DNA of 64,000 nucleotides from Candidatus Krumholzibacteriota bacterium. Its GTDB lineage: Bacteria; Krumholzibacteriota; Krumholzibacteriia; Krumholzibacteriales; Krumholzibacteriaceae. Position 1 is the first letter of the stretch. The number at the start of each line of letters is the position of its first letter. The DNA is taken from positions 1 through 64,000 of the forward strand of contig JAUWCL010000016.1 in NCBI GenBank assembly GCA_030609325.1. Reading direction: 5' to 3'. The position numbers and the translations under genes were made by a program. Positions 1 through 64,000 of this stretch are shown here, one piece after another. The notes under the pieces are model-generated. The model was given only the letters and a program-made list of their open reading frames with translations, did no database searches and was not told where the DNA came from.

Positions 1-312
1 ATCACCAGCCTCGGAAACGTCGGCCCCGCGCTGAACCAGTCCGGAACGGCTGCAGGCGTAATTGGCGGAGAATGCTCAGATGTCTACGGCATCGTCGATG
101 CCGGTACGGCCCTTGTCTGCACCTGGGACACCCTGACGATCATCGTCTGGGATCAGGCCGGCACCGTCTACGATACGTGCGTACAGGCGATCCATGTGGT
201 CGAGCCTATACCCGTACCTCTCTTCACCGCTCCGGTCGTGACGATCCTGGTCCTTGCCATGATCCTCGCCGCCGCGGTCATCATGAAGAGGCACGCCGTA
301 AGCAAGGCCTGA
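1..312 (+). CDS. C-terminal end of a surface protein with exosortase-type sorting tail (5' truncated by window edge)
   Basis: The frame is open from base 1 and ends in TGA at 310-312, so only the last 103 residues are visible. The visible part looks like an extracellular beta-rich domain (SGTAAGVIGG, CTWDTLTIIVWD). It then has a tail of the sorting-signal kind: a short Pro-rich motif IPVPLFTAP, one hydrophobic helix (TILVLAMILAAAVIM) and a basic end (KRHAVSKA). This tripartite tail immediately precedes an exosortase gene, so this is probably its dedicated substrate. The motif resembles the IPTLxxWG class only loosely (IPxPLF). Function of the main body is unknown. Confidence 0.7.
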   Translation: MTSLGNVGPALNQSGTAAGVIGGECSDVYGIVDAGTALVCTWDTLTIIVWDQAGTVYDTCVQAIHVVEPIPVPLFTAPVVTILVLAMILAAAVIMKRHAVSKA

Positions 313-357
313 GAACCGAATTGCCGATGATATCGTGAGGTATTGAAAGAGTAACGG

Positions 358-918
358 TTGGGCCACGGAAAGAAGCCAGAAGGTCAAATAGGAGAGTCGC
401 GAGGGAGTTCACGATCCTTCCGCAGGGATTTTACCGTATTCCTGATTCTCTTCTTTGCCCTCTGGCTTTTTTCCTATTTATTGACCAGGAGATACCCCGG
501 AACAGTCACTGGAATGCAGCTTCTCGTGGCCGGGGAGCTCGACTGGTGCCTCGACAGGCTCGGATATCTGTTCACCAGGGTCGACTCCACGTTCACATTT
601 CACACAGACCATGGCGGCGAGCGGCTCATAGTAATCGCGGAGTGCACGGGGCTCTACACGACGATCATCTTCTATTCGATCATCGGGGCATACCCCGCGC
701 GGATAAGGGAGAAGATCACCGGGCTGCTGATCGGCATACCTTCCATCCACTTCCTCAACCTCGTGCGGATGGTGGTCGTCTCGCTCGTGCTTTATCACAG
801 GAGAGAACTGTTCGATTTCTTCCACGGGTATCTCTGGCAGGTGAGCTTCGTCATCTTCATGCTCCTGCTCGTGATATTCTGGATGGCGAAGATAGTCAAG
901 CCTCGCGAGGCGGGATAG
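358..918 (+). CDS. xrtH: Exosortase/archaeosortase family transpeptidase, XrtH-like
   Basis: A 186-residue multi-membrane-span protein with the three exosortase catalytic residues: Cys96 in ECTGLY, Arg137 in NLVRMV and His156 in FFHGYLWQ. Exosortases cut C-terminal sorting signals at the membrane and pass the protein on for surface attachment. The start used is TTG at 358 behind a GAAAGAG ribosome site, 45 bases after the presumed substrate gene; no ATG lies upstream of the first helix. The small size, together with the following membrane protein, suggests the exosortase H branch. The family is certain; the H subclass is inference. Confidence 0.85.
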   Translation: MGHGKKPEGQIGESRGSSRSFRRDFTVFLILFFALWLFSYLLTRRYPGTVTGMQLLVAGELDWCLDRLGYLFTRVDSTFTFHTDHGGERLIVIAECTGLYTTIIFYSIIGAYPARIREKITGLLIGIPSIHFLNLVRMVVVSLVLYHRRELFDFFHGYLWQVSFVIFMLLLVIFWMAKIVKPREAG

Positions 919-924
919 GCAGAT

Positions 925-1413
925 ATGATTGAAGCGAAAGAAAGAAAACCCGACATGAAGAGGATGCTGGTCTTCTTTGTCCGGTTTGTCGTAGTTTCGC
1001 TCGTCCTCTATGCCGCGTGGATGTTCATCGGGAAGTTCTATACGCTGATAGTGGCGTGGGGGGCGAAACCTCTTGTAGCCCTGACGGGGAACACGCTCAA
1101 CGTGGATCGGGTCCTGAATGTCTCAGAGGATATCTCTCTCAACCCGGTCGTCTACATCTCGCTTGTGATCGCTGTAACGGGAGTCGCCTGGAAGGAGAAG
1201 TTCAGGCCCGCGCTGATCGGAGTGCTCATCCTGACGGCGGCCAACATTATCACCGTCTTTTTCATGTTCCTCAGCGCGTTCACCCGCAGCGAGCAGTTGT
1301 GGACCGGGACGGAGTTCCTCAACCTTACGATCAACTTCTTCCTGCCCATCCTGCTCTGGGTCATGCTGATGCCGAAGGGCGACCTCCTGCCCGTCAGCTC
1401 TTTGCGCGACTGA
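925..1413 (+). CDS. Exosortase-associated integral membrane protein
   Basis: A 162-residue protein with about four hydrophobic segments (residues ~12-40, 70-90, 95-120 and 133-150), starting 6 bases after the exosortase stop. I recall a membrane protein family that regularly neighbours exosortase H, and this matches in size, topology and position, so a partner role in the sorting step is likely. No catalytic motif is visible. A second in-frame ATG lies at 955. The 3' end overlaps the convergent cysS gene by 20 bases. Confidence 0.65.
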   Translation: MIEAKERKPDMKRMLVFFVRFVVVSLVLYAAWMFIGKFYTLIVAWGAKPLVALTGNTLNVDRVLNVSEDISLNPVVYISLVIAVTGVAWKEKFRPALIGVLILTAANIITVFFMFLSAFTRSEQLWTGTEFLNLTINFFLPILLWVMLMPKGDLLPVSSLRD

Positions 1414-2824
1414 CCCTCGGCCCTCCCGGCCTGTCCTCTATAGTGAATCCGGCCTCGAGAACACTGCCGCGCAGCTCGTCCGCCCTGGCCCAGTCCTTCG
1501 ACTCCCTCGCCTCTTCCCTCTCCCGGACGATCTGCATGATATCTTCGGGGACGTCGCCTCCGGTCTTCGGAAGACCGCCGGCGAACAGCCCGAGTATCGA
1601 ATCGTACGTCTCGAGGTCGCCGAGCAGGGTGTCGAGCGACGCGGGCGATTTCGCCAGCCTTGCCGGATCTCCGCCGGTGATCGTGTTTGCCTCGCGGATC
1701 AGGCGGAAGATGTGGCCTATCGCCTCGGCGCTGTTGAAATCGTCGTCCATCGAGGCGAGGAAATCCTCTCGTACCTGCCGGGCGAGGCCGTCGATCTTTT
1801 CGTCTCGTCCTTCTTCATCCGCGTCGGCGCCGCGCGCCTCGTCGAGCCTGACGCAGAACTCGCGGATGCGCTCGAATCCGGCGGCTGCCTCCGCAAGCCT
1901 CTCGCGCCCGAACTCGCTGTTGCTCCTGAAATGGGTCGAGAGGAAGTAGAACCTCACCACCTCGCCGGAAAATTCCTTCCGTATGTCCTCGATAAGGAAG
2001 AAATGTCCCGTCGACTTCGACATCTTCTCGCCGCTGAGGTTGAGCAGGCCGTTGTGCATCCAGTATTTGACGTACTCTTTTCCCGTCGCCGCCTCGCTCT
2101 GCGCGATCTCGTTCTCGTGGTGAGGGAAGACGAGGTCCATCCCTCCGCCGTGCATGTCGAGGGTTTCGCCGAGGTACTTCATAGACATCACCGAGCACTC
2201 GATGTGCCACCCGGGACGTCCGGGGCCCCACGGGGAGTCCCACGCCGGCTCCCCCTCCTTGGCGCCCTTCCAGAGGGTGAAGTCGAGGGGGTCATCCTTC
2301 TCCTCGCCGACCTCGGTCCTCGTGCCGGACTGCAGGTCGTCTATCACCCTGCCCGAGAGCTTCCCGTACGAGGAAAATTTCCTCACCCGGTAGTAGACGT
2401 CGCTGCCGCCCTTGTAGGCGTACCCGTTCTCTTCGAGCTTCGAGATGAGCGCTATGATGTCGTCGATATGCTCCGTGGCCCTTGGATAGATGTCAGCCGG
2501 CAGGATGTTCAGTTCGCCTGCGAACCTGAAATACTCGTCGATGTTTCTCTGGGCTACTACCGTGAAATCGACGCCCTCGTCGTTCGCCTTCGATATGATC
2601 TTGTCGTCGACGTCGGTGAAGTTCTGCACGTACTTGACGTCGTACCCCCTGAACTTGAGGTAGCGCCTGATCAAGTCACCGGCGACGAAAGCAAGCATGT
2701 GCCCCATGTGCGGCTTGTCCTGGACGGTCATACCGCAGAAATAGATCCCGACCTTTCCCTCACGGACCGGCTGGAACTCCTCTTTTCTGCCCTTGTACCT
2801 GTTGTAAACCTGCAGTGACATCAA
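1394..2824 (-). CDS. cysS: Cysteine--tRNA ligase
   Basis: 476 residues, the usual length for CysRS, which charges tRNA-Cys in the cytoplasm. The HIGH-type signature is HMGHM at residues 39-43 and KMSKS is at 267-271. Likely zinc ligands are Cys30, Cys210 and the His/Glu of FPHHENE near 235-239. It is the last gene of the long minus-strand housekeeping run, 25 bases after the M42 peptidase, and overlaps the exosortase-associated gene tail to tail. Confidence 0.97.
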   Translation of the reverse strand: MMSLQVYNRYKGRKEEFQPVREGKVGIYFCGMTVQDKPHMGHMLAFVAGDLIRRYLKFRGYDVKYVQNFTDVDDKIISKANDEGVDFTVVAQRNIDEYFRFAGELNILPADIYPRATEHIDDIIALISKLEENGYAYKGGSDVYYRVRKFSSYGKLSGRVIDDLQSGTRTEVGEEKDDPLDFTLWKGAKEGEPAWDSPWGPGRPGWHIECSVMSMKYLGETLDMHGGGMDLVFPHHENEIAQSEAATGKEYVKYWMHNGLLNLSGEKMSKSTGHFFLIEDIRKEFSGEVVRFYFLSTHFRSNSEFGRERLAEAAAGFERIREFCVRLDEARGADADEEGRDEKIDGLARQVREDFLASMDDDFNSAEAIGHIFRLIREANTITGGDPARLAKSPASLDTLLGDLETYDSILGLFAGGLPKTGGDVPEDIMQIVREREEARESKDWARADELRGSVLEAGFTIEDRPGGPRVSRAKS

Positions 2825-2849
2825 CGTATTCCTTCCTCCCGCCTCCCGC

Positions 2850-3911
2850 TCAATATAGACCGGTGACGGTCTTCGCGTTCAGGACCCTCGTTACCTCGAC
2901 AAGCAGTTTTACGGCGCTGTCGAAATCCTTCCTGTGCACGATCCCGGCAGCACTGTGTATATAGCGTGTCGGAATCCCGATTACGAGCGTCGGGACCCCC
3001 GATTCGTTCAGATGGATCCGTCCCCCGTCGGTGCCGCCGAAGGGTATGGCGCTGAAGTGATACGGGATCTTCTTCCTGTCGGCGATGTCGGCGGCGAGAT
3101 CCCTGAGCTTCGTGTTTGGAATGAGCGTCGCGTCATAGACGCATATCGAGACTCCCGCGCCGAGCTTCTCGGATTCTTCCTCCGGAGAGCCGGGGAGGTC
3201 CCGGGCGATGTTGACGTCTACGGTGAAGCAGACATCGGGCGAGACGGCATGGCCGCTCGTCACGGCGCCCCTGATCCCGACCTCCTCCTGTACAGTACCC
3301 ACCGCGTAGACGCTGTTGGGCAGGCTCATCTTCGAGAGCTTCTGCATGACCTCGACAATGGCAACGCAGCCGAGACGATCGTCCCACGCCTTGGCCATGT
3401 ACGTCTTTCCGCCCGGCATCGCGGTAAAGGGGAATACCGGGACGACCGGGTCACCCGGCCTGATGCCGAGGCTTTCCGGCTTCTTCTTCCCGGTCAGGCC
3501 GACGTCGATGAACATGTCCTTCGGCTTGACCGGCTTGTTTCTCTCTTCCTTCTCGATGAGGAACGGGGATTTCGTGGCGACGACACCGGGGATGCCGCCC
3601 TTTCTCGTGATGATCCTCACCGGCAGGCCGACCAGCCTCGGCGGCCACCAGCCCCCGAGCGTATTGAATCTCACGAAATTCCCCGAGAAATGCGAGACCA
3701 TCAGCCCGATCTCGTCCATGTGGGCGGTCAGCATTATCCTGGGAGAATCGTTCCCCTTCGAGAGCTTCCCTATGAACGATCCGAGACGGTCGCCGCCGAC
3801 CTCGGCGATCTTCCCGAGATGCTTCTTCATCAGGGCGAAGACCTCGCCCTCGGCGCCGGAGACTCCCGCCGCCTCGGTGAACTCCTTCATAAGATTTTCT
3901 ATACGGTCCAT
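2850..3911 (-). CDS. M42 family metallo-aminopeptidase
   Basis: 353 residues with the complete M42 (FrvX/TET aminopeptidase) metal site: His64 and Asp66 in AHMDE, Asp177 or 178 in WDDRLG, Glu209-Glu210 in QEEVG, Asp232, and His319 in RYIHS. FGGTDGG at 291-297 is also typical. It is a cytosolic di-metal peptidase, often a dodecamer, that trims peptides. The open frame extends upstream to 4109, but that part is antisense-like sequence inside ddl. The ATG at 3911 with GGGGA just before it gives the family's normal N-terminus. It lies 11 bases after ddl. Confidence 0.92.
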   Translation of the reverse strand: MDRIENLMKEFTEAAGVSGAEGEVFALMKKHLGKIAEVGGDRLGSFIGKLSKGNDSPRIMLTAHMDEIGLMVSHFSGNFVRFNTLGGWWPPRLVGLPVRIITRKGGIPGVVATKSPFLIEKEERNKPVKPKDMFIDVGLTGKKKPESLGIRPGDPVVPVFPFTAMPGGKTYMAKAWDDRLGCVAIVEVMQKLSKMSLPNSVYAVGTVQEEVGIRGAVTSGHAVSPDVCFTVDVNIARDLPGSPEEESEKLGAGVSICVYDATLIPNTKLRDLAADIADRKKIPYHFSAIPFGGTDGGRIHLNESGVPTLVIGIPTRYIHSAAGIVHRKDFDSAVKLLVEVTRVLNAKTVTGLY

Positions 3912-3922
3912 ATCTCCCCTCG

Positions 3923-4936
3923 CTATCTGCCCCTCTCGCGGGCCATCATGCATATCCTCTCTACAAGCTCGCCGAACGGCAGGCCGGCCTCGGCCGCCGC
4001 CATCGGAACGAGGCTGAGCTCGGTCATCCCCGGCAGTGTGTTGACCTCGAGACAGAAGGGCTCGCCTTCCTCGCTCAGCCGGAAATCGACCCTCGCATAA
4101 TCCCTGCATTCAAGCGCGTTCCAGGCAAGGAGCGCCTCGCGCTTTATCCGCTCCTCGATCGGTCTGTCCACCCTCGCGGGGACCTCGTACCCGCTCGTTC
4201 CCTTCGTATATTTCCTCGTATAATCGTAAAAACCGCCTTCCGGGATGATCTCGACGAGCGGCAGGGCCTCGCCCTCGAGAACGGCGGCGGTTACCTCCCT
4301 GCCCGGTATGTATCTCTCGACGAGCAGCTCGCTGCCGTACTGCACCGATTCGTCGAGCGCAGCGACAAGATCTTCGGGCTTCTCGACGAAGGAGAATCCG
4401 ACGCTCGAGCCCTGGTTGTTCGGCTTTATCACGACGGGGAATCCGATCCCCGCCTCGATCGTCTCCATGATACGGTGAAGCTCCACGTCGCCACCGCCCA
4501 TCGTAAGCAGGTGCGGGGCGGTCTGTACGCCCGCCTCGCTGAAAAGGGCCTTGGCCCTGTCTTTATTCATCGCGAGCGCGCTGCCGAGCACCCCGGTGCC
4601 GGTGTAAGCCTTGCCCGCCGTCTCGAGCAGCGCCTGTACGGTGCCGTCCTCTCCGGCTCCGCCGTGGAGCCCGATAAAGACAAGCTCCGCCTCGAGGATC
4701 CTCGGGAGCTTGAGCCACTCGAAGACACTGTCGGCCGGAAGGGCGGGAATCGCCTCGGGCGGCGTGTCCCCTATCACCGCGAGGCAGGAATCGGCCTGAT
4801 CCGCAGCCGGGAGCGCCGGATCGACGGGGCAGACCCTGTGCCCGCGCCTTCGGAGCGCCTCGAGAACGCCCTGCCCGCTTACGAGGGATACCTCTCTCTC
4901 CTCTGACAGCCCTCCCATCAGGACCGCGATATTCAT
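3923..4936 (-). CDS. ddl: D-alanine--D-alanine ligase
   Basis: About 337 residues of an ATP-grasp ligase that makes the D-Ala-D-Ala dipeptide for peptidoglycan. It starts with MNIAVLMGGLSEERE (nucleotide-fold start of Ddl) and has VIKPNNQGSSVG, the loop GFYDYTRKY, and the metal-binding end LEVNTLPGMTE. The start chosen is ATG 4936, which has AAGGG five bases upstream and gives the family N-terminus. ATGs at 4957 and 4954 are in frame and overlap the gltX stop as ATGA, so translational coupling from gltX is possible. Confidence 0.95.
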   Translation of the reverse strand: MNIAVLMGGLSEEREVSLVSGQGVLEALRRRGHRVCPVDPALPAADQADSCLAVIGDTPPEAIPALPADSVFEWLKLPRILEAELVFIGLHGGAGEDGTVQALLETAGKAYTGTGVLGSALAMNKDRAKALFSEAGVQTAPHLLTMGGGDVELHRIMETIEAGIGFPVVIKPNNQGSSVGFSFVEKPEDLVAALDESVQYGSELLVERYIPGREVTAAVLEGEALPLVEIIPEGGFYDYTRKYTKGTSGYEVPARVDRPIEERIKREALLAWNALECRDYARVDFRLSEEGEPFCLEVNTLPGMTELSLVPMAAAEAGLPFGELVERICMMARERGR

Positions 4937-4953
4937 CTTTTCCCTTCTGCTCA

Positions 4954-6405
4954 TCATCTCCCCAGCCTCGAAATATTCTCAATGGCGGCGGTGATCGAAC
5001 CGGCGACGTCTTCTATGCCCCTGATGACCAATATCGACGAGAGGTCCGGGCCGTGCGCCATCCCCGTGACCGCGATCCTCAGCGGCATGTAGAGCCCCCT
5101 GCCCTTTACTCCCGTCTCTTTACCCGTTTCCTTTATAGCCGTCCTGACCGGTCCCTCGCTCCAGTCGGAAAGGACCGAAAACCTGTCCTTCAGCGCGGCA
5201 AGCATTCCGTCCGAGCCGGACATCGCCTCGAGTGCATCGTCGTCGTATTCGGGCGGACCCGGCATGAACGACGCCGCCTCGGCCGCGAGCCTCTCGAAAC
5301 AGGGCAGGTTCTCCGACGCTATGTCGAAGATCCGCGCCAGTTCGTCGCGGCCGTACCGCTGCCTCATCCGCGCCGGGAAGAAGGGCAGCGCCTGCTCGAA
5401 GTAGCGCTCCGAACCGCCCTCGCGGACGTGGTTGGCGCTTACCCAGTTCAGCTTGTCCTCGTCAAAGACGCTCGGGCTGTCCGATACGCGCGACAGATCG
5501 AACTCGGAGACCAGATCGTCGGCCGACAGTATCTCGCTCTCGCCCCTGGTCGACCAGCCGAGGAATGCGAGATAGTTGACGAGCGCCTCCGGCGGATATC
5601 CCCGTTCCCGGTAATCCTCTATGTTGGGCGCGCCGTGCCTCTTGCTCAGCTTCGCCCGGTCGCTTCCCAGTATCAGGGGGATGTGAGCGAACCGCGGAAC
5701 GGGCATCCCCAGCGCCTTGTAGACGAGGAGCTGGCGGACAGTGTTCGAGAGATGCTCCGCCCCCCTTATTACATGGGTGATCTCCATATGGCCGTCGTCG
5801 ACCGCGACGGCAAAGTTGTAGGTGGGCATCCCGTTCGAACGCATTATCACGAAGTCGCCGACCATGTCGGGAGGGAACTCGACCGTTCCCCTCGCCATGT
5901 CCTCCACGATCCTGGCCTCATCGCTTTCAGGCACGAGGAACCTCACGCTCTCCGGAAGGCCGGCATCTCTCTTTTTCTTCCGTTCCTCCTCGCCGAGGTT
6001 TCTGCATGTGCCGTCGTACCTCGGAGGGCGGCCCTCCGCCTTCGACGCCTCGCGCTTCCTCTCAAGCTCCTCCTCGGTACAGAAACAGGGATAAGCCCTG
6101 CCCGCCTCAACGAGTTTATCGGCGTATTCCCTGTAGCTCTCCATGCGCTCCGACTGCCGGTAGGGACCGTGCCCGCCGTCTTTCCCGGGTCCCTCGTCCC
6201 ATTCGAGCCCGAGCCATCGGATATCGTCGAGCAGGCCCTGTTCGAGTTCCCTGCTCGACCTCTCCAGGTCCGTATCCTCTATCCTCAGTATGAAACTCCC
6301 GCCCTCGTGCCTGGCGAAGAGCCAGTTGAAAAGGGCCGTTCTCGCCCCGCCTATGTGCAGGCGTCCGGTCGGGCTGGGAGCGAATCTCACTCTTACATCG
6401 GGCAA
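4954..6405 (-). CDS. gltX: Glutamate--tRNA ligase
   Basis: 483 residues. Class I signature FAPSPTGRLHIGGARTA lies at the N-terminus and KLSKRHG in the catalytic core. Cys residues in YPCFC and a later YDGTC resemble the GluRS zinc site. It charges tRNA-Glu, and possibly tRNA-Gln if the organism relies on amidotransfer, which this window cannot show. It sits between ispF and ddl, and its TGA overlaps an in-frame ATG of ddl. Confidence 0.96.
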   Translation of the reverse strand: MPDVRVRFAPSPTGRLHIGGARTALFNWLFARHEGGSFILRIEDTDLERSSRELEQGLLDDIRWLGLEWDEGPGKDGGHGPYRQSERMESYREYADKLVEAGRAYPCFCTEEELERKREASKAEGRPPRYDGTCRNLGEEERKKKRDAGLPESVRFLVPESDEARIVEDMARGTVEFPPDMVGDFVIMRSNGMPTYNFAVAVDDGHMEITHVIRGAEHLSNTVRQLLVYKALGMPVPRFAHIPLILGSDRAKLSKRHGAPNIEDYRERGYPPEALVNYLAFLGWSTRGESEILSADDLVSEFDLSRVSDSPSVFDEDKLNWVSANHVREGGSERYFEQALPFFPARMRQRYGRDELARIFDIASENLPCFERLAAEAASFMPGPPEYDDDALEAMSGSDGMLAALKDRFSVLSDWSEGPVRTAIKETGKETGVKGRGLYMPLRIAVTGMAHGPDLSSILVIRGIEDVAGSITAAIENISRLGR

Positions 6406-6421
6406 ATCTTCAAACCTTTCA

Positions 6422-6901
6422 TCAGGCCGTCTCCTCGAGCAGGACGACGGCCCTCGCCGCTATGGCGCGCTTCTCGCCGACCGGCCCGAGGCCCTCTCCC
6501 CGCGTCGCCTTCACCGAGATCCTGCCGGGATCCGTTCCCGCCGCCGCGGCCATCGCCTCCGCCATAGCCTCCGAATGGGGAGATATCTCCGGCTGCTCGG
6601 CGTGGACGATGCAGTCCGCGTTGACCAGCCTGTATCCTTTCTCCGCCGCCATCGCCGCCACCTTCTCGAGGAGCCTGAGGCTGTCGATATCCCGGTATTC
6701 CTCCGTCTCGGGGAAATGCCGGCCGAGATCGCCCTCGCCGATCGCACCGAGAATCGCGTCGCAGAGGGCATGGACGAGCACATCGGCATCCGAGTGGCCG
6801 GCAAGGCCCATTTTATATTGGAGACGCACCCCGCCCATCACGAGCGGCCTGCCCTCGACCAGCGGGTGTATGTCGTATCCTATTCCGATCCTCATTCCCA
6901 T
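6422..6901 (-). CDS. ispF: 2-C-methyl-D-erythritol 2,4-cyclodiphosphate synthase
   Basis: 159 residues, normal for IspF, the trimeric zinc enzyme forming MEcPP in the MEP isoprenoid pathway. GYDIHP (residues 8-13) and the GHSDADVL loop carry the metal ligands, and the C-terminus has the family's KATRGEGLG segment. A second ATG two codons in (6895) is equally acceptable as start. It follows ispD by 9 bases, a classic ispD-ispF pair kept as separate genes. Confidence 0.97.
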   Translation of the reverse strand: MGMRIGIGYDIHPLVEGRPLVMGGVRLQYKMGLAGHSDADVLVHALCDAILGAIGEGDLGRHFPETEEYRDIDSLRLLEKVAAMAAEKGYRLVNADCIVHAEQPEISPHSEAMAEAMAAAAGTDPGRISVKATRGEGLGPVGEKRAIAARAVVLLEETA

Positions 6902-6910
6902 TACCCCGAC

Positions 6911-7627
6911 TCAGTCCTCATCCGAACCGGAAAACTCGAGTTTCGTGCCCGAGAGAAAGCTCGTCACTATCTCGAGATCGTTCTTTACGGTGACCTTGAC
7001 GTTCCACCTCTCGCCATCGACGACCTTGACGGGCATCCCCGCGGCGAGCACGAGGGAGCTCTCGTCGGTCATCTTCTGCTCCGACCCTTCGGCGGCCTCG
7101 AACGCCTTCCTCAAGACTTCAGTCCTGAATCCCTGCGGGGTCTGTATGCCGACGACGCGGTCTCTCGGAACGATCGCCTCGAGCTCTTCCCCCCTCAGCC
7201 TCCCGAGGGTGTCGGTCATATGAAGGGCCGGCACCGCGGCGCCCGTCTCCCGCACGCCCGCGATCACGCGCTCTATCAGCGCCGGGGACACGAACGGCCT
7301 CGCCGCGTCGTGCACGAGGACGATATCGGCGTCGCCCGCCGCTTCGAGGCCTATCGCGACCGACTCCTGCCTCGTCTCCCCGCCGGTCGTCACCGCGGCT
7401 TCGATGCCGGTGAAGTTCTCCGCCAGATCCTCCTCGGCCTGCTGCTCCCATCCCTCGGGGACCATCACCACGAAACGCGATATTCCGTCCCAGGCGCTCA
7501 GGCTCTTCAGCGACCTGACGAGGAGCGTCAGGCCCTCGACCGGATGAAACGTCTTCGGCGTCTCCCGTCCGAATCTCTTGCCTCTCCCCGCCGCCGCGAC
7601 GAGGCAAACGATCTTCTCGTCATCCAT
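6911..7627 (-). CDS. ispD: 2-C-methyl-D-erythritol 4-phosphate cytidylyltransferase
   Basis: 238 residues of a cytidylyltransferase that forms CDP-methylerythritol in the MEP pathway. The nucleotide-binding start VAAAGRGKRFG, the VHDAARPFV motif and VGIQTPQGF are all present. Its ATG overlaps the mlaD stop (TAATG), so it is translated in a coupled way with the lipid transport genes although the functions are unrelated. Confidence 0.97.
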   Translation of the reverse strand: MDDEKIVCLVAAAGRGKRFGRETPKTFHPVEGLTLLVRSLKSLSAWDGISRFVVMVPEGWEQQAEEDLAENFTGIEAAVTTGGETRQESVAIGLEAAGDADIVLVHDAARPFVSPALIERVIAGVRETGAAVPALHMTDTLGRLRGEELEAIVPRDRVVGIQTPQGFRTEVLRKAFEAAEGSEQKMTDESSLVLAAGMPVKVVDGERWNVKVTVKNDLEIVTSFLSGTKLEFSGSDED

Positions 7628-8520
7628 TAAAACACCTCGATCTTCAGATACTTCTTCGGGTTTGCCTTTATATCGGTAACAAGCTCGTCAAGTCCGGTGA
7701 TGGCCGATTCGAGCTTGTATAGCAGCTCCTTGTCGTTCAGCAGGGCGCCCATAGTGCTGTCGGTGTTGTTGAGCCTCTCCGTCACGTCCTTCAGCGCGGC
7801 GGTCAGCTCGCCGACGCTGGCAGCGAGATCGGGCAGCTTCTTCGCCGCTCCGTCGAGGTTTGCGATGATGCCGTCGAGCTTCGTCTCGTTGCGCGCCATC
7901 AGCGAGTCGGCCCTGATCGCCGATGAGCTGAATGCGGCGACTCCCGTCTTCAGCTCCGGCGAGAGATCCCTGACCATCACTCTGATCTGCTCGCTCGCGT
8001 CGGCGAGATTCTTCAGCGTCTTGGCGATCTCCTCTCCTCTGAGGACCTCGGCGATCTCCCGTATGTCGGCGGTCAGCCAGTGAAGGTCCTCCATCACCTT
8101 GCCCATCGACGCCAGCGCTTCCGACATCCCCGGGTCGTATACACCCTCGATGATCGAGCCCGGCTCCAGTACCACCTCGGACCGCCCGACGATGATCGTC
8201 ACGATCCTCTCGCCCATGATCCCCTGCGACTGCAGGACGACCTTCGAGTCCTCCGGGATCTTCGTCTCGATACCGATCGACATCGTCACGATCACGTCGC
8301 GCTCGCGCAGGACGACCCCGGTGACCTCACCCCTCTCGACGCCGTTCACGTTGACGGCATCGCCGGAACTGACGCCTCCCACCATCGGGAACACCGCGTG
8401 CACCTCGTACCGTTCGCCGCGCAGCTTGAATCCCTCGAGCCACATCATCCCTGCCGAGAAGACGAGTATCGCGATGAAGACCGTGAATCCGACTTTCAGC
8501 TCGAGCGCTTTGTATTCCAT
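7627..8520 (-). CDS. mlaD: MCE domain lipid transport protein MlaD
   Basis: 297 residues with one N-terminal membrane helix (about residues 8-27), an MCE domain (about 36-115, with GGVSSGDAVNVNGVERG) and a long helical region to the C-terminus. This is the substrate-binding MCE subunit of an ABC system moving phospholipids between inner and outer membranes. The start at 8520 is preceded by AGGAGAGG and gives the normal MEYKALELKVG start; the open frame runs further up to 8583 without support. Order mlaE-mlaF-mlaD fits a single transporter. Confidence 0.93.
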   Translation of the reverse strand: MEYKALELKVGFTVFIAILVFSAGMMWLEGFKLRGERYEVHAVFPMVGGVSSGDAVNVNGVERGEVTGVVLRERDVIVTMSIGIETKIPEDSKVVLQSQGIMGERIVTIIVGRSEVVLEPGSIIEGVYDPGMSEALASMGKVMEDLHWLTADIREIAEVLRGEEIAKTLKNLADASEQIRVMVRDLSPELKTGVAAFSSSAIRADSLMARNETKLDGIIANLDGAAKKLPDLAASVGELTAALKDVTERLNNTDSTMGALLNDKELLYKLESAITGLDELVTDIKANPKKYLKIEVF

Positions 8521-8554
8521 CTGCCTCTCCTGATATTCGCCCGCATCACGGGGC

Positions 8555-9325
8555 CTACACGACCCTGACGGGACCCTCTGCACGACCCTCTATGAACTGC
8601 CTGACGATCTCGTTGTCCGTTTCCCTTATCTCCTCCGGCGTGCCGGAATAAATGATCTTCCCTTCGTGAAGCATTGTTATACGGTCGCCCACCCTGTAGG
8701 CACTGTTGATGTCGTGCGTCACGACGACCGATGTGATGTCGAGCTCGTTCTGGAGATCCCTTATCATCGTGTTGATGACGTCGGCCATTATCGGGTCGAG
8801 CCCGGTGGTCGGCTCGTCGTAGAGGACCACCTGCGGCTCCATGACCACGGCCCTTGCCAGGCCCACTCTCTTCTTCATCCCGCCGCTCAGCGCTGCAGGG
8901 TAACTGTCGTAGACGTCGGTCAGGCCGACCAGCCTGAGCTTCTCCAGCACTATCTCCCTCGTCTCCTCTTCCGATTTGTGCCCGTGCTTTACCAGCGGGA
9001 GGCCGACGTTCTCGCCCACGGTCATCGAATCGAACAGGGCTGCACCCTGGAAAAGCATACCAAAATGCATTCTCATATCAAAAAGCTTTTGCCTGTTGAA
9101 CTTCGTGATGTCCTCGCCCTCAAACAGGATCGATCCGTGGTCGGGCCTGATCAGCCCGGTGATGTGCTTCAGCAGAACGCTTTTCCCGCACCCGCTCCGA
9201 CCGAGGATCACGAGCGATTCGCCCGAGTCGATATCGAGATCGGTACCGGTGAGCACCTCCTGCCGGTCGAACCGCTTGTAGAGGTCCCTGATGCTGATTA
9301 TCGATCCTTCGCAGCTCTCGTTCAA
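8555..9325 (-). CDS. mlaF: ABC transporter ATPase MlaF
   Basis: 256 residues. Walker A is GRSGCGKS, the signature is LSGGMKKR and Walker B is VVLYDEPTTGLDP, followed by the VTHD switch His. Position directly between mlaE and mlaD identifies it as the ATPase of the lipid transporter. It begins 22 bases after mlaE, and mlaD begins 34 bases after it. Confidence 0.95.
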   Translation of the reverse strand: MNESCEGSIISIRDLYKRFDRQEVLTGTDLDIDSGESLVILGRSGCGKSVLLKHITGLIRPDHGSILFEGEDITKFNRQKLFDMRMHFGMLFQGAALFDSMTVGENVGLPLVKHGHKSEEETREIVLEKLRLVGLTDVYDSYPAALSGGMKKRVGLARAVVMEPQVVLYDEPTTGLDPIMADVINTMIRDLQNELDITSVVVTHDINSAYRVGDRITMLHEGKIIYSGTPEEIRETDNEIVRQFIEGRAEGPVRVV

Positions 9326-9347
9326 AACCGCTCCGTTCCGCCCTCGA

Positions 9348-10136
9348 TCAATCGGGCGCGAATATCACATTGAAGATCAGGAAGGCGAGCAGGTAGTTGG
9401 CGACGAGGATCAGAAGGCACGATGAGACGACGGCCTTCATCGTCGATATGCCGACGCCCTCCGCCCCCCCCCTCGTCCTGAATCCGTTGTAGCACCCCAT
9501 GAGCGCTATGATGAATCCGAACACGAATGTCTTGAGAAGTCCGCCGACGACGTCCTGGTACCTGAAAAACATCGTCAGCCCGCTCTCGAAGGTGTTGAAG
9601 CTCACGCCGACGACTAGCTTGGCGACGATCATCCCGCCGATGATCGCCAGAAAGTCGGCGAACACTGTGAGTACGGGGAGCATCACCGTGGCGGCGGCGA
9701 GCCTCGGCAGGACGAGGTACTCGACCGGGTCGATCGCGATCATCTCCATCGCGTCGATCTGTTCGGTGACCTTCATCGTCCCGACCTCGGCGGCGATGGC
9801 CGCGCTGACACGCCCCCCGACGACGAGCGCGGTGAGCACCGGGCCGACTTCCAATGTGACCGACTTCCCGACGAACGCCCCGAGGAATCTCAGCGGGACG
9901 TATCCCTGGAACTGGTACGCCGACTGCACCGACGCGACCGCCCCGACGAATACCGAGGTGACCAGGACGAGGGGGATCGAGCCAATGCCGATCTTCTCCA
10001 TCTGGATGAGGGTTTTGCCGATATTCCTGAAGATCCTGGGAGCAAGCCGGATCACGCGCCACAGCAGGATGAATATGCCGCCGATCTCCCCGATGAACCC
10101 GAGGAAATACCTTCCGAGCATTGCAAAGATCTTCAA
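9348..10136 (-). CDS. mlaE: ABC transporter permease MlaE
   Basis: 262 residues with five to six hydrophobic segments and the MlaE family core EVGPVLTALVVGGRVSAAI followed by EVGTMKVTEQIDAM. It is the inner-membrane permease of the MCE lipid transport system, first of the three genes and 40 bases after dnaB. No periplasmic MlaC or outer-membrane partner is present in this window. Confidence 0.95.
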   Translation of the reverse strand: MKIFAMLGRYFLGFIGEIGGIFILLWRVIRLAPRIFRNIGKTLIQMEKIGIGSIPLVLVTSVFVGAVASVQSAYQFQGYVPLRFLGAFVGKSVTLEVGPVLTALVVGGRVSAAIAAEVGTMKVTEQIDAMEMIAIDPVEYLVLPRLAAATVMLPVLTVFADFLAIIGGMIVAKLVVGVSFNTFESGLTMFFRYQDVVGGLLKTFVFGFIIALMGCYNGFRTRGGAEGVGISTMKAVVSSCLLILVANYLLAFLIFNVIFAPD

Positions 10137-10176
10137 AGGGCGCCTCCGGTCAGGCAGTCCATGCTCCCGCCCGCAC

Positions 10177-11565
10177 TCAGAATACCCCGTCCGGCTCGGG
10201 GACGTGGGACGTATCGAGCGAGCGGAACCTCGTGTACTGTTTCTCGAACATCAGGTCTACGGTGCCTGTGGGACCGTTTCTCTGTTTGCCGATTATGAGC
10301 TCGGCTTTCCCTTCCTTTTCCGGATCGCCCGGGTCGTAGAACTCGGGCCGGTAGAGAAAGAGGACGAGGTCGGCGTCCTGCTCGATCGCGCCCGATTCCC
10401 TGAGATCGGAGAGCATCGGCCTCTTTTCCCCGCCGCGGGCCTCCACCGCCCTCGAGAGCTGGGACAGGGCGACGACCGGCACACCAAGCTCCTTGGCAAG
10501 CGCCTTCATCGTCCTCGAGATCAACGAGATCTCCTGCTGCCTGTTCTCGATCTTCCCGCTTGTCCGCGCGAGCTGCAGGTAGTCGACGACTATCAGCGAT
10601 ATGTCTCTCTCGACCTTCAGCCTTCTGGCCCTCGCCCTGATATCGAGCGTGGTGATCGCGGGCGTGTCGTCTATGAAGATCGGCGACTCTGAAAGGAGGC
10701 CGGCGGCGCTGGTGAGCCGCTCGATGTCCTTCGCCGAGGTGAATCCCCTTCTGACCTTCTGCGCGTCGACCTGCGCCTCCGAGCAAAGAAGCCTCTGCAC
10801 GAGAAGCTCCTTCGACATCTCGAGGCTGAAAATCGCCACGGGCTTCTTCTCGTCGAGGCCGACATGCTGGGCGATGTTGAGCGCGAAGCTCGTCTTTCCC
10901 ATCGAGGGACGGCCGGCGATGATCACCAGGTCGCCCGGATGGAACCCGGCCGTGAACTTGTCGAGGTCGATGAACCCGGTCGAGAGCCCGGTGATGCTCT
11001 CGCGCGATTCGTGGACGCGCTGTATCTCCTCGAACCTCTCCTTGAGGATGTCCTTGATATGGGCGAATCCCTGGCTGATCCTCGATTCCGAGACGCGGAA
11101 GATCTTCTGCTCGGCCTCGTCGAGGATCGAGCCGGCGTCCTTCTCCGCCCTGTAGCACTCGCGCGCGATATTGGACGAAGCGCTGATCAGTTGCCGGAGG
11201 ATGTACTTGTCGAGGACGATCTTCGCATAATGCTCGATGTTGGCCGCGCTCGGGACGCTGTCAACGAGCTCGGTGAGAAAGGCGATCCCGCCGGCCGACT
11301 CGAGATCGCCCGACTTGCGGAGCTCCTCCGAGAGAGTCATCACGTCGATCGGCTCGTGTTTCACGAAGAGGGCCACCATCGCCCTGTAGATCCTCGCGTG
11401 CGCCGGATGGTAGAAGGCCTCCGGCAGGACGACCTCGATTGCGCGCGTAGCCGCCTCCGGCTCGAGGAGTATCCCGCCGAGGACTGCCCTTTCCGCCTCG
11501 GTCGCCTGAGGAGGCAACTTCTCGATGAGGTCCGTGTCTGTCCTGAGATTCATGTCCCGAGCCAT
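10177..11565 (-). CDS. dnaB: Replicative DNA helicase
   Basis: 462 residues. The N-terminal DnaB domain (PPQATEAERAVLGGILLEPEA) is followed by a RecA-like helicase domain with Walker A AGRPSMGKTSFALN and the DnaB motif VDYLQL. The ring hexamer unwinds DNA at the fork. The length is normal and no intein is seen. It follows the uracil-DNA glycosylase by 30 bases. Confidence 0.97.
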   Translation of the reverse strand: MARDMNLRTDTDLIEKLPPQATEAERAVLGGILLEPEAATRAIEVVLPEAFYHPAHARIYRAMVALFVKHEPIDVMTLSEELRKSGDLESAGGIAFLTELVDSVPSAANIEHYAKIVLDKYILRQLISASSNIARECYRAEKDAGSILDEAEQKIFRVSESRISQGFAHIKDILKERFEEIQRVHESRESITGLSTGFIDLDKFTAGFHPGDLVIIAGRPSMGKTSFALNIAQHVGLDEKKPVAIFSLEMSKELLVQRLLCSEAQVDAQKVRRGFTSAKDIERLTSAAGLLSESPIFIDDTPAITTLDIRARARRLKVERDISLIVVDYLQLARTSGKIENRQQEISLISRTMKALAKELGVPVVALSQLSRAVEARGGEKRPMLSDLRESGAIEQDADLVLFLYRPEFYDPGDPEKEGKAELIIGKQRNGPTGTVDLMFEKQYTRFRSLDTSHVPEPDGVF

Positions 11566-11595
11566 ACGATCATCCTCCGCTTCCCGTATCGTACC

Positions 11596-12429
11596 CTATC
11601 TCTCCCTGCCCGCGCCCGTGAATTCGTCATGAAGCGCCTTGAGCATCTGCAGGTCCTCCCACGCGCCCTTCTTCCAGTTCGGATTCCTCAGCAGGGCCGC
11701 GGGATGGTAGGTCACCACGACGCGTATCCCGTTGTAATGATGTATACCCTCCCTCAGAACACGCAGGGTCACCCTCGTCCCGAGCAGGTTCTGGCCCGCC
11801 ACCCTTCCCAGAGCGCATATCAGCACGGGGTCTATCAGCTCGATCTGCCTCGCGAGATACTTCTCGCAGGCGGCGATTTCGTCTTCCTTCGGATCCATGT
11901 TGCCCGGCGGGCGGCACTTCAGGATGTTCGCTATGTAGACATCCTCCCGGGAGAAGCCGATCGCGGCAATCATCCTGTCGAGGAGCTTGCCGGCCCTGCC
12001 GACGAAAGGCAGACCCTGCAGGTCCTCGTTCCTGCCGGGCGCCTCTCCGATAAAGACGAGCCTCGCCGACGGGCTCCCGCCCCCGAAGACAGTGTTGGTC
12101 CTCGTCTCGTGAAGCCTGCACTTTGTGCAGCCGGCGACCATCTTCTCCAGGCCGGCAAGGTCGACATCGAGGACATCCGGCCCCTTTTCGCCGGCGGAGA
12201 AAAGGCCCCCCTGGGACGAAGGCCTTGTATCCCTCGTAAAGCCTTCCCTGGAAGGCCCGGCGGGCGAGGTTTTGACAACGATCTCCGCGGGTGAGGGCGC
12301 CGGCGCCTCTGCTTTCTCCACGACATACCGTGCGCCGGGGGCCATGTATACAACGCCTCCCGACAGCGAGCCCCGCCGCCTCAGATGCCTGATGATGTCT
12401 TCCCGCCGGGTATCGTGTTCCCCGCTCAT
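11596..12429 (-). CDS. udg: Uracil-DNA glycosylase, family 4 (iron-sulfur)
   Basis: 277 residues. The first ~90 are a low-complexity, probably disordered extension; the rest is a family 4 UDG that removes uracil from DNA. Fe-S ligands are Cys101, Cys104, Cys172 and Cys188. The catalytic motif is GEAPG at 128-132 and the second motif is TYHPAALLRN. Similar N-terminal extensions occur in bacterial members. The ATG overlaps the coaBC stop (ATGA), indicating coupling. Confidence 0.93.
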   Translation of the reverse strand: MSGEHDTRREDIIRHLRRRGSLSGGVVYMAPGARYVVEKAEAPAPSPAEIVVKTSPAGPSREGFTRDTRPSSQGGLFSAGEKGPDVLDVDLAGLEKMVAGCTKCRLHETRTNTVFGGGSPSARLVFIGEAPGRNEDLQGLPFVGRAGKLLDRMIAAIGFSREDVYIANILKCRPPGNMDPKEDEIAACEKYLARQIELIDPVLICALGRVAGQNLLGTRVTLRVLREGIHHYNGIRVVVTYHPAALLRNPNWKKGAWEDLQMLKALHDEFTGAGRER

Positions 12430-13670
12430 CCGACCGCTTTCTTCACACGTCTGTCATCAGCCAGTATATCGAGTATCGCCGACGCAGCCTCTGACTTGGT
12501 CACGAGACCGGTCTCGGCGATCTTCCTGTTTCCCCTGAATACCGTGATCCTGTTCGTATCGGTGCCAAAACCCGTCCCGTCGCCGATCATGTTCAGAACG
12601 ATGTAGTCGCACCCCTTCGCCGCTCCCTTCCTGCGTGCGGAGGCTTCTCCGTCACCACTCTCCAGCGCGAATCCGACGACGACCTGGCCGTCCTTCTTCC
12701 TGCCGGCCAGCCCGGCCAGGATGTCGGCTGTCGGCTCGAGATCGAGCGACATCCCGCCCGTGCCCCTTCTAATCTTTCCGCGCGCTTTCGAGGCAGGCGT
12801 AAAATCTGCGACGGCAGCCGCCATGATCAGCACGTCGCACTTCGGGAAGGCCTTCGTGACGGCCTTCTTCATCTCCGCGGAGCTGCCGATCCGCGTAACG
12901 GCGCTCACCGGCGGCTGCGGCACATCCACGGGCCCGTGGACAAGGGTTACCACCGCCCCGAGCTCCGCCGCGCGGCGGGCCAGCGCGAATCCCATCTTCC
13001 CGCTGGAGCGGTTCGATATATATCTGACAGGGTCTATCCCCTCTTCAGTCCGTCCTGCGGTTACGAGCACGCGGACGCCCTCGAGCGGACCGGTACCGAA
13101 GGACAACGCGAGCTCGGAGACTATACGTTCGGGCTCCGCCATCCGGCCGGCGCCTCTCGTGCCGCAGGCGAGGTCTCCTTCACCAGGATCGATGATACGC
13201 CTGCCGTCATCGGCCAGTATGTGGATGTTACGGCGAACGGCCGGGTTGTCCCACATCCCGTCGTTCATCGCGGGAGCGAGCCAGACGGGGCAGCGCGCGG
13301 CGCATACGACCGCCGAAGGCAGGTCGTCGGCGAGACCGCCCGCGATCTTCCCGATAAAATCAGCCGTGGCCGGCGCGATGACGACGGCGTCGGCCCAGAC
13401 GGCCAGATCGACATGCTCGACCGGCGCGTCGGAGCGCGAGGCGAACATGTTCATCGGAACCGGATTCCCGGAGAGGACTTCGAATGTAAGCGGAGTCACG
13501 AACCTGGTGGCCGCGTCTGTCATCAGCACCCTGACAACCGCGCCTGCCCGCACGAGCAGCCGGACGAGAAAAGCTGACTTGTAAGCGGAAATTCCTCCGG
13601 TGACTGCAAGAAGGATCTTTCTGCCTTCTAGGCCACCTTCCCCCTTACTCCTGCTCCTCCTGCTGCTCAT
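12426..13670 (-). CDS. coaBC: Bifunctional phosphopantothenoylcysteine decarboxylase / phosphopantothenate--cysteine ligase
   Basis: 414 residues, the normal size for CoaBC (Dfp), which carries out two steps of coenzyme A synthesis. The CoaC half starts with LLAVTGGISAYK and has the active-site His in VEHVDLA and PAMNDGMWDNP. The CoaB half has AGRTEEGIDPVRYISNRSSG. The start at 13670 lies inside the end of rpoZ (26-base overlap). No other ordinary start codon precedes the flavin-binding start. Confidence 0.96.
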   Translation of the reverse strand: MSSRRSRSKGEGGLEGRKILLAVTGGISAYKSAFLVRLLVRAGAVVRVLMTDAATRFVTPLTFEVLSGNPVPMNMFASRSDAPVEHVDLAVWADAVVIAPATADFIGKIAGGLADDLPSAVVCAARCPVWLAPAMNDGMWDNPAVRRNIHILADDGRRIIDPGEGDLACGTRGAGRMAEPERIVSELALSFGTGPLEGVRVLVTAGRTEEGIDPVRYISNRSSGKMGFALARRAAELGAVVTLVHGPVDVPQPPVSAVTRIGSSAEMKKAVTKAFPKCDVLIMAAAVADFTPASKARGKIRRGTGGMSLDLEPTADILAGLAGRKKDGQVVVGFALESGDGEASARRKGAAKGCDYIVLNMIGDGTGFGTDTNRITVFRGNRKIAETGLVTKSEAASAILDILADDRRVKKAVG

Positions 13671-13854
13671 ACTTATATTTCACTTTCCCGTCGATCGTGC
13701 GCTTGATCGCGATAGTGGTGGGTTTTTCCTCGATCTCCTCCCCGGAGAGCCGGATAAGCGCGTTTATCCTGCGCGCCTCTTTGGCGATCACCCTGATGGC
13801 TTCGTACCTGTTGTCTATATGTTCCAGGATCTTTTCCATTGCTTTGGTCTCCAT
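13645..13854 (-). CDS. rpoZ: RNA polymerase omega subunit
   Basis: 69 residues. The helix NRYEAIRVIAKEARRIN is the conserved core of omega, which helps assemble beta prime into RNA polymerase. The acidic Gln/Glu-rich end (YEQQEEQE) overlaps the coaBC start. Order yicC, gmk, rpoZ, coaBC is the usual bacterial arrangement and supports the call. Confidence 0.93.
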   Translation of the reverse strand: METKAMEKILEHIDNRYEAIRVIAKEARRINALIRLSGEEIEEKPTTIAIKRTIDGKVKYKYEQQEEQE

Positions 13855-14010
13855 CCGTTAACCTCTCTGCCTGACAGCGGCACATCCCCTCTCCGGAACA
13901 GAGACACGCCGCCGTGGACGCCTTATCGGCGCCCTCACGGATGCCTCTCCGGCCGGATTTTGCTAGAATACATATAACTAATACAAATCCGGCGATTTAT
14001 CAATACCTAA
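13855..14010 (-). other. Gene-free stretch upstream of rpoZ
   Basis: 156 bases between gmk and rpoZ. It has an AT-rich core around 13960-14005 that could hold an rpoZ promoter, but no pair of boxes with good spacing stands out. A modest hairpin with a 7-base stem (GGGCGCC/GGCGTCC, one G-T pair) lies near 13930-13950. No RNA gene is recognised. Confidence 0.4.
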
Positions 14011-14628
14011 TCACCTGGGAGCTGAAGGATCGTCCGCGCCGTTTTTCTTCGATTCGGCCGCGATGATACCCAGAACCTCGCCGACGCACCTGTCCAGGTC
14101 GTCGTTCACGACCCGGTAATCGTAGTCTTTTGCCGATCCGAGCTCTTTGCGGGCGTTTTCGAGCCGCTTGAGGATCACATCCTCTTCGTCCGTACCCCTG
14201 CCCCTCAACCTCTCCTCGAGGATCCCGTCGGACGGCGGGAGAAGAAATATCAACACCGCCCGGGGGCGGGCGGCCTTGATGCTCATGCCTCCCTGAACGT
14301 CTATCTCGAGGAGGACACTCTTTCCCCCGGCGATCGACCGGTCGATCTGCTCCGCCTCTGTACCGTAGAAGTTGCCGTGGACCTCCGCCCACTCGAGGAG
14401 CATGCCCGTATCGCGCCTGGCGATGAACTCCTCCGGCGACACGAAATGGTAGTCCTCGCCGTCGACATCGCCGGCCCTGGGCCTGCGGGTAGTCACCGAG
14501 ACCGACCTGACCAATCCGGGCGACTTTTCGAGCACCTGCGCGGCGACGGTCGACTTGCCGGCCCCCGAAGGGCCGGATATGACTACTATCAGGGGCTCTC
14601 CCGACGCCATTCCTTCCCGTCCCGTCAC
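14011..14628 (-). CDS. gmk: Guanylate kinase
   Basis: 205 residues that phosphorylate GMP to GDP. P-loop SGPSGAGKST near the N-terminus, then the GMP-binding signature region SVSVTTRRPRAGDVDGEDYHFV. The family N-terminus could also start at the ATG of MASGEPL, six codons in. The start overlaps the yicC stop as ATGA. Confidence 0.96.
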   Translation of the reverse strand: MTGREGMASGEPLIVVISGPSGAGKSTVAAQVLEKSPGLVRSVSVTTRRPRAGDVDGEDYHFVSPEEFIARRDTGMLLEWAEVHGNFYGTEAEQIDRSIAGGKSVLLEIDVQGGMSIKAARPRAVLIFLLPPSDGILEERLRGRGTDEEDVILKRLENARKELGSAKDYDYRVVNDDLDRCVGEVLGIIAAESKKNGADDPSAPR

Positions 14629-15500
14629 TCGAGGTTCTGGACCTGTTCCCTTATCTTCTCGACCTGCTCCTTGATCGCAAGGCAGTCTCTGATTATCCCG
14701 GGGTCGGCCGCCTTGTTCCCCATCGTCGTTGCTTCCCGGTGGATCTCCTGGAGCAGAAAGGTCAATTTCTTCGATATTTCGCCGCCCCTGTCGAGCGCCG
14801 CGCCGAACTCACCGAGGTGGCTGTTGAGCCTTACCAGCTCCTCCGCGAAATCGGTCTTCTCGGCGAGCACCGCCGCCTCGATGGCCCACCTGTCGTCCAG
14901 GATCTCGCTCTTGCCGACGAGGTTAGCCAGCCGTTTGCGCGCCCTCGCGAGTGTATCTTCCAGGGCCTTCGGGGTCCTCTTGTCAATCTTCGCCGCCGTC
15001 TTCGAGATGTCCCTCAGCCTCTTCTTCATGTCTGTCTGAAGCGTCTTCCCCTCCCTGTTCCTCATGGCGGCGCACCGGTCGACCGCGTTGACGAGGGCCT
15101 TCTTCAAGGCGGCCTTGAGCTTCACGGGAGATATAGTATCGATTTCCGGCCTGAACATGTCGGGCAGCAGAAGCAGGGTGCCTATCTCGAGGTTCCCCGG
15201 TATTCCTTCCTTTTTCGCGAAGGCGGTCAGCTCCCTGTAAGTCTTCCTCAGGAGGTTCCTGTTGACCGCCGAGGAGGTCGATTCGAATCCCTTGTCGAAG
15301 ACGACGTTCACGTAGACGTGGCCGCGCCTGACCCTGCGCCTGACGGCCTTCTCTATCTCCTTCTCGTATCCGTTCAGGGGCCGGGGAACCCTTATCGAGA
15401 AGTCTATGAACCTGTGATTGACCGTCCTTATCTCGACCGCGATCTTTCCGTCTCCGACCTGCGCGGAACCCTTTCCGTACCCGGTCATGCTGGTCACCAT
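14625..15500 (-). CDS. yicC: YicC family endoribonuclease
   Basis: 291 residues, the typical YicC length. It begins with the family hallmark MTGYGKG after a three-residue lead (MVTSMTGYG) and ends with the conserved KEQVEKIREQVQNLE helix. Members are hexameric RNases acting in RNA turnover. GGAAGGAG precedes the ATG. It heads the long minus-strand run, divergent from the NFACT gene. Confidence 0.94.
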   Translation of the reverse strand: MVTSMTGYGKGSAQVGDGKIAVEIRTVNHRFIDFSIRVPRPLNGYEKEIEKAVRRRVRRGHVYVNVVFDKGFESTSSAVNRNLLRKTYRELTAFAKKEGIPGNLEIGTLLLLPDMFRPEIDTISPVKLKAALKKALVNAVDRCAAMRNREGKTLQTDMKKRLRDISKTAAKIDKRTPKALEDTLARARKRLANLVGKSEILDDRWAIEAAVLAEKTDFAEELVRLNSHLGEFGAALDRGGEISKKLTFLLQEIHREATTMGNKAADPGIIRDCLAIKEQVEKIREQVQNLE

Positions 15501-15592
15501 CAGTAATTCTCCTTCCAGGTTGCGTCCGCTCCGGTCGTGATACTACAGTCATCCAGTCCCCATGTCCATAGATTCGACATCACCGGTTCGAT

Positions 15593-15621
15593 TTGACATA
15601 AGCCCCGCCGGTACTTATGAT
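15593..15621 (+). promoter_or_regulatory. Sigma-70-type promoter of the NFACT gene, -10 overlapping an in-frame ATG
   Basis: TTGACA at 15593-15598, a 17-base spacer, then TATGAT at 15616-15621. The -10 box contains the ATG at 15617, so that ATG cannot be in the transcript. Transcription should begin close to 15628, which places the next in-frame ATG (15629) at or near +1. Confidence 0.7.
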
Positions 15622-15628
15622 TCCACCT

Positions 15629-17290
15629 ATGAACGCAATGACCGCATACGCGCTTGCCCTGGAACTCGATCCCCTGCTGCGGGGAAGGGTCGTCGAGTCG
15701 GCCGCGAGGTTCGCCGGCGGGATGACGATCGTCTTTTCCGGCGAGGGGCGCCGTTTCCTCCACCTGGTGAACTCCGGGAGGGAATCGGAGATCATTCTCG
15801 ACGAAAACCGGCTGCTGCCCGAAGAGGTGTCACGGCCCCTTTTCGGTGACCTGACCGGCGCGGAGGTCGCATCGGTCGAGCCTCTCGGACTCGACCGCGT
15901 GATCCTCATCCGTTTCGGGGAGAAGGGGAGCTGGGGCGAGAGCAGCACTCTTACTCTCAGGACAGACCTCTCCCCCGTCTTCCGCAGCGCGGCCCTCTTC
16001 AGGGATGGGACCGGTCGCGCCCTCGAGACTTTCGGCGCTCCGGGATCCAGGCCGCCCGGCTCGCCGGACCAGCTCCCTCCGGAAAAGAGGTGGACCCTTC
16101 TCGATCTGCCGGCCGGGTGGAAGTTCGATCCTTCGACGGACGCTCCCGAAGATGCCGCCGACGTGACGGAGCAGCTGTCGACCCTGCTCGTCCGAACGGT
16201 GAGCGGAATCGACCCTGTACTCGCCAGGGCTCTCGCGACGGGCTTCGTATCCGACCCGGAAGGGCTTGCAGAGGCGCTCGCGGTTATCGGAGCCAGGCTG
16301 TCGTCGGGCGAATTCGAATGGAAGGTCTACGATTTCCCCGAGTCGGGCGACCACGGCATATGCGCTGTCTATCCCGTCGCGCTTCCGTACGACCCGAGGC
16401 CGGAAAGTCCCTCGGAGATCTTCGCCGCACTCGATACCAGGATCTCGGAGAAGGTCGTTCCCGCTTTTGCCGCGGGGCTGAGAAAAACCGCTTCCACGCA
16501 GAGGCGACGTGCGCTGAAGAAGGCGCGCCGCCTCTTCGCCAATGTCGGCGAGGACCTCGAGTCGGCCCGCCGCGCCGACGAGCTGCGGTACATGGGAAAC
16601 CTGCTCGTCACATGGCGGCACAGGCTCAGGACGGGAATGAAGGAAATTACCGTGATGGACTTCTCCGGCGAGGAAGAGCTCACAATACCGCTCGATCCCT
16701 CCCTCGACCCCGAGAGAAACATCCGCAAATATTTCCGCAGGGCGAAGAAGGGCGACAAGGGCCTCGCGATAATCATGGACAGAAAAGCGCGGATAAGAAG
16801 GGACGTCGTGGCGCTGGAGAAGAGCATCGCGGAGACAGATGCAATCGACGATCCGGCCGCGCTCGCCGCGATGATCGTCACCGACAGCGGCACGGGCACG
16901 GGCGGCGCCCGTGAGAAACAGAAGCCCCGCTTCAAGAGCTTCCGCGTCGACGACACCCATACGATACTCGTCGGACGCAGTGACAGGGAAAACGACGAGC
17001 TCACCCACCGCTACGCCACACCGGGCGACCTGTGGTTCCACGCCCAGGGGAGCCCCGGATCACACGTGATACTGAGGGGCGCCAACCGGTCGACGCCGTC
17101 GCGGATCATCGAGATGGCGGCCGAGACCGCCGCGTGGTTCAGCAAGGCAAGGGGCTCGGGAACGGTCCCCGTGATATGCGCCGAGAAGAGATACGTCCGG
17201 CGCCCGAGGGGCGCAAAGCCCGGAACTGCATCATGCCTCAGGTCGAAGACGCTCTTCGTCTCCCCCCGACTTCCGGAAAGCGGTCAATAA
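15629..17290 (+). CDS. rqcH: NFACT family ribosome quality control protein (RqcH-like)
   Basis: 553 residues from ATG 15629. NFACT-N domain at the N-terminus (HLVNSGRESEIILDEN), a central helical coiled-coil with LDPSLDPERNIRKYF, and a C-terminal NFACT-R domain with GDLWFHAQGSPGSHVIL. RqcH/NEMF proteins bind stalled 50S-peptidyl-tRNA and add Ala tails; whether this one does so is inference. An ATG at 15617 lies inside the promoter -10 and is disfavoured; ATG 15638 is an alternative. It is the only plus-strand gene between yicC and the CPBP protease, and is followed at once by a hairpin terminator. Confidence 0.9.
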   Translation: MNAMTAYALALELDPLLRGRVVESAARFAGGMTIVFSGEGRRFLHLVNSGRESEIILDENRLLPEEVSRPLFGDLTGAEVASVEPLGLDRVILIRFGEKGSWGESSTLTLRTDLSPVFRSAALFRDGTGRALETFGAPGSRPPGSPDQLPPEKRWTLLDLPAGWKFDPSTDAPEDAADVTEQLSTLLVRTVSGIDPVLARALATGFVSDPEGLAEALAVIGARLSSGEFEWKVYDFPESGDHGICAVYPVALPYDPRPESPSEIFAALDTRISEKVVPAFAAGLRKTASTQRRRALKKARRLFANVGEDLESARRADELRYMGNLLVTWRHRLRTGMKEITVMDFSGEEELTIPLDPSLDPERNIRKYFRRAKKGDKGLAIIMDRKARIRRDVVALEKSIAETDAIDDPAALAAMIVTDSGTGTGGAREKQKPRFKSFRVDDTHTILVGRSDRENDELTHRYATPGDLWFHAQGSPGSHVILRGANRSTPSRIIEMAAETAAWFSKARGSGTVPVICAEKRYVRRPRGAKPGTASCLRSKTLFVSPRLPESGQ

Positions 17291-17316
17291 AAAGGGAACC
17301 CTTTCGGGCTCCCTTT
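17291..17316 (+). terminator. Hairpin terminator after the NFACT gene
   Basis: Arms AAAGGGAACCC and GGGCTCCCTTT pair with one mismatch around a short TTTC loop, directly after the stop codon. The descending arm ends in TTTCTTC, a weak T-rich tail. The A-rich run before it would also give T's on the other strand. Confidence 0.75.
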
Positions 17317-17562
17317 CTTCTGCGCGACTGCGCCGTCACAGACGTACATGACCGCTTCAGCCACGTCTTCCTGTTACCACGGGATACATATGAAGGGCAA
17401 GCGCCGTACCACAACGGGGAAAACGGCTCGAAGCCGCGTCACTCCAACCTGTTGTCCCGATTACAAATCGAGGCCCGGTTGAAAAAGCTGCCGCTTCTCC
17501 CCTGCCGGGCCTCCCGAAGGCGAGTTAAATTTCTTGAAGGCGCGTAAAATTCTTTTTCTCGG
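17317..17562. other. Gene-free stretch after the NFACT terminator
   Basis: About 245 bases with no convincing gene on either strand. It contains an 8-base inverted repeat (AGGCCCGG at 17471-17478 and CCGGGCCT at 17505-17512) with a 26-base loop. This could serve as the terminator of the secreted-protein gene read on the minus strand, but it is not close to that stop. No tRNA fold was recognised. Confidence 0.4.
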
Positions 17563-17925
17563 CTATTTCTCGGCGTAGCCGGTCTCTGTACCGAGAATCC
17601 AGCTGTTCGTACCTCCCGCTTCGAGCCCTAGGGTCACCGCAGGGAACATCCCCCACTGGACGACTACCTCGCAGAAAGGCGTTACCCCGTCTGGTACGGG
17701 TTTGATGCTCAGAAAGTGATGCTCATCATCGATCCTCTGAAAGAACAGGTCACAGGATACCTGTGTCATAATCCTGTATACCATCCCGTCGAACCTGACC
17801 AGCGTGTACGTCGCCCCTGATGTCTTATCTGTGGGCAGGCCCAGGTCGTCTCCTGCCCGGGCGAATGGTGCGGCGAGAATCATCACGGCGACCAGCGCCA
17901 TAAGGATCTTTCTGCTGCCCCTCAT
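17563..17925 (-). CDS. Small secreted protein of unknown function
   Basis: 120 residues. A clear signal peptide (basic MRGSRK, hydrophobic ILMALVAVMILAAP, cleavage near FARA-GDD) is followed by a ~95-residue mature domain rich in beta-type sequence, with two Cys residues that could pair in the periplasm. I do not recognise a family. ATG 17925 has AGGAGGT five bases upstream; the TTG at 17928 just before it is less likely. It has its own promoter and is not coupled to ispG, so it looks like a single-gene unit. Confidence 0.7.
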   Translation of the reverse strand: MRGSRKILMALVAVMILAAPFARAGDDLGLPTDKTSGATYTLVRFDGMVYRIMTQVSCDLFFQRIDDEHHFLSIKPVPDGVTPFCEVVVQWGMFPAVTLGLEAGGTNSWILGTETGYAEK

Positions 17926-18017
17926 CAAAGACCTCCTCTCTACCTCATGGTAGATACCTCAGCACTCCCTGTCCGGTCAAAGCATAAAAGAACTGGGCAT
18001 ATGGCTGCACAAGCGCT

Positions 18018-18046
18018 AATATACCATACTTCTGATAATTTTTCTA
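18018..18046 (-). promoter_or_regulatory. Promoter of the small secreted protein gene
   Basis: On the minus strand TAGAAA (18046-18041), a 17-base spacer and TATATT (18023-18018). The -10 box has five and the -35 four of six consensus bases, in an AT-rich patch between ispG and the gene. Confidence 0.5.
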
Positions 18047-18086
18047 GATGATTTTACGTGATATACGAGCGGAACGTAAAAATAGT

Positions 18087-19157
18087 TTACGCCTCCCCCA
18101 GAAGGCTCTTGACCTCCTCGAGGAGTGTTTCCAGCGGGTCTACGTCGATCGTACGGACTATCTCGCCCTTCCTGAAGAGGACGGCGCCCTTCTTCGAGCC
18201 GGCGATCCCGATATCGGCCTCACAGGCCTCTCCGGGGCCGTTTACCTCACATCCCATCACAGCGACGCTTATCCCGGCGCCGCAGCCGCTCAGCTCCCTC
18301 TCGAGCCTGCCGGCGATTCCGTCCACGTCGAGACGGGACCTCCCACAGGTCGGGCATGATATGATCCGGGGGAAATCGTCCCTCAGGCCGAGCGAGGAGA
18401 GGAGAGCAGCTGCCACGATGATCTCGTTGACCGGATCTCCCGAAAGGGATACGCGGATCGTATCACCGATCCCCATCGAGAGGAGCTTCGTCAGCGCGAC
18501 GGCCGATCTCGCCGCGCCGCTGAGCGGCGGCCCCGCCTCGGTGACTCCCGCGTGTATCGGGTAATCGCTGCTCCCGGCAAAGAGCGCGTTCGCCTCGACG
18601 GTAACGGCCGGGTCGGAGGACTTCAGGCTGAATATGATATCGGTGAATCCCCACCCTTCGATCATCTCCATGTATCCGGCGGCGCTTTCGCTCAGGGCCC
18701 GGGCCGGTGCGCTGCGGGCGAGCTCCTTCAATCTCTTCTCGAGGCTTCCCGCGTTCACTCCTACCCTCACGGGTATCCCGGCATCTCCGGCCGCCTCGAT
18801 CACCTCCCTCACCCTCTCTTCACTCCCGATGTTCCCGGGGTTGATTCTCAGTCCCGCCGCTCCCGCTCGGGCCGCGCCGACTGCAAGGATGTGGCGGAAG
18901 TGAATATCGGCGACGACCGGTATGCTGCTCTTTTCGAGGATCTCCTGCAGCGACTCGAGGTCACCCTCGTCGCGAATCGCAACGCGCACTATCTGGCAGC
19001 CCGCCCCGGCGAGGGCTTCTATCTCCCCGAGGGCATCCTCCGTACGGGAGGCGGGGCAGGTGCACATCGACTGGATGCTGACGGGCGCACTCCCGCCTAT
19101 CGCGACATCGCCGCAGAAGATCTGTCTCGTCTTTCTTCTCTCCGCCGTTCCGTTCAT
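18087..19157 (-). CDS. ispG: 4-hydroxy-3-methylbut-2-en-1-yl diphosphate synthase
   Basis: 356 residues. IspG turns MEcPP into HMBPP using a [4Fe-4S] cluster. The TIM-barrel half has SIQSMC and VADIHF, and RINPGNIG follows. The C-terminal cluster ligands are in ISCPTCGR and MGCEVNGPGE. The start at 19157 overlaps the selB stop as ATGA; the open frame runs further upstream inside selB without family support. With ispD and ispF it gives three MEP genes in this window, at separate loci. Confidence 0.96.
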   Translation of the reverse strand: MNGTAERRKTRQIFCGDVAIGGSAPVSIQSMCTCPASRTEDALGEIEALAGAGCQIVRVAIRDEGDLESLQEILEKSSIPVVADIHFRHILAVGAARAGAAGLRINPGNIGSEERVREVIEAAGDAGIPVRVGVNAGSLEKRLKELARSAPARALSESAAGYMEMIEGWGFTDIIFSLKSSDPAVTVEANALFAGSSDYPIHAGVTEAGPPLSGAARSAVALTKLLSMGIGDTIRVSLSGDPVNEIIVAAALLSSLGLRDDFPRIISCPTCGRSRLDVDGIAGRLERELSGCGAGISVAVMGCEVNGPGEACEADIGIAGSKKGAVLFRKGEIVRTIDVDPLETLLEEVKSLLGEA

Positions 19158-21067
19158 CCCGTGTCTCCCTTCATGGAAGGGCCCGCGACCCTCGTGTCGC
19201 CTTCGCGCCTCGTGCAGCCGCTGTTGTCGAGATACTCCAGCAGCGGGACAGCATATTTCCTCGACAACCCGAGCTCGTCCTTGAATTCCCCCACGGACAT
19301 CGAGCCCTTCTCCCCGATCATAACAGCCACTCTCGCGGTGACCTCGGAAAGGGCCGGGGCCGAGATCCATCCATCCCCTCCCACACGTACGATCTTCCCG
19401 CTGTCCTGCAGTATGTGGATGCAGTTCATCATCTTTTTCTCGTTGCCCGCCGCTACCGAGAGGAGATCGACCTTCATCGGGAATTTCCAGCCCGCCTCAG
19501 CGACGAACGCATCTAGTCTCTCGACGAGGACCCTCGTCTCGCCGGCGAGCTCCAGCTCATCCGATCCCGCTCTCACCTTCCCGCCCTTGAAAAAGAGTTT
19601 CCCTTCAACCCTCCCCTTCCTGAGCAGATGATCGAAGAGGGGGCGTCCCGAAAGACCTGCCCGCGCACGAAGTTCCTCGCGGTCGATGCCCCATACCAGC
19701 TCGTTCCCGCCGGCGAAATCCTCGAGCACGTCGAGTATCCTTTCCTCATAGCGCCTCGCCGCTCCCGCGTGATAGAACCTCTCGCCGTCCCCGGCCAGGA
19801 CCCCGGACGACTCGATGGCCCGCGCAGTCCCGGCAGCAACCTCCGGGTCTATGCCGTACATCGCAAGCCGGCCAGGTTCGATCCCCGCCGCCCCGGCGCC
19901 CGCCGCGAGCGCGGCGATCATCCGCTCCGGCTCTCCCGAGACCAGCTCCGCGAGCAGCGCGAGCCTGTTCTCCCCGAAACGCTTCGCCTTGGGTGCGGAT
20001 GGATCGAGGATCCGTCCGCCGGCGAGTATCCTCATCGGCGAATATGTCCGCAGCACGAACCGGTCGCCGCCCATCGCCGCGGCCGGGTTCTCGAGCCGAA
20101 GCTGGACCATCCCGCTGTCGCCGGGCCCGAGATGCTCACTGTCGAGCAGCACCGACCGCGCGAGTATCTCGGCGGCGGCGTGATGGAACCTGACCCGCTG
20201 CCTGTTCTTCAGCTTCGAGCCGGGCAGCCTGCTCATCTCTATGCGGACGTCGATCATCGAGGAGACCGGGAGAACGTCCGGCTCGACGAGCTGATTTCCC
20301 GTATGGACATCCTCTACTTTGACGCCGTGCAGCGCCAGCGCGGTGCGCATCCCCGAGGCCGCCTCGTCTATATCATGCTCGAAACTCTGGACTTCCCTCA
20401 CCCTGACCCTTCGTCCCTGCGGCTCGAGCGACAGCTCGTCGCCTGTGCTCACGCGTCCGCTCCATGTCGTCCCGGTCACTATCGTCCCGATGCCGGTTCT
20501 CGTGAAGACCCTGTCGACAGGCATCCTGAAGAATCCGCCGGGCGCTCTTCCCGCAGCTTCGTCGGCTGTGCGGGCAAGCACGGCCCGGAGCTCCTCTATC
20601 CCTTCGCCGGTCACGACCGACGTTCGCACAAAGGGGCTGCCTTCGAGAGGGGTTCCCGCAAGCAGGTCAGCGACCTCGCTCTCGACCACGCCTGCGATAT
20701 CATCGTCGACGAGATCGATCTTGGTCAGGGCGATCACGCCGCTGCGCACGCCGAGGAGCCTCAACACCTCGAAGTGCTCCTCGGTCTGCGGCATCACGCC
20801 TTCGTCAGCGGCCACGGCAATCAGCGCCACATCGACTCCGACCGCGCCGGAAACCATGTTCTTGACGAAGCGCTCGTGGCCGGGCACGTCGACGACACCG
20901 GCCTCGACGCCGGTGCCGAGATCGATCGGAGCGAAGCCGAGAACTATCGATATCCCACGCCTCTTCTCCTCGGACAGACGGTCGGTATCGTGCCCGGTGA
21001 GGGCCTTCACCAGCTCCGTCTTGCCGTGGTCGACATGGCCGGCCGTTCCTATGATCACGTGTTTCAA
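19154..21067 (-). CDS. selB: Selenocysteine-specific translation elongation factor SelB
   Basis: 637 residues. GTPase domain with G1 [24 protein letters not shown] and TKIDLVDDD, then EF-Tu-like beta barrels and C-terminal winged-helix repeats that bind the SECIS RNA hairpin. Its presence means the organism decodes UGA as selenocysteine for some genes. selA, selC and selD are not in the window. It lies between murA and ispG, the latter coupled by an ATGA overlap. Confidence 0.95.
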
Positions 21068-21092
21068 AAAGAGGCTCCCCTGCAGGGGTCGG

Positions 21093-22346
21093 TCAGTCCG
21101 TTACTCTCTCTATCTCCACGCCGAGCGCGCGGAACTTGTTCTCGATATCCTCGTATCCCCGTTCGATATGATAGATCCTCAGGATCTTCGTCGCGCCCTC
21201 CGCGACGAGACCGGCGAGCAGGAGCGCCGAGCTCGCCCTGATATCGGTGGCCATCACCGGCGCGCCCTCGAGCCGCTCCACACCGGAGACTACGGCTACG
21301 CTGCCGTCGAGCGTCACCCTGGCGCCGAAGCGTCTCAGCTCGGGGACGTGCGTGAACCTGTCGGGGTAGACGTGCTCGACGATCGTGCTCGCCCCGTCGG
21401 CAATGCAGAGGACCGCCATCATCTGCGCCTGCATGTCTGTCGGGAAGGCGGGATAGTATCCAGTTTCTATGTCCACAGGAGATATCTTCCCCGGGCCGAC
21501 GACCCTCATTGTGTTCTCCTTCACGCTCACCTCCGCGCCGCACGCCTCGAGCTTATCGATCACGGCGTGCATCTGGCCGGGCCTGCAGTTCTCGATCGTC
21601 ACGTCGCCCCCGGTTATCAGAGCCGCGGCTGCGTAGGTGCCCGCCTCGATCCTGTCGGGTATTACGGTGTGCCTGAACGGCTCGATCGATTCGCGTCCCT
21701 GTATGTGGATCATCGAGGTACCGGCCCCCTCGATCTCGACACCGGCGCACCTGAGCGCCCCGGCGAGCGCCGATATCTCGGGTTCGCTCGCGGCGTTCTC
21801 GATCACCGTCTCGCCGTTGGCGAGCGAGGCGGCAAGCATCAAGTTCACGGTGGCACCGACGCTCGGCACGGTAAGTATCACCTCGCCGCCCCTGAGCCTG
21901 TCGGCCTTCGCATCGATATACCCGTGGTCTATCTTCATATCCGCGCCGAGTGCCATCATCCCCTTGAGGTGGAGATCGACCGGCCTCGGTCCCCAGGCGC
22001 ATCCGCCGGGCATCGAGACCCTCGCCCTCCCGAATCTCGCGAGAAGGGGCCCGAGCACGTAGATCGACGCGCGCATCGTCCGGACGAGATCGTATGGCGC
22101 CTCGAAGGAGGTCACCTCGGTCGCATCGATCGAGAGAACGCCATCCTCGAGACCGGACGGGATGCCGAGCACCTCGAGGACCTTCATCATCGTCCTCGTG
22201 TCGCGCAGGTCGGGGACATTGTCGAGGACGCAGCGCCCGCCGGTGAGGATCGTCGCAGCCATCAGAGGCAGCATGGCGTTCTTCGCCCCGCTTATCTTCA
22301 CGTTTCCCTCGAGCCTGCACGGCCCCCTGACCATGAAACTGTCCAT
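21093..22346 (-). CDS. murA: UDP-N-acetylglucosamine 1-carboxyvinyltransferase
   Basis: 417 residues of the enolpyruvyl transferase that starts peptidoglycan precursor synthesis. The N-terminus carries [15 protein letters not shown] and the active-site Cys is Cys116 in [16 protein letters not shown], so the enzyme should be fosfomycin-sensitive rather than the Asp variant. The ATG overlaps the prmC stop as TGATG. Confidence 0.97.
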
Positions 22347-23224
22347 CAGTCTCCTCCTGCTCCTTCCGGCCGCTTTCCGGCGACCATTCTCTCGAGACCG
22401 TTATAGTCCTTTCTCATCTCGACATCGAGATAGCCGGCTTCGGTCAGTATCTCCGAGACCGCGTCACCCTGCCCTTGCCCGATCTCCACGGCGAGAGCCC
22501 CGCCGGGTCCGAGCAGCCGGCAGCCCGCCTCGGCGATCACCGGATAGAAGCACAACCCGTCCTCCCCGCCGTCGAGCGCCGTACGGCTCTCCCAGGAAGA
22601 GACTTCCTCCTGGAGACCGTCTATCCCGGCGGCCGGTATGTACGGCGGATTCGACACGACGAGATCGAACGTTCCCTCTTCGGCAAATTCTCCGAAACCG
22701 CCGGCGGTGAGGATCTCTATCCGGTCCGGGACGCCGAGCGCCTCGATGTTGGCAGCGGCAAGCGCCGCCGCTTCGGGGGATATATCGAAGGCGATCCCCG
22801 TCCACCGCCGGTTTGCCGCGGCCAGGGCGCCGGCAATCACGCCGGATCCCGTGCCGAACTCTATAAATCTTACGCTGTCGCGTCCGCGCATCAGCTCCTC
22901 GGCCAGTTCGACGAGAAGCTCCGTCTCGGGCCGCGGTATGAATACATTTTCCTCGATCCTGAAGCTGAGCGAGCGGAACTCGACCTCTCCGAGGATATAC
23001 TGCAGGGGTATGCGCCTTGCCCTCTTCCTGAGGTCGCCCCGGTACTCGCCGAGGACCGGCTCGCCGAGAGTCTCCTCGAATCTCAGGTAGAGATCGAGCC
23101 TCGTGCACCCGAGGGCCTTCGCGAGAAGGTGCTCGGCACTGAGCCTCGGAGACTCGACCCCGTGTTTCTCGAGGTACCCTTCCGACATCCTGACTGCTTC
23201 GATCACGGTCGGTGCGCGGTTCAT
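22346..23224 (-). CDS. prmC: Peptide chain release factor N5-glutamine methyltransferase
   Basis: 292 residues. PrmC methylates the GGQ glutamine of release factors. The SAM-binding motif region is [14 protein letters not shown] and the catalytic motif is SNPPYIP. It lies immediately downstream of its substrate gene prfA (4-base gap), the classic arrangement. Confidence 0.96.
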
Positions 23225-23228
23225 ACGA

Positions 23229-24326
23229 TCAACCTTCCGCTGCGGATCCGCTTTCCATCTCCCTGGCGAGAAGCTCCTCGCGATGCGCCACGGCGAGTTT
23301 TTCTACGATTCCGTCGAGATCCCCGTCGAGTATGCCGCCGAGGTTGTGCACCGTCAGCCGGATCCTGTGATCTGTGACCCTCCCCTGGGGAAAGTTGTAC
23401 GTCCTGATCTTGGCGCTGCGGTCGCCCGAGCCGACCATGCTCCGCCGCCGGGCGGCGATCTCGTCCTCCTGCTCGCTGCGTGCCTTCTCGAGCAGGCGGG
23501 ACCTGAGCACCTTGAGCGCCTTCGCCTTGTTCTTGTGCTGGGATTTCTCGTCCTGGCAAGTGACGACGAGTCCGGTGGGGATATGTGTTATGCGAACGGC
23601 CGAGTCGGTAGTGTTTACGCTCTGCCCGCCCGGCCCGCTCGATTTGTAGACGTCTATCTTCAGATCCTTCGCCTCGATATCGATGTCGACCTCTTCGGCC
23701 TCGGGAAGCACCGCCACCGAGACTGCAGAGGTATGTATCCTGCCCCCCGACTCGGTGACCGGGACCCTCTGAACCCTGTGCACGCCGCTCTCGAACTTCA
23801 GTTTCCCGTACGCGTTTTCGCCCGTTATGAGAAAGATGATCTCCTTGCAGCCGCCCTTCTCGGTCGGGTTGCCGCTCAGGATTTCGACCTTCCACTTCTG
23901 CCCCTCGGCGTACAGCCTGTACATCCGGGCGAGGTCGGCCGCGAAGAGGGCCGCCTCGTCTCCTCCCGTTCCTGCCCTGATCTCGAATACTGTGTTGCGC
24001 GAATCGTCAGGGTCGCTCGGAATCAGGAGGAGCTTGATCCTCTCCTCGAGCTCGTCCATCCGGGGCCTTATCTCCTCGAGCTCCGCCTTCGCCAGCTCTA
24101 CGAGCTCCACGTCGTCCGAGGACCCGGCAACCTCGTCGTCGTCCCTTGCCCTCGCGTCGAGCTCGAGCCATTCGCGCATCGCCGTGACGGCGGCGCCGAG
24201 TTCGCTCCGCTCGCGACCCAGCTCCCTGTACTTCCTCTGGTCCCTGATGTTCTCCGGCTTCCCCAGCTCCTCGGCGAGATGGTCGTAGCGGGCCAGGACC
24301 TTTTCGTATCTCTCGTTGCTGTTCAT
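23229..24326 (-). CDS. prfA: Peptide chain release factor 1
   Basis: 365 residues. RF1 releases peptides at UAA and UAG. The GGQ motif is in [16 protein letters not shown], near residue 230, and the C-terminal helix carries the EELLAREME end. It lies in the order rpmE, DUF1385 remnant, prfA, prmC seen in many bacteria. Confidence 0.97.
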
Positions 24327-24401
24327 TCCGGTCCTCCGGCGGAAAGTCTGCGGCGGAAACGGGAAACTTTCCGTTCCGGGCAGCGGTTCCCGCGAAAAAC
24401 A

Positions 24402-24731
24402 CTAATCTATAAACTGTCTGGATTCCAGCAAATTGTCCGCCAAGCTGGCGTTCGGTGCAGCTATGGCCACTTCGAGCTTGTTGGCGGACGGCTCTCTAGT
24501 CGTGAGCCTATGCATCATGAGCCCGGGCCGGTAGACGAATCCGAAATACTTCCAGGCGGCCGGCTTCGAGGGTGCCTTGAGCACCTCGTAAGACAGCCCC
24601 CCGATCAGGGGGATCATGACGAGCAGGAAGGAGGTGCTGCGCCTGGGGTGAAGCCTCGGATGCCTCATCGCGCTCTCGATCACGGCCTGACCACCGACCT
24701 GGAGACGTTTTCCGGCACCGCAGTCGGGCAT
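24402..24731 (-). CDS. Internally deleted DUF1385 family protein
   Basis: 109 residues. The start VGGQAVIES (12-20) and the end LHPRRSTSFLL ... LSYEVLK ... GLMMHRLTTREPSANKLEVAIAA match the two ends of DUF1385 membrane proteins, which as I recall are about 300 residues. The whole middle, including the transmembrane section and the His-rich YHGAEHK segment, is absent in frame. A second gap falls between FLLVMI and PLIGGLSYE. The conserved Cys of HPRCGTSFLL is Arg here. The slot between rpmE and prfA is the usual DUF1385 position, so this is the resident gene, reduced. It may be a decaying gene or a shortened functional form. Confidence 0.75.
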   Translation of the reverse strand: MPDCGAGKRLQVGGQAVIESAMRHPRLHPRRSTSFLLVMIPLIGGLSYEVLKAPSKPAAWKYFGFVYRPGLMMHRLTTREPSANKLEVAIAAPNASLADNLLESRQFID

Positions 24732-24773
24732 CTTTCCCTCTGTCCTGATCGAAGACCCGGGAGGCGGGAGCTG

Positions 24774-25001
24774 CTATTTGCCCTGCTCGGTGGCTTTCTT
24801 CCGATAATCGCCGTACTTGCGCTGGAATCTCTCGACGCGTCCCGCCGTATCGATCAGCTTCTGCTTTCCGGTAAAAAACGGGTGGCACTGCGAGCAGATC
24901 TCGACGTGGATATCTTCCTGCGTGGAACGCGTCTCTATCACGTTGCCGCACAGGCAGGTTATCGTGGTCGTCCTGTACTCGGGGTGGATTTCCTTCTTCA
25001 T
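24774..25001 (-). CDS. rpmE: 50S ribosomal protein L31, zinc-binding form
   Basis: 75 residues. Zinc ligands Cys16, Cys18, Cys36 and Cys39 (CLCG and [13 protein letters not shown]) mark the zinc-bound type of L31. It follows rho by 116 bases, the usual rho-rpmE pairing. The gap holds a small CCGGC/GCCGG hairpin and an AT-rich patch that might be a second promoter. Confidence 0.97.
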
Positions 25002-25117
25002 CTCATTATCTCCGGTATTATCCCTGTCTCACTTCCACATATCCGGCAACAGCCGGGGAATAGACAACTTAATAACGCGCCCCGGCAAATTCAAATATAT
25101 TTTTCAGGTCTCCGCCA

Positions 25118-26365
25118 CTACACGTTCATCGATGAGAGGAACTTCGAGTTCGACTTCGTCCTCAACATCTTCTCGAGCAGGAACTCCATCGCCTCGACGC
25201 ACGATTTGTCGCTGAGGAACTTGCGGAGGATGTAGACCTTGCTCAGCACCTTCTCGTCGAGGAGGAGTTCTTCCTTCCTTGTTCCTGAGCGGAAGATGTC
25301 GATCGCCGGCCATACCCTCTTGTCGGCGAGCCTGCGGTCGAGGACTATCTCGAGGTTGCCCGTTCCCTTGAACTCCTCGAAGATCACCTCGTCCATCCGG
25401 CTTCCCGTCTCGATAAGCGCCGTGGCGATGATCGTCAGGCTCCCCTGCTCCTCGGTGTTACGGGCCGCTCCGAAGAAGCGTTTCGGCCTCTGGAGCGCGT
25501 TCGAGTCTACGCCTCCCGAAAGGATCTTGCCCGAATGGGGGACGACAGAGTTGTGCGCCCTGGCGAGCCTCGTTATCGAATCGAGCAGGATCACGACGTT
25601 CTTGCCGTGCTCGACGAGGCGCTTCGCCTTCTGTATTACCATGTCGGCGACGTGAACGTGCCTGTCCGCCGGCTCGTCGAAGGTCGAACTGATGACCTCG
25701 CCGTGCACCGAGCGCTGCATATCGGTGACCTCTTCGGGGCGCTCGTCTATCAGGAGGACTATCAGCACTATTTCAGGATGATTTGCCGTTATCGAGTTGG
25801 CTATCTTCTGCAGGAGGATGGTCTTTCCCGTTCTCGGGGGAGCGACGATCAGGGCCCTCTGTCCCTTGCCGATCGGGGTGAGCAGGTTCATCAGCCTCGT
25901 CGACATGTCCTCCGGCTCGTGCTCGAGATCTATCATATCGAGGGGATAGAGAGGCGTGAGGTTGTCGAAGAGCGTCTTCTTCTTCGCTTCCTCCGGATTC
26001 TCCCCGTTTACCGCCTCGACCTTGAGCAGGGCGAAATATCTCTCCGAATCCTTCGGCGAGCGCACCTGCCCCGAGACGGTGTCTCCCGTGCGGAGGGAAA
26101 ACTTCTTGATCTGAGACGGCGACACGTAGATATCGTCCGGCCCGGGAAGGTAGTTGTAATCGGGCGACCTGAGAAATCCGTAACCTTCCGGCAGCACCTG
26201 AAGAACGCCCTCGTTGAATATGAAACCGTTCTGCTTGGCCTGCTCCTCGAGGATCCTGAATATCAGCTCCTGCTTCCTGAGGCTGCTCGCCTCGCTGATC
26301 TTCAGGTCGCCGGCCAGACCCATCAGCTCATCGATCTTCTTGCTTTTCAACTCTGCTATTTCCAT
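25118..26365 (-). CDS. rho: Transcription termination factor Rho
   Basis: 415 residues, normal length. The N-terminal Rho_N helix bundle ([18 protein letters not shown]) is followed by the RNA-binding cold-shock fold ([18 protein letters not shown]) and the RecA-type ATPase with Walker [13 protein letters not shown]. The C-terminal Q/R-loop region is complete. A strong promoter lies about 270 bases upstream, giving a long leader of the kind used for Rho autoregulation. Confidence 0.98.
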
Positions 26366-26474
26366 AAAATATGACCTCTTTGCTGTGACCCCTCACCACC
26401 GCCGGGCGCCGCCCTGCGGCTTCGCACATTCTTCCTTTCTTTCCTGAAAATCGGGATTTATCGAAACCGTCGAT

Positions 26475-26489
26475 ATCAACAGTGTTGAT
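26475..26489. repeat. Perfect short palindrome in the rho leader
   Basis: ATCAACA, one G, then TGTTGAT. The arms are perfect over 7 bases. It lies within the leader of rho, some 110 bases before the start codon, and could be an operator or an RNA hairpin. No regulator is known from the sequence. Confidence 0.4.
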
Positions 26490-26642
26490 CCAGGTCTCCG
26501 TCGATGTCGGTGGATTCCATCATGCTCGAATATGATATTCGGTATAAATCACCAGGGTTTATGCGAGGACCCGTTACCGGGAAAAACCTCCATCTTTTCG
26601 GGAGAACAAGGGGCAACGAAGAAATAAACCCTTACTTCATCA

Positions 26643-26671
26643 ATAATATTCGAGATTCCTCCTCGTGTCAA
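26643..26671 (-). promoter_or_regulatory. Strong sigma-70-type promoter of the rho operon
   Basis: On the minus strand TTGACA (26671-26666), a 17-base spacer and TATTAT (26648-26643): a perfect -35 and a five-of-six -10. Start of transcription is expected near 26636, about 270 bases before the rho ATG. It would drive rho, rpmE and probably the genes down to ispG. Confidence 0.75.
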
Positions 26672-26721
26672 GACAAATGGAGATTCGTGCGGAGAGAACA
26701 CTGGCGGGTCGGGCGCGCGTC

Positions 26722-26744
26722 GGGGGCGCGTATCCGGCGCCCCC
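26722..26744 (-). terminator. GC-rich hairpin after the TPR lipoprotein gene
   Basis: Perfect 8-base arms GGGGGCGC and GCGCCCCC around a 7-base loop, 13 bases after the stop codon of the lipoprotein gene. There is no T tract after it on the minus strand, so a classical intrinsic terminator is not proven. Confidence 0.4.
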
Positions 26745-26757
26745 CGCGATAGTCCTC

Positions 26758-27810
26758 TCAGCCTCCCATCAACTCCTGATATTTCCTGGCCGCCCCCTCG
26801 GCCTTGATCTTCATGCCCTTCTTGCTGAAGGAGAGACTCAGGATCTGCCAGCCCCTCGCGTCATCGGGGAATTTCTCCGTGTAGATCTGGCCCTGCATGA
26901 TCGCCTCGTCCCAGAACTCGCCCGAATAGTACGCGAGAAGAAGGCTGTAATGCGCCGCCTTGTTCTCCGGTTCAATTATCAGCGCGCTCTGGAAAGCGTC
27001 GGCGGAGAGCAGGAACTTGTCGAGCCTCAGATAGCAGACTCCCATGTTGTAGTAGAGATCGAAGCTCTCTGTCTCGGTCTGACGGCGGCCGTCGACTGCC
27101 ATCTGGAAGAACTTCACCGCTTCTTCCCACTCTTCCTTGACGAGGTAGCCGTTGCCGACATCCTCGACGACCTCGGCGTTGACCGGATCGTCCCTCATCA
27201 GCCTCTCGAAGATCTCGTAGGCCCTTTCCTTCTCGCCCTTGACGATCAGGACACGGCCGGCGAGCTCGAGGACCTTGCCGTAATCCTGGTCCTCTTCAGT
27301 TATCAGCGTCATCAGGGTGTCGGCGACCACGAACGACTTCTCCCAGTAGGTCGAATCCTCGTCCGCGAGGCGCCTGTACGACCTGGCGAGGTTGAGCCAT
27401 CCGTTGATCTGCCTCGGATCGGCCATGACAGCCTCCTCGAACTCGACGGCGGCCCCCTCGATGTTGTCGCCCTGGAATTCGGCGATGCCGGCGTTGAAAT
27501 GGCGCGCCCAGTTCGACTTGATATTGTCTTCGGCGAGCTTCGTCTTGTTGAGATCGTACATGGAGGCCTTCATGAAATTCTCGTACGAGAGCGCCATCTC
27601 TTCCGTGTAGGAGTAGGCAATGCCGAGCTGCAAATACGCCTCTGCGTCAGTCGGATTCTTCTCGAGACCGAGCTTGGCCTGCGCGATGGCTTCTTCGTAA
27701 TTGCCGGTCTGGTTATGAAGCATCGCGCTCGTCGTCTCGACGCTCTTGCACGCAAAAACGGTCGCGAGAGCGACGACGAGGAGCATAAGTAACACATGCT
27801 TCCTGTTCAT
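26758..27810 (-). CDS. TPR repeat lipoprotein
   Basis: 350 residues from ATG 27810, which lies downstream of AGGAGG. The start has a lipoprotein signal peptide with lipobox around VFAC, so Cys21 should be lipidated. The rest is about eight TPR-like helical pairs (for example NYEEAIAQAKLGLEKNPTDAEAY in pattern). It is probably an envelope scaffold protein. The open frame runs upstream to 27879 but that part is before the signal peptide. It has its own promoter after priA. Confidence 0.85.
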   Translation of the reverse strand: MNRKHVLLMLLVVALATVFACKSVETTSAMLHNQTGNYEEAIAQAKLGLEKNPTDAEAYLQLGIAYSYTEEMALSYENFMKASMYDLNKTKLAEDNIKSNWARHFNAGIAEFQGDNIEGAAVEFEEAVMADPRQINGWLNLARSYRRLADEDSTYWEKSFVVADTLMTLITEEDQDYGKVLELAGRVLIVKGEKERAYEIFERLMRDDPVNAEVVEDVGNGYLVKEEWEEAVKFFQMAVDGRRQTETESFDLYYNMGVCYLRLDKFLLSADAFQSALIIEPENKAAHYSLLLAYYSGEFWDEAIMQGQIYTEKFPDDARGWQILSLSFSKKGMKIKAEGAARKYQELMGG

Positions 27811-27988
27811 GGGCGAACAAACCTCCTTCGAAACCTCGGGTCCTGTCTTCCGATCTCTCCTTGTCACGATACAAACCATCAGCGAGGGTTCTTATCCGCG
27901 TTTCCGCTGTGAGCCCGGGGAATCCTCCCGACATCGATTAGTCTGGACGGGAAATGGAAGTATCGTGGAAACTTCTCTTTGCACTGGA

Positions 27989-28017
27989 AAACTAGCAACC
28001 GGCGGCCGCCCTGTCAA
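27989..28017 (-). promoter_or_regulatory. Promoter of the TPR lipoprotein gene
   Basis: On the minus strand TTGACA (28017-28012), a 17-base spacer and TAGTTT (27994-27989). The -35 is perfect, the -10 four of six. It gives a leader of about 170 bases. Confidence 0.55.
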
Positions 28018-28037
28018 GCGGAAAACCCCCTGCGGCA

Positions 28038-30041
28038 TCAGAAGATATCGAGCGGGTCGACGTCCCACTGCAGGGAGGCGCCGCGTATGCCTGAAACGGC
28101 CTCACGGGCCGCGTTGACCAGTACCCGTTTCTCTTCCGGTCCGATATCTGCACGGACGAGGAGCTGGACCCTGAACATCCCCCTCAACCTCTCTATCATC
28201 GCCGGCACGGGGCCGAGGATGCTCATATCCGGTACGGCCCCCGACGACGACGCGGCGGCCGCTACGGCTTCTCCGCCCTCCATCGCCTTCTCCCGGGTCC
28301 TCGCCGAGACGGTCATCAGTATCAGGCGGCCGGCCGGCGGATACCCGAACTGCTCTCTCGACGCGATCTCTGCTTCGGCGAAGCCGGGAAAATCGTGCCT
28401 GACGATGAAGTCGAATATGTAGTGCTCCGGCGTATATGTCTGTATGTAGACCTTCCCCCCCTCTTCTCCCCTCCCCGTCCTTCCCGCCGCCTGGGAAAGG
28501 AGCTGAAAGGTCCTCTCCGAAGCGCGAAAATCGGGGAAGTTCAGGCCGGCGTCGGCCGAAAGGACGCCGACGACGGTGACGTTCGGATAGTGATGCCCCT
28601 TGGCGACCATCTGGGTGCCGAGGAGGATGTCCGCCCCTCCGGCGGCGAACTTCTCGAGTATGTCCGAATGCCCGCTCTTTCCCGTCGTCGTATCGAGATC
28701 CATCCTGAGTATCCTCGCGCCGGGAAGGAGGTTGACCAGGTCTGATTCGACCTTCTGCGTCCCCCCGCCGAGACGGACGAACCCGTACGCCCCGCATTCG
28801 GGGCACTTCTCCGGGGTCCCCCCGCTGTACCCGCAGTAATGGCAGGCGAGCCTGCCGCCCCTGCTGTGCCACGTGAGAGATATCGAGCAGTTCGGGCACG
28901 TCCCGATCCACCCGCATTTCGGACACTGGAGGTAGTTTGCGAAGCCCCTGCGGTTGATCAGGACTATCGCCTGCCTCCCCGCCGAGACGCAGGCGTCGAG
29001 GGCGTCGAGAAGGATCTCCGAGATCCCCCGGCGTTTCTTCCTCATGTCTATGATCTCGACAGGGGGAAGCTTCCCCGCGCCGGGACGGTCGGGAAGGACG
29101 AACCTTGTGACCGGCCCGCCCGCCGATCCGTACCACGATTCGAGAGACGGCGTGGCCGAACCGCTGACCATGACGGCCTTCTCCGCGCGCGCCCTGAACT
29201 CCGCAACATCGACCGCGTTGTAGTGAGGCTTCTCCTGCTGCTTGAAGGACGAGTCCTGCTCTTCGTCGACGACGATCACCCTGAGATTCCTGACCGGGAC
29301 GAACACTGCGGAGCGCGCGCCGATCACCACATCGGTCCTGCCCGCCGCGGCGTCCCTCCATATCGAGGCCCTCTGGGGCCCGGTGAGCCTGCTGTGGATG
29401 ACGGCCACCCTTTCCCCGAACCTCCTGCTGAACCGGGCGGTCGTCTGGGGAACTAGGGATATCTCGGGGATCAGCACTATCGCTCCGCCGCCGGCGGCCA
29501 GGGCTTCCTCGATGCACCTGAGGTAGACCTCGGTCTTCCCGCTGCCGGTAACGCCGTAGATGAGACAGCGCGCGTACTCTCCCCTGGCGATCGAACCCGA
29601 TATGCAGGTGAATGCTTTTTCCTGCCCGGCGGTCAGCTCCGGGCGGTGCGCCTCCTCGGGAAACATCGAATCGCTCGAGACCGGCGCCGCCTTCCTTCCC
29701 TTTCCTTTCAGAGATGCGGGGAGTATCGCCCTGAGGACCTCGCCGAGGGAGTGCACGTATTTCTCCCGCATCCACCGGGCGAGGTCGAGGAGGGCCGGCG
29801 TTATCATCGGCTCGTCGTCGATCAGCGCGGCGATCTTCCTGAGTTTTAATCCCCCGGGGGGCTCGGAGTGGGTCGAAATGACGTAACCCGTCATCCGCCT
29901 GCGTCCGAAGGGCACCGTCACGCGGCACCCCGGGGCGATCGATCCGTTGATCTCTTCAGGGATTATATAGGTGAAAGTCCCGTCCACGGGGACGGGAAGC
30001 GCGATCTCGGCATAGCCGTGTATTTCGCGGCGCGGCGTCAT
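28038..30041 (-). CDS. priA: Primosomal protein N' (replication restart helicase PriA)
   Basis: 667 residues, slightly shorter than E. coli PriA. The N-terminal DNA-binding domain is followed by a superfamily 2 helicase core with Walker A GVTGSGKT (163-170). The zinc region has four Cys pairs (CPKCG, CPNC, CHYCG, CPECG). The Walker B box reads DEEQ at 259-262, while the PriA norm is DEEH; the following DSSFKQQE is conserved. It lies 49 bases after the receiver gene and may be transcribed with the signalling operon. Confidence 0.96.
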   Translation of the reverse strand: MTPRREIHGYAEIALPVPVDGTFTYIIPEEINGSIAPGCRVTVPFGRRRMTGYVISTHSEPPGGLKLRKIAALIDDEPMITPALLDLARWMREKYVHSLGEVLRAILPASLKGKGRKAAPVSSDSMFPEEAHRPELTAGQEKAFTCISGSIARGEYARCLIYGVTGSGKTEVYLRCIEEALAAGGGAIVLIPEISLVPQTTARFSRRFGERVAVIHSRLTGPQRASIWRDAAAGRTDVVIGARSAVFVPVRNLRVIVVDEEQDSSFKQQEKPHYNAVDVAEFRARAEKAVMVSGSATPSLESWYGSAGGPVTRFVLPDRPGAGKLPPVEIIDMRKKRRGISEILLDALDACVSAGRQAIVLINRRGFANYLQCPKCGWIGTCPNCSISLTWHSRGGRLACHYCGYSGGTPEKCPECGAYGFVRLGGGTQKVESDLVNLLPGARILRMDLDTTTGKSGHSDILEKFAAGGADILLGTQMVAKGHHYPNVTVVGVLSADAGLNFPDFRASERTFQLLSQAAGRTGRGEEGGKVYIQTYTPEHYIFDFIVRHDFPGFAEAEIASREQFGYPPAGRLILMTVSARTREKAMEGGEAVAAAASSSGAVPDMSILGPVPAMIERLRGMFRVQLLVRADIGPEEKRVLVNAAREAVSGIRGASLQWDVDPLDIF

Positions 30042-30090
30042 GACGGTGCGGATTATATGACGCTACGGCCGCTCCGGGCAACCGGGAATG

Positions 30091-30468
30091 CTATTTCGAG
30101 CCGACGAGCAGCTGGTGGATCCTGTCCACGAGCTTGTTCGGGCTGAAAGGCTTGACGATGTAGTCGGTGGCGCCGACCTCGTAGCCGAGTCTCTTGTCGA
30201 TGTCCCTGCCCTTGGCGGTCAGCAGAACGACGGGTATACCCTTGGTCAGGGGATTGGCCTTGAGTATCCTGCAGGTCTCGTAACCGTCGATCTTCGGCAT
30301 CATGATGTCGAGGATGATCAGGTCGGGCTGCTCGCGGCGCGCCTTGTCTATCGCCTCTTCGCCGTTCGCCGCGGTGATGACCTCGTACCCCTCCGCCCCG
30401 ATGCTGAACTCGAGTATCTGCGTGATGTTTACCTCGTCGTCCACGACGAGGATCTTGCCCTTCGCCAT
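30091..30468 (-). CDS. Single-domain response regulator (REC only)
   Basis: 125 residues consisting only of a receiver domain: acidic pocket DDE at 10-12, phospho-acceptor Asp54 in LILDIMMPK, and Lys106 in YIVKPFSP. No output domain follows. Its ATG overlaps the stop of the upstream kinase (TGATG), so it is made together with it and is a likely phosphate acceptor or shuttle for the cluster. The open frame extends upstream but that region is kinase sequence in another frame. Confidence 0.93.
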   Translation of the reverse strand: MAKGKILVVDDEVNITQILEFSIGAEGYEVITAANGEEAIDKARREQPDLIILDIMMPKIDGYETCRILKANPLTKGIPVVLLTAKGRDIDKRLGYEVGATDYIVKPFSPNKLVDRIHQLLVGSK

Positions 30469-33400
30469 CAAATGCCCTCCTTGAATGCTGCTACTGTTTC
30501 TCCGTGTTCCATCTCTTTTTCCTCGTGTTCCATCTCTTTTTCCTCGAGCTCCTTCTCGACCGCGTCGAGCACGAGCTCGAATCTGTCGTCCCTGGCGCCC
30601 AGGTCGTGAAGCGATTTCACGAACGCCCCGACCACCTTCGGGTCGAACCTCGTCCCGGCGCCCTGGATTATCTCGTTCTTCGCCTCGTCCATCGAGAAGC
30701 ACCGGCGGTACGGCCCGGGCATTATCAGCGCCCTGAAGGAATCGACCACGTTGATGATCCTCGATTCTATCGGTATCTCGTCTTTCATCAGCCCCGCCGG
30801 ATAACCGCTGCCGTCGTAGTTCTCGTGGTGGCTGCGGACCATTCTCATGATCCTCTCGTCGAGCCCCATCGGGGAGATGAGCGAGCATCCGAGGTCGGGA
30901 TGCTCCCTGAGCTTCTCCCATTCCTTCTCGCTGAGGCTCTCCTTCTTCACCCTGAGCAATCTCGGGATCTTCATCATGCCGAGGTCGTATATGCTCATCC
31001 CCATTCTCAGCGCGGTCAGCGACTTCTCGTCGAGGTTCAGCCTGCGCGCGACGGACATGGCGATCATGGTGAAGTTCAGCATGTTTCTCGCGCCCCAGAC
31101 CTCTCTTATGTGCAGGATGCTCTTCATCGCATCCTTGAGTTTCTCGAAATTCGAGGAAACGGTCTCGTACGCATCGAGCTTCTTGACCATTCCCGATATG
31201 ACCGGTCCGAGCGATTCGAGGATCTCTCTGTCTGCTTCGGTGAATCCCCTGTTGTTGACGTGATCGGCGACGTTGAGCACGCCGATGACATCATCACCGT
31301 CACGGAGCGGGACGGATATGAACGACTTCGTCCAGTAGTACGCCGTGTTGTTGCTCCTCGACACCTTCGAGTCCCTCTCGATGTCGAAGACGTGCAGAGC
31401 CTCCTCCTCGGCGAAGACCTTTCCGGAGATGCGCTCTCCCACCTCGACGCGGGTATTCTGCACAAATTCCGGGTCGAGCCCCTTGGCCGCGACGACCTGG
31501 AGAGTGCGGTTGTACGGGTCGAAGATCATGATCGAAGCCTTCCTCGCCTGCAGGAATCCCGACAGCATCTCAACGAGCAGCGTGAGATATCGCTCCCTCT
31601 CGAATCGCACCGCCCCGATGAATCCCGACGAGACGGCATGTCGCACGATGACGTCCTTCATCGGAAGCATCACCGTGAATTTCGCCCCCGCTTCCTTGAC
31701 GTTCTCCACCCAGATATTACCGTCGTGCCATTCGATGATGTTCTTGCATATGGCAAGCCCGAGGCCCGAGCCCCCGTGCTCGCGCGTGTCGCTCGCGTCG
31801 ACCTGGTGGAACCTCTCGAAGATCTTCTCGAGCTGATCCTCGGGAATGCCCTTGCCGGTATCCTGGACGACGATCCTCGCGGCGGAGGCCTCCTCCTCCA
31901 GAATAACGGTCACCCGTCCACCCTCGGGCGTGAACTTGATCGCGTTGCTTATCAGGTTGTGGAGCATCTGGCGGATCAGCTCCCTGTCGGCGTCGAGGAC
32001 GACCCTGGTGCGTGGCAGCTTGACCTCGCTGTTGACCCGTTCGGTCAGCATTCGGTTCTCCAGCCCGGCATGCACCTCTTCAATTAAACTACCGAGATCG
32101 CACTCGGCCTTATCGACCTTGAGGTGCCCGTTCTCCATGCAGGCGTAGTTCAGTATGTTGTCGACGAGGGTGATGACCCGGTCGTTCTCCTCACCCATCA
32201 CCTTGAGGAAATCGCGGACGGTGTCGGTCTCGATCGACTCGACGTTGTCCATCAGCGTCTCCGTATATGCCTTTATCGATGTCAGCGGCGTTCTCAGCTC
32301 GTGGGAGACGATCGAGAGGAAATTGCTCTTCATCTGATTGACGCTCTCGAGCTCCTCCTTGCAGAACACGAGCTCCTTTTCCCTTTTTCTCGTCCTGCCG
32401 GCCCAGATCTCCCGCCCCACTATCTGCATGATGTTCACCCCGTACGCCTTCAGGGCCTCGGGCACTCCGCCCGGCATTTCGTCGCGGAAGAAGCCGGCGA
32501 TCGCTACGGCCCTCTCCTCTCCCCCCTCGCGGAACGGCATCACGACGACCGATCCCTTTTCAGCGGAGAGTGCGGATGGTACGAACGCTCCCCTGTCCTC
32601 GCCGAGCGTTTTTTCGTCGAGGACGAACACGCCGGGGGCCGCCCCTGCGCCGATGCAGTATTTCCTCATCCTCTCCCGCGTCAGGCTCAGCGAGAATGTG
32701 GGAGAACGGGAATCGTTCCCTTCGGCGAAGTATCCCTTTACCTCAAGCCTCTCGTCGTCCTCGCCCGAGGCGCGCACTACGACGAAGCCCGCACCGGTCT
32801 CGGCGGATATCGCCGCGGCTATTTCCCTGTATATGTCTTTTTCACGGCCGCCCGAGACGATTGTCCGGCTGATCTCCATCACATGCCCGCCCGGCGTCAA
32901 CAGGGCCGGGGCATCGGCCGAAATACTGTTGTCCGCTGTCGTCTCTCCGGCAGCGCCGGCCGACCTCCTTCCGGCAGGCTCGAGCGTCAGCCAGGCGAGG
33001 AAGAGAAACATCCCCGTCACGTCGAGAAGCGCGCCGAGCTGAAACGCGAACGGCCCGCCTCCGGGGAGAACGGTCCATGCGTTGGTCGAGATCACGGCTG
33101 CCGCCGCGAGCAGAACGGCCGCGACCGCGCCGATGAAAAAACCTCCGGCGGCACGGACCGCGGTCCCGATGCCAACCGGTCGCCGACCCTTCTCTATCAG
33201 CATTCCGGCGATCAGCCCCGCCGGCACCGCGGCGGCGAAGATATGTCCCGTCGCAACGGCGGCGGGGCCGGCGATGGAATCGGGCAGGAGGACGAGGGCC
33301 GCACCGCCCAGGGCGGCGCCGGCGATCAGTCCCCCTCCAAGGACGGTCTTTCTCAGAGACGTATAGTCACCTCTCCTGCGGCCGGACAAGATCGACGTTA

Positions 33401-33668
33401 TCATCAGATAGAGCCCCGCCAGACCGAGAACGGCCGCGAAGAGCGAGAGGCCCTCGCCGCCCGCCCTCATCGCGCAGAGGCCGATAGCGCGCGCAGCGAC
33501 GAACAGGACCAGTCCCGACGCCAGAGCGCCGAGCTCCTTCCTGCCGCCTTCCCTGCGTGCCGAGACGGCCCTGCAGATGCATGAGAGCGAGAGAAGGACC
33601 AGGACGAAAAGATACGTCACGGCCCCGGCCTCGCCGATGAAAATGTTTTCCGCGCCTGTCCTCAGCAT
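30468..33668 (-). CDS. Membrane histidine kinase fused to GAF and altered HD-GYP domain
   Basis: 1066 residues. About seven membrane helices (1-240), a GAF-like region (~260-420), HisKA with phospho-His near 456 (SHELRTPLT), HATPase with GGSGLGLAICKN, a second GAF (~690-850), and an HD-GYP domain (~870-1020). In HD-GYP, HHENYDGSGYPAGL is intact but the HD pair reads YD (SIYDLGMMKIP) and the conserved HDxGK lysine is Met, so c-di-GMP hydrolysis is doubtful. The C-terminus carries a duplicated EEKEMEH heptad. It is the fourth gene of the sigma-54 signalling run, 13 bases after its paralogue. Confidence 0.9.
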   Translation of the reverse strand: MLRTGAENIFIGEAGAVTYLFVLVLLSLSCICRAVSARREGGRKELGALASGLVLFVAARAIGLCAMRAGGEGLSLFAAVLGLAGLYLMITSILSGRRRGDYTSLRKTVLGGGLIAGAALGGAALVLLPDSIAGPAAVATGHIFAAAVPAGLIAGMLIEKGRRPVGIGTAVRAAGGFFIGAVAAVLLAAAAVISTNAWTVLPGGGPFAFQLGALLDVTGMFLFLAWLTLEPAGRRSAGAAGETTADNSISADAPALLTPGGHVMEISRTIVSGGREKDIYREIAAAISAETGAGFVVVRASGEDDERLEVKGYFAEGNDSRSPTFSLSLTRERMRKYCIGAGAAPGVFVLDEKTLGEDRGAFVPSALSAEKGSVVVMPFREGGEERAVAIAGFFRDEMPGGVPEALKAYGVNIMQIVGREIWAGRTRKREKELVFCKEELESVNQMKSNFLSIVSHELRTPLTSIKAYTETLMDNVESIETDTVRDFLKVMGEENDRVITLVDNILNYACMENGHLKVDKAECDLGSLIEEVHAGLENRMLTERVNSEVKLPRTRVVLDADRELIRQMLHNLISNAIKFTPEGGRVTVILEEEASAARIVVQDTGKGIPEDQLEKIFERFHQVDASDTREHGGSGLGLAICKNIIEWHDGNIWVENVKEAGAKFTVMLPMKDVIVRHAVSSGFIGAVRFERERYLTLLVEMLSGFLQARKASIMIFDPYNRTLQVVAAKGLDPEFVQNTRVEVGERISGKVFAEEEALHVFDIERDSKVSRSNNTAYYWTKSFISVPLRDGDDVIGVLNVADHVNNRGFTEADREILESLGPVISGMVKKLDAYETVSSNFEKLKDAMKSILHIREVWGARNMLNFTMIAMSVARRLNLDEKSLTALRMGMSIYDLGMMKIPRLLRVKKESLSEKEWEKLREHPDLGCSLISPMGLDERIMRMVRSHHENYDGSGYPAGLMKDEIPIESRIINVVDSFRALIMPGPYRRCFSMDEAKNEIIQGAGTRFDPKVVGAFVKSLHDLGARDDRFELVLDAVEKELEEKEMEHEEKEMEHGETVAAFKEGI
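30503..30544. repeat. Exact 21-base tandem duplication inside kinase gene
   Basis: Two identical copies of a 21-base unit (plus-strand CGTGTTCCATCTCTTTTTCC plus T), coding for two EEKEMEH heptads at the end of the 1066-residue kinase. The perfect match suggests recent slippage. Confidence 0.8.
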
Positions 33669-33681
33669 CGGATTCCTCCGC

Positions 33682-36675
33682 CTACGGCATGGCGTGGTGC
33701 CTGCCGCCGAACCTCAGCCTGTCCCTTATCTCCGCGTATTCCTCTATCTCTATCCGTCCCTCGTCGACGAGCACCTCCATGAAGGCGCCGACGACTTCGC
33801 GGTCGAACTGTTTTCCCGCATTGTCCACCAGTTCGTTGATCGAATCTTCGAGGTCGAGCGATTTTCTGAACGGGCGTTCGCTGACCATCGAGATCCACGC
33901 ATCGAGCACGGCGATGATCCTTGAGCCTATCGGTATCTGTTCGCCCTTCAGCCCCATCGGGTATCCCCCGCCGTCCATCCTCTCGTGATGGAACAGCATC
34001 GTCTGGCTTACCGCCTCGACGAACTCGAACGGCCTCATGATCGCCGCCCCTCTCTGCGGGTGCTTGTGTATCTCATCGATCTCTTTGGCCGTCAGCTCGA
34101 GCGTCTTCGTGAGTATGTCGTCGCTGATCGTTGTCATGCCGACGTCGTGGACGCTCGAGACGAACTGGATGACCTGGATCTCCTTCTCGCTGAGGCCGAG
34201 TTTCCTCGCGATCCCGACCGACCATTCGACCAGCCTGTCGCGCATGTCCGTCTCGCCGGCAGCGCAGATCTCGATGAGCGAGTTGAACGAAGAGATCGTC
34301 TCGTGCAGGAACGCGTGGAAATCCTCGGCTGTTCGCATACGCTCGATGACCTTCGAGATCCTCTGGCTGATGCTCTGCATGAGGATCAGATCGTTCTCGG
34401 TGAACGGCTTGCCCGAGGTCTTGTTGTTGGCGTTGATCACGCCTATGACCGTCGAGCCGACGACGAGCGGCACGCTGATCAGCGATTTTGTCTCGTACTG
34501 GGGATTGTTCGTCCTTACCGCGGCGAGTCCCGAGTCCTCTATGTCCTCTATAAGGAGGGGTTCCCCCGTCTGGGCGACGCGGCCGGCGATGCTCTTGCCT
34601 ATCATTACGCGCGCGTTCTCCACGATCCTCTCGTCGAGACCGTAGGCGCCCTTTATGAAGAGCTCCTTGCGGTCGTGATCGAGAAGCATCAGCGAGACGA
34701 TCTTCGCAGACAACATCTCTGCGACAAACTTCACGGCGAGCTCGAACATCTCCTGGATCTCGTCGTGCGCATCCATCGAATCGAATATGCAGCCGAGCAG
34801 GTCGTTGAAGTGATGCTCCTTCGGCAGGGTGAAGACAAAGGCGCTCCCCTCGTTCATCTCGCTTGAGACCTGGATGTAGCCCCCGTGCTGCTCGACGATG
34901 TTCTTCACTATCGCCAGGCCGAGGCCTACCCCCTCGGAGGAATCGCTGCCGCCCTGGTAGAACTGCTTGAATATGTTTTTCCGGTCCTCATCGGGTATCC
35001 CGACCCCTTCGTCGCGAATCGTGATCTTGATTGAGACGGCCTCCTCCTCCGCGCCGAGGAATATCCTCGAGCCGGGAGGCGAGAACTTCACGGCGTTCCC
35101 TATGAGGTTGATGAACACCTGCTTGACGAGGTCCTCGTCCCCGTCGACGAGTGGCAGGTCGTCGGGAAACCTGATCAGAAGGTGAAGGTGTTTCTCCTTG
35201 AGATAGGGCTGCATCGACGTGTCGACCTCGCTCGCGAGGCCCTGCAGGTCGAACAGCCTGCGCCGCAGCATCCTCTGCCCGAACTCGATCTTCGATATGT
35301 CGAGGACCGTGTTGACGAGGCGGATCAGACGGTCGGTCTCGCTCGAGATCACGCAGAGGAACTCCTTGCCCTCGGTGAACCCGGGATCGTCGATATTCTC
35401 GGTGAGCGATTCGACGTACGCCCTGATCGAGGTGAGCGGGGTCTTCAGCTCGTGCGACACGTGCGAGATGTATCCCATCTTCAGCTTGTTCGAGCTCTCG
35501 AGCCCCTCGTTCTCCCGCTCGAGGCGCCTGATCCTTCCCGTCATGACTTCGTAGAGCTGACTCTTCTCGATGGCGGTCGAGACCTGGCCGGAAAGTATCG
35601 CCATCAGCTTGACGTCCTCTTCGGTGAACGGGTCGTATTCCTGATCGCCAACGAACAGGACGCCCTGCGAATCGTGACCCGACAGGATCGGCACGGCAAG
35701 GACGGGAACGAGCTTTCTCTTCTTTACGAGGTTGGATGCGCGGAGCGCCTCGTGGCCGGAGGCGTCCTCCACCGTGACGCCCTCCTCGCTGCCGGACATC
35801 TCCCGCAGCAGGGGATCGTCATCGAGTTTGCCGCCAGGCTCTTCGGAGCTCACTCCCTCCTCCCCGAGCTCTACGAACTTGACTATCTCGCCCTTTTGCG
35901 ATATCAGGGCGACCGCGGCCCACGGACGCCTCAGCAGGAGGGTCACCTCCTTGCAGACCATTTTCAACAGCGTGTCGAGGCTGATCACCGAGTTGATCCC
36001 GAGGCTGATGTCATAGAGGCGGGTCAGCTCGATTATCCTCTTGCGCGTTGAGTCGAGACGCCTCTCGGTGTCCTGGAAATAGACATGGAAGTTGTCGTAG
36101 AATGTGCTGAACAGGTATGTCATCAGGCTCATGAAGCCGCCGACCACGAGCATCGTGCCGATGAGGTAGTGCGGCTCTGCCGGCCCGGTGAAACCACCGG
36201 CGATAACGGGATTGTAAGGGATGATCCCTTTCAGCTCGAGCAGCCCCAGTGTCGCTATGGCCGCAATCGTGGCGAACGTCACGGCGAATCCGGACGTTAT
36301 CGCGGGAAGCAGTCTTCCGGCGAAGAAGAGCGGCACCACGACGAGGAACATGAACGGGCTGTTGACCGTTCCCGTCAAGTAGATCAGCGACAGCACGGTG
36401 GCGAGGTCTATCATGACGGCGAGCCAGCACCAGATGCGCTGGCTGCATACCGCGCTGCCGTGGTTGTGCATTATCCCACGCAGGGAGAAGACGGTCACGT
36501 TGAGAAATGCCGCGCCGAGGAACACCGTCACCACGAATCCCGTGTTGTAGATAAATCCCGCGATCTCCCTCGCGACGTAAAGGATGGTGAACATGACAAC
36601 GAGCTCGATCAGCCTTACCTGCGGGATGCTGACGAGCGGCGGGGATTTGTCTTCTCTTCTGTTATTGCGTGTCAT
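33682..36675 (-). CDS. Membrane histidine kinase fused to GAF and HD-GYP-like domain
   Basis: 997 residues. Five to six membrane helices (~20-190), a GAF domain (~215-385), HisKA with phospho-His near 410 (SHELKTPLTSIRAY), HATPase with GVGLGLAIVKN, a second GAF (~640-800) and an HD-GYP domain (~820-980). The HD pair is present (SVHDVGMTT) and HHERMDGGGYPMGLKG is complete. As in the neighbour, the lysine of HDxGK is Met. It shares the whole architecture with the next gene, so the pair arose by duplication and divergence. Joining kinase and HD-GYP in one chain links phosphotransfer to c-di-GMP. Confidence 0.92.
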   Translation of the reverse strand: MTRNNRREDKSPPLVSIPQVRLIELVVMFTILYVAREIAGFIYNTGFVVTVFLGAAFLNVTVFSLRGIMHNHGSAVCSQRIWCWLAVMIDLATVLSLIYLTGTVNSPFMFLVVVPLFFAGRLLPAITSGFAVTFATIAAIATLGLLELKGIIPYNPVIAGGFTGPAEPHYLIGTMLVVGGFMSLMTYLFSTFYDNFHVYFQDTERRLDSTRKRIIELTRLYDISLGINSVISLDTLLKMVCKEVTLLLRRPWAAVALISQKGEIVKFVELGEEGVSSEEPGGKLDDDPLLREMSGSEEGVTVEDASGHEALRASNLVKKRKLVPVLAVPILSGHDSQGVLFVGDQEYDPFTEEDVKLMAILSGQVSTAIEKSQLYEVMTGRIRRLERENEGLESSNKLKMGYISHVSHELKTPLTSIRAYVESLTENIDDPGFTEGKEFLCVISSETDRLIRLVNTVLDISKIEFGQRMLRRRLFDLQGLASEVDTSMQPYLKEKHLHLLIRFPDDLPLVDGDEDLVKQVFINLIGNAVKFSPPGSRIFLGAEEEAVSIKITIRDEGVGIPDEDRKNIFKQFYQGGSDSSEGVGLGLAIVKNIVEQHGGYIQVSSEMNEGSAFVFTLPKEHHFNDLLGCIFDSMDAHDEIQEMFELAVKFVAEMLSAKIVSLMLLDHDRKELFIKGAYGLDERIVENARVMIGKSIAGRVAQTGEPLLIEDIEDSGLAAVRTNNPQYETKSLISVPLVVGSTVIGVINANNKTSGKPFTENDLILMQSISQRISKVIERMRTAEDFHAFLHETISSFNSLIEICAAGETDMRDRLVEWSVGIARKLGLSEKEIQVIQFVSSVHDVGMTTISDDILTKTLELTAKEIDEIHKHPQRGAAIMRPFEFVEAVSQTMLFHHERMDGGGYPMGLKGEQIPIGSRIIAVLDAWISMVSERPFRKSLDLEDSINELVDNAGKQFDREVVGAFMEVLVDEGRIEIEEYAEIRDRLRFGGRHHAMP

Positions 36676-36678
36676 TTC

Positions 36679-37506
36679 CTACTCTCGTTTCGATTCGCCG
36701 GGACGGCTGTCGCCGCGCGGCGGGACGCTGAAAGTCACCTTCGTGCCCTCGCCCGGTTTGCTGCTCACCCGGATCTCTCCCCCCATGATATTTATGATAT
36801 TCCTTACAAGGGCCAGTCCGAGGCCGAGTCCCCCCGCGCGCCGGACCGAATCGCCCCTGTAGAACGGATGAAATATCTCTTCTATCTCGTGCTCGGGTAT
36901 CCCGACCCCCTCGTCCGTGACGTTGACGATAAGCACGCTCTCCCCGGCGTTGCCGCGCCTTTCCCTGACGATCTCCGCTTCGACCGTTACCAGAGCGTTT
37001 CCTCCGCTGTGCTTGAAGGCGTTGGAGATCAGGTTGTCGAGCACCACCTCGAGATGTTTTCTGCGCAGGAGGACCGGCGGCATGTCGGGATCGATTGCGT
37101 TTCTCAATCTCGACCGTTCCTCGTCTTCCTGAGGCCTGAGCTTCTCGACAAGGCCGCGTATGTCGACCCGCTCGAATATCCCGGCCTGCTCGCCGACGCG
37201 GTCGAACCGGAGCAGCTGCACGAACGATTCGACGAGCTCCTGGAGCCGGCCGATCGATTCTTTCAGCCTCGAGAAGTATCTTTTCTCGTCCTCGCCCGAG
37301 GCGTCCTCGAACCTTTCCTCGAGAAGCTCCGCGTAGCCGCTTATCGAGGTGAGAGGCTTGGCAAACTCATGCCCGACGATCATGCTGGCAGACTCGAAGA
37401 CGTTCCGGTAGTGGTCGAGCTCTTCCTTGAGGAGTTCTACCTCACTCCGAACATCGAGAGCGGTCTCCGCTCCCCGGCCCCTGTCTATATCGATCGTTCC
37501 AGCCAC
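36679..37506 (-). CDS. Soluble histidine kinase
   Basis: 275 residues with no membrane segment. A short coiled-coil (20-40) leads into HisKA with phospho-His46 (VGHEFAKPLTSISGY), then HATPase with DNLISNAFKHSGG, VTDEGVGIP and GLGLGLALVRN. There is no sensor domain. It sits 12 bases after the REC-GGDEF gene and 3 bases before the first large kinase, and is probably the direct partner of the REC-GGDEF protein. Confidence 0.92.
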   Translation of the reverse strand: MAGTIDIDRGRGAETALDVRSEVELLKEELDHYRNVFESASMIVGHEFAKPLTSISGYAELLEERFEDASGEDEKRYFSRLKESIGRLQELVESFVQLLRFDRVGEQAGIFERVDIRGLVEKLRPQEDEERSRLRNAIDPDMPPVLLRRKHLEVVLDNLISNAFKHSGGNALVTVEAEIVRERRGNAGESVLIVNVTDEGVGIPEHEIEEIFHPFYRGDSVRRAGGLGLGLALVRNIINIMGGEIRVSSKPGEGTKVTFSVPPRGDSRPGESKRE

Positions 37507-37518
37507 TTCACCCTCCGG

Positions 37519-38499
37519 TCAAAGACTGTCGACCTCGGCTGGTTCCGAAGCCTCCTTGCGCCGCTCCCTCACGACGACGCTTCCCGTCATGCCCTTTCCA
37601 AATTTCTTCAGTTCGGAGGCAATATCGCTGACCTGCGCGAAATGCTTGAGGCGCTCACCGTCGTTGAGAACGAGCGCTATCGTCAGTGACATGAGGGGCA
37701 CCCTCTTGATCTCCCCGAGACGGTTCTTGATCTCGAGATACCCCCTCCTGATATCCTCCTCGTTCATCAGAACGAGTGATCCCTTGTCGAACTCGTCGAT
37801 GATGTGGCGCCCTATGAACTCGGCGCGGTCGAGAGAGGTGACTATGACGAAGTCGTCCCCCCCGATATGGCCGACGAAATCTCCCTGCCCTCCGAGCGAG
37901 TTGACCGCCTCGGTGATGATGCTAGCGAGGAAGAGGATAGATTCATCGCCCTTGTGATATCCGTAGTAGTCGTTGTATGCCTTGAAATTGTCGATGTCGA
38001 TGTAGAGGAACGCGAAGGCCTGGCAGACCTCGATCCTTCTCGCAAGCTCTTTTTCGATCGCCTTGTTGCCGGCGAATCCCGTTAGCGGGTTGGCGTCCTT
38101 CTGATGCTGGCTCCATTCGAGCACGTTGTGCACCCGCAGCAGGAGTTCTTCGTTCGAGTATGGTTTTACGAGGTAATCGTTCGCGCCGCCCTTCAACCCC
38201 TTGATCTTGTCAGGCAGGTCGCTCTTGGCAGTGAGCATGATTATCGGGATCTGGCTCGTCTGGAAATCGTCCCTGAGCCGGCGGCAGACCTCGAATCCGT
38301 CGAGCTTCGGCATCATCAGGTCGAGGAGGATAAGGTGGGGCGCCGCGCGCCGAACAAGCTTCAGCGCCTCTTCGCCGTTCTCGGCGGTGACGACCTCGTA
38401 GCCGTTCTTCTCCAGCTGAAATTTGAGGATACGCCGGATGTGCTCCTCGTCGTCGACGACAAGTATTCTGTTTCCCTCGATATTTTTCCCTGCGCTCAT
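37519..38499 (-). CDS. Response regulator with GGDEF-type diguanylate cyclase domain
   Basis: 326 residues. Receiver domain (10-125) with Asp60 as phospho-acceptor in LILLDLMMPK and Lys113 in LVKPYS. Then a GGDEF domain starting at DANPLTGFAGN, with GGDDF at 213-217 in place of GGDEF; acidic residues at both catalytic positions are kept, so c-di-GMP synthesis remains plausible. It is first gene of the run driven by the sigma-54 promoter 60-75 bases upstream of its start. Confidence 0.9.
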   Translation of the reverse strand: MSAGKNIEGNRILVVDDEEHIRRILKFQLEKNGYEVVTAENGEEALKLVRRAAPHLILLDLMMPKLDGFEVCRRLRDDFQTSQIPIIMLTAKSDLPDKIKGLKGGANDYLVKPYSNEELLLRVHNVLEWSQHQKDANPLTGFAGNKAIEKELARRIEVCQAFAFLYIDIDNFKAYNDYYGYHKGDESILFLASIITEAVNSLGGQGDFVGHIGGDDFVIVTSLDRAEFIGRHIIDEFDKGSLVLMNEEDIRRGYLEIKNRLGEIKRVPLMSLTIALVLNDGERLKHFAQVSDIASELKKFGKGMTGSVVVRERRKEASEPAEVDSL

Positions 38500-38777
38500 C
38501 TATCCAGATCCCCGAAAAGGGTATGATTCTGCACCTCGAAACGGTTCTTCAGCCGATCGCCACGGAGGGAAACGCAATTAATGTGCCAAGGAGGAAACGT
38601 ATCGGAGAGGGGTTAAATCAATGCGTGAACAGCCTTTATATCAGTGCTTTCCGCCCGGGAACAGGCTGGTGCCGGAAGGAGAAATGCAACGGAAACGACG
38701 GATAATGCAATTCGGATAATGCACTAAAATATTGTCAGAAATAAATGTAACGGCACGAAAAACGGGAAGATAAACGA
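38500..38777 (-). other. Regulatory region upstream of the signalling operon
   Basis: 278 bases between tsaD and the REC-GGDEF gene. It carries the sigma-54 promoter at 38573-38588. The AT-rich 100 bases beyond it (38690-38777) have room for an enhancer-binding site; two GCATTATCCG-like words (minus strand) occur around 38700-38725. No gene is seen. Confidence 0.5.
38573..38588 (-). promoter_or_regulatory. Sigma-54 promoter of the REC-GGDEF operon
   Basis: On the minus strand TGGCAC (38588-38583), five bases ATTAA, then TTGC (38577-38574) followed by G. This is an exact -24/-12 match to the sigma-54 consensus TGGCAC-N5-TTGC, preceded by T. Transcription should start near 38562, about 60 bases before the ATG. 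Confidence 0.8.
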
Positions 38778-39785
38778 TCACGCCCACGACACGAGCTCAC
38801 CCCTGGGGAAGGTGTTCAGGTCGAGTCCGTCGCCTCGGCCGGCGGAGAGGTGGTACCAGGAAGCGCATGCGATCATCGCCGCGTTGTCGGTGCAGTACCC
38901 TATGGGCGGCCATGACACCTCGGCGCCCGCATTGCCGACCCGTTCCCTGATCACCTCGCGGAGCCGGCCGTTGGCAGCAACGCCGCCGGCTATGTAGAAC
39001 CTCGACGTCCCCGTCTTCTCGACCGCCATGACCGACTTGAGCGCCAGCGCATCGACGATAGCCTCCTGCGCCGAAGCGGCAACGTCGGCCACAACCTGCG
39101 AAGATAGAGCGCCGAGCTCCTCGACCTTCAGCCGCACGGCGGTCTTCAGGCCGGAGAAGGAAAAATCGCATTCACCGGAGTTCCTCATCGCGCGGGGGAA
39201 ATCGAACGCCGCCGCGTTCCCGCCGCGCGCCGCATTCTCGATCGACGGTCCGCCCGGATATGGGAGGCCGAGTATCTTGCCTATCTTGTCGAACGCCTCA
39301 CCGGCGGCGTCGTCCCTCGTCCCGCCGAGAAACCCGTACCGGCCCGGCCTCTCGACGCTGAAGAGCTGCGTGTGGCCTCCCGACACGACGAGCGCGATCG
39401 CCGGAGTCTCCATCGGCCCGTCTATCGCGTTGGCGAGTATGTGCCCCTCGATGTGGTGGATCCCGGCGAGCGGGATCCCGCTCCCGTAGGCAAGCGCCTT
39501 GGCAAACGAGAGGCCGACGAGAAGGGAGCCGGTCAGCCCCGGGCCGTTCGTCACGCCGATGCCGGCCAGGTCGCCCGGGCCGACCGAGGCTTCCTCCATC
39601 ACCGTCTCGTAGACGGGGAGCAGCGTCTTCATGTGCGTGCGCGAGGCGATCTCGGGCACGACCCCGCCGTACTTCGCGTGGTCGAGCTGGGCAGCCGTCC
39701 TGTAGGCTACAACGCCTTCTTCAGGCGAATAGATCGCGCACGACGTATCGTCGCACGAGGTCTCTATGCCGAGATAAAGGCGCAT
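38778..39785 (-). CDS. tsaD: tRNA N6-adenosine threonylcarbamoyltransferase
   Basis: 335 residues. TsaD completes t6A37 on ANN-decoding tRNAs. It starts LGIETSCDDTSCA (ASKHA fold), has the metal-binding HHIEGH near 110-115 and VVSGGHTQL. It is last of the thiL-kinase-phosphatase-tsaD group, 9 bases after the phosphatase gene. Confidence 0.97.
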   Translation of the reverse strand: MRLYLGIETSCDDTSCAIYSPEEGVVAYRTAAQLDHAKYGGVVPEIASRTHMKTLLPVYETVMEEASVGPGDLAGIGVTNGPGLTGSLLVGLSFAKALAYGSGIPLAGIHHIEGHILANAIDGPMETPAIALVVSGGHTQLFSVERPGRYGFLGGTRDDAAGEAFDKIGKILGLPYPGGPSIENAARGGNAAAFDFPRAMRNSGECDFSFSGLKTAVRLKVEELGALSSQVVADVAASAQEAIVDALALKSVMAVEKTGTSRFYIAGGVAANGRLREVIRERVGNAGAEVSWPPIGYCTDNAAMIACASWYHLSAGRGDGLDLNTFPRGELVSWA

Positions 39786-39794
39786 CGTACCAAT

Positions 39795-40403
39795 CTAACC
39801 TTTCTTCCACTTCCACGGCATGAGGTTGAAGTACCTGATCCTCGGCGCTCCGGGACAGGCGAGGTCGAGCAGTGTGACCGACGCGTTCGCCACGGCGAGC
39901 CTGTGCATCGAGTCGAGGTCCATGCCGAGGTAATGGGTGATCACCGGCTTGATCACGTCGGCGTGCGAAACGAGCGCCGTCTTCGCGCCCCGCGCCTCCC
40001 CTGCAATCCTCGCGACGGCCGCCAGCGCGCGCTCCTGGATCCCCGACATACCCTCGCCGGAGGAAAAGTTCGATTCGGTCGGGCGCGTCCCGTACAGGTC
40101 GAAGTCGGGATCGCCCTTCAGGTCGGAGTACGATCGGCCGACCCATCGCTCGTAGGCCGATTCGTCGAGGCGGGGCTCTTCAATTAATTCTGCTCCCCAG
40201 GCCGACGCGAGTATGCCGGCTGTCTCCTTCGCCCGGGCGAGCGTCCCCGTGTAGACCGCCGCTATGCCCTCACCGGCAAGCTGTCCGGCGACGGCCTCGA
40301 CCATCTCCCGTCCGGCATCGTTGAGAGGCACCTGCTCGCGCCCCATTATCCTGCGGTCGTCGTTCCAGTCGGTCCTCCCGTGCCTGATCATGTATATCAG
40401 CAT
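39795..40403 (-). CDS. Histidine phosphatase family protein
   Basis: 202 residues of the phosphoglycerate mutase superfamily. The catalytic RHG is at residues 7-9 (MIRHGRTDWN) and the second His is in ALVSHADVI. Substrate cannot be told from sequence; in this superfamily it could be a sugar phosphate, alpha-ribazole phosphate or another small phosphate. Its gene lies 9 bases from each neighbour, so it is within an operon. Confidence 0.9.
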   Translation of the reverse strand: MLIYMIRHGRTDWNDDRRIMGREQVPLNDAGREMVEAVAGQLAGEGIAAVYTGTLARAKETAGILASAWGAELIEEPRLDESAYERWVGRSYSDLKGDPDFDLYGTRPTESNFSSGEGMSGIQERALAAVARIAGEARGAKTALVSHADVIKPVITHYLGMDLDSMHRLAVANASVTLLDLACPGAPRIRYFNLMPWKWKKG

Positions 40404-40412
40404 ACAGCCGGC

Positions 40413-41120
40413 TCATTCCCATTCCATGTTTTCGATGTGTCTGCGCAGATGCCCGGCCGTCCTGAACTTCCGGGTGATCAGCGATCTCTTCAATCCCGAC
40501 ACGATGTACTTGATCTCGGGGGACTGCTTCCGGTAGGTGCGCTTCCCGCCGAGGACGTCGTATAAGATCCTGACGAGGTCGCAGACGTCGTCCCTGATGT
40601 TCTCGGCCGCCGGCACCCCCCAGTCGTACATATCGACGACCTTGACGTTGAACGACAGCCCCTTTCGCCTGATGATGATGTTGTCCTCGTGAAGATCGCC
40701 ATGATACTCGCGCGCCTTGTGAATCTCCTCCACCCCGAGGGCGAGCTCGTGCAGGAGATGCAGCCCCTCGAAGGGGGTGAGTCTCTTTCCCGGCTGTCTC
40801 TTCAGAAACGAAGCGAGGATCTCCCCTTCGACATATTCCGATATCAGGACGTTTACCTTCGTCCCCCTGATCTCGATCCTCTCGCCCGTGTGGTACTGGA
40901 TCAGGATAGGGCATTGGCGCAGCTTGTTGAGCTTGCGTGCGTAGAATTTCGTCGCCCGGTTTCTCGCGTCGCTGTGCGGGTAGAAGAGCTTGGCGGCGCG
41001 CTCTACCCCGATCGCCCTCTCCCTCACGCGGTAGACCTCCCCCTCCCAGCCGGACCCCAGTTTCTCGAGGACCTCGTACTTTCCCGCGATCATATAACCC
41101 GGTTCGAGATCGTATTTCAT
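40413..41120 (-). CDS. Small serine/threonine protein kinase-like protein
   Basis: 235 residues, a single kinase fold with no membrane or sensor part. Gly-rich loop LGSGWEGEVYRV (21-32), Lys in ERAAKLFYP, catalytic loop HGDLHEDN (Asp in place of the usual HRD pattern HxDxxxxN) and a metal-binding Asp in VVDMYDWG where most kinases have DFG. All key residues are present, so it is likely active. Substrate unknown. It lies 12 bases after thiL and 9 before the phosphatase gene, making a kinase and phosphatase side by side, though the phosphatase is not a known phosphoprotein type. Confidence 0.85.
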   Translation of the reverse strand: MKYDLEPGYMIAGKYEVLEKLGSGWEGEVYRVRERAIGVERAAKLFYPHSDARNRATKFYARKLNKLRQCPILIQYHTGERIEIRGTKVNVLISEYVEGEILASFLKRQPGKRLTPFEGLHLLHELALGVEEIHKAREYHGDLHEDNIIIRRKGLSFNVKVVDMYDWGVPAAENIRDDVCDLVRILYDVLGGKRTYRKQSPEIKYIVSGLKRSLITRKFRTAGHLRRHIENMEWE

Positions 41121-41132
41121 TTCCGCCTCTCT

Positions 41133-42218
41133 CTAGAACTCGTGCTCGTATCCCATCAGGGGAAGCGGCCTTGTCATGCCGTCCGGTCCCTCGATCAGCA
41201 GCCCGTCTTCCTCGCCGGTCACCTCTCCGATCACGGCGGCGGCGGGCGGAATGAATCCCGGATCTACGGCAGCCAGGGCGACATACTCCTCGCCGCTCGA
41301 CAGAGCGAAACTCGTGAGCTTCACCCGGTCGCCTTCCAGAACCCCGGCAAGAGCGGCGGGGACGGGGATCGCATCCTCCGAGATCACCGCTCCGACGCCG
41401 CTCTCCGCGCAGAGCGCGGCGAGGTCCTTCCCCAGCCCGTCGCTGATGTCGATCATCGCCGTCACCGCCGACGCCCACTCGGGCGAACAGTTCACCGGCG
41501 GCTCGAGAGTGAGGGGCGAGACATGCCTGCCGATCAGCGCCAGCGTCTCCGCTGAGCCATCGGGGAGGCCCCTTGCAGAACACGCCGCCTCGATGTCGGC
41601 CCTCGTCGTGTCTACCGACAGCGTCCTCGCCGCCTCGCGCAGGGCCGTCCGGTCGGCCTGTGGCGGGATCAGGGCGTCGAGCGGTCCCGCCGAACCACCG
41701 CCCGCCAGTCCCTCGAGGAGCCGCAGCCCGGCGAGCGAACCGCCGACCTCGCCGAAGAGGACGAGCAGGTCGCCCGGCCGCGCGCCGGCGCGCCTGAAGA
41801 CCCCGCAATCCCCGGGCACCGAGCCGATTATCGCCATGTCGAAGAAGTACCCCGAAGGGGACAGGACCGTGTCGCCGCCGAAGAGCCTTATGCCGTAAGC
41901 CCCGCACGCCCTCTCGAGCCCGTCGACAATCGAGACGAGGTCCTCCTCGCCGCATCTCCCGGGGAGCCCCGCCGTGAAGACTATGCCGGCGGGCTCGCCT
42001 CCCATCGCGAATATATCGGATACGTTCGACGTGACTACCTTCTGGACCGCCTGACCGAGGGTCGAGAATTCGAGCCTGAAGTGGACCTGCTCGACGACCG
42101 CGTCGGAGGCGAACAGCAGCCTGCCGGGGGGCGGATCGATGACGGCGGCATCGTCGCCCAGCCCCGCGTCCGGGAAGGAATCCCTCAGAAATCCTATGAC
42201 GTCGCGTTCCCTGATGAC
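41133..42218 (-). CDS. thiL: Thiamine-monophosphate kinase, 5' end without normal start codon
   Basis: The conserved frame covers about 361 codons. GLGDDAAVI, SDAVVEQVHF and SNVSDIFAMGG, all hallmark ThiL N-terminal motifs, lie upstream of the first ATG (42005). Beginning at 42005 would remove the ATP and metal-binding residues. Between 42005 and the in-frame stop near 42273 there is no ATG, GTG or TTG. GGGAGGT at 42228-42222 sits just before codons GTC (42218) and ATC (42215), so the coordinate 42218 is a best guess for a changed or unusual start. ThiL phosphorylates thiamine phosphate to the diphosphate. The gene borders the accessory island. Confidence 0.8.
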   Translation of the reverse strand, partial: VIRERDVIGFLRDSFPDAGLGDDAAVIDPPPGRLLFASDAVVEQVHFRLEFSTLGQAVQKVVTSNVSDIFAMGGEPAGIVFTAGLPGRCGEEDLVSIVDGLERACGAYGIRLFGGDTVLSPSGYFFDMAIIGSVPGDCGVFRRAGARPGDLLVLFGEVGGSLAGLRLLEGLAGGGSAGPLDALIPPQADRTALREAARTLSVDTTRADIEAACSARGLPDGSAETLALIGRHVSPLTLEPPVNCSPEWASAVTAMIDISDGLGKDLAALCAESGVGAVISEDAIPVPAALAGVLEGDRVKLTSFALSSGEEYVALAAVDPGFIPPAAAVIGEVTGEEDGLLIEGPDGMTRPLPLMGYEHEF

Positions 42219-42483
42219 CCGACCTCCCTGCTTATCTTCTGACCGTCCGCTCCAATATTTTGGCCACTGTCATTTAAATGGTGTGAAGCGAACCCTCAAT
42301 ACTATTATCGATACGTCTAATGGCATCATACTTAATTCGCATGTCAGCCCACCCAATCAAGGCGAAAACATTAAGACACTCGAAACGGTTACGCGTGGCC
42401 ACCCGTCGTCATCACCGGAATTGCCAATTTGAACCAAGCGAGTCTTCATCTCACTACACCCACTTGTAGCCGCCGTGCCGCGT
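42219..42483. other. Junction of thiL and accessory island
   Basis: About 265 bases of lower-GC sequence with no complete gene. It holds the likely thiL ribosome site at its left end and a short AbrB/MazE-like remnant (42357-42449). The composition change falls near 42250, so the island edge appears to be here. Confidence 0.5.
42357..42449 (-). pseudogene. Remnant of an AbrB/MazE-type antitoxin
   Basis: Thirty codons starting MKTRLVQIGNS, the typical first strand of MazE/AbrB swapped-hairpin DNA-binding proteins, after which the sequence stops matching and the frame ends. No toxin gene follows. This is a short fragment, so the assignment is tentative. Confidence 0.35.
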
Positions 42484-42954
42484 TCACTCATCGACATCCT
42501 CGTACTGCGGTGGCGACGCCCCCCTCTTTTCGATAACCCCATAGCGCACGTCAGGGCCGGTCGGACCCATCATCTCAACGACTACTTCGTGCCACCAGGA
42601 ATCTCCGAAATCGAACAGGTACTCGAATCGTTGCCCTTCCTTAAGCCGAAGGCCATCGATTGTTGCTTCCGAAGCATTGAAGCGGTCCTCATCACCGAAC
42701 GGGTCGGTATCGTCGAACATTGGAGGGGCTGTGTACTCCTTCGGCGCACGCCCAGATTGTGGCCGACGACTCGGAGCCTTCGGAAAGTAGAAGGAGTACA
42801 GATGCGGATCGTCCCGGTCGAATGCCCCGAAGATCGCCTCGTGAAGGTCGTCCAGAGTCTGGTCCCCACGCAGCGCGATCGTGCGCCAAATGCGCCTCGC
42901 GCTCTTCAGGTTCACCTTGAAGAGGTAGCAGGTGTCCGACCTGGCGGCCTTCAT
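42484..42954 (-). CDS. pRiA4b ORF-3-like domain protein
   Basis: 156 residues. The pattern LFKVNLKSARRIWRTIAL, TLDDLHEAIFGAFDRDDPHLYSF and FEYLFDFGDSWWHEVVVE is the pRiA4b ORF-3 domain, a common plasmid- and island-borne family of unknown molecular function. The gene is complete and in the AT-richer island. ATG 42954 starts the domain directly. Confidence 0.85.
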   Translation of the reverse strand: MKAARSDTCYLFKVNLKSARRIWRTIALRGDQTLDDLHEAIFGAFDRDDPHLYSFYFPKAPSRRPQSGRAPKEYTAPPMFDDTDPFGDEDRFNASEATIDGLRLKEGQRFEYLFDFGDSWWHEVVVEMMGPTGPDVRYGVIEKRGASPPQYEDVDE

Positions 42955-42981
42955 AGTTTCGTGTCCTTCCGTGCGGTTAAT

Positions 42982-42999
42982 GGCTTGCTATGCCAAGCC
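42982..42999. other. Small hairpin between SEC-C and pRiA4b genes
   Basis: GGCTTG and CAAGCC arms with a 6-base loop in the 56-base gap. No T tract follows; role unknown (weak terminator or attenuator). Confidence 0.3.
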
Positions 43000-43010
43000 C
43001 TTTCTTTCCA

Positions 43011-43313
43011 TTATTGCATGCAGCATTTCTTATACTTTAAACCGCTCCCACAGGGACATGGCTCATTTCTGCCGACCTTGGGCTTTTCATACACAACGGT
43101 CATATTGTCAGAATTGCCCATACGAGGCCGAGATGTAAAGGCTTGCGGATTTAACAAATACTCAACCTCACATAGGTCTTCAGGTTCATCAGGTTCAAAT
43201 CCTCCAATAAATTTCCATCCGTTTTTATCACAGAGTGACGCAATTTCCTGTAATCTTTCTTCAGTTTGAACCCGAAATCTTACCGGTCTTTTTTCAGTGC
43301 CTAATTTTGCCAT
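43011..43313 (-). CDS. SEC-C metal-binding motif protein
   Basis: 100 residues ending in the SEC-C zinc motif [18 protein letters not shown], with the metal ligands CxC and CC. The N-terminal 75 residues match the small stand-alone SWIM/SEC-C protein family (PBPRA1643-like) as I recall it. Function unknown; such proteins are frequent on mobile DNA. The gene is complete. Confidence 0.85.
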
Positions 43314-43343
43314 TGAGCTATCTTTCTAATTCTTTTCCGCGTG

Positions 43344-43574
43344 TCAACTGAATGCGCTGGCTTTCTCTGCCGGAGACAGCTCAAACATGAAATAATCCGG
43401 GAAGCGATCTCTATTACGCTTAACCTGTTCATTCAGTCTCTTGGTCGCGACTCCATAAAATTCAGCGAGGTCCGTGTCTACGATAACCTTCTCCCCTCGA
43501 ATCAGAAGAATCCTCTGCTCTGGAGCCCTAACATCACGAATGAGCGGCTGTGCCGAAGGCACAGTCAGCTTCAT
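43344..43574 (-). pseudogene. Truncated ORF6N domain protein
   Basis: 76 residues. [31 protein letters not shown] and [10 protein letters not shown] are the start of the ORF6N domain, found in phage and island DNA-binding proteins. The normal continuation after the FMF-L region (about 80-100 more residues) is missing, and the frame ends in EKASAFS. It is likely a broken gene. Confidence 0.65.
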
Positions 43575-43592
43575 GCGATTGCTGGAAGCCTC

Positions 43593-43940
43593 TTAGTTGT
43601 TATCAATCCTGTCAATATCTTCGAAAAGCGCATCGCCCAAAGCGGTTTCGGCATCCAAGACAGCCTTCATTTCGGAGCCACAGGCCTCCGAGCAGACCAT
43701 GAACATGAAGTCATGCCCATCCAACCGAGCTTGGGACCCGGCTGTGGGGATAACAGCCATGACGCTGCGGTCCTGCGTGATCAGCGATATGCGTATGGCA
43801 CCACCTTCAAATTCAGCTACGTCAACGCCTGGTCTCTTTTTACCACCGAAACCGAAGACAGGTGTATTGTCAGCTATAGATTCGCCACACCATGAACACT
43901 TGCCCATCGCTTCTTCGTCAGAAACGCGACATGCTTCCAC
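43593..43940 (-). CDS. Hypothetical protein with two Cys pairs
   Basis: 115 residues. CSWCGE near residue 15-20 and CSEACGSE near 83-90 could bind one zinc ion as a split zinc ribbon; between them is a beta-rich stretch. A second ATG at MGKCSWC gives a shorter form. I do not recognise a family. It stands just after the attC-like hairpin and just before the ORF6N fragment. Confidence 0.6.
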   Translation of the reverse strand: MEACRVSDEEAMGKCSWCGESIADNTPVFGFGGKKRPGVDVAEFEGGAIRISLITQDRSVMAVIPTAGSQARLDGHDFMFMVCSEACGSEMKAVLDAETALGDALFEDIDRIDNN

Positions 43941-43973
43941 AATAAACGCTCCTTTCTTCCTGGCTTCCAGCGA

Positions 43974-44029
43974 CGCGCTTGAGGTGACGGCTCACCTTCG
44001 TTTCGCAACACCTCACGCGCATGTTATGC
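43974..44029 (-). repeat. attC-like imperfect inverted repeat
   Basis: On the minus strand GCATAAC, then GCGCGTGAGGTG, a 22-base centre and CACCTCAAGCGCG, whose arms pair except for an extra base. A RYYYAAC-like box next to an imperfect hairpin with an unpaired base is the form of integron attC sites. The matching GTTRRRY box at the far end is poor (GTCGCTG), so the call is weak. Confidence 0.3.
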
Positions 44030-44032
44030 GGC

Positions 44033-44857
44033 CTACGCACCTTTCCCGAATGCAATCCAAATGAACTCGCCATATTCATCCTTTTCCGCCCAGAACTCAT
44101 GAGTCATTCCAGCAGGAATGAAGACGGCTTCGCCCTCGACAACGGTGCGCTCCTGCCCGTCGAAGCGACCTTTAAATCGGCCGCGGGTGATTATAATTAG
44201 TTGCGGGAAGTCGTTTATCTGATCGCGCGCATCCTTGTTGATGTGCATCCCAGGCTTCAGTTGATACCAGGCACTCCGGAATTCCTCGTCGTACAAAAGA
44301 ACGGCGCCATTACCTCCGTGTACCAACCGAGCGGCCTTTTCGCCAAAAGGGCCGATTTCAGGCCAACCGCGAGTCCAAAAGTGAAATGCAACCCGGCGGA
44401 AGAGCAGCCCCGCATCCGCTCTGTTTGCCAATTGGGGTCCAAATCTGGGAACCAGCGGAATTGGATCACTGCTCCGAGCCTTTCCCATGGCTGTGAGCGC
44501 GCTCATCTCGCCATTATCAAGACGTCGGAGAAATTCAATATGGAGCTCGAAGCCGATGTCCCACTGCTCCGGCACGCCGTCTTGAACAATGGCCCTCGGA
44601 TTCTCAGATAGTACGACATGATAATCACCACCCAGTTTCCCCTTTACCCAGAAAGCAATGACAAGTTCACGCTCCAGAGCCAGCTCCTCGCGGCCACGCC
44701 AAGCATCCCCATATCGCTGCAAGATAATTCTCGCCGAATCGCCTGTGTTCAAAGGTGCTTGGGCTAACTGGGCTAGTACATCGCCGCACAACACCGACAC
44801 CGAACATAAGGCGATTACAAATATTTGAAGCGCGAATAGTCCAGCCTTTCGTTCCAT
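44033..44857 (-). CDS. Secreted cupin domain protein
   Basis: 274 residues. A signal peptide (GLFALQIFVIALCSVSVLCGDVLAQ) precedes a ~145-residue region of unknown type. A cupin barrel at the C-terminus (about 190-270) has GMHINKD, RGRFKGRFDGQERTVVEGEAVFIPAGMTHEFWA and FIWIAFG. Metal-binding His residues of the cupin motif are partly kept (GMTHEFW). Substrate unknown. It is an island gene of lower GC content. Confidence 0.7.
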   Translation of the reverse strand: MERKAGLFALQIFVIALCSVSVLCGDVLAQLAQAPLNTGDSARIILQRYGDAWRGREELALERELVIAFWVKGKLGGDYHVVLSENPRAIVQDGVPEQWDIGFELHIEFLRRLDNGEMSALTAMGKARSSDPIPLVPRFGPQLANRADAGLLFRRVAFHFWTRGWPEIGPFGEKAARLVHGGNGAVLLYDEEFRSAWYQLKPGMHINKDARDQINDFPQLIIITRGRFKGRFDGQERTVVEGEAVFIPAGMTHEFWAEKDEYGEFIWIAFGKGA

Positions 44858-44918
44858 ACACGTCTCCCATGGTTATGCCGAAACAGGGCGAACATTGTAA
44901 TCAAGTTCTTATCATGAA

Positions 44919-45353
44919 TTACCACGTATCCGGACCAGCACTTACGGCTAGAATGTTGAACTTACCAGCCGCCTGCGGCTCGACCGTGACCTCAACCACG
45001 ATGCGCGGATCATCATCGTAACGGAAGAGTGCCGTTGCGTACATCTCGGTCATCAGATCCTCAACCTGCTGCCGAGTAAGACCAGGCAGGCTCTGTTCCA
45101 GGAGGTCCGTAATCTCCGCAATCCTCCTGTCCTGAACATCGTGGGACGGCTCTCGAGATGCATTCCAGATGTCGGCAACCACACCAAAAATGGCGCGCAT
45201 CACCTCAATCGGCGGATCGGCACCGAGCTTATTCACCCAAGGATATGCCACATCCCCGAGGATTTCAGACACCTTCACTGGAGGGCGCTCGTCTCGACGC
45301 TCTCGGCGGTGCCCACGGCCTGATTTCCGTCGCTTCCACATTCTGATATTCAT
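44919..45353 (-). CDS. Hypothetical protein
   Basis: 144 residues. A very basic Arg-rich start (WKRRKSGRGHRRERRDERP) is followed by an acidic, mostly helical part. No family recognised. Between 44872-44880 and 45394-45402 the gene is flanked by inverted copies of GTTATGCCG. A perfect TATAAT lies 57 bases upstream, so it may have its own promoter. Confidence 0.55.
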   Translation of the reverse strand: MNIRMWKRRKSGRGHRRERRDERPPVKVSEILGDVAYPWVNKLGADPPIEVMRAIFGVVADIWNASREPSHDVQDRRIAEITDLLEQSLPGLTRQQVEDLMTEMYATALFRYDDDPRIVVEVTVEPQAAGKFNILAVSAGPDTW

Positions 45354-45554
45354 CCTGCCTCAAGTGGTATCATTGAAGAATGCCTCCGACGACCGGCATA
45401 ACGATAAATATTATACAGTCCGGATAATACTACGACCAGGGTTGTTACTGTCCTTTAACCACCACTTTTTATCATTCTCGTTAATACCCCTTTATTTCAA
45501 GCCAGTTATGCTGTTTTCCCCTTTGTAATGGTAACGGGGTGATTGCTGCGGCCC
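45354..45554. other. AT-rich right edge of the accessory island
   Basis: About 200 bases with no gene. It holds the TATAAT box (45410-45415) for the hypothetical gene and two GTTATGC words (45394-45402 inverted, 45505-45513 direct). GC-rich host sequence resumes at the end of the nnr gene. Confidence 0.5.
45410..45415 (-). promoter_or_regulatory. Perfect -10 box upstream of island hypothetical gene
   Basis: TATAAT on the minus strand, 57 bases before the 45353 start. The -35 position shows only a poor match (TGGTCG at 17-base spacing). Confidence 0.4.
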
Positions 45555-47126
45555 CTACGGCGTGAGCTCCTCGAGCTCCCTGACCGCCATCGGCAGCGAG
45601 TCGGAGCAGTCACCCGCGATCATCCCGCGCTCGCCGGTCAGCTCGGCGGCGATCTCGGCGGCCCTCGAATGGATGTACGTACCTGCCCTGGCAGCCTCGT
45701 CCGGACCGGCTCCCTGTGCCAGCATCCCGGCAATGGCCCCCGTAAGGACGTCCCCGCTGCCGGCGGTGGCGAGCCCCGGATGGCCGTGGGCGTTGACGTC
45801 GATCCGCCCGCCGGCGTGCGCGATGACGGTCGGCGCCCCCTTGTGGACGAGCGTTATCCCGGTACCGACGACGAGCTTCCTCAAAGCGTCCGCCCTTTCG
45901 TCGGGGCCTGCCGGCACGTCGATGCCGGTCAGCCTCTTCAGCTCCCCCGAGTGGGGGGAGATTATGATGCTCCTGTCCTCCGACAGCGACTTGAGCTTGT
46001 CATAGAGTCCAGCAAACGCGTTGATGCCGTCGGCATCTATCAGCAGCGGCGCCTCGCACCTCTGCACGAAGTCGCGCACGAACCCGGCCGTCTCATCCTC
46101 AACGGTCAGGCCCGGCCCTATGGCGGCCGCGTCGAACTTCAGCTCCTCGAATATCAGGTCGCACGCCCCGGCTGCTATCGAGCCGGAATCCGTCTCGGGG
46201 AGGGATACGAATATGATCTCGGGGTATGCTGTCTGGACGATAGTGCGGATAGGCTCGGGGCCGGCGAGATATACGATCCCGCAGCCGGTCCTCAGGGCCG
46301 AGATGGCCGAAAGGCAGGCCGCCCCCGAATATCGGATGCTCCCGGCGACAACGAGCAGGGCTCCCCTCTCGAACTTGTGCGCCTCGGGACTGTGATGGGG
46401 CAGGCCAGCCAGCGCGGCCATGTCGTCGAGGACCCATGTGTCGATCCCTGCAGCATCGATCACCTCGGACGGGATGCCTATATCGACCACCTCAAGCGAT
46501 CCGGCGAACGCCTTGCCCGGGTAGAAGATCGATCCGATCTTGGGAAGGGCCATCGTCACCGTGATGTCGGCCATCACTGCCATCCCCATCACCTCTCCTG
46601 TCGTCCCGTTGACGCCGGAGGGGATATCGACCGCCATTACGGGAAGCCCCGAATGGTTGATCAGCCCGATGATCTCCGCGTAGTGCTCCCTGACGGGGCT
46701 GTTGATCCCCGTCCCGAGGAGCGCGTCGACGATCAGGTCGCATTCGCCCAGTCCCTTGAGGACCTTGTCCTCCCATCCCTCGAGATAGAGGGTGATTTCC
46801 TCGATAACGCCCGCCTTGCGGAGTTTCGCCAGTTTCGCGTAGTTCTTGAACGCGTCGGGAGAGAAGTCTTTCGGCTCGTGGAGGTAGAACAATGTACACC
46901 TGACGCCCTCATCGGCGAGCAGCCTCGCCACGACGAGCCCGTCGCCGGCGTTGTTCCCGCGGCCGAGGAATATCGAGACGCAGAGGTCCTCCGCGCCGCC
47001 GGCGAGCTCGAGTATCGCGTCCGCTATCCCCTGGCCGGCCCTCTCCATGAGGGTCAGCCCCGGCACGAACCTCTTGATCGTCTCCTCGTCGAGGATCCTC
47101 ATCTGCTCATTCGTCACGACGTACAT
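45555..47126 (-). CDS. nnr: Bifunctional NAD(P)H-hydrate epimerase / ADP-dependent dehydratase
   Basis: 523 residues. The N-terminal YjeF epimerase half has GRGNNAGDGLVVARLL and the Asp-containing IVDALLGTGI. The C-terminal carbohydrate-kinase-like dehydratase half has IISPHSGELKRL and the GSGDVLTGAIAGMLAQG active site. It repairs hydrated NADH and NADPH. It lies 1 base after the HAD gene and directly beside the island. Confidence 0.95.
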   Translation of the reverse strand: MYVVTNEQMRILDEETIKRFVPGLTLMERAGQGIADAILELAGGAEDLCVSIFLGRGNNAGDGLVVARLLADEGVRCTLFYLHEPKDFSPDAFKNYAKLAKLRKAGVIEEITLYLEGWEDKVLKGLGECDLIVDALLGTGINSPVREHYAEIIGLINHSGLPVMAVDIPSGVNGTTGEVMGMAVMADITVTMALPKIGSIFYPGKAFAGSLEVVDIGIPSEVIDAAGIDTWVLDDMAALAGLPHHSPEAHKFERGALLVVAGSIRYSGAACLSAISALRTGCGIVYLAGPEPIRTIVQTAYPEIIFVSLPETDSGSIAAGACDLIFEELKFDAAAIGPGLTVEDETAGFVRDFVQRCEAPLLIDADGINAFAGLYDKLKSLSEDRSIIISPHSGELKRLTGIDVPAGPDERADALRKLVVGTGITLVHKGAPTVIAHAGGRIDVNAHGHPGLATAGSGDVLTGAIAGMLAQGAGPDEAARAGTYIHSRAAEIAAELTGERGMIAGDCSDSLPMAVRELEELTP

Positions 47127-47127
47127 G

Positions 47128-47826
47128 TTATTCCCTCTCCTGCTTATTTGCGTTCAGCTTGTCGACGATGCCAACGAGCGAGAATATGTCGGCTATCTCG
47201 TGATCCGCTCCCGATTCCCTCGTCCCGAAGGTGTCCCCGTACCTGGCAAAGACGGTCTGTATTCCCAGTTCCGAGGCCCCCGCGATGTCCCTCTCGGGCC
47301 AGTCCCCGACCATGAGCGCCTCCGTAGACTCGATACCGATGCGCTCGAGCGCAAGGCGGAAGGGCACGGGGCTCGGTTTGCGCTCGCCCGTGTCCTCGAA
47401 GGCGATGACCGTGTCGAACATGTGATGGAGCCCGAGGTAGCAGAGCCGCAGCCAGGCCTCCTGCCTCGGCGCGTCGGAGATGACGGCGAGCTTGAGACCC
47501 TTCTTGAGCAGGGTGAGCAGGGTGCGGTTGACGTGCGGGTAGAGGACGAGCGCCGCCTCGCGGGCCTTCCTGTACCCGACGATCCCCGCGGCGAGGATGC
47601 GGTAGTCGACATGGTCTATCAGGTCGATGAGGAGCTTGTTGAAGACCCTCTGGTACTCGATCCCCTCCTCGCCGTATATCCTGTAGATCTCCTCGTGGAT
47701 CTTTTCTTCGGGAAAATCGAGCCCCGCGTCGATCATCGACCTGATCGCAGCTTTGATCGATTCGTCCTTCATCCTCATGAAGTCGGTCAGCGTGTTGTCG
47801 AGATCGAAGATGATAAGCTTTATCAT
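47128..47826 (-). CDS. HAD superfamily hydrolase
   Basis: 232 residues. Motif I FDLDNTLTDF with the nucleophile Asp, Ser/Asp of VISDAP, Lys of ERKPSP and VGDWPERDI. The cap is helical (subclass I), as in many small phosphatases. Substrate unknown. It precedes nnr by one base, hence cotranscribed, and diverges from the CPBP protease gene across a 51-base gap. Confidence 0.9.
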   Translation of the reverse strand: MIKLIIFDLDNTLTDFMRMKDESIKAAIRSMIDAGLDFPEEKIHEEIYRIYGEEGIEYQRVFNKLLIDLIDHVDYRILAAGIVGYRKAREAALVLYPHVNRTLLTLLKKGLKLAVISDAPRQEAWLRLCYLGLHHMFDTVIAFEDTGERKPSPVPFRLALERIGIESTEALMVGDWPERDIAGASELGIQTVFARYGDTFGTRESGADHEIADIFSLVGIVDKLNANKQERE

Positions 47827-47877
47827 GGTGCCCTTTCTTCTTGCCCGGCCTTTCGGCCGGCGATATAGTCGATCCCC

Positions 47878-48708
47878 GTGGAAGAGAGGAACGAAGAATA
47901 CGGCCCCGAAGGGAAAGGGTCCGCCGGCGAGCCGGGGCTATTCGGCAGGATGAACAACTGGCTCCTGCTGGTCTACGCCTTCGCCTGCTATCTGATGGCC
48001 TCGTCCCTCGCGGGGATCCTCTATCTCAACGGGAATGTCGTCCTGTCGGTGATCTTGCCCGGGATATTCGGCTATATCCTTCCACTGACGATAATTACCA
48101 ACAGGCGCCGCCTGAGCTTCACCGGCGAGTTCAGGCTCCTCGTCCCGGACACCGTTACGGCGGCGCTCGTGATCATCATCGCGGCGGCCGCCATCTACCC
48201 CGTCGACTCGCTCTCATGGCTGTTCAGGCGGGAGCGGCCGGTGGACTCCGATTATATCAACATTCTTCTCGCGTTCAAGCCCAAAGGGGCCTGGCACTTC
48301 GCCGCGATGGCGCTCGGGCTGGGCGTCATCACCCCTCTCGGCGAGGAGCTCCTCTACAGGGGCGTGATCCAGAGCGTCTTCCACAGGAACATGACCGCGG
48401 CCGCCGCCATCCTCTTCTCCGCCCTCGTCTTCGCCATCTGCCACGGAGTGCTCTACATCATCCCCGGAGTGACTCTCCTCGGAATCATCCTCGCATATGT
48501 CTTCTACAGAACGGGCGTCCTTACGTACGCCGTGATGATCCACGCCCTCTTCAACCTCTTCTCCCTCTACAGGCTCAACGGCCTGAGCGAAGAGACGATA
48601 CAGAACTTCGAGTGGTCGGCGCCCGACGCCGGCTGGCTTGCCGTCTCGACGATCGTCCTGCTCGCCGCACTGGCGATGCTGACCAGGCACACGGCTTCCC
48701 GGACATAA
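47878..48708 (+). CDS. CPBP family intramembrane metalloprotease
   Basis: 276 residues with about eight hydrophobic helices. The catalytic motif is EELLYRG (EExxxR), followed by a FAICHG helix and a third motif near MIHALFN. The start is GTG at 47878. Such proteases (Abi/CAAX-related) may act in protein processing or bacteriocin immunity; the role here is open. It is followed by a terminator. Confidence 0.88.
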   Translation: MEERNEEYGPEGKGSAGEPGLFGRMNNWLLLVYAFACYLMASSLAGILYLNGNVVLSVILPGIFGYILPLTIITNRRRLSFTGEFRLLVPDTVTAALVIIIAAAAIYPVDSLSWLFRRERPVDSDYINILLAFKPKGAWHFAAMALGLGVITPLGEELLYRGVIQSVFHRNMTAAAAILFSALVFAICHGVLYIIPGVTLLGIILAYVFYRTGVLTYAVMIHALFNLFSLYRLNGLSEETIQNFEWSAPDAGWLAVSTIVLLAALAMLTRHTASRT

Positions 48709-48712
48709 AAAG

Positions 48713-48738
48713 AGAGGGAGGACCCGCGTCCCCCCTCT
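48713..48738 (+). terminator. Hairpin terminator after the CPBP gene
   Basis: AGAGGGAGGAC and GTCCCCCCTCT arms with one mismatch and a 4-base CCGC loop, 5 bases after the stop; the tail is GTCGTCGTT. The leading A run is the same design as the terminator after the NFACT gene. Confidence 0.7.
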
Positions 48739-48765
48739 GTCGTCGTTAAATCATGCAGCCACGGG

Positions 48766-48966
48766 CTATTTGGATGAATAGCCCAGTTGTTTTCCCATGC
48801 TGATCTCGCCGTTGTCTATCCTGATATTGAACCCGCAATCCGGGTTGTTGCAGACCCAGGCCTTGTAGCGGATCGGCGCACCGTCCCTTCCGTAGTCCGA
48901 AAGGGGCAGAAGAACGCCCTGTTTACATTTAAAACATTCTGTATAAGCTTCCGGCATGTTCCCCAT
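48766..48966 (-). CDS. Small zinc-ribbon protein
   Basis: 66 residues. ECFKCKQG and VCNNPDCG give two Cys pairs of a zinc ribbon, with short strands between. A second ATG at MPEAYTE is an alternative start. Unknown function; possibly a small nucleic-acid or metal-handling protein. It is a single-gene unit with its own promoter, next to a 14-base tandem repeat. Confidence 0.7.
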   Translation of the reverse strand: MGNMPEAYTECFKCKQGVLLPLSDYGRDGAPIRYKAWVCNNPDCGFNIRIDNGEISMGKQLGYSSK

Positions 48967-49053
48967 CCGGCATCCCCTCCAACCGGATTTCTCACCTCCA
49001 TCTCCGCGTTAGACACCACCTGAACACGACATCCCTACCTTTGTGGGTATCTA

Positions 49054-49081
49054 TCTTTATGAGTTTCTGATAGACTGTCAA
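49054..49081 (-). promoter_or_regulatory. Promoter of the zinc-ribbon gene
   Basis: On the minus strand TTGACA (49081-49076), a 16-base spacer and TAAAGA (49059-49054). The -35 is perfect but the -10 is weak (followed by T). Confidence 0.45.
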
Positions 49082-49085
49082 GGGA

Positions 49086-49112
49086 AAACGAATGTTCCTA
49101 AACGAATGTTCC
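49086..49112. repeat. Tandem 14-base direct repeat between divergent genes
   Basis: AAACGAATGTTCCT followed at once by AAACGAATGTTCC. It lies 5 bases upstream of the -35 box of the zinc-ribbon gene and 30 bases before the Mut7-C start, the normal place for a regulator binding to two adjacent sites. Confidence 0.6.
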
Positions 49113-49142
49113 GCGGCCTTCCCTGACTGAGGTACGGCGACT

Positions 49143-49667
49143 ATGAGACCCCGCTTTCTTCTAGACGGGATGCTCGGCAGGCTCTGCCGGAAGATGCGGA
49201 TGCTCGGCTGCGACTGCGAGCTCGCGGGAGAGGGGAGGAGCCCGTACCTCCTTCTCGACGCCGAGAGCGCCGGTCGCATAGCCGTCACGGCCGCCACGCG
49301 CAGCGTCGACAGGCGCGGCCCGCCGCCCGTGATCCTGCGCAGCGCATCCGTCCCGGAGAGGATCGCCGAGCTCTTCGCCGCGATCGGGGAAATCCCGGCG
49401 ATCGAGCCGTTCACCCTCTGCCTAGAATGCAACGCCCCCCTCGGCACCATCTCCCCGGAAGAGGCCGCACAGCGCGTTCCGCCACGTATCGTGCGTGATT
49501 TCAAGGAATTTCACGAGTGCACGGAGTGCGGCCGGATCTACTGGAAGGGATCCCACCATAACGCGATGGAGAGGCAGGTCGAAGCGATCATGCAGCGCCT
49601 GCGCGATGAGGGCCTGCTCAGGTCTTCTGGTCCTTCTTCCTCGCCGCGGGGAAAAGGATGTTGTTGA
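49143..49667 (+). CDS. Mut7-C RNase domain protein
   Basis: 174 residues. FLLDGMLGRLCRKMRMLGCD is the start of the Mut7-C PIN-like nuclease fold, with Asp in the expected place. A zinc ribbon follows (CLECN ... CTECGRIYWKGSHH). Members are predicted RNases linked to RNA decay or toxin-like roles. The end overlaps the convergent LIPMD gene by 50 bases. Confidence 0.88.
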   Translation: MRPRFLLDGMLGRLCRKMRMLGCDCELAGEGRSPYLLLDAESAGRIAVTAATRSVDRRGPPPVILRSASVPERIAELFAAIGEIPAIEPFTLCLECNAPLGTISPEEAAQRVPPRIVRDFKEFHECTECGRIYWKGSHHNAMERQVEAIMQRLRDEGLLRSSGPSSSPRGKGCC

Positions 49668-50880
49668 GGATCAGCCTGTATCCCGGCGAGTTCGGATAGA
49701 GGTTGAGGTCTGTCGGAGGATCGCCGACGAAATGCTGGTAGTCCTCCGGGTCATGGCCGCCGAAGAAGGTGAACGTCCCCTTCCCGAAATTGCCGTGTAT
49801 GTAGCGGACCTCGTCGCTTCCCCTGACCTCTCCCATCACGAGGACCTTTTTCTTCAGCAGGCTCTTCCTGAACGAGGTCGTCTGCCCCATGAACCCCTTT
49901 ATCACCGAGACGTGGTTCTGCACGAGCATCGTCGGCACCGGGTCATGCTTCGCGGAGAACTCGAAGAGTGTGAACCAGTCGTTCCCCTCGCCCCTCATCG
50001 CAGCCTCCATCGTCATGTCGATGTTCGAGAACTCATAGACCATCGGGTTCATCTCGAGGATGAAGCCCTCGAAGGCGAGGCACCTTGCGTAGTCGAGCTT
50101 CTCCTGGCAGCCCGGCGTCGTCCCGTCGTGATCGAACTGGCGCGGCGCGATGTCGATGCCCCGCGCGGCGAGGGCGAGGTCGATCGTGTCGCAGGCGGAA
50201 CACATCGCGAAGAGAAAGCCTCCGCTGCGCACGTATTCGCGGATCATCCCGGCGACCGCCTTCTTCTCCTCGGAGACCTTCGAGTAGCCGAGCGCCTCGG
50301 CGATCTCCTCGAAGAGGATCTGCTGCCTGATGTACCACTCGGCGCTGCGGTATCCCCTGTAGAACTTGCCGTACTGGCCGGTGAAATCCTCGTGATGGAG
50401 GTGGAGCCAGTCGTAGAGCTGGAGCGTCCCGGCGAGGACCTCGCGGTCATAGACGATCTTGTAAGGTATCCCGGCGTGCTCGAGAGCCATCATCACCGCG
50501 TCGTCCCACGGCTGCTTGTTAGGCGGTGCGTAGATCGCTATCTCCGGCGCCTTCTCGAGGAGGACGACCTCCATGTTGCTCCCGTCTATTTCCTGGAGTA
50601 TCGCCGCGATATCTGCGCCGCCGACCCTCTCCATCCTCACGCCGCGAGCCTGCGCCTCGAGGGTTATACCGGCCGTCTCCGGGATGAGGAACGAGCCGCC
50701 GCGGTAGTTGAGGAGCCACCGGACGTTCCCGCCCCCGGCGAGGACGTGCCAGGCGAGCCCGTACGCCTTGAGGTGATTCGACTGCGACAGGTCCATCGGG
50801 ACGAGAAAATCGGCCAGCGCCGCCGCGGGCATCGCGACGGCGACAATCGCCGCGGTCATTATCAATCCGAGTCTTCTCAT
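49618..50880 (-). CDS. Secreted protein of the LIPMD family often mislabelled asparagine synthetase B
   Basis: 420 residues with a signal peptide (LGLIMTAAIVAVAMPAAALA). The mature protein begins FLVPMDLSQSNHLKAYG. It shares VRWLLNYRGGSFL, YDWLHLHHEDFTGQYGKF, SGGFLFAMCSA and GHDPEDYQHFVGDPP with proteins that databases commonly label asparagine synthetase B in Bacteroidetes. It lacks a glutaminase or ATP pyrophosphatase signature, so that label is misleading. The likely role is an envelope-associated function. The open frame upstream of 50880 lies in the TPR gene; the stop-start overlap is ATGA. Confidence 0.85.
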   Translation of the reverse strand: MRRLGLIMTAAIVAVAMPAAALADFLVPMDLSQSNHLKAYGLAWHVLAGGGNVRWLLNYRGGSFLIPETAGITLEAQARGVRMERVGGADIAAILQEIDGSNMEVVLLEKAPEIAIYAPPNKQPWDDAVMMALEHAGIPYKIVYDREVLAGTLQLYDWLHLHHEDFTGQYGKFYRGYRSAEWYIRQQILFEEIAEALGYSKVSEEKKAVAGMIREYVRSGGFLFAMCSACDTIDLALAARGIDIAPRQFDHDGTTPGCQEKLDYARCLAFEGFILEMNPMVYEFSNIDMTMEAAMRGEGNDWFTLFEFSAKHDPVPTMLVQNHVSVIKGFMGQTTSFRKSLLKKKVLVMGEVRGSDEVRYIHGNFGKGTFTFFGGHDPEDYQHFVGDPPTDLNLYPNSPGYRLILNNILFPAARKKDQKT

Positions 50881-52751
50881 GTCTCGTCCGCCTCCGCCTG
50901 CCGGCCGCCCTCGAGGCTCTTTCTGAGCCTCATGTATCTGCTGCGGACCCTGGTGGCCCAGGGATCCTCCCCGTACCGCTCGAGAAAGAGCGCGTACCAC
51001 CGGGCCGACGCCTGCGGGTTCTCCTCTTCGAGGATCGACGCGAGCGTCTCTACCGCCCGCGGGGCCGCCCTGCTCAGCGGATAGGCCTCGGTGATCTTCT
51101 CAAGCATCGCGACCGATTCGTCCCGTCTCCCCGCCCTCTCGAGCAGGAGGGCGCTCTCGTAGAATGCCTCGGGGGCGAGCGGCGAATCGGGATATCTCAC
51201 AGCGGCGCCGGCGAGCGAATCGGCCGCCTCGCCGTATCTGCCGCTTCCGCCCGCCGCCATCGCCGACGCGAACGAGGCCAGGACGGCGGGGTCCTCCCTC
51301 TCCGCCCTGCGGATCAGGACGGCCGTCTCGAGGGCGTCGTTCGCCCATTTGCTCCACGGAGCCTCGGCGGCGACATCGGAAAGTGCCTTGGCCGCGTCTT
51401 CGAACTTTCCGCGGTAGAAGAGGACCATCCCCCTGCCGTATTTCCCCGAGGCGGCGAGCGACGAATCTGGAGACGCGGCAAGCGCGTCGAACCTCTTCAT
51501 CGCCTCGTCCCGGCGGCCCGATAGGACTAGTGCTTCGAGACGTATGGCCGCAGCCTCGCGGGCCATGTTCGCGTGACGCCACGCCCCCGAATCGACCGCC
51601 TTCAGGGCCGCGGCGGGATCGTGCAGATGCTCGAGCGACACCCTCGCCTTTATCAGCAGGGCCTTTCCCGCGTACGGCCGACCGCGCTTGTGGGATATCG
51701 TGCTGTCAGCCATCACCACGGCCCTCTCCGCAGCCTCCCGCTCGCCGGGGCCGCCGCGCCTCGCGGCGAGCTCTGCATGCCCGGCGCCCTCGAGGAGGAG
51801 TCTGGGAGCCCGTGGAGACTCACCGTATTTTCGGACGAAGAGGGATGATGCCCTGTCGAGATATCCCTCGAACGCGGGATCCCCCAAATTCCCGCCGAGC
51901 GAGTAGAGGCGCAGCACGAATGAGTAGAGGTCCCTTTCCGGCACCTCTCCCCTGCCGGCCAGCACCAGATAATGCGACGCGGCGCTGTAGTCGTCGATCT
52001 CGACGAGCAGGGCCGCGTGCAGGGTGAGGAAGAACGGCGCGTTCTTCCTGCTGCGCAAGGCGAAGGAATCGGTTGCCGCGACGAGCTCCGGGGGGGAGCC
52101 GGCGTCCCTGAACGATGATATCGCCCCTGCCGCCCGGCCGAGGTCGGGCTTCTCCTCCATCTCGAACCCGGAGAGCGCCTCCATGAACGCCCCGCGGTCG
52201 TTGCCCCTCGTTCTCTCCATCCTCACTATCTCGGCGGTCAGCTGCGCATAGTGCCTCTCGAACTTTCGCGCCTCCTTCAGCGTCTCTATCGCCCGGTCGA
52301 ACATCCCCGCGTTCCATTCCGCCCGCGAGACCTGCATGTACCGCCTCGCGCTGCTCTCGTCGTCGCCGAGGGCCGAATGCCAGACCTCGACGGCTTTTTC
52401 GGACCGGCCGAGCTCGAGATACGCCGTGCCGAGCATCTCGGTAAACTGGAAATCGCCGGGCCGGCTCTTCCTCGCGTCCTCGAGAAACTCCACAGCCTCG
52501 TCGAACATCCCCGCCGCCTCGTAGCAGCGGGCCAGCAGGACCGTCTCCTCGTAGCGCCCGGGATACCTCGCGAGTATCTCCTTCAGGGGCGCGATCCCGT
52601 CTGCGGGACGCCCGCGCGTCAACGCAATGAGCCCCGCAGCGCGCAGCGCCTTCGCCGCATCGTCGAGCCCGTCCGCCTGCCCCGAAAGTCCGCCGGGAGA
52701 TCCTGACACAAGCGCGAAAAGAAGGAGTGCGGATACAGCGATCCTGGTCAT
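50877..52751 (-). CDS. TPR protein with signal peptide
   Basis: 624 residues. An N-terminal signal peptide (IAVSALLLFALVSGSPGG) is followed by a superhelix of TPR-like repeats along its full length, including ADGIAPLKEILARYPGRYEE and FDEAVEFLEDARKSRPGD in pattern. It is likely a periplasmic scaffold. Both ends overlap neighbours by 4 bases (stop over the LIPMD start, start over the DUF4175 stop), so the three are one translation-coupled set. Confidence 0.85.
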   Translation of the reverse strand: MTRIAVSALLLFALVSGSPGGLSGQADGLDDAAKALRAAGLIALTRGRPADGIAPLKEILARYPGRYEETVLLARCYEAAGMFDEAVEFLEDARKSRPGDFQFTEMLGTAYLELGRSEKAVEVWHSALGDDESSARRYMQVSRAEWNAGMFDRAIETLKEARKFERHYAQLTAEIVRMERTRGNDRGAFMEALSGFEMEEKPDLGRAAGAISSFRDAGSPPELVAATDSFALRSRKNAPFFLTLHAALLVEIDDYSAASHYLVLAGRGEVPERDLYSFVLRLYSLGGNLGDPAFEGYLDRASSLFVRKYGESPRAPRLLLEGAGHAELAARRGGPGEREAAERAVVMADSTISHKRGRPYAGKALLIKARVSLEHLHDPAAALKAVDSGAWRHANMAREAAAIRLEALVLSGRRDEAMKRFDALAASPDSSLAASGKYGRGMVLFYRGKFEDAAKALSDVAAEAPWSKWANDALETAVLIRRAEREDPAVLASFASAMAAGGSGRYGEAADSLAGAAVRYPDSPLAPEAFYESALLLERAGRRDESVAMLEKITEAYPLSRAAPRAVETLASILEEENPQASARWYALFLERYGEDPWATRVRSRYMRLRKSLEGGRQAEADET

Positions 52752-55700
52752 CGCAACTCCCTCGCTTTCCCCGACAGCGCCCTGAAGTATAGCCTGTTGA
52801 GCTCCTCGTATTCGGCGGGGCCCTTTTCCCTCATGGCGCGCCTGATTCGATCAAGAAGGACCTCTCTCTCGTCGGGCTCGTACGCTCTCGAGCCGGGATC
52901 GACTGCGCGGAGGTCCCCGCCCGTCCGGCTCTCCCTGCGCCTGCTGTAGTCGCGGCGGTTGAGCGACCTCTGCGATTCGAGCAGCCTGCTCATCACGCGC
53001 TCCTCGCGTTCGAGGAGCTCGCTGTCGAGCTCCCCCCGCTCGAGGCGGCGCGCGATCTCCTCCATCTCACCGCCGACGTCGCTCAGGTCGCCGAGCATCT
53101 GCTGCGAGCCGCCCCCCTCCTCGAGGATCTGCTGTAGGAGATCGTCCATGCTGCGCTGCTCCGCGGCGAGCCGCGACATCGCCGCGCGCTGCTCCATCGA
53201 CCAACCCTCTCCCTGCCCGCCGAGCATCTCGCGCATCCGGCTGTCGATCTTCATCTGGCCGCCGGAGAGCTGCTGCATCCCCTGTCCCCCCCCGCCCGAG
53301 CACGAGCCGCTCGACGAGGTCGATTCGAGGAGCATGATTGCGGCGAGGTTGATCCGCTCAGGGACGCGGGCGGCGGTCCTCGCCGCGTCGGCCGTCTTCC
53401 TCGACTCGATCTGGCTCATCGCCTCCTCCATCGCCGCCAGGGCGAAACCGAGTTCGACGAAGGCATCCTGCGATATCCTCATGCTCTTTCGCGCCACGGC
53501 GTAGAGGTCGTCTGTGATCGTGGAGACGGCGTCCCTTATCTCGAGCTGTCCGCCGATCATACCCCGCACCGGCATCCTGCCGCCCGACGACGACAGCGAA
53601 GCGGCGTACTCCTCCTGGAGATTCGACGTCTCGATCAGCTCGACGACGGAGCGCTCGATCTGTTCGTTGACCTGCTCGTCCACGAATGAAGACATCGACA
53701 TCTGGCATTTCCCGAGCTTCGTGTATAGCGAGAGCATCCTGCTCAGCGCCTCGCCCTGGCTGCACGCCGCGCCGTCCATCTGCCCCTCGCGTATATCGGC
53801 CGCGGCCGCTTTCATCAGCGAATCCACGCCCGAGAAAGAAGCCTGCTCGGCCGTCTCGTCGAGGCCCGGGGTGCGAGAGCTCTCCGACTGCCTGGAGAAC
53901 TCGCCGAGATCCTCCTCGAACTCGCCGAACTCGTCCCCCAGCCGGTCCTGATCGTCGGCAGTCTCCTCGTCGCCGCCGGCGAGTGTCGAATCGCGCAGCT
54001 CCCTCTGCTCGGCGATCATCTCCTCCATCCTTCTCATCATCTCCTCGACCCTCTGCTCGTCAAGCAGCCTCTGGAGGAGCTCTATCGTCCGGTCGAGGCT
54101 CTCCATCAGCCTGTCGGCCGTCATCTCTATGTCCTGCATCGCCGCTGCGACCTGGTCAGGATCGGCTTCTTCCATCATGGATCTCAATTTCTCCATCGCC
54201 GCACGCAGTTCATCGCTCTCGATCTTCCTGATGAGCGACTGTATCTGCTCGAGCTTCTCCCCGACCTCGGCCGAGGTCATCCGGTTGGCCTCGAGGCTCT
54301 CGAGCGTCTCGTCGAGCCGCACTGCCGCCTCCTTCAGTTTTTCCCGGAGGCGCCTCTGCTTCTCGAGCAGCTCGCCCGCCTCGCTACGCCGGCTCCAGTC
54401 CATCTCGCCCTCGGCGCGTATCTCCTCGGAAAGCCCGGCGATCCTCTTCTGGATCTCCCTGCCCTCCTCGAGGATATCGTCCATATTCTTCTTCTGGAAG
54501 TTCTGGTGGTCGCGCGATTCGGCGTATAGTTCCGACAGCGAGGGAGCCCTCAGCGCCCTCGTCCCAGTGCGCGAGACGGACGGCCCCGACACTGAATTGT
54601 TGTCGGCCGCCTCGAGATAGAAGAGCACCCTGTCGCCGGGCAATATCCGCTCGTCCGCAAGCGTCCAGTCGTACGGACCCTCGATCCTCCCCGCCCCAGG
54701 CTGCCCGTCGGGGAATATCTCGATCTCCTTCCACCCGCCGCCGCGCCGTTCCAGCATGTAGTACAGGGTTATCCTCGAGAGGCCGTAGTCGTCCGATGCG
54801 CGAAGGACGAGCGTGACCCTCTGCGAGCGGGGCAGCAGGTCGCCGTCTTCCGGCGCGAGTATCTCGATAACAGGCGGCCTGTCGGGAACAGGGATTACCG
54901 GCACCCTCGACGGCCTCTCGCATGCGAGGCCGTTCTCTCCCGTCACGTATATGTATGCCGTATCCCTCGCGTCCACGCGGAACCGGCCGGTAAAGCCCTC
55001 CGCCGATGGGGTCAGCGTAGCGCCGCCTCCCGACGCGAGCCTGATCTCCCCTCCGGCGACGGGGATGCTCGTCTCGCCTGACAGCGTCACCCTCGTGCCG
55101 ACGGGGGCGGTTATCCTGCCCGTCAATGTCTCTATTGTCTCAGCCGAAAGCCCGGTATAAGCCGGATGGTCCAGCCTCGCAGAAATGCGGTTGATGACGG
55201 GCCTTCTCGCGACGACGATCCTCGTCTCCACGGTCGTCTCGCCGCCGCTCTCGAACCTGAACGCGACGTCTTCGCGAAGACCGGCGAATGTGTATTCGAA
55301 CTTCTCCAGCGCAGCCTCTCCATCACCCGCCCGGCCGGCCTCGAGATCCTCCGACCTCCAGATGCCGGGCACCGAGCTCCACGAGATGCGTACCGGGTCT
55401 TTCCTCGAGCCGAGCCTGACGGCGGAGACCGTCACGTCATCTCCCGAGACGGCCTCGATCTCGCGCCCGGGAATGACAAGCCCGTTTACCGGCTCAGAGC
55501 GAAAGGAGCGGAGCGGGTCGGATACGTAACGCGCCACCGAGAGCGACCCGCCCGGATCGAGGACGGCAAGCACCAGAACGACGAACCCGAGTATAAACGC
55601 CGCCGCCGTCGCTCCCGGCCTTCCCGCCGAAACGAGGATCGCAGAGGGGTCGACTCCCTCCAGCTCGAGCTCCGCTCTGCGGACCGTCTCCGAGACAAGG

Positions 55701-56074
55701 TACTGCGAGTACCCCCCGAGGCGATCGCCCCCCCGCGCGAACTCGAGCGCCGATACGAAGAGGCTCCCTGCACCCGAACTCCCGCCGAGCTCGGCGGCCA
55801 TCCTCGCCGTCCCGCCGGAGGCGGCGAAAAGCCTCGCCGCGGCGGCAACCGCCGCGATCCCCACAATCAGCCAGAAGACGATGAACGCAATAAACGGGAA
55901 GAAGCGTTCCCCCCCAACCGCGCCGGACAGAAGATAGAGCACGATCCAGACGGCGATCGGGGGAAGCAGGAGGACAGAAAAGACTCCTGCCAGAAAGGCG
56001 CGCCTTCTCCCGGCGGCCAGCTTCGCAATCAGCCCCCTGAATTCCCTGTTATATGAGTCGGCTGCCGTGATCAC
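52748..56074 (-). CDS. DUF4175 family membrane protein
   Basis: 1108 residues. Two or three membrane helices near the start (~28-50, 60-85, 150-170), a periplasmic part of Ig-like repeats (~250-500), then a very long helical coiled-coil with Glu/Arg-rich heptads (~520-720 and 900-1090) and an acidic Gly/Ser-rich linker. This layout is that of the DUF4175 proteins found with DUF4159 and MoxR-type clusters. The start is GTG at 56074, overlapping the stop of the Fic gene as GTGA. Confidence 0.85.
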   Translation of the reverse strand: MITAADSYNREFRGLIAKLAAGRRRAFLAGVFSVLLLPPIAVWIVLYLLSGAVGGERFFPFIAFIVFWLIVGIAAVAAAARLFAASGGTARMAAELGGSSGAGSLFVSALEFARGGDRLGGYSQYLVSETVRRAELELEGVDPSAILVSAGRPGATAAAFILGFVVLVLAVLDPGGSLSVARYVSDPLRSFRSEPVNGLVIPGREIEAVSGDDVTVSAVRLGSRKDPVRISWSSVPGIWRSEDLEAGRAGDGEAALEKFEYTFAGLREDVAFRFESGGETTVETRIVVARRPVINRISARLDHPAYTGLSAETIETLTGRITAPVGTRVTLSGETSIPVAGGEIRLASGGGATLTPSAEGFTGRFRVDARDTAYIYVTGENGLACERPSRVPVIPVPDRPPVIEILAPEDGDLLPRSQRVTLVLRASDDYGLSRITLYYMLERRGGGWKEIEIFPDGQPGAGRIEGPYDWTLADERILPGDRVLFYLEAADNNSVSGPSVSRTGTRALRAPSLSELYAESRDHQNFQKKNMDDILEEGREIQKRIAGLSEEIRAEGEMDWSRRSEAGELLEKQRRLREKLKEAAVRLDETLESLEANRMTSAEVGEKLEQIQSLIRKIESDELRAAMEKLRSMMEEADPDQVAAAMQDIEMTADRLMESLDRTIELLQRLLDEQRVEEMMRRMEEMIAEQRELRDSTLAGGDEETADDQDRLGDEFGEFEEDLGEFSRQSESSRTPGLDETAEQASFSGVDSLMKAAAADIREGQMDGAACSQGEALSRMLSLYTKLGKCQMSMSSFVDEQVNEQIERSVVELIETSNLQEEYAASLSSSGGRMPVRGMIGGQLEIRDAVSTITDDLYAVARKSMRISQDAFVELGFALAAMEEAMSQIESRKTADAARTAARVPERINLAAIMLLESTSSSGSCSGGGGQGMQQLSGGQMKIDSRMREMLGGQGEGWSMEQRAAMSRLAAEQRSMDDLLQQILEEGGGSQQMLGDLSDVGGEMEEIARRLERGELDSELLEREERVMSRLLESQRSLNRRDYSRRRESRTGGDLRAVDPGSRAYEPDEREVLLDRIRRAMREKGPAEYEELNRLYFRALSGKARELR

Positions 56075-57246
56075 TCTTTTCTCGCAGGCGAAAGAAATGC
56101 CAACACGATTTCTTTCCTGGCCCGGATTCCATCCCTTGACTTCACTATCAGATTCATCTCTACAAGTGCGTTCATATCCCGCTGCACTGTCTTATCTGTC
56201 TTCGACGCATACGTTTCTGCGATCCTGGGAGATATATATCTTATCTGAGAGACCGGCACGGGATCATCGAACTCGGACAGATCGATCACCAGTCTTCTCC
56301 TTCGCAGATCTGCCGCGCTGTCCTTATATTTGAACACCGTATGAACGTGGTTTATCCAGTGAACTTCCATCTGTTGGTCCTTGATGATATCGATCTGCTC
56401 CTTCAGCCCGTCGATGAAACCCCGCAGTGCGTACTCTATGAAGGAAAACGCATTGTTTCCGGCCTTATGACTCAGATCGAGCTGCCTGTAGTACTCGGCT
56501 CTTGTCTGGTTGTAATGATTGCTCAGGAGATGCGCCGCATTGGCAGGGACTCCCGCGGACAGAAGCAGGTGAAATTCGACAAGCCTCGCAGTTCTGCCGT
56601 TTCCATCTCCGAATGGATGGATCCAGGCCAGATACAGATGGGCCAGGACTGCCTTCAGTATTCCGAATGCCATTCCATATTCCGGCGGGGCATCGAGTTT
56701 CCGGTTGATCCAGTCGCACAGCTCGGAAAGAAGGAATTCGCAGTCATCCTGCGGCGCTCCTTTGTATGATCCCACAATCACGCTATGGTCGCGGATCTCA
56801 CCCGGAACGACACCATCGCCCAGGGGCAGGTCCCTTAATACAAGCCCGTTGCAGCGCTTGACAGTATCAACGGAAATATCCGTATCTTCAGCTTTCAGGA
56901 TATGATTTCCGATAATATTGCATGCCTCGATAATGTTATCGACTTCCTGCCTGAGGTATTCCTTTGAAGGCGGAAGCTCCAACTTGCCTTCAAGGTGCAT
57001 CAGCACCTCATCCTCGGTCAATGTATTGCCCTCGATCGCCGTGGTAGCCGTAACTCCCTTTGCCAGAAAGACCTTGTAAAGGTGCTCCGCGACATCCGGG
57101 AGAAGAGGAATCCGTTCAAAATGCCTGCATCTGGACTGAGCCTCGCCCAGCATCAGCCATTGATTAAACCGGGCATTGTTCAAATCCAGCGAAAAATTAA
57201 TCCAGGGATGTGTCTGTTCATATGTCCGCACGATTGACCGTCCCAA
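56071..57246 (-). CDS. Fic domain AMPylase-type protein, class II
   Basis: 391 residues from a TTG start (GTG 57231 is an alternative). The Fic active site HPFGDGNGR is complete at 210-218. The inhibitory helix motif TTAIEGN (68-74) lies N-terminal to it, so activity is self-restrained and no separate antitoxin is needed. The C-terminus is a winged-helix-like segment. Fic proteins attach AMP to Tyr, Ser or Thr of a target; the target here is unknown. The gene is AT-richer than its neighbours, has its own promoter and splits DUF4159 from DUF4175. Confidence 0.93.
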   Translation of the reverse strand: MGRSIVRTYEQTHPWINFSLDLNNARFNQWLMLGEAQSRCRHFERIPLLPDVAEHLYKVFLAKGVTATTAIEGNTLTEDEVLMHLEGKLELPPSKEYLRQEVDNIIEACNIIGNHILKAEDTDISVDTVKRCNGLVLRDLPLGDGVVPGEIRDHSVIVGSYKGAPQDDCEFLLSELCDWINRKLDAPPEYGMAFGILKAVLAHLYLAWIHPFGDGNGRTARLVEFHLLLSAGVPANAAHLLSNHYNQTRAEYYRQLDLSHKAGNNAFSFIEYALRGFIDGLKEQIDIIKDQQMEVHWINHVHTVFKYKDSAADLRRRRLVIDLSEFDDPVPVSQIRYISPRIAETYASKTDKTVQRDMNALVEMNLIVKSRDGIRARKEIVLAFLSPARKE

Positions 57247-57293
57247 TAAATATATAACTCATAATATCACAAATGATTAGTCGCTTCACAACA

Positions 57294-57322
57294 ATCATAG
57301 CACCAAATATTTATCGTGTCAA
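57294..57322 (-). promoter_or_regulatory. Strong promoter of the Fic gene
   Basis: On the minus strand TTGACA (57322-57317), a 17-base spacer, then TATGAT (57299-57294), in an AT-rich gap. Start of transcription is predicted near 57287, 40 bases before the TTG start. Confidence 0.75.
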
Positions 57323-57400
57323 GTGCAGTGATTATGTCCACATGTATGTCCATCGCATTGTCCATGCCATCGGCGGGGAAATTCAATCGGATCTCCGGGA

Positions 57401-58189
57401 TTATCTCGTCAGGGCGTAGTAGAAGACGTTCACAGCCATCCGCATCGCTAGCTCCCTCTTGACTGGAGGGTCGCCGTGAACGTCAGGGTCCTCGAGCCCG
57501 TCTCCCACGTCGCTCTCGTACGTGTAGAAGAGCATCAGCCTGTCCCCGTCGAATATCCCCAGCCCCTCAGGCGGCCTGCCGTCGTGCTCGTGTATCTTCG
57601 GCGGGCCCTCGAGCTCGTAGAAGCAGCTGTATATCGGATGGTCGAGGGGAACGGCGGCGAGCTCGCGCCCGGGAAAGAGAAGAGCGACGACCTTCCTGAA
57701 CGACTCGTCCATCCCGTAGTTGTCGTCGGCGTAAAGGAATCCCCCGGCCAACAAGTGTGAGCGCAACCGCTCCAGCTCAGATCCTGAGAACGAAATGTTC
57801 CCGTGCCCCGTCATGTAGAGGAACGGGTATGAGGAAAGCTCAGGATCTCCAGGCTCGATGACCTTCTCGGTGGAAGCGGTCGGTATCCCCGTCCGCCTCT
57901 CGAACGCATCGAGAAAGTTCGGCAGCGAGGAAGGATCGGCGTACCAGTCCCCTCCGCCACCGTACTTCAGCCTCGCCACGGTCACCCTGTAGTCATCGGC
58001 AATCTTTATATCGTTCTTTCTTCTCGACGATGAAGGCTCCCCGCTGCCTGGGCGATGCGCCTGACCAATAACAATGGTAAAAGCTGACAGTAACAATGCA
58101 GCCGCCGCCGCGGCCCCCATCAGCATGCGAATAACCCGGCTATATATATGATTCTTCATCTCCCGAAAATTCTGGTTATATTCCGGCAC
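57401..58189 (-). CDS. DUF4159 family protein
   Basis: 262 residues with a membrane anchor (residues ~24-43). The core has ARLKYGGGGDWYADPSSLPN, FLYMTGHGNISFSGSE, LLAGGFLYADDNYG and ELAMRMAVNVFYYALT, all DUF4159 hallmarks. The domain looks like a glutamine amidotransferase-like Rossmann fold in a periplasmic setting. The start is GTG 58189 with AGGTAGGT before it; an ATG at 58159 is possible. In related bacteria it pairs with DUF4175; here a Fic gene lies between them. Confidence 0.88.
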   Translation of the reverse strand: MPEYNQNFREMKNHIYSRVIRMLMGAAAAAALLLSAFTIVIGQAHRPGSGEPSSSRRKNDIKIADDYRVTVARLKYGGGGDWYADPSSLPNFLDAFERRTGIPTASTEKVIEPGDPELSSYPFLYMTGHGNISFSGSELERLRSHLLAGGFLYADDNYGMDESFRKVVALLFPGRELAAVPLDHPIYSCFYELEGPPKIHEHDGRPPEGLGIFDGDRLMLFYTYESDVGDGLEDPDVHGDPPVKRELAMRMAVNVFYYALTR

Positions 58190-58210
58190 TTATACCTACC
58201 TGCCTGATAG

Positions 58211-61200
58211 TCAGCCGCCCGCGGCAGGCAGTGTCACAACAGCTTTTACCCCCCTCGCGTCCTCCCTGTTCCGGAGCATTATCTCCCCGTCCATCTCCCG
58301 CGCGAGGTTCTGGCATATGGCAAGCCCGAGGCCCGTGCCGTTCGTCTTCGTCGAGAAGTAGGGCTCGAAGAGCTTCTCCTCCGCCTCGCCGGAGAGGCCG
58401 GCGCCCGTGTCGGTCACGCTGATCCTCGCGGTCCCGTCCGAGACCTCGTGGCCCACTACGATCCCGCCGCCGCCCTGTATCGCCTCGAGCGCGTTCTCGA
58501 CGAGGTTGACGAGTATCTTCCTCAGCGCCTCCCTGTCGGCCAGCACCGCCCCGCTGCCGCCGGCGTACTCGATCGTGACATCCTCCACGCCGCTGTATCC
58601 GGCAATCACGCCCCTGATGAACTTCTCGATCTCTATTGTTTCACACTTCAGCTCGACCGACCTCCCGAAGCTCGAGAACTCGGAGGCGATCTGCCTGAGG
58701 ATCTCGGTCTGCTGCATCACCGTGTCGATACCGCTGCTGAATATCTCACCAAACTCGTCGCTCCCCGCGTCGTACGCCCTCCGCATCAGCTGCGCCGAGA
58801 GCTTGATCGGGGTGAGCGGGTTCTTCACCTCGTGGGCGATCTGCCTCGCCATCTCGATCCATGCGGCCAGTTTCTTCGTGCGGATCAGCTCGGTGAGGTC
58901 GTCGAAGACGATCACCGTCCCGAGTCTCTCCCCACCCTCGGACAGGCCGGTGACGACGGTCTTCAGCGTCCGCCTATCGCCGTCGTGCTCGAGGGAGATC
59001 TCGCGCTCGATCGTCCTGCCCGTCTCGAGGGAGAAGAGGTCGAAAAACGCCTTGAGGTGAGGGCCGCCCGCATCTGACGCCCTCGTCCCGACGAGGTCTT
59101 CTTCAGATATGCCGAGTATCTTCTCGCCCGCCGGGTTGAGGGTCACGATCGTGCCGCCGCTCCCCGCCGAGATGACCCCGGTGGCGATGTTGTCGAGCAC
59201 CGCGGCAAGGTATCTCTGTCTCTCGAGCAGGTCGCGCCTCGCCGCGGCGAGCGATCCGGTCATCGAGTTGAACGAATCGACGAGCTCTCCGATCTCGTCG
59301 GTCGCCCCCGATTCGAGACGGAACTCGAGATCGCCGCGTATGATCCTCTTCGTCCCCACTCTCAACTCGGCTATCGGGTTGAATATCTTTCCGGCGAGGA
59401 AGACACCGAGGGTGACCGCAACGCAGAGTATCAGCACGAGCAGCCCGAGCAGGACCGCCGAGGTCCTGAGGACCTCGCCCTGTACGATGGCCGTCCTGTA
59501 GAGGTGCGGCACGGAGAGGACGGCGCTCTCTCCCGGCACGAGCGGCGGTATCGCGATGCTCGACACCAGGTACGAGTAGTCACCGAGCGACTCGCTCGTC
59601 ACAACAGTCCTGCTCCCCCCGAGCGCCACATCGGCGTAGGTACGCGGAGCGAGCAGGGTCCCGAGGAACCCGCCCACGAAGAGCTCCCGCTCGCTCGACG
59701 CCGAAAGCGAGCCCCTGTAGTATATGTTGAGATTCCGCCCGAGGACGGCGGCCGTCCGGCTTATAAACTCGTCGTCGAGCTTTCTGCGGTAGTAGAGGAA
59801 CCCTCCCGGCCTCATCGGCAGTGAAATCGGTATCACCGTCCCTGCGTAGAGGCCCGGCCTGTCCCACGTGATCGTGACGCGTCCCGACGGGGCTTCGCGC
59901 CTTATCGCGGGGATCCTGCTCCTGTCGACGGGAAAGCGGCTGTCGTCGAGTATCACCCTGCCCGCGGCATCTATTAATGTAAAGAGCGCGTCCTCGTAGT
60001 CTGGCGCGTCTATCCCTGCCGACGCCTCTCCCGACTCGAGCATGTCGCTGAGGTACCTGCTGCGCCCGAAGGCTTCCGCCTCGGCCCGCACGCCGTGGCG
60101 AACGAGCGCCCCGGCCGACGAGGCAGCTTCGTACGCCTCGCTCTCGCCGACCGCCTTGTACCTGTACCGGATATACCTCGACGAGAAGACGCCCATCATC
60201 AGCACCGGTATCATCGAGACCACAATAAACGAGAGCAGGAGCTTGCGCCTGAATCCCAGCCCGCCCCGCATCGAGACGTCCGGCGTGACGCTCCCGAACA
60301 CGGGCAGCTTCCGAACGAGCAGCAGCAGCGCGAGTGCCGCTATCGTTATCATGATATCGACCGATACCACCGTCGCCCACATCAGGACGCTTCCGCTGAA
60401 GCCGGGCGAGCGATATCCGACAACGTACTGCAGGTCCCCCTTGCCCGGCTCGAATACACAGTGGTACTTCCCGTCCCCCGTGTCATGGACGAACCACTCC
60501 TTCGGCACGGTGCGCAGCGGCGTCCCGGTGCGCAGCGAGGGATCGGATGATTCGGCCACGAGGCCGTCCGCAACCCTGGCGACGAGCAGCTTCTCCGGCT
60601 CGTCTATCCTCGGCGTCACCGAGCCCCTCTCGACGTTGCGCAGGATCTCGGGCGCCGCCGGCCCCGCGATGGTGAGCATCGCCGGGTTCTCGTAGTGGTA
60701 TGGCCACTTGACCTCTACCCTCCCGGCGAGCCTTCCGCTCGGATGGCGGACCGGGGTCACGCCGACGAAGTAGAACACCTTTCCGAAATCGCTGTCCCGG
60801 ACCATCCTCACGACGCCGGGATGCAGGGTAACGTCGCCCGCGTCGTCGAACACGCCGGCGATCTCGAACGGAATGCCGATGGAGAAACTGGAGAACTTCG
60901 TGCCCGCCGCGTCGAAGACGTCGAATACGCACGGCTTCCCGAGTCCGCTCAGGTCGCTCTCCGCCCATACCTCGAAGGCCGCCGATTGCATCCGCGACAT
61001 GACCTTCGAGACAAGGCTCCTGTCGGCCGCGATCTCCTCCATGCCGAACTGCAGCGCCAGCTCGAACATGTTCTCTTCGGGATCGTTTATATCCCTGGCC
61101 AGCTCCTTTACCCTGGTCTTCCTTATCTCGTCGTACCCTCTCGCGCCGACCCCGAAGATGACTACCGAGCATATGAACACGAGGAAGAACGAGGCGAAGA

Positions 61201-63079
61201 CGACCGACAGCAGCTCCTCCTTCCGCAGCATCGGGAAGATCCGTGCGGCGAGGAAGATCAGCGCCGCGGCGGCGGCGAGCGCAGACCAGTGCGGGTGCAG
61301 GACGAAATAGACGGCAACGAGAGCGGCGGCCGCGGATATGGACGTCTCGGCCTTCGGGCCGCCTCCCCAGCCGAGCAGCAGCCTGAATAAAAAGACAGCG
61401 GCGATGAACATCGCGGCCACGGCGAACAGGAGGGCGGCGTGAAGCGTGAGCGCGGGGATGCTGAAAAACCCGGCGTCGAGCCCTATGAGGCGGGGATTTG
61501 CGTTGAGCACCGTCCGCGAGACGACAAGCGTCGAGCCGGGCACCGTCCCGGCGAGTATCACTGCGAGCAGGACGGCCCGGGCGAGCATCCGGACGGGATC
61601 GAACGGCCTGCCCCTCGATAGCCGTTTCTCGAGGATGCCGCTATAATATGTCCTGAAAGACTTGACCACCCCGAAGACAAAGGTGAGCATGAACGCCGAG
61701 GAGATCAGGTAGTCGCCGGCCGTCCTCATCAGGCCGCCGGGCACATCGTCCGCGAAGAGGGCCGAATCGAAGAGGTCGACCCCGAAGATCCCCCCGGGCA
61801 TCTCGAGCCGCAGCAGGAGATACCGGATCACTCCGAGGAAGAAGACAAGCAGTATGATACGCCGCAGGAGGGTCGGCAGCCTGCTCTCCCCGCGGCGCCT
61901 CCGTTTTCCCCACCCGTTGTAGATCCAGCGGGCAATGACTATCACCAGGAGCGTCAGGAGAATGCCCGCCCAGGTCGCGCGCCGGCTCGAACCGCCTGCG
62001 GCCGCGGCGGCGTACGTTTCTCCCCTGACGACGAGTCTCGCCAGCGGCAGCCCGTCGCTCGAGCGCAGCAGGCCCCTTATCCTGACGGCCCCGTCGGGGG
62101 TCCTCGAAACCTCGGGCGCCTCCTGCCCTGCCGTCTCCCCGTCCTCCCTGATGCTGCCCCCGCGCCGTCCCATCCAGTAACTGTACTCGACCTCGACCCC
62201 GTGCCTGCCGCTTATGACCTCGCCGAGGCTCGTGCTCCTGAGGAACCTGTTGCTTATCCTGTAATTGACCTCGAGCGGCAGATCGATGACGACCCTCCCA
62301 CCCGACTCGAGGGGCATATCCCTGACCAGCACGGTGAACAGCCGTGCCCTTGCGATGAAGATCTTCGTCCCGTCGGCCTTCGTGTCGACACGGCCGTGGT
62401 ACCGCGGCCTCCCTCCCCAGGCAAGCCTGCTGCCGCCGGCAGAAAAGACCTGGATGCCGAGCTCCTCGACAGTCTCGATCCCGGCGGAAGCCGCGGCTGC
62501 CAGCGAATCTATCGCGTGTATCATATCGATACGCTCGGGATCGTCCGATGCGGAGACGTCCCACCGGGCGAGAAGCGCGCCCGCCTCGTCACCCGCCTCG
62601 CCGAGCCTGCGCTCGAGGCCGGCCAGGGTCCCGGAGGCCTCGCCGTATATCGAGGCGAGCCGCTCCGTCTCGCGGGCCGTCCACGCCTCCTCTCCCCTTC
62701 CGAAGGGCGCTGCGAGAATAATAACAAGTAGAAGTATTAAAAGAGGAAGTAGCGGAACAGGATTCACCGTCCGCCCTGGCCGAAGCATACCAGGATCGTC
62801 AGCAGCAGCATCTTCGGGCCTCTCGACTATCTCGCCGATGTCGCGCGGATACCATTCCTGCCGCCGCGGCTTCTTCCTTCCCCCGATCCTTTGCCTGCCC
62901 GGCATCGGCACGAAGAGAAAGATGATAAAGCCGGCGTCGATCAGGAGAAAGGCGAACCAGACAGACGGCGGGAGCTCTATCCTGCCAGCGGAGATGTATA
63001 TGAAAAAGAAGACCAGGGCGGATATGAGGAATGTCCAGAGGACGGACAGGAATATCTTGTTCTCTCGCTCTGCATCCAC
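58211..63079 (-). CDS. Giant multi-domain NtrY-like sensor histidine kinase
   Basis: 1622 residues. N-terminal helices, a soluble part, a multi-helix membrane bundle (~370-660), an extracytoplasmic region (~690-900), two more helices around 920-990, another periplasmic sensor region (~1000-1200), a helix, HAMP (~1235), PAS (~1300), HisKA with phospho-His near 1414 (AHEVKNPLTPIKLSAQ, the NtrY type) and HATPase with GTGLGLAICQNLA at the end. The length is about double that of ordinary NtrY proteins. No response regulator is encoded beside it. It lies 21 bases before the DUF4159 gene, so they may share a transcript. Confidence 0.9.
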   Translation of the reverse strand: MDAERENKIFLSVLWTFLISALVFFFIYISAGRIELPPSVWFAFLLIDAGFIIFLFVPMPGRQRIGGRKKPRRQEWYPRDIGEIVERPEDAAADDPGMLRPGRTVNPVPLLPLLILLLVIILAAPFGRGEEAWTARETERLASIYGEASGTLAGLERRLGEAGDEAGALLARWDVSASDDPERIDMIHAIDSLAAAASAGIETVEELGIQVFSAGGSRLAWGGRPRYHGRVDTKADGTKIFIARARLFTVLVRDMPLESGGRVVIDLPLEVNYRISNRFLRSTSLGEVISGRHGVEVEYSYWMGRRGGSIREDGETAGQEAPEVSRTPDGAVRIRGLLRSSDGLPLARLVVRGETYAAAAAGGSSRRATWAGILLTLLVIVIARWIYNGWGKRRRRGESRLPTLLRRIILLVFFLGVIRYLLLRLEMPGGIFGVDLFDSALFADDVPGGLMRTAGDYLISSAFMLTFVFGVVKSFRTYYSGILEKRLSRGRPFDPVRMLARAVLLAVILAGTVPGSTLVVSRTVLNANPRLIGLDAGFFSIPALTLHAALLFAVAAMFIAAVFLFRLLLGWGGGPKAETSISAAAALVAVYFVLHPHWSALAAAAALIFLAARIFPMLRKEELLSVVFASFFLVFICSVVIFGVGARGYDEIRKTRVKELARDINDPEENMFELALQFGMEEIAADRSLVSKVMSRMQSAAFEVWAESDLSGLGKPCVFDVFDAAGTKFSSFSIGIPFEIAGVFDDAGDVTLHPGVVRMVRDSDFGKVFYFVGVTPVRHPSGRLAGRVEVKWPYHYENPAMLTIAGPAAPEILRNVERGSVTPRIDEPEKLLVARVADGLVAESSDPSLRTGTPLRTVPKEWFVHDTGDGKYHCVFEPGKGDLQYVVGYRSPGFSGSVLMWATVVSVDIMITIAALALLLLVRKLPVFGSVTPDVSMRGGLGFRRKLLLSFIVVSMIPVLMMGVFSSRYIRYRYKAVGESEAYEAASSAGALVRHGVRAEAEAFGRSRYLSDMLESGEASAGIDAPDYEDALFTLIDAAGRVILDDSRFPVDRSRIPAIRREAPSGRVTITWDRPGLYAGTVIPISLPMRPGGFLYYRRKLDDEFISRTAAVLGRNLNIYYRGSLSASSERELFVGGFLGTLLAPRTYADVALGGSRTVVTSESLGDYSYLVSSIAIPPLVPGESAVLSVPHLYRTAIVQGEVLRTSAVLLGLLVLILCVAVTLGVFLAGKIFNPIAELRVGTKRIIRGDLEFRLESGATDEIGELVDSFNSMTGSLAAARRDLLERQRYLAAVLDNIATGVISAGSGGTIVTLNPAGEKILGISEEDLVGTRASDAGGPHLKAFFDLFSLETGRTIEREISLEHDGDRRTLKTVVTGLSEGGERLGTVIVFDDLTELIRTKKLAAWIEMARQIAHEVKNPLTPIKLSAQLMRRAYDAGSDEFGEIFSSGIDTVMQQTEILRQIASEFSSFGRSVELKCETIEIEKFIRGVIAGYSGVEDVTIEYAGGSGAVLADREALRKILVNLVENALEAIQGGGGIVVGHEVSDGTARISVTDTGAGLSGEAEEKLFEPYFSTKTNGTGLGLAICQNLAREMDGEIMLRNREDARGVKAVVTLPAAGG

Positions 63080-63110
63080 GGCGAAGTGTCTCCGGTAACT
63101 GCGGCCGGAA

Positions 63111-63605
63111 TCAACGCGTCGTCTTTATCTCGGCCACGACCCATGCGGGGCCTTCCCGGCCCAGCGTAACATATACCTTATCCTGAAAGACCTTGCCGCT
63201 GCGATTGTTTTTACAGCTCCTGTACGCTATTCCGTAGACCTTCCTGTCGGGCTTTTCCAGATTGTGGAACTTGACGAATTCGAACTTCAGCTGGTCGTCG
63301 ACCTTGAACATGTCCCTGAAAAGATACTTGACCTGCGACCTGCTGTAGTAGCCGCCCTTCTTGCCTATCCCCCTGACATCGAGGTGCACGCGCCCGTTGC
63401 CCACGTACGAGGCGATGCCGTCGGCGTTCTCCTTCTTCCACGCACGCTCGATCCCCTTGAATACCTTCAGGGGATCCTGCACCTTCACCGACCGCTCCTC
63501 TTTCTTTATCTCCCTTTTTTCCTGGGAGAAGGCGGGGGCGGCGGCAAGCAGGACCGGTATCGCGATCGATGCCGCTGTCAGCCTTATCAGTCTCTCTCTG
63601 GTCAT
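63111..63605 (-). CDS. Secreted DUF4783-like protein
   Basis: 164 residues from ATG 63605 (AGGTG upstream). Signal peptide (LIRLTAASIAIPVLLAAAPAFSQ), then a cone-type fold region with KGIERAWKKENADGIASYVGN and RSCKNNRSGKVFQDKVYVTLGRE that resembles the DUF4783/SnoaL-like family. Substrate unknown. It precedes the giant kinase in the same direction (31-base gap), so it may be part of the same unit. Confidence 0.7.
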   Translation of the reverse strand: MTRERLIRLTAASIAIPVLLAAAPAFSQEKREIKKEERSVKVQDPLKVFKGIERAWKKENADGIASYVGNGRVHLDVRGIGKKGGYYSRSQVKYLFRDMFKVDDQLKFEFVKFHNLEKPDRKVYGIAYRSCKNNRSGKVFQDKVYVTLGREGPAWVVAEIKTTR

Positions 63606-63717
63606 CACCTGCTCCGGTCGGGAGCGCCGCAAGGACATACCTCGCCCATGCTGCACTTACCCGAAAGTACTTTAACCGCAATCGTCATGCCACAAAACAA
63701 CCTTGAATATCAATGGG

Positions 63718-64000
63718 TTACGCCGGTGCAGGAGCAGAACATGTCCACTTTTGGATAATCGCGTCCTCAAAAGCGGACAATGGTGAGGTTAAATAGGGTC
63801 TCAGCCTCTGATGCAGCAAATATGCGTTAACATCAGCGAGCTGGATAAAATACGAATGTTTCGAATCCCGATGAACAGGATCTTCCAGGCCACTGTAAAT
63901 ATGTCGTAGTCGGCCGGTGTCATCTTTCCTGACTACGACGTTCATTATGCTGATATCAGGCAGGGATGCCTCGAAATCGATGATATCCCGCAGCATTCTC
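63718..64000 (-). CDS. DUF3800 family protein, C-terminal part (5' end beyond window)
   Basis: At least 94 codons, open to the window edge. HSYFIQLADVNAYLLHQRLRPY is the C-terminal signature of DUF3800 proteins (RNase H-like fold, common in mobile DNA). The N-terminal catalytic Asp region is outside the window. ATG 63996 is probably internal. Confidence 0.65.
   Translation of the reverse strand, partial: RMLRDIIDFEASLPDISIMNVVVRKDDTGRLRHIYSGLEDPVHRDSKHSYFIQLADVNAYLLHQRLRPYLTSPLSAFEDAIIQKWTCSAPAPA

Follow-up and report, generated by a model that had tools for sequence, protein, structure and literature searches.

The window, a 64,000-nucleotide stretch of a Krumholzibacteriota contig, begins with a compact cassette of three genes, which we consider likely to constitute a lineage-specific exosortase system: the product of the first gene (substrate A) would be cut and transferred by a small exosortase, a catalytically dead partner would sit in a complex with the enzyme, and other proteins bearing the same type of C-terminal tail (the VPLF tail) would also be processed. 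The exosortase superfamily comprises enzymes that use a Cys to cleave a C-terminal signal. The original prediction of a compact exosortase locus with an adjacent substrate and a partner membrane protein is borne out, all three pieces lying where it had placed them (Table 1).

Table 1. Features of the exosortase cassette at the start of the window
Feature	Position	Strand	Description or evidence
Substrate A, 3' end	1..312	+	about 103 of roughly 306 aa; part of the putative Ig-like domain and the C-terminal sorting-type tail
Exact match to the terminal stretch of contig C53 (second substrate gene); assembly break	1..141	.	
42-residue tail QAIHVVEPIPVPLFTAPVVTILVLAMILAAAVIMKRHAVSKA	184..309	+	alignment of 11 tails and profile search
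Small exosortase, 186 aa, TTG start	358..918	+	Cys96, Asn134, Arg137, and His156 invariant in 21 orthologues
24-bp element GGGCCACGGAAAGAAGCCAGAAGG	360..383	+	overlaps the start of the exosortase gene; conservation at the DNA level
Partner membrane protein, 162 aa	925..1413	+	probable divergent exosortase homologue without catalytic residues

The tail with which the reading frame at 1-312 ends (VPLFTAPVVTILVLAMILAAAVIMKRHAVSKA) has the sorting-signal layout that had been read into it, namely a motif (VP-L/I-F-T/S-x-P), a helix, and a basic end. In an alignment of 11 such tails, the mean column identity is 84%, and the conserved core takes the form VPLF[TS]xPVV-helix-[RK]R, with VPLF, the following P, and then VVT and AAAV held. 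The 42-residue profile recovers the window tail at 184-309 with E = 1.7e-26, this being a training sequence of that profile, and across 80 genomes of the phylum, matches at E < 1e-4 are confined to the two families that hold the exosortase. These observations bear on the reading that VPLF tails are plain, unprocessed C-terminal anchors, whose adjacency to an exosortase is merely inherited gene order. We regard this as improbable: a tail built of a motif, a helix, and a basic end can serve as a simple stop-transfer anchor, but specific residues (VPLF, P, VVT, and AAAV) are kept beyond what an anchor needs; the tail of substrate A is more conserved between genomes (84% identity) than the domain preceding it (61%); the same tail is carried in one genome (G014) by an 881-aa protein whose body is unrelated; and in the 55 genomes outside the two families no tail was found at E < 1e-4, the best match there having E = 0.032.

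Base 1 of the window is base 1 of contig C52 of its genome (G000), leaving no sequence for the leftward extension that had been suggested, and the first 141 bp of that contig recur without a mismatch at the end of contig C53. Hence, we place the assembly break inside a repeated gene, as a result of which the 5' part of substrate A is lost and the gene looks truncated. In relatives, substrate A can be read at full length in eight examples (306 to 329 aa), all beginning with MKK and a hydrophobic stretch resembling a signal peptide. A structural model of the G020 version (mean pLDDT, 76.8) is strand rich with a terminal helix; its fold matches in the PDB have low TM-scores and are largely to Ig-like proteins (RbmA, for example), and it is from these matches that we read the domain as Ig-like. 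Some stretches of the substrate genes in G014 are N, rendering parts of their proteins unreadable (L095:5014-7656, reverse strand; L096; L036).

The proposal that the signal is a variant holds in that it differs from IPTLxxWG; the leading “IP” is, however, not conserved, and the core starts with VPLF. The window tail matches none of the sorting-signal models even at E <= 10, and no VPLF tail tested reaches a listed sorting-signal cut-off. Weak matches to IPTL-CTERM or midcut-by-XrtH were seen for a few tails; against TIGR04174 (IPTL-CTERM), 2 of 22 tails match at E <= 10, the better of them with E = 0.053, and one of the two scores 13.9 bits, the cut-off of this model being set at 20.5. In the genome of the window, the VPLF tails are likewise without a match to PEP-CTERM (TIGR02595, cut-off 16 bits), for which the only match there is a protein on contig C9.

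Searched against the exosortase HMMs, as had been suggested, the gene at 358-918 passes the superfamily model (57.5 bits against TIGR04178, cut-off 23), as do all 21 small exosortases, and stays below every subclass cut-off: ArtB, 72.6 bits (cut-off 150); XrtH, 68.4 (86); and XrtX, 61.1 (170). Indeed, no curated subclass cut-off is reached by any of the 21. The three catalytic residues ascribed to the enzyme (Cys96, Arg137, and His156) are upheld by their invariance and, together with Asn134, match the motifs CxG, NxxR, and His, the proposed catalytic triad of exosortases (PMC1569441). In archaeosortase A, Cys173, Arg214, and Arg253 have been found critical by mutagenesis (PMC9263693). One member of the 21 has an Ala in the CxG motif, and the His is followed by xxxW in place of xxxG. 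Searches of PDB sequences with the enzyme profile and with that of the partner gave no match at E <= 1. Every member has ArtB as one of its two top-scoring models; the highest score is 85.6 bits, against the 150-bit cut-off of archaeosortase B (TIGR04144). The tail of that system (VPXXXP-CTERM) resembles the present one in starting with Val-Pro and having a later Pro, but here four residues separate VP from P, and the host is bacterial.

The nearest subclass is XrtH (TIGR04177), and it is conceivable, though we think it unlikely, that the locus is a divergent XrtH system, its novelty arising from conservative model cut-offs and from drift of the IPTL-CTERM signal. Like XrtH, it combines a small exosortase, an adjacent small membrane protein (that of XrtH being described by NF041730), and a short motif-helix-basic tail. 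For every member, XrtH also ranks first or second among the models, the best orthologue (G018) reaching 85.1 of 86 bits, and the few weak tail matches and a single internal tail-like segment in a G016 protein, which recalls midcut-by-XrtH, point the same way. Against this, all 21 enzymes lie below the XrtH cut-off and several score higher with ArtB; the tail lacks Trp-Gly, reaches no IPTL cut-off in any tail tested, and in the window is without a match even at E <= 10; and the window partner scores 8.4 of 35 bits on NF041730, a model that 4 of 20 partners match weakly. Because the tests of the enzyme (narrowly), the signal, and the partner each fall short of XrtH, the locus is, on these scores, best filed as a lineage-specific variant of the XrtH-like kind of exosortase and not as XrtH itself. 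It would add an exosortase subclass and a sorting signal outside the coverage of the NCBIfam models, and in the literature searched we found no report on Krumholzibacteriota exosortases, on IPTL or XrtH, or on a pseudoenzyme among exosortases.

Of the 20 genomes in the same family, 19 have an orthologue of the exosortase (at least 53% identity), as do two in a sister family; none was found elsewhere in the class. Immediately upstream of the exosortase, all 19 same-family loci have a VPLF-tailed gene, and the order substrate-exosortase-partner is kept in each of these enzyme-holding genomes (19/19). The sister family has the enzyme and the partner only, the pair in G033 being without an adjacent VPLF substrate. 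A cysS-like gene follows the cassette in 20 of the 21 loci, and tRNA genes precede it in several. Counted by hand over the 80 genomes, VPLF tails and the small exosortase occur together in 21, tails only in 3, the enzyme only in none, and neither in 56, counts that are not independent, as the genomes are related, and that are confounded by relatedness, as all carriers belong to two families.

The genome of the window has a second exosortase system. Contig C9 encodes an EpsH-type exosortase (172 bits with TIGR02602, cut-off 105.55) and, just upstream of it, a canonical PEP-CTERM protein, the two lying at L147:859-1581 and L123:916-1824. An initial impression from BLAST that the small exosortase was the only one in this genome was rejected when the family search recovered the C9 gene. 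The EpsH/XrtA type shares with the small enzyme the Cys (CxG), Asn-x-x-Arg, and His motifs (PMC1569441) and coexists with it here, but EpsH has about 300 aa, an 8TM model, and a PEP signal. We consider it very improbable that the VPLF tails are processed by this EpsH-type enzyme in place of the small one. Three fragmented assemblies (G022, G032, and G034) do have tails and the EpsH type, with the small exosortase not found in them, but the EpsH-type gene has its own PEP-CTERM neighbor, which in the genome of the window is all that the PEP-CTERM model matches. Moreover, the tails agree better with the small exosortase than with the EpsH type, for which the corresponding counts over the same related genomes are 19 with both, 5 with tails only, 8 with the enzyme only, and 48 with neither. 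The five genomes with tails but no EpsH-type match all have the small enzyme; among them is G033, which is assembled in 2 contigs and encodes the enzyme, the partner, and a tailed papain-family protease.

The pairing of one enzyme with one substrate in the original prediction does not survive: besides the second exosortase with its PEP-CTERM neighbor, a scan for further tails of this kind recovered another carrier in the same genome, a papain-like protease, and relatives in the two families usually have 2 to 4 VPLF tails per genome (with two tail profiles). This protease is split: contig C45 holds its 5' part and contig C53 most likely its 3' part, judging from the similarity of the tail there to that of the G022 protease. 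Typically, the second carrier belongs to the papain family of proteases, and three such carriers tested possess the PF00112 domain along with the lectin-like domain PF18560. In the same-family proteases, these are followed by the same module as in substrate A and then by the tail. Substrate A corresponds to the C-terminal 280 to 300 residues of the protease, with 46 to 84% identity within a genome (five pairs). The domains of the two carriers are 76% alike within a genome, versus 61% for substrate A domains between genomes; conversely, the tails of the two carriers (A and B) are 61% alike within a genome, versus 84% for A tails between genomes. These opposite patterns suggest that the two substrate genes have exchanged the domain, with the A tail being held constant, and the similarity of the domains within a genome is suggestive of gene conversion between these genes. 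In G016, a 1408-aa frame (L108:583-4806) comprises an A-like protein with the internal tail-like segment followed by a second protein. The second part of this frame ends in a PNPFNP-type C-terminal domain. A parallel of sorts is offered by the rhombosortase/GlyGly-CTERM system, in which genomes with a single target tend to have the target and protease genes adjacent (PMC3237569), but that protease belongs to an unrelated family, and here there is more than one tail per genome.

The partner gene directly follows that of the enzyme in 21 of 21 loci and never occurs without it. In G015, the two are fused in one 345-aa frame, and G014 has a second, diverged exosortase-partner copy that is also fused (363 aa; L051:9199-10287), near which no VPLF tail was found. 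We propose, as a new suggestion, that the partner is itself probably an exosortase that has diverged and lacks the catalytic residues, serving as a dead subunit. With enlarged alignments, hhalign relates the partner to the exosortase with a probability of 85% and E = 6e-6 (one comparison); the score of 43.0 may be set against a maximum of 33.4 in 300 column shuffles, some of which preserve the local hydrophobic profile, a score of 13.0 with the profile reversed, and a positive control (EpsH type versus small exosortase) at 51.8. In a scan of all 20 partners, the five models that drew matches from the most members were all those of exo- or archaeosortases. In a search of 2491 ORFs with the partner profile, many exosortases rank next after the partner's own family, with weak E-values, and in the reverse search the first match of the exosortase profile beyond exosortases is a partner (E = 0.013). 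The window partner has no Cys or His, neither of which is conserved in the 20 partners, and Arg137 of the enzyme aligns near Thr110 of the partner.

The partner could instead be an unrelated small membrane protein (a scaffold, an assembly factor, or one concerned with handling the acceptor) that resembles exosortases through shared hydrophobic composition. Such a reading would account for several results: no single family model is matched by the partner above its cut-off; the hhalign probability stood at 10% with the initial shallow alignments, increasing once further divergent sequences had been included; a genome search with the partner profile recovered no exosortase at E <= 1 except the fused copy; and the PDB yielded no fold match at E <= 0.001 for the partner model (mean pLDDT, 84). 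Nevertheless, we consider it the less probable of the two, as the margin over shuffled and reversed profiles, the nature of the five most-matched models, and the reverse test among the ORFs all favor kinship with exosortases.

If the partner is a dead exosortase, this would be a first indication, in mechanistic terms, of the nature of exosortase partner proteins. More tentatively, and with somewhat less than even confidence, we suggest that the small exosortases of this clade work as obligate pairs of an active and a catalytically dead protein, sometimes fused, a scheme to which other exosortase-associated membrane proteins (that of XrtH and perhaps that of XrtF) may conform. XrtF of Flavobacterium is likewise a variant exosortase with an adjacent partner, and deletion of either its gene or that of the associated protein causes the same loss of biofilm and zorbs, a precedent for a required partner (PMC10936215); unlike here, where VPLF tails are candidates, the substrates of XrtF are not known, and the window enzyme scores 28.5 of 90 bits with the XrtF model.

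Taking a divergent, dead exosortase as the partner, we propose that a signal peptide directs the export of substrate A and that the C-terminal helix retains the protein in the inner membrane, where the small exosortase would cut at or near VPLF[TS]xP through Cys96/Arg137/His156. The new C-terminus would then be passed to an acceptor, a transfer also proposed for ArtA substrates (PMC7157517). The partner would be in a complex with the enzyme, probably positioning the substrate or the acceptor, and the remaining VPLF-tailed proteins of the genome, among them typically the papain-family protease, most likely serve as substrates of the same enzyme. The sequence-based components of this scheme are the genes, tails, conserved residues, linkage, co-occurrence, and fusions, from which we infer cleavage, anchoring, complex formation, the role of the partner, the status of VPLF tails as substrates, and, as the product, a small set of surface proteins including the protease. 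The tagged protease suggests that one output is a surface-displayed protease, and the small number of candidate substrates (2 to 4 per genome) makes the match between enzyme and signal directly testable.

Finally, the start of the exosortase gene coincides with a 24-bp element (GGGCCAnGGAAAGAAGCCnGAAGG, window 360-383), which is present in 19 of 20 same-family genomes, once per genome, with G016 having a second match with 3 mismatches. An Rfam search around it gave only tRNAs and subthreshold chance matches. Codon identity at the element is 0.81, versus 0.50 in the rest of the gene, where other windows reach 0.77. The element is out of frame in G012, and the exosortase genes of G016 to G018 have no ATG, GTG, or TTG start before the first helix.
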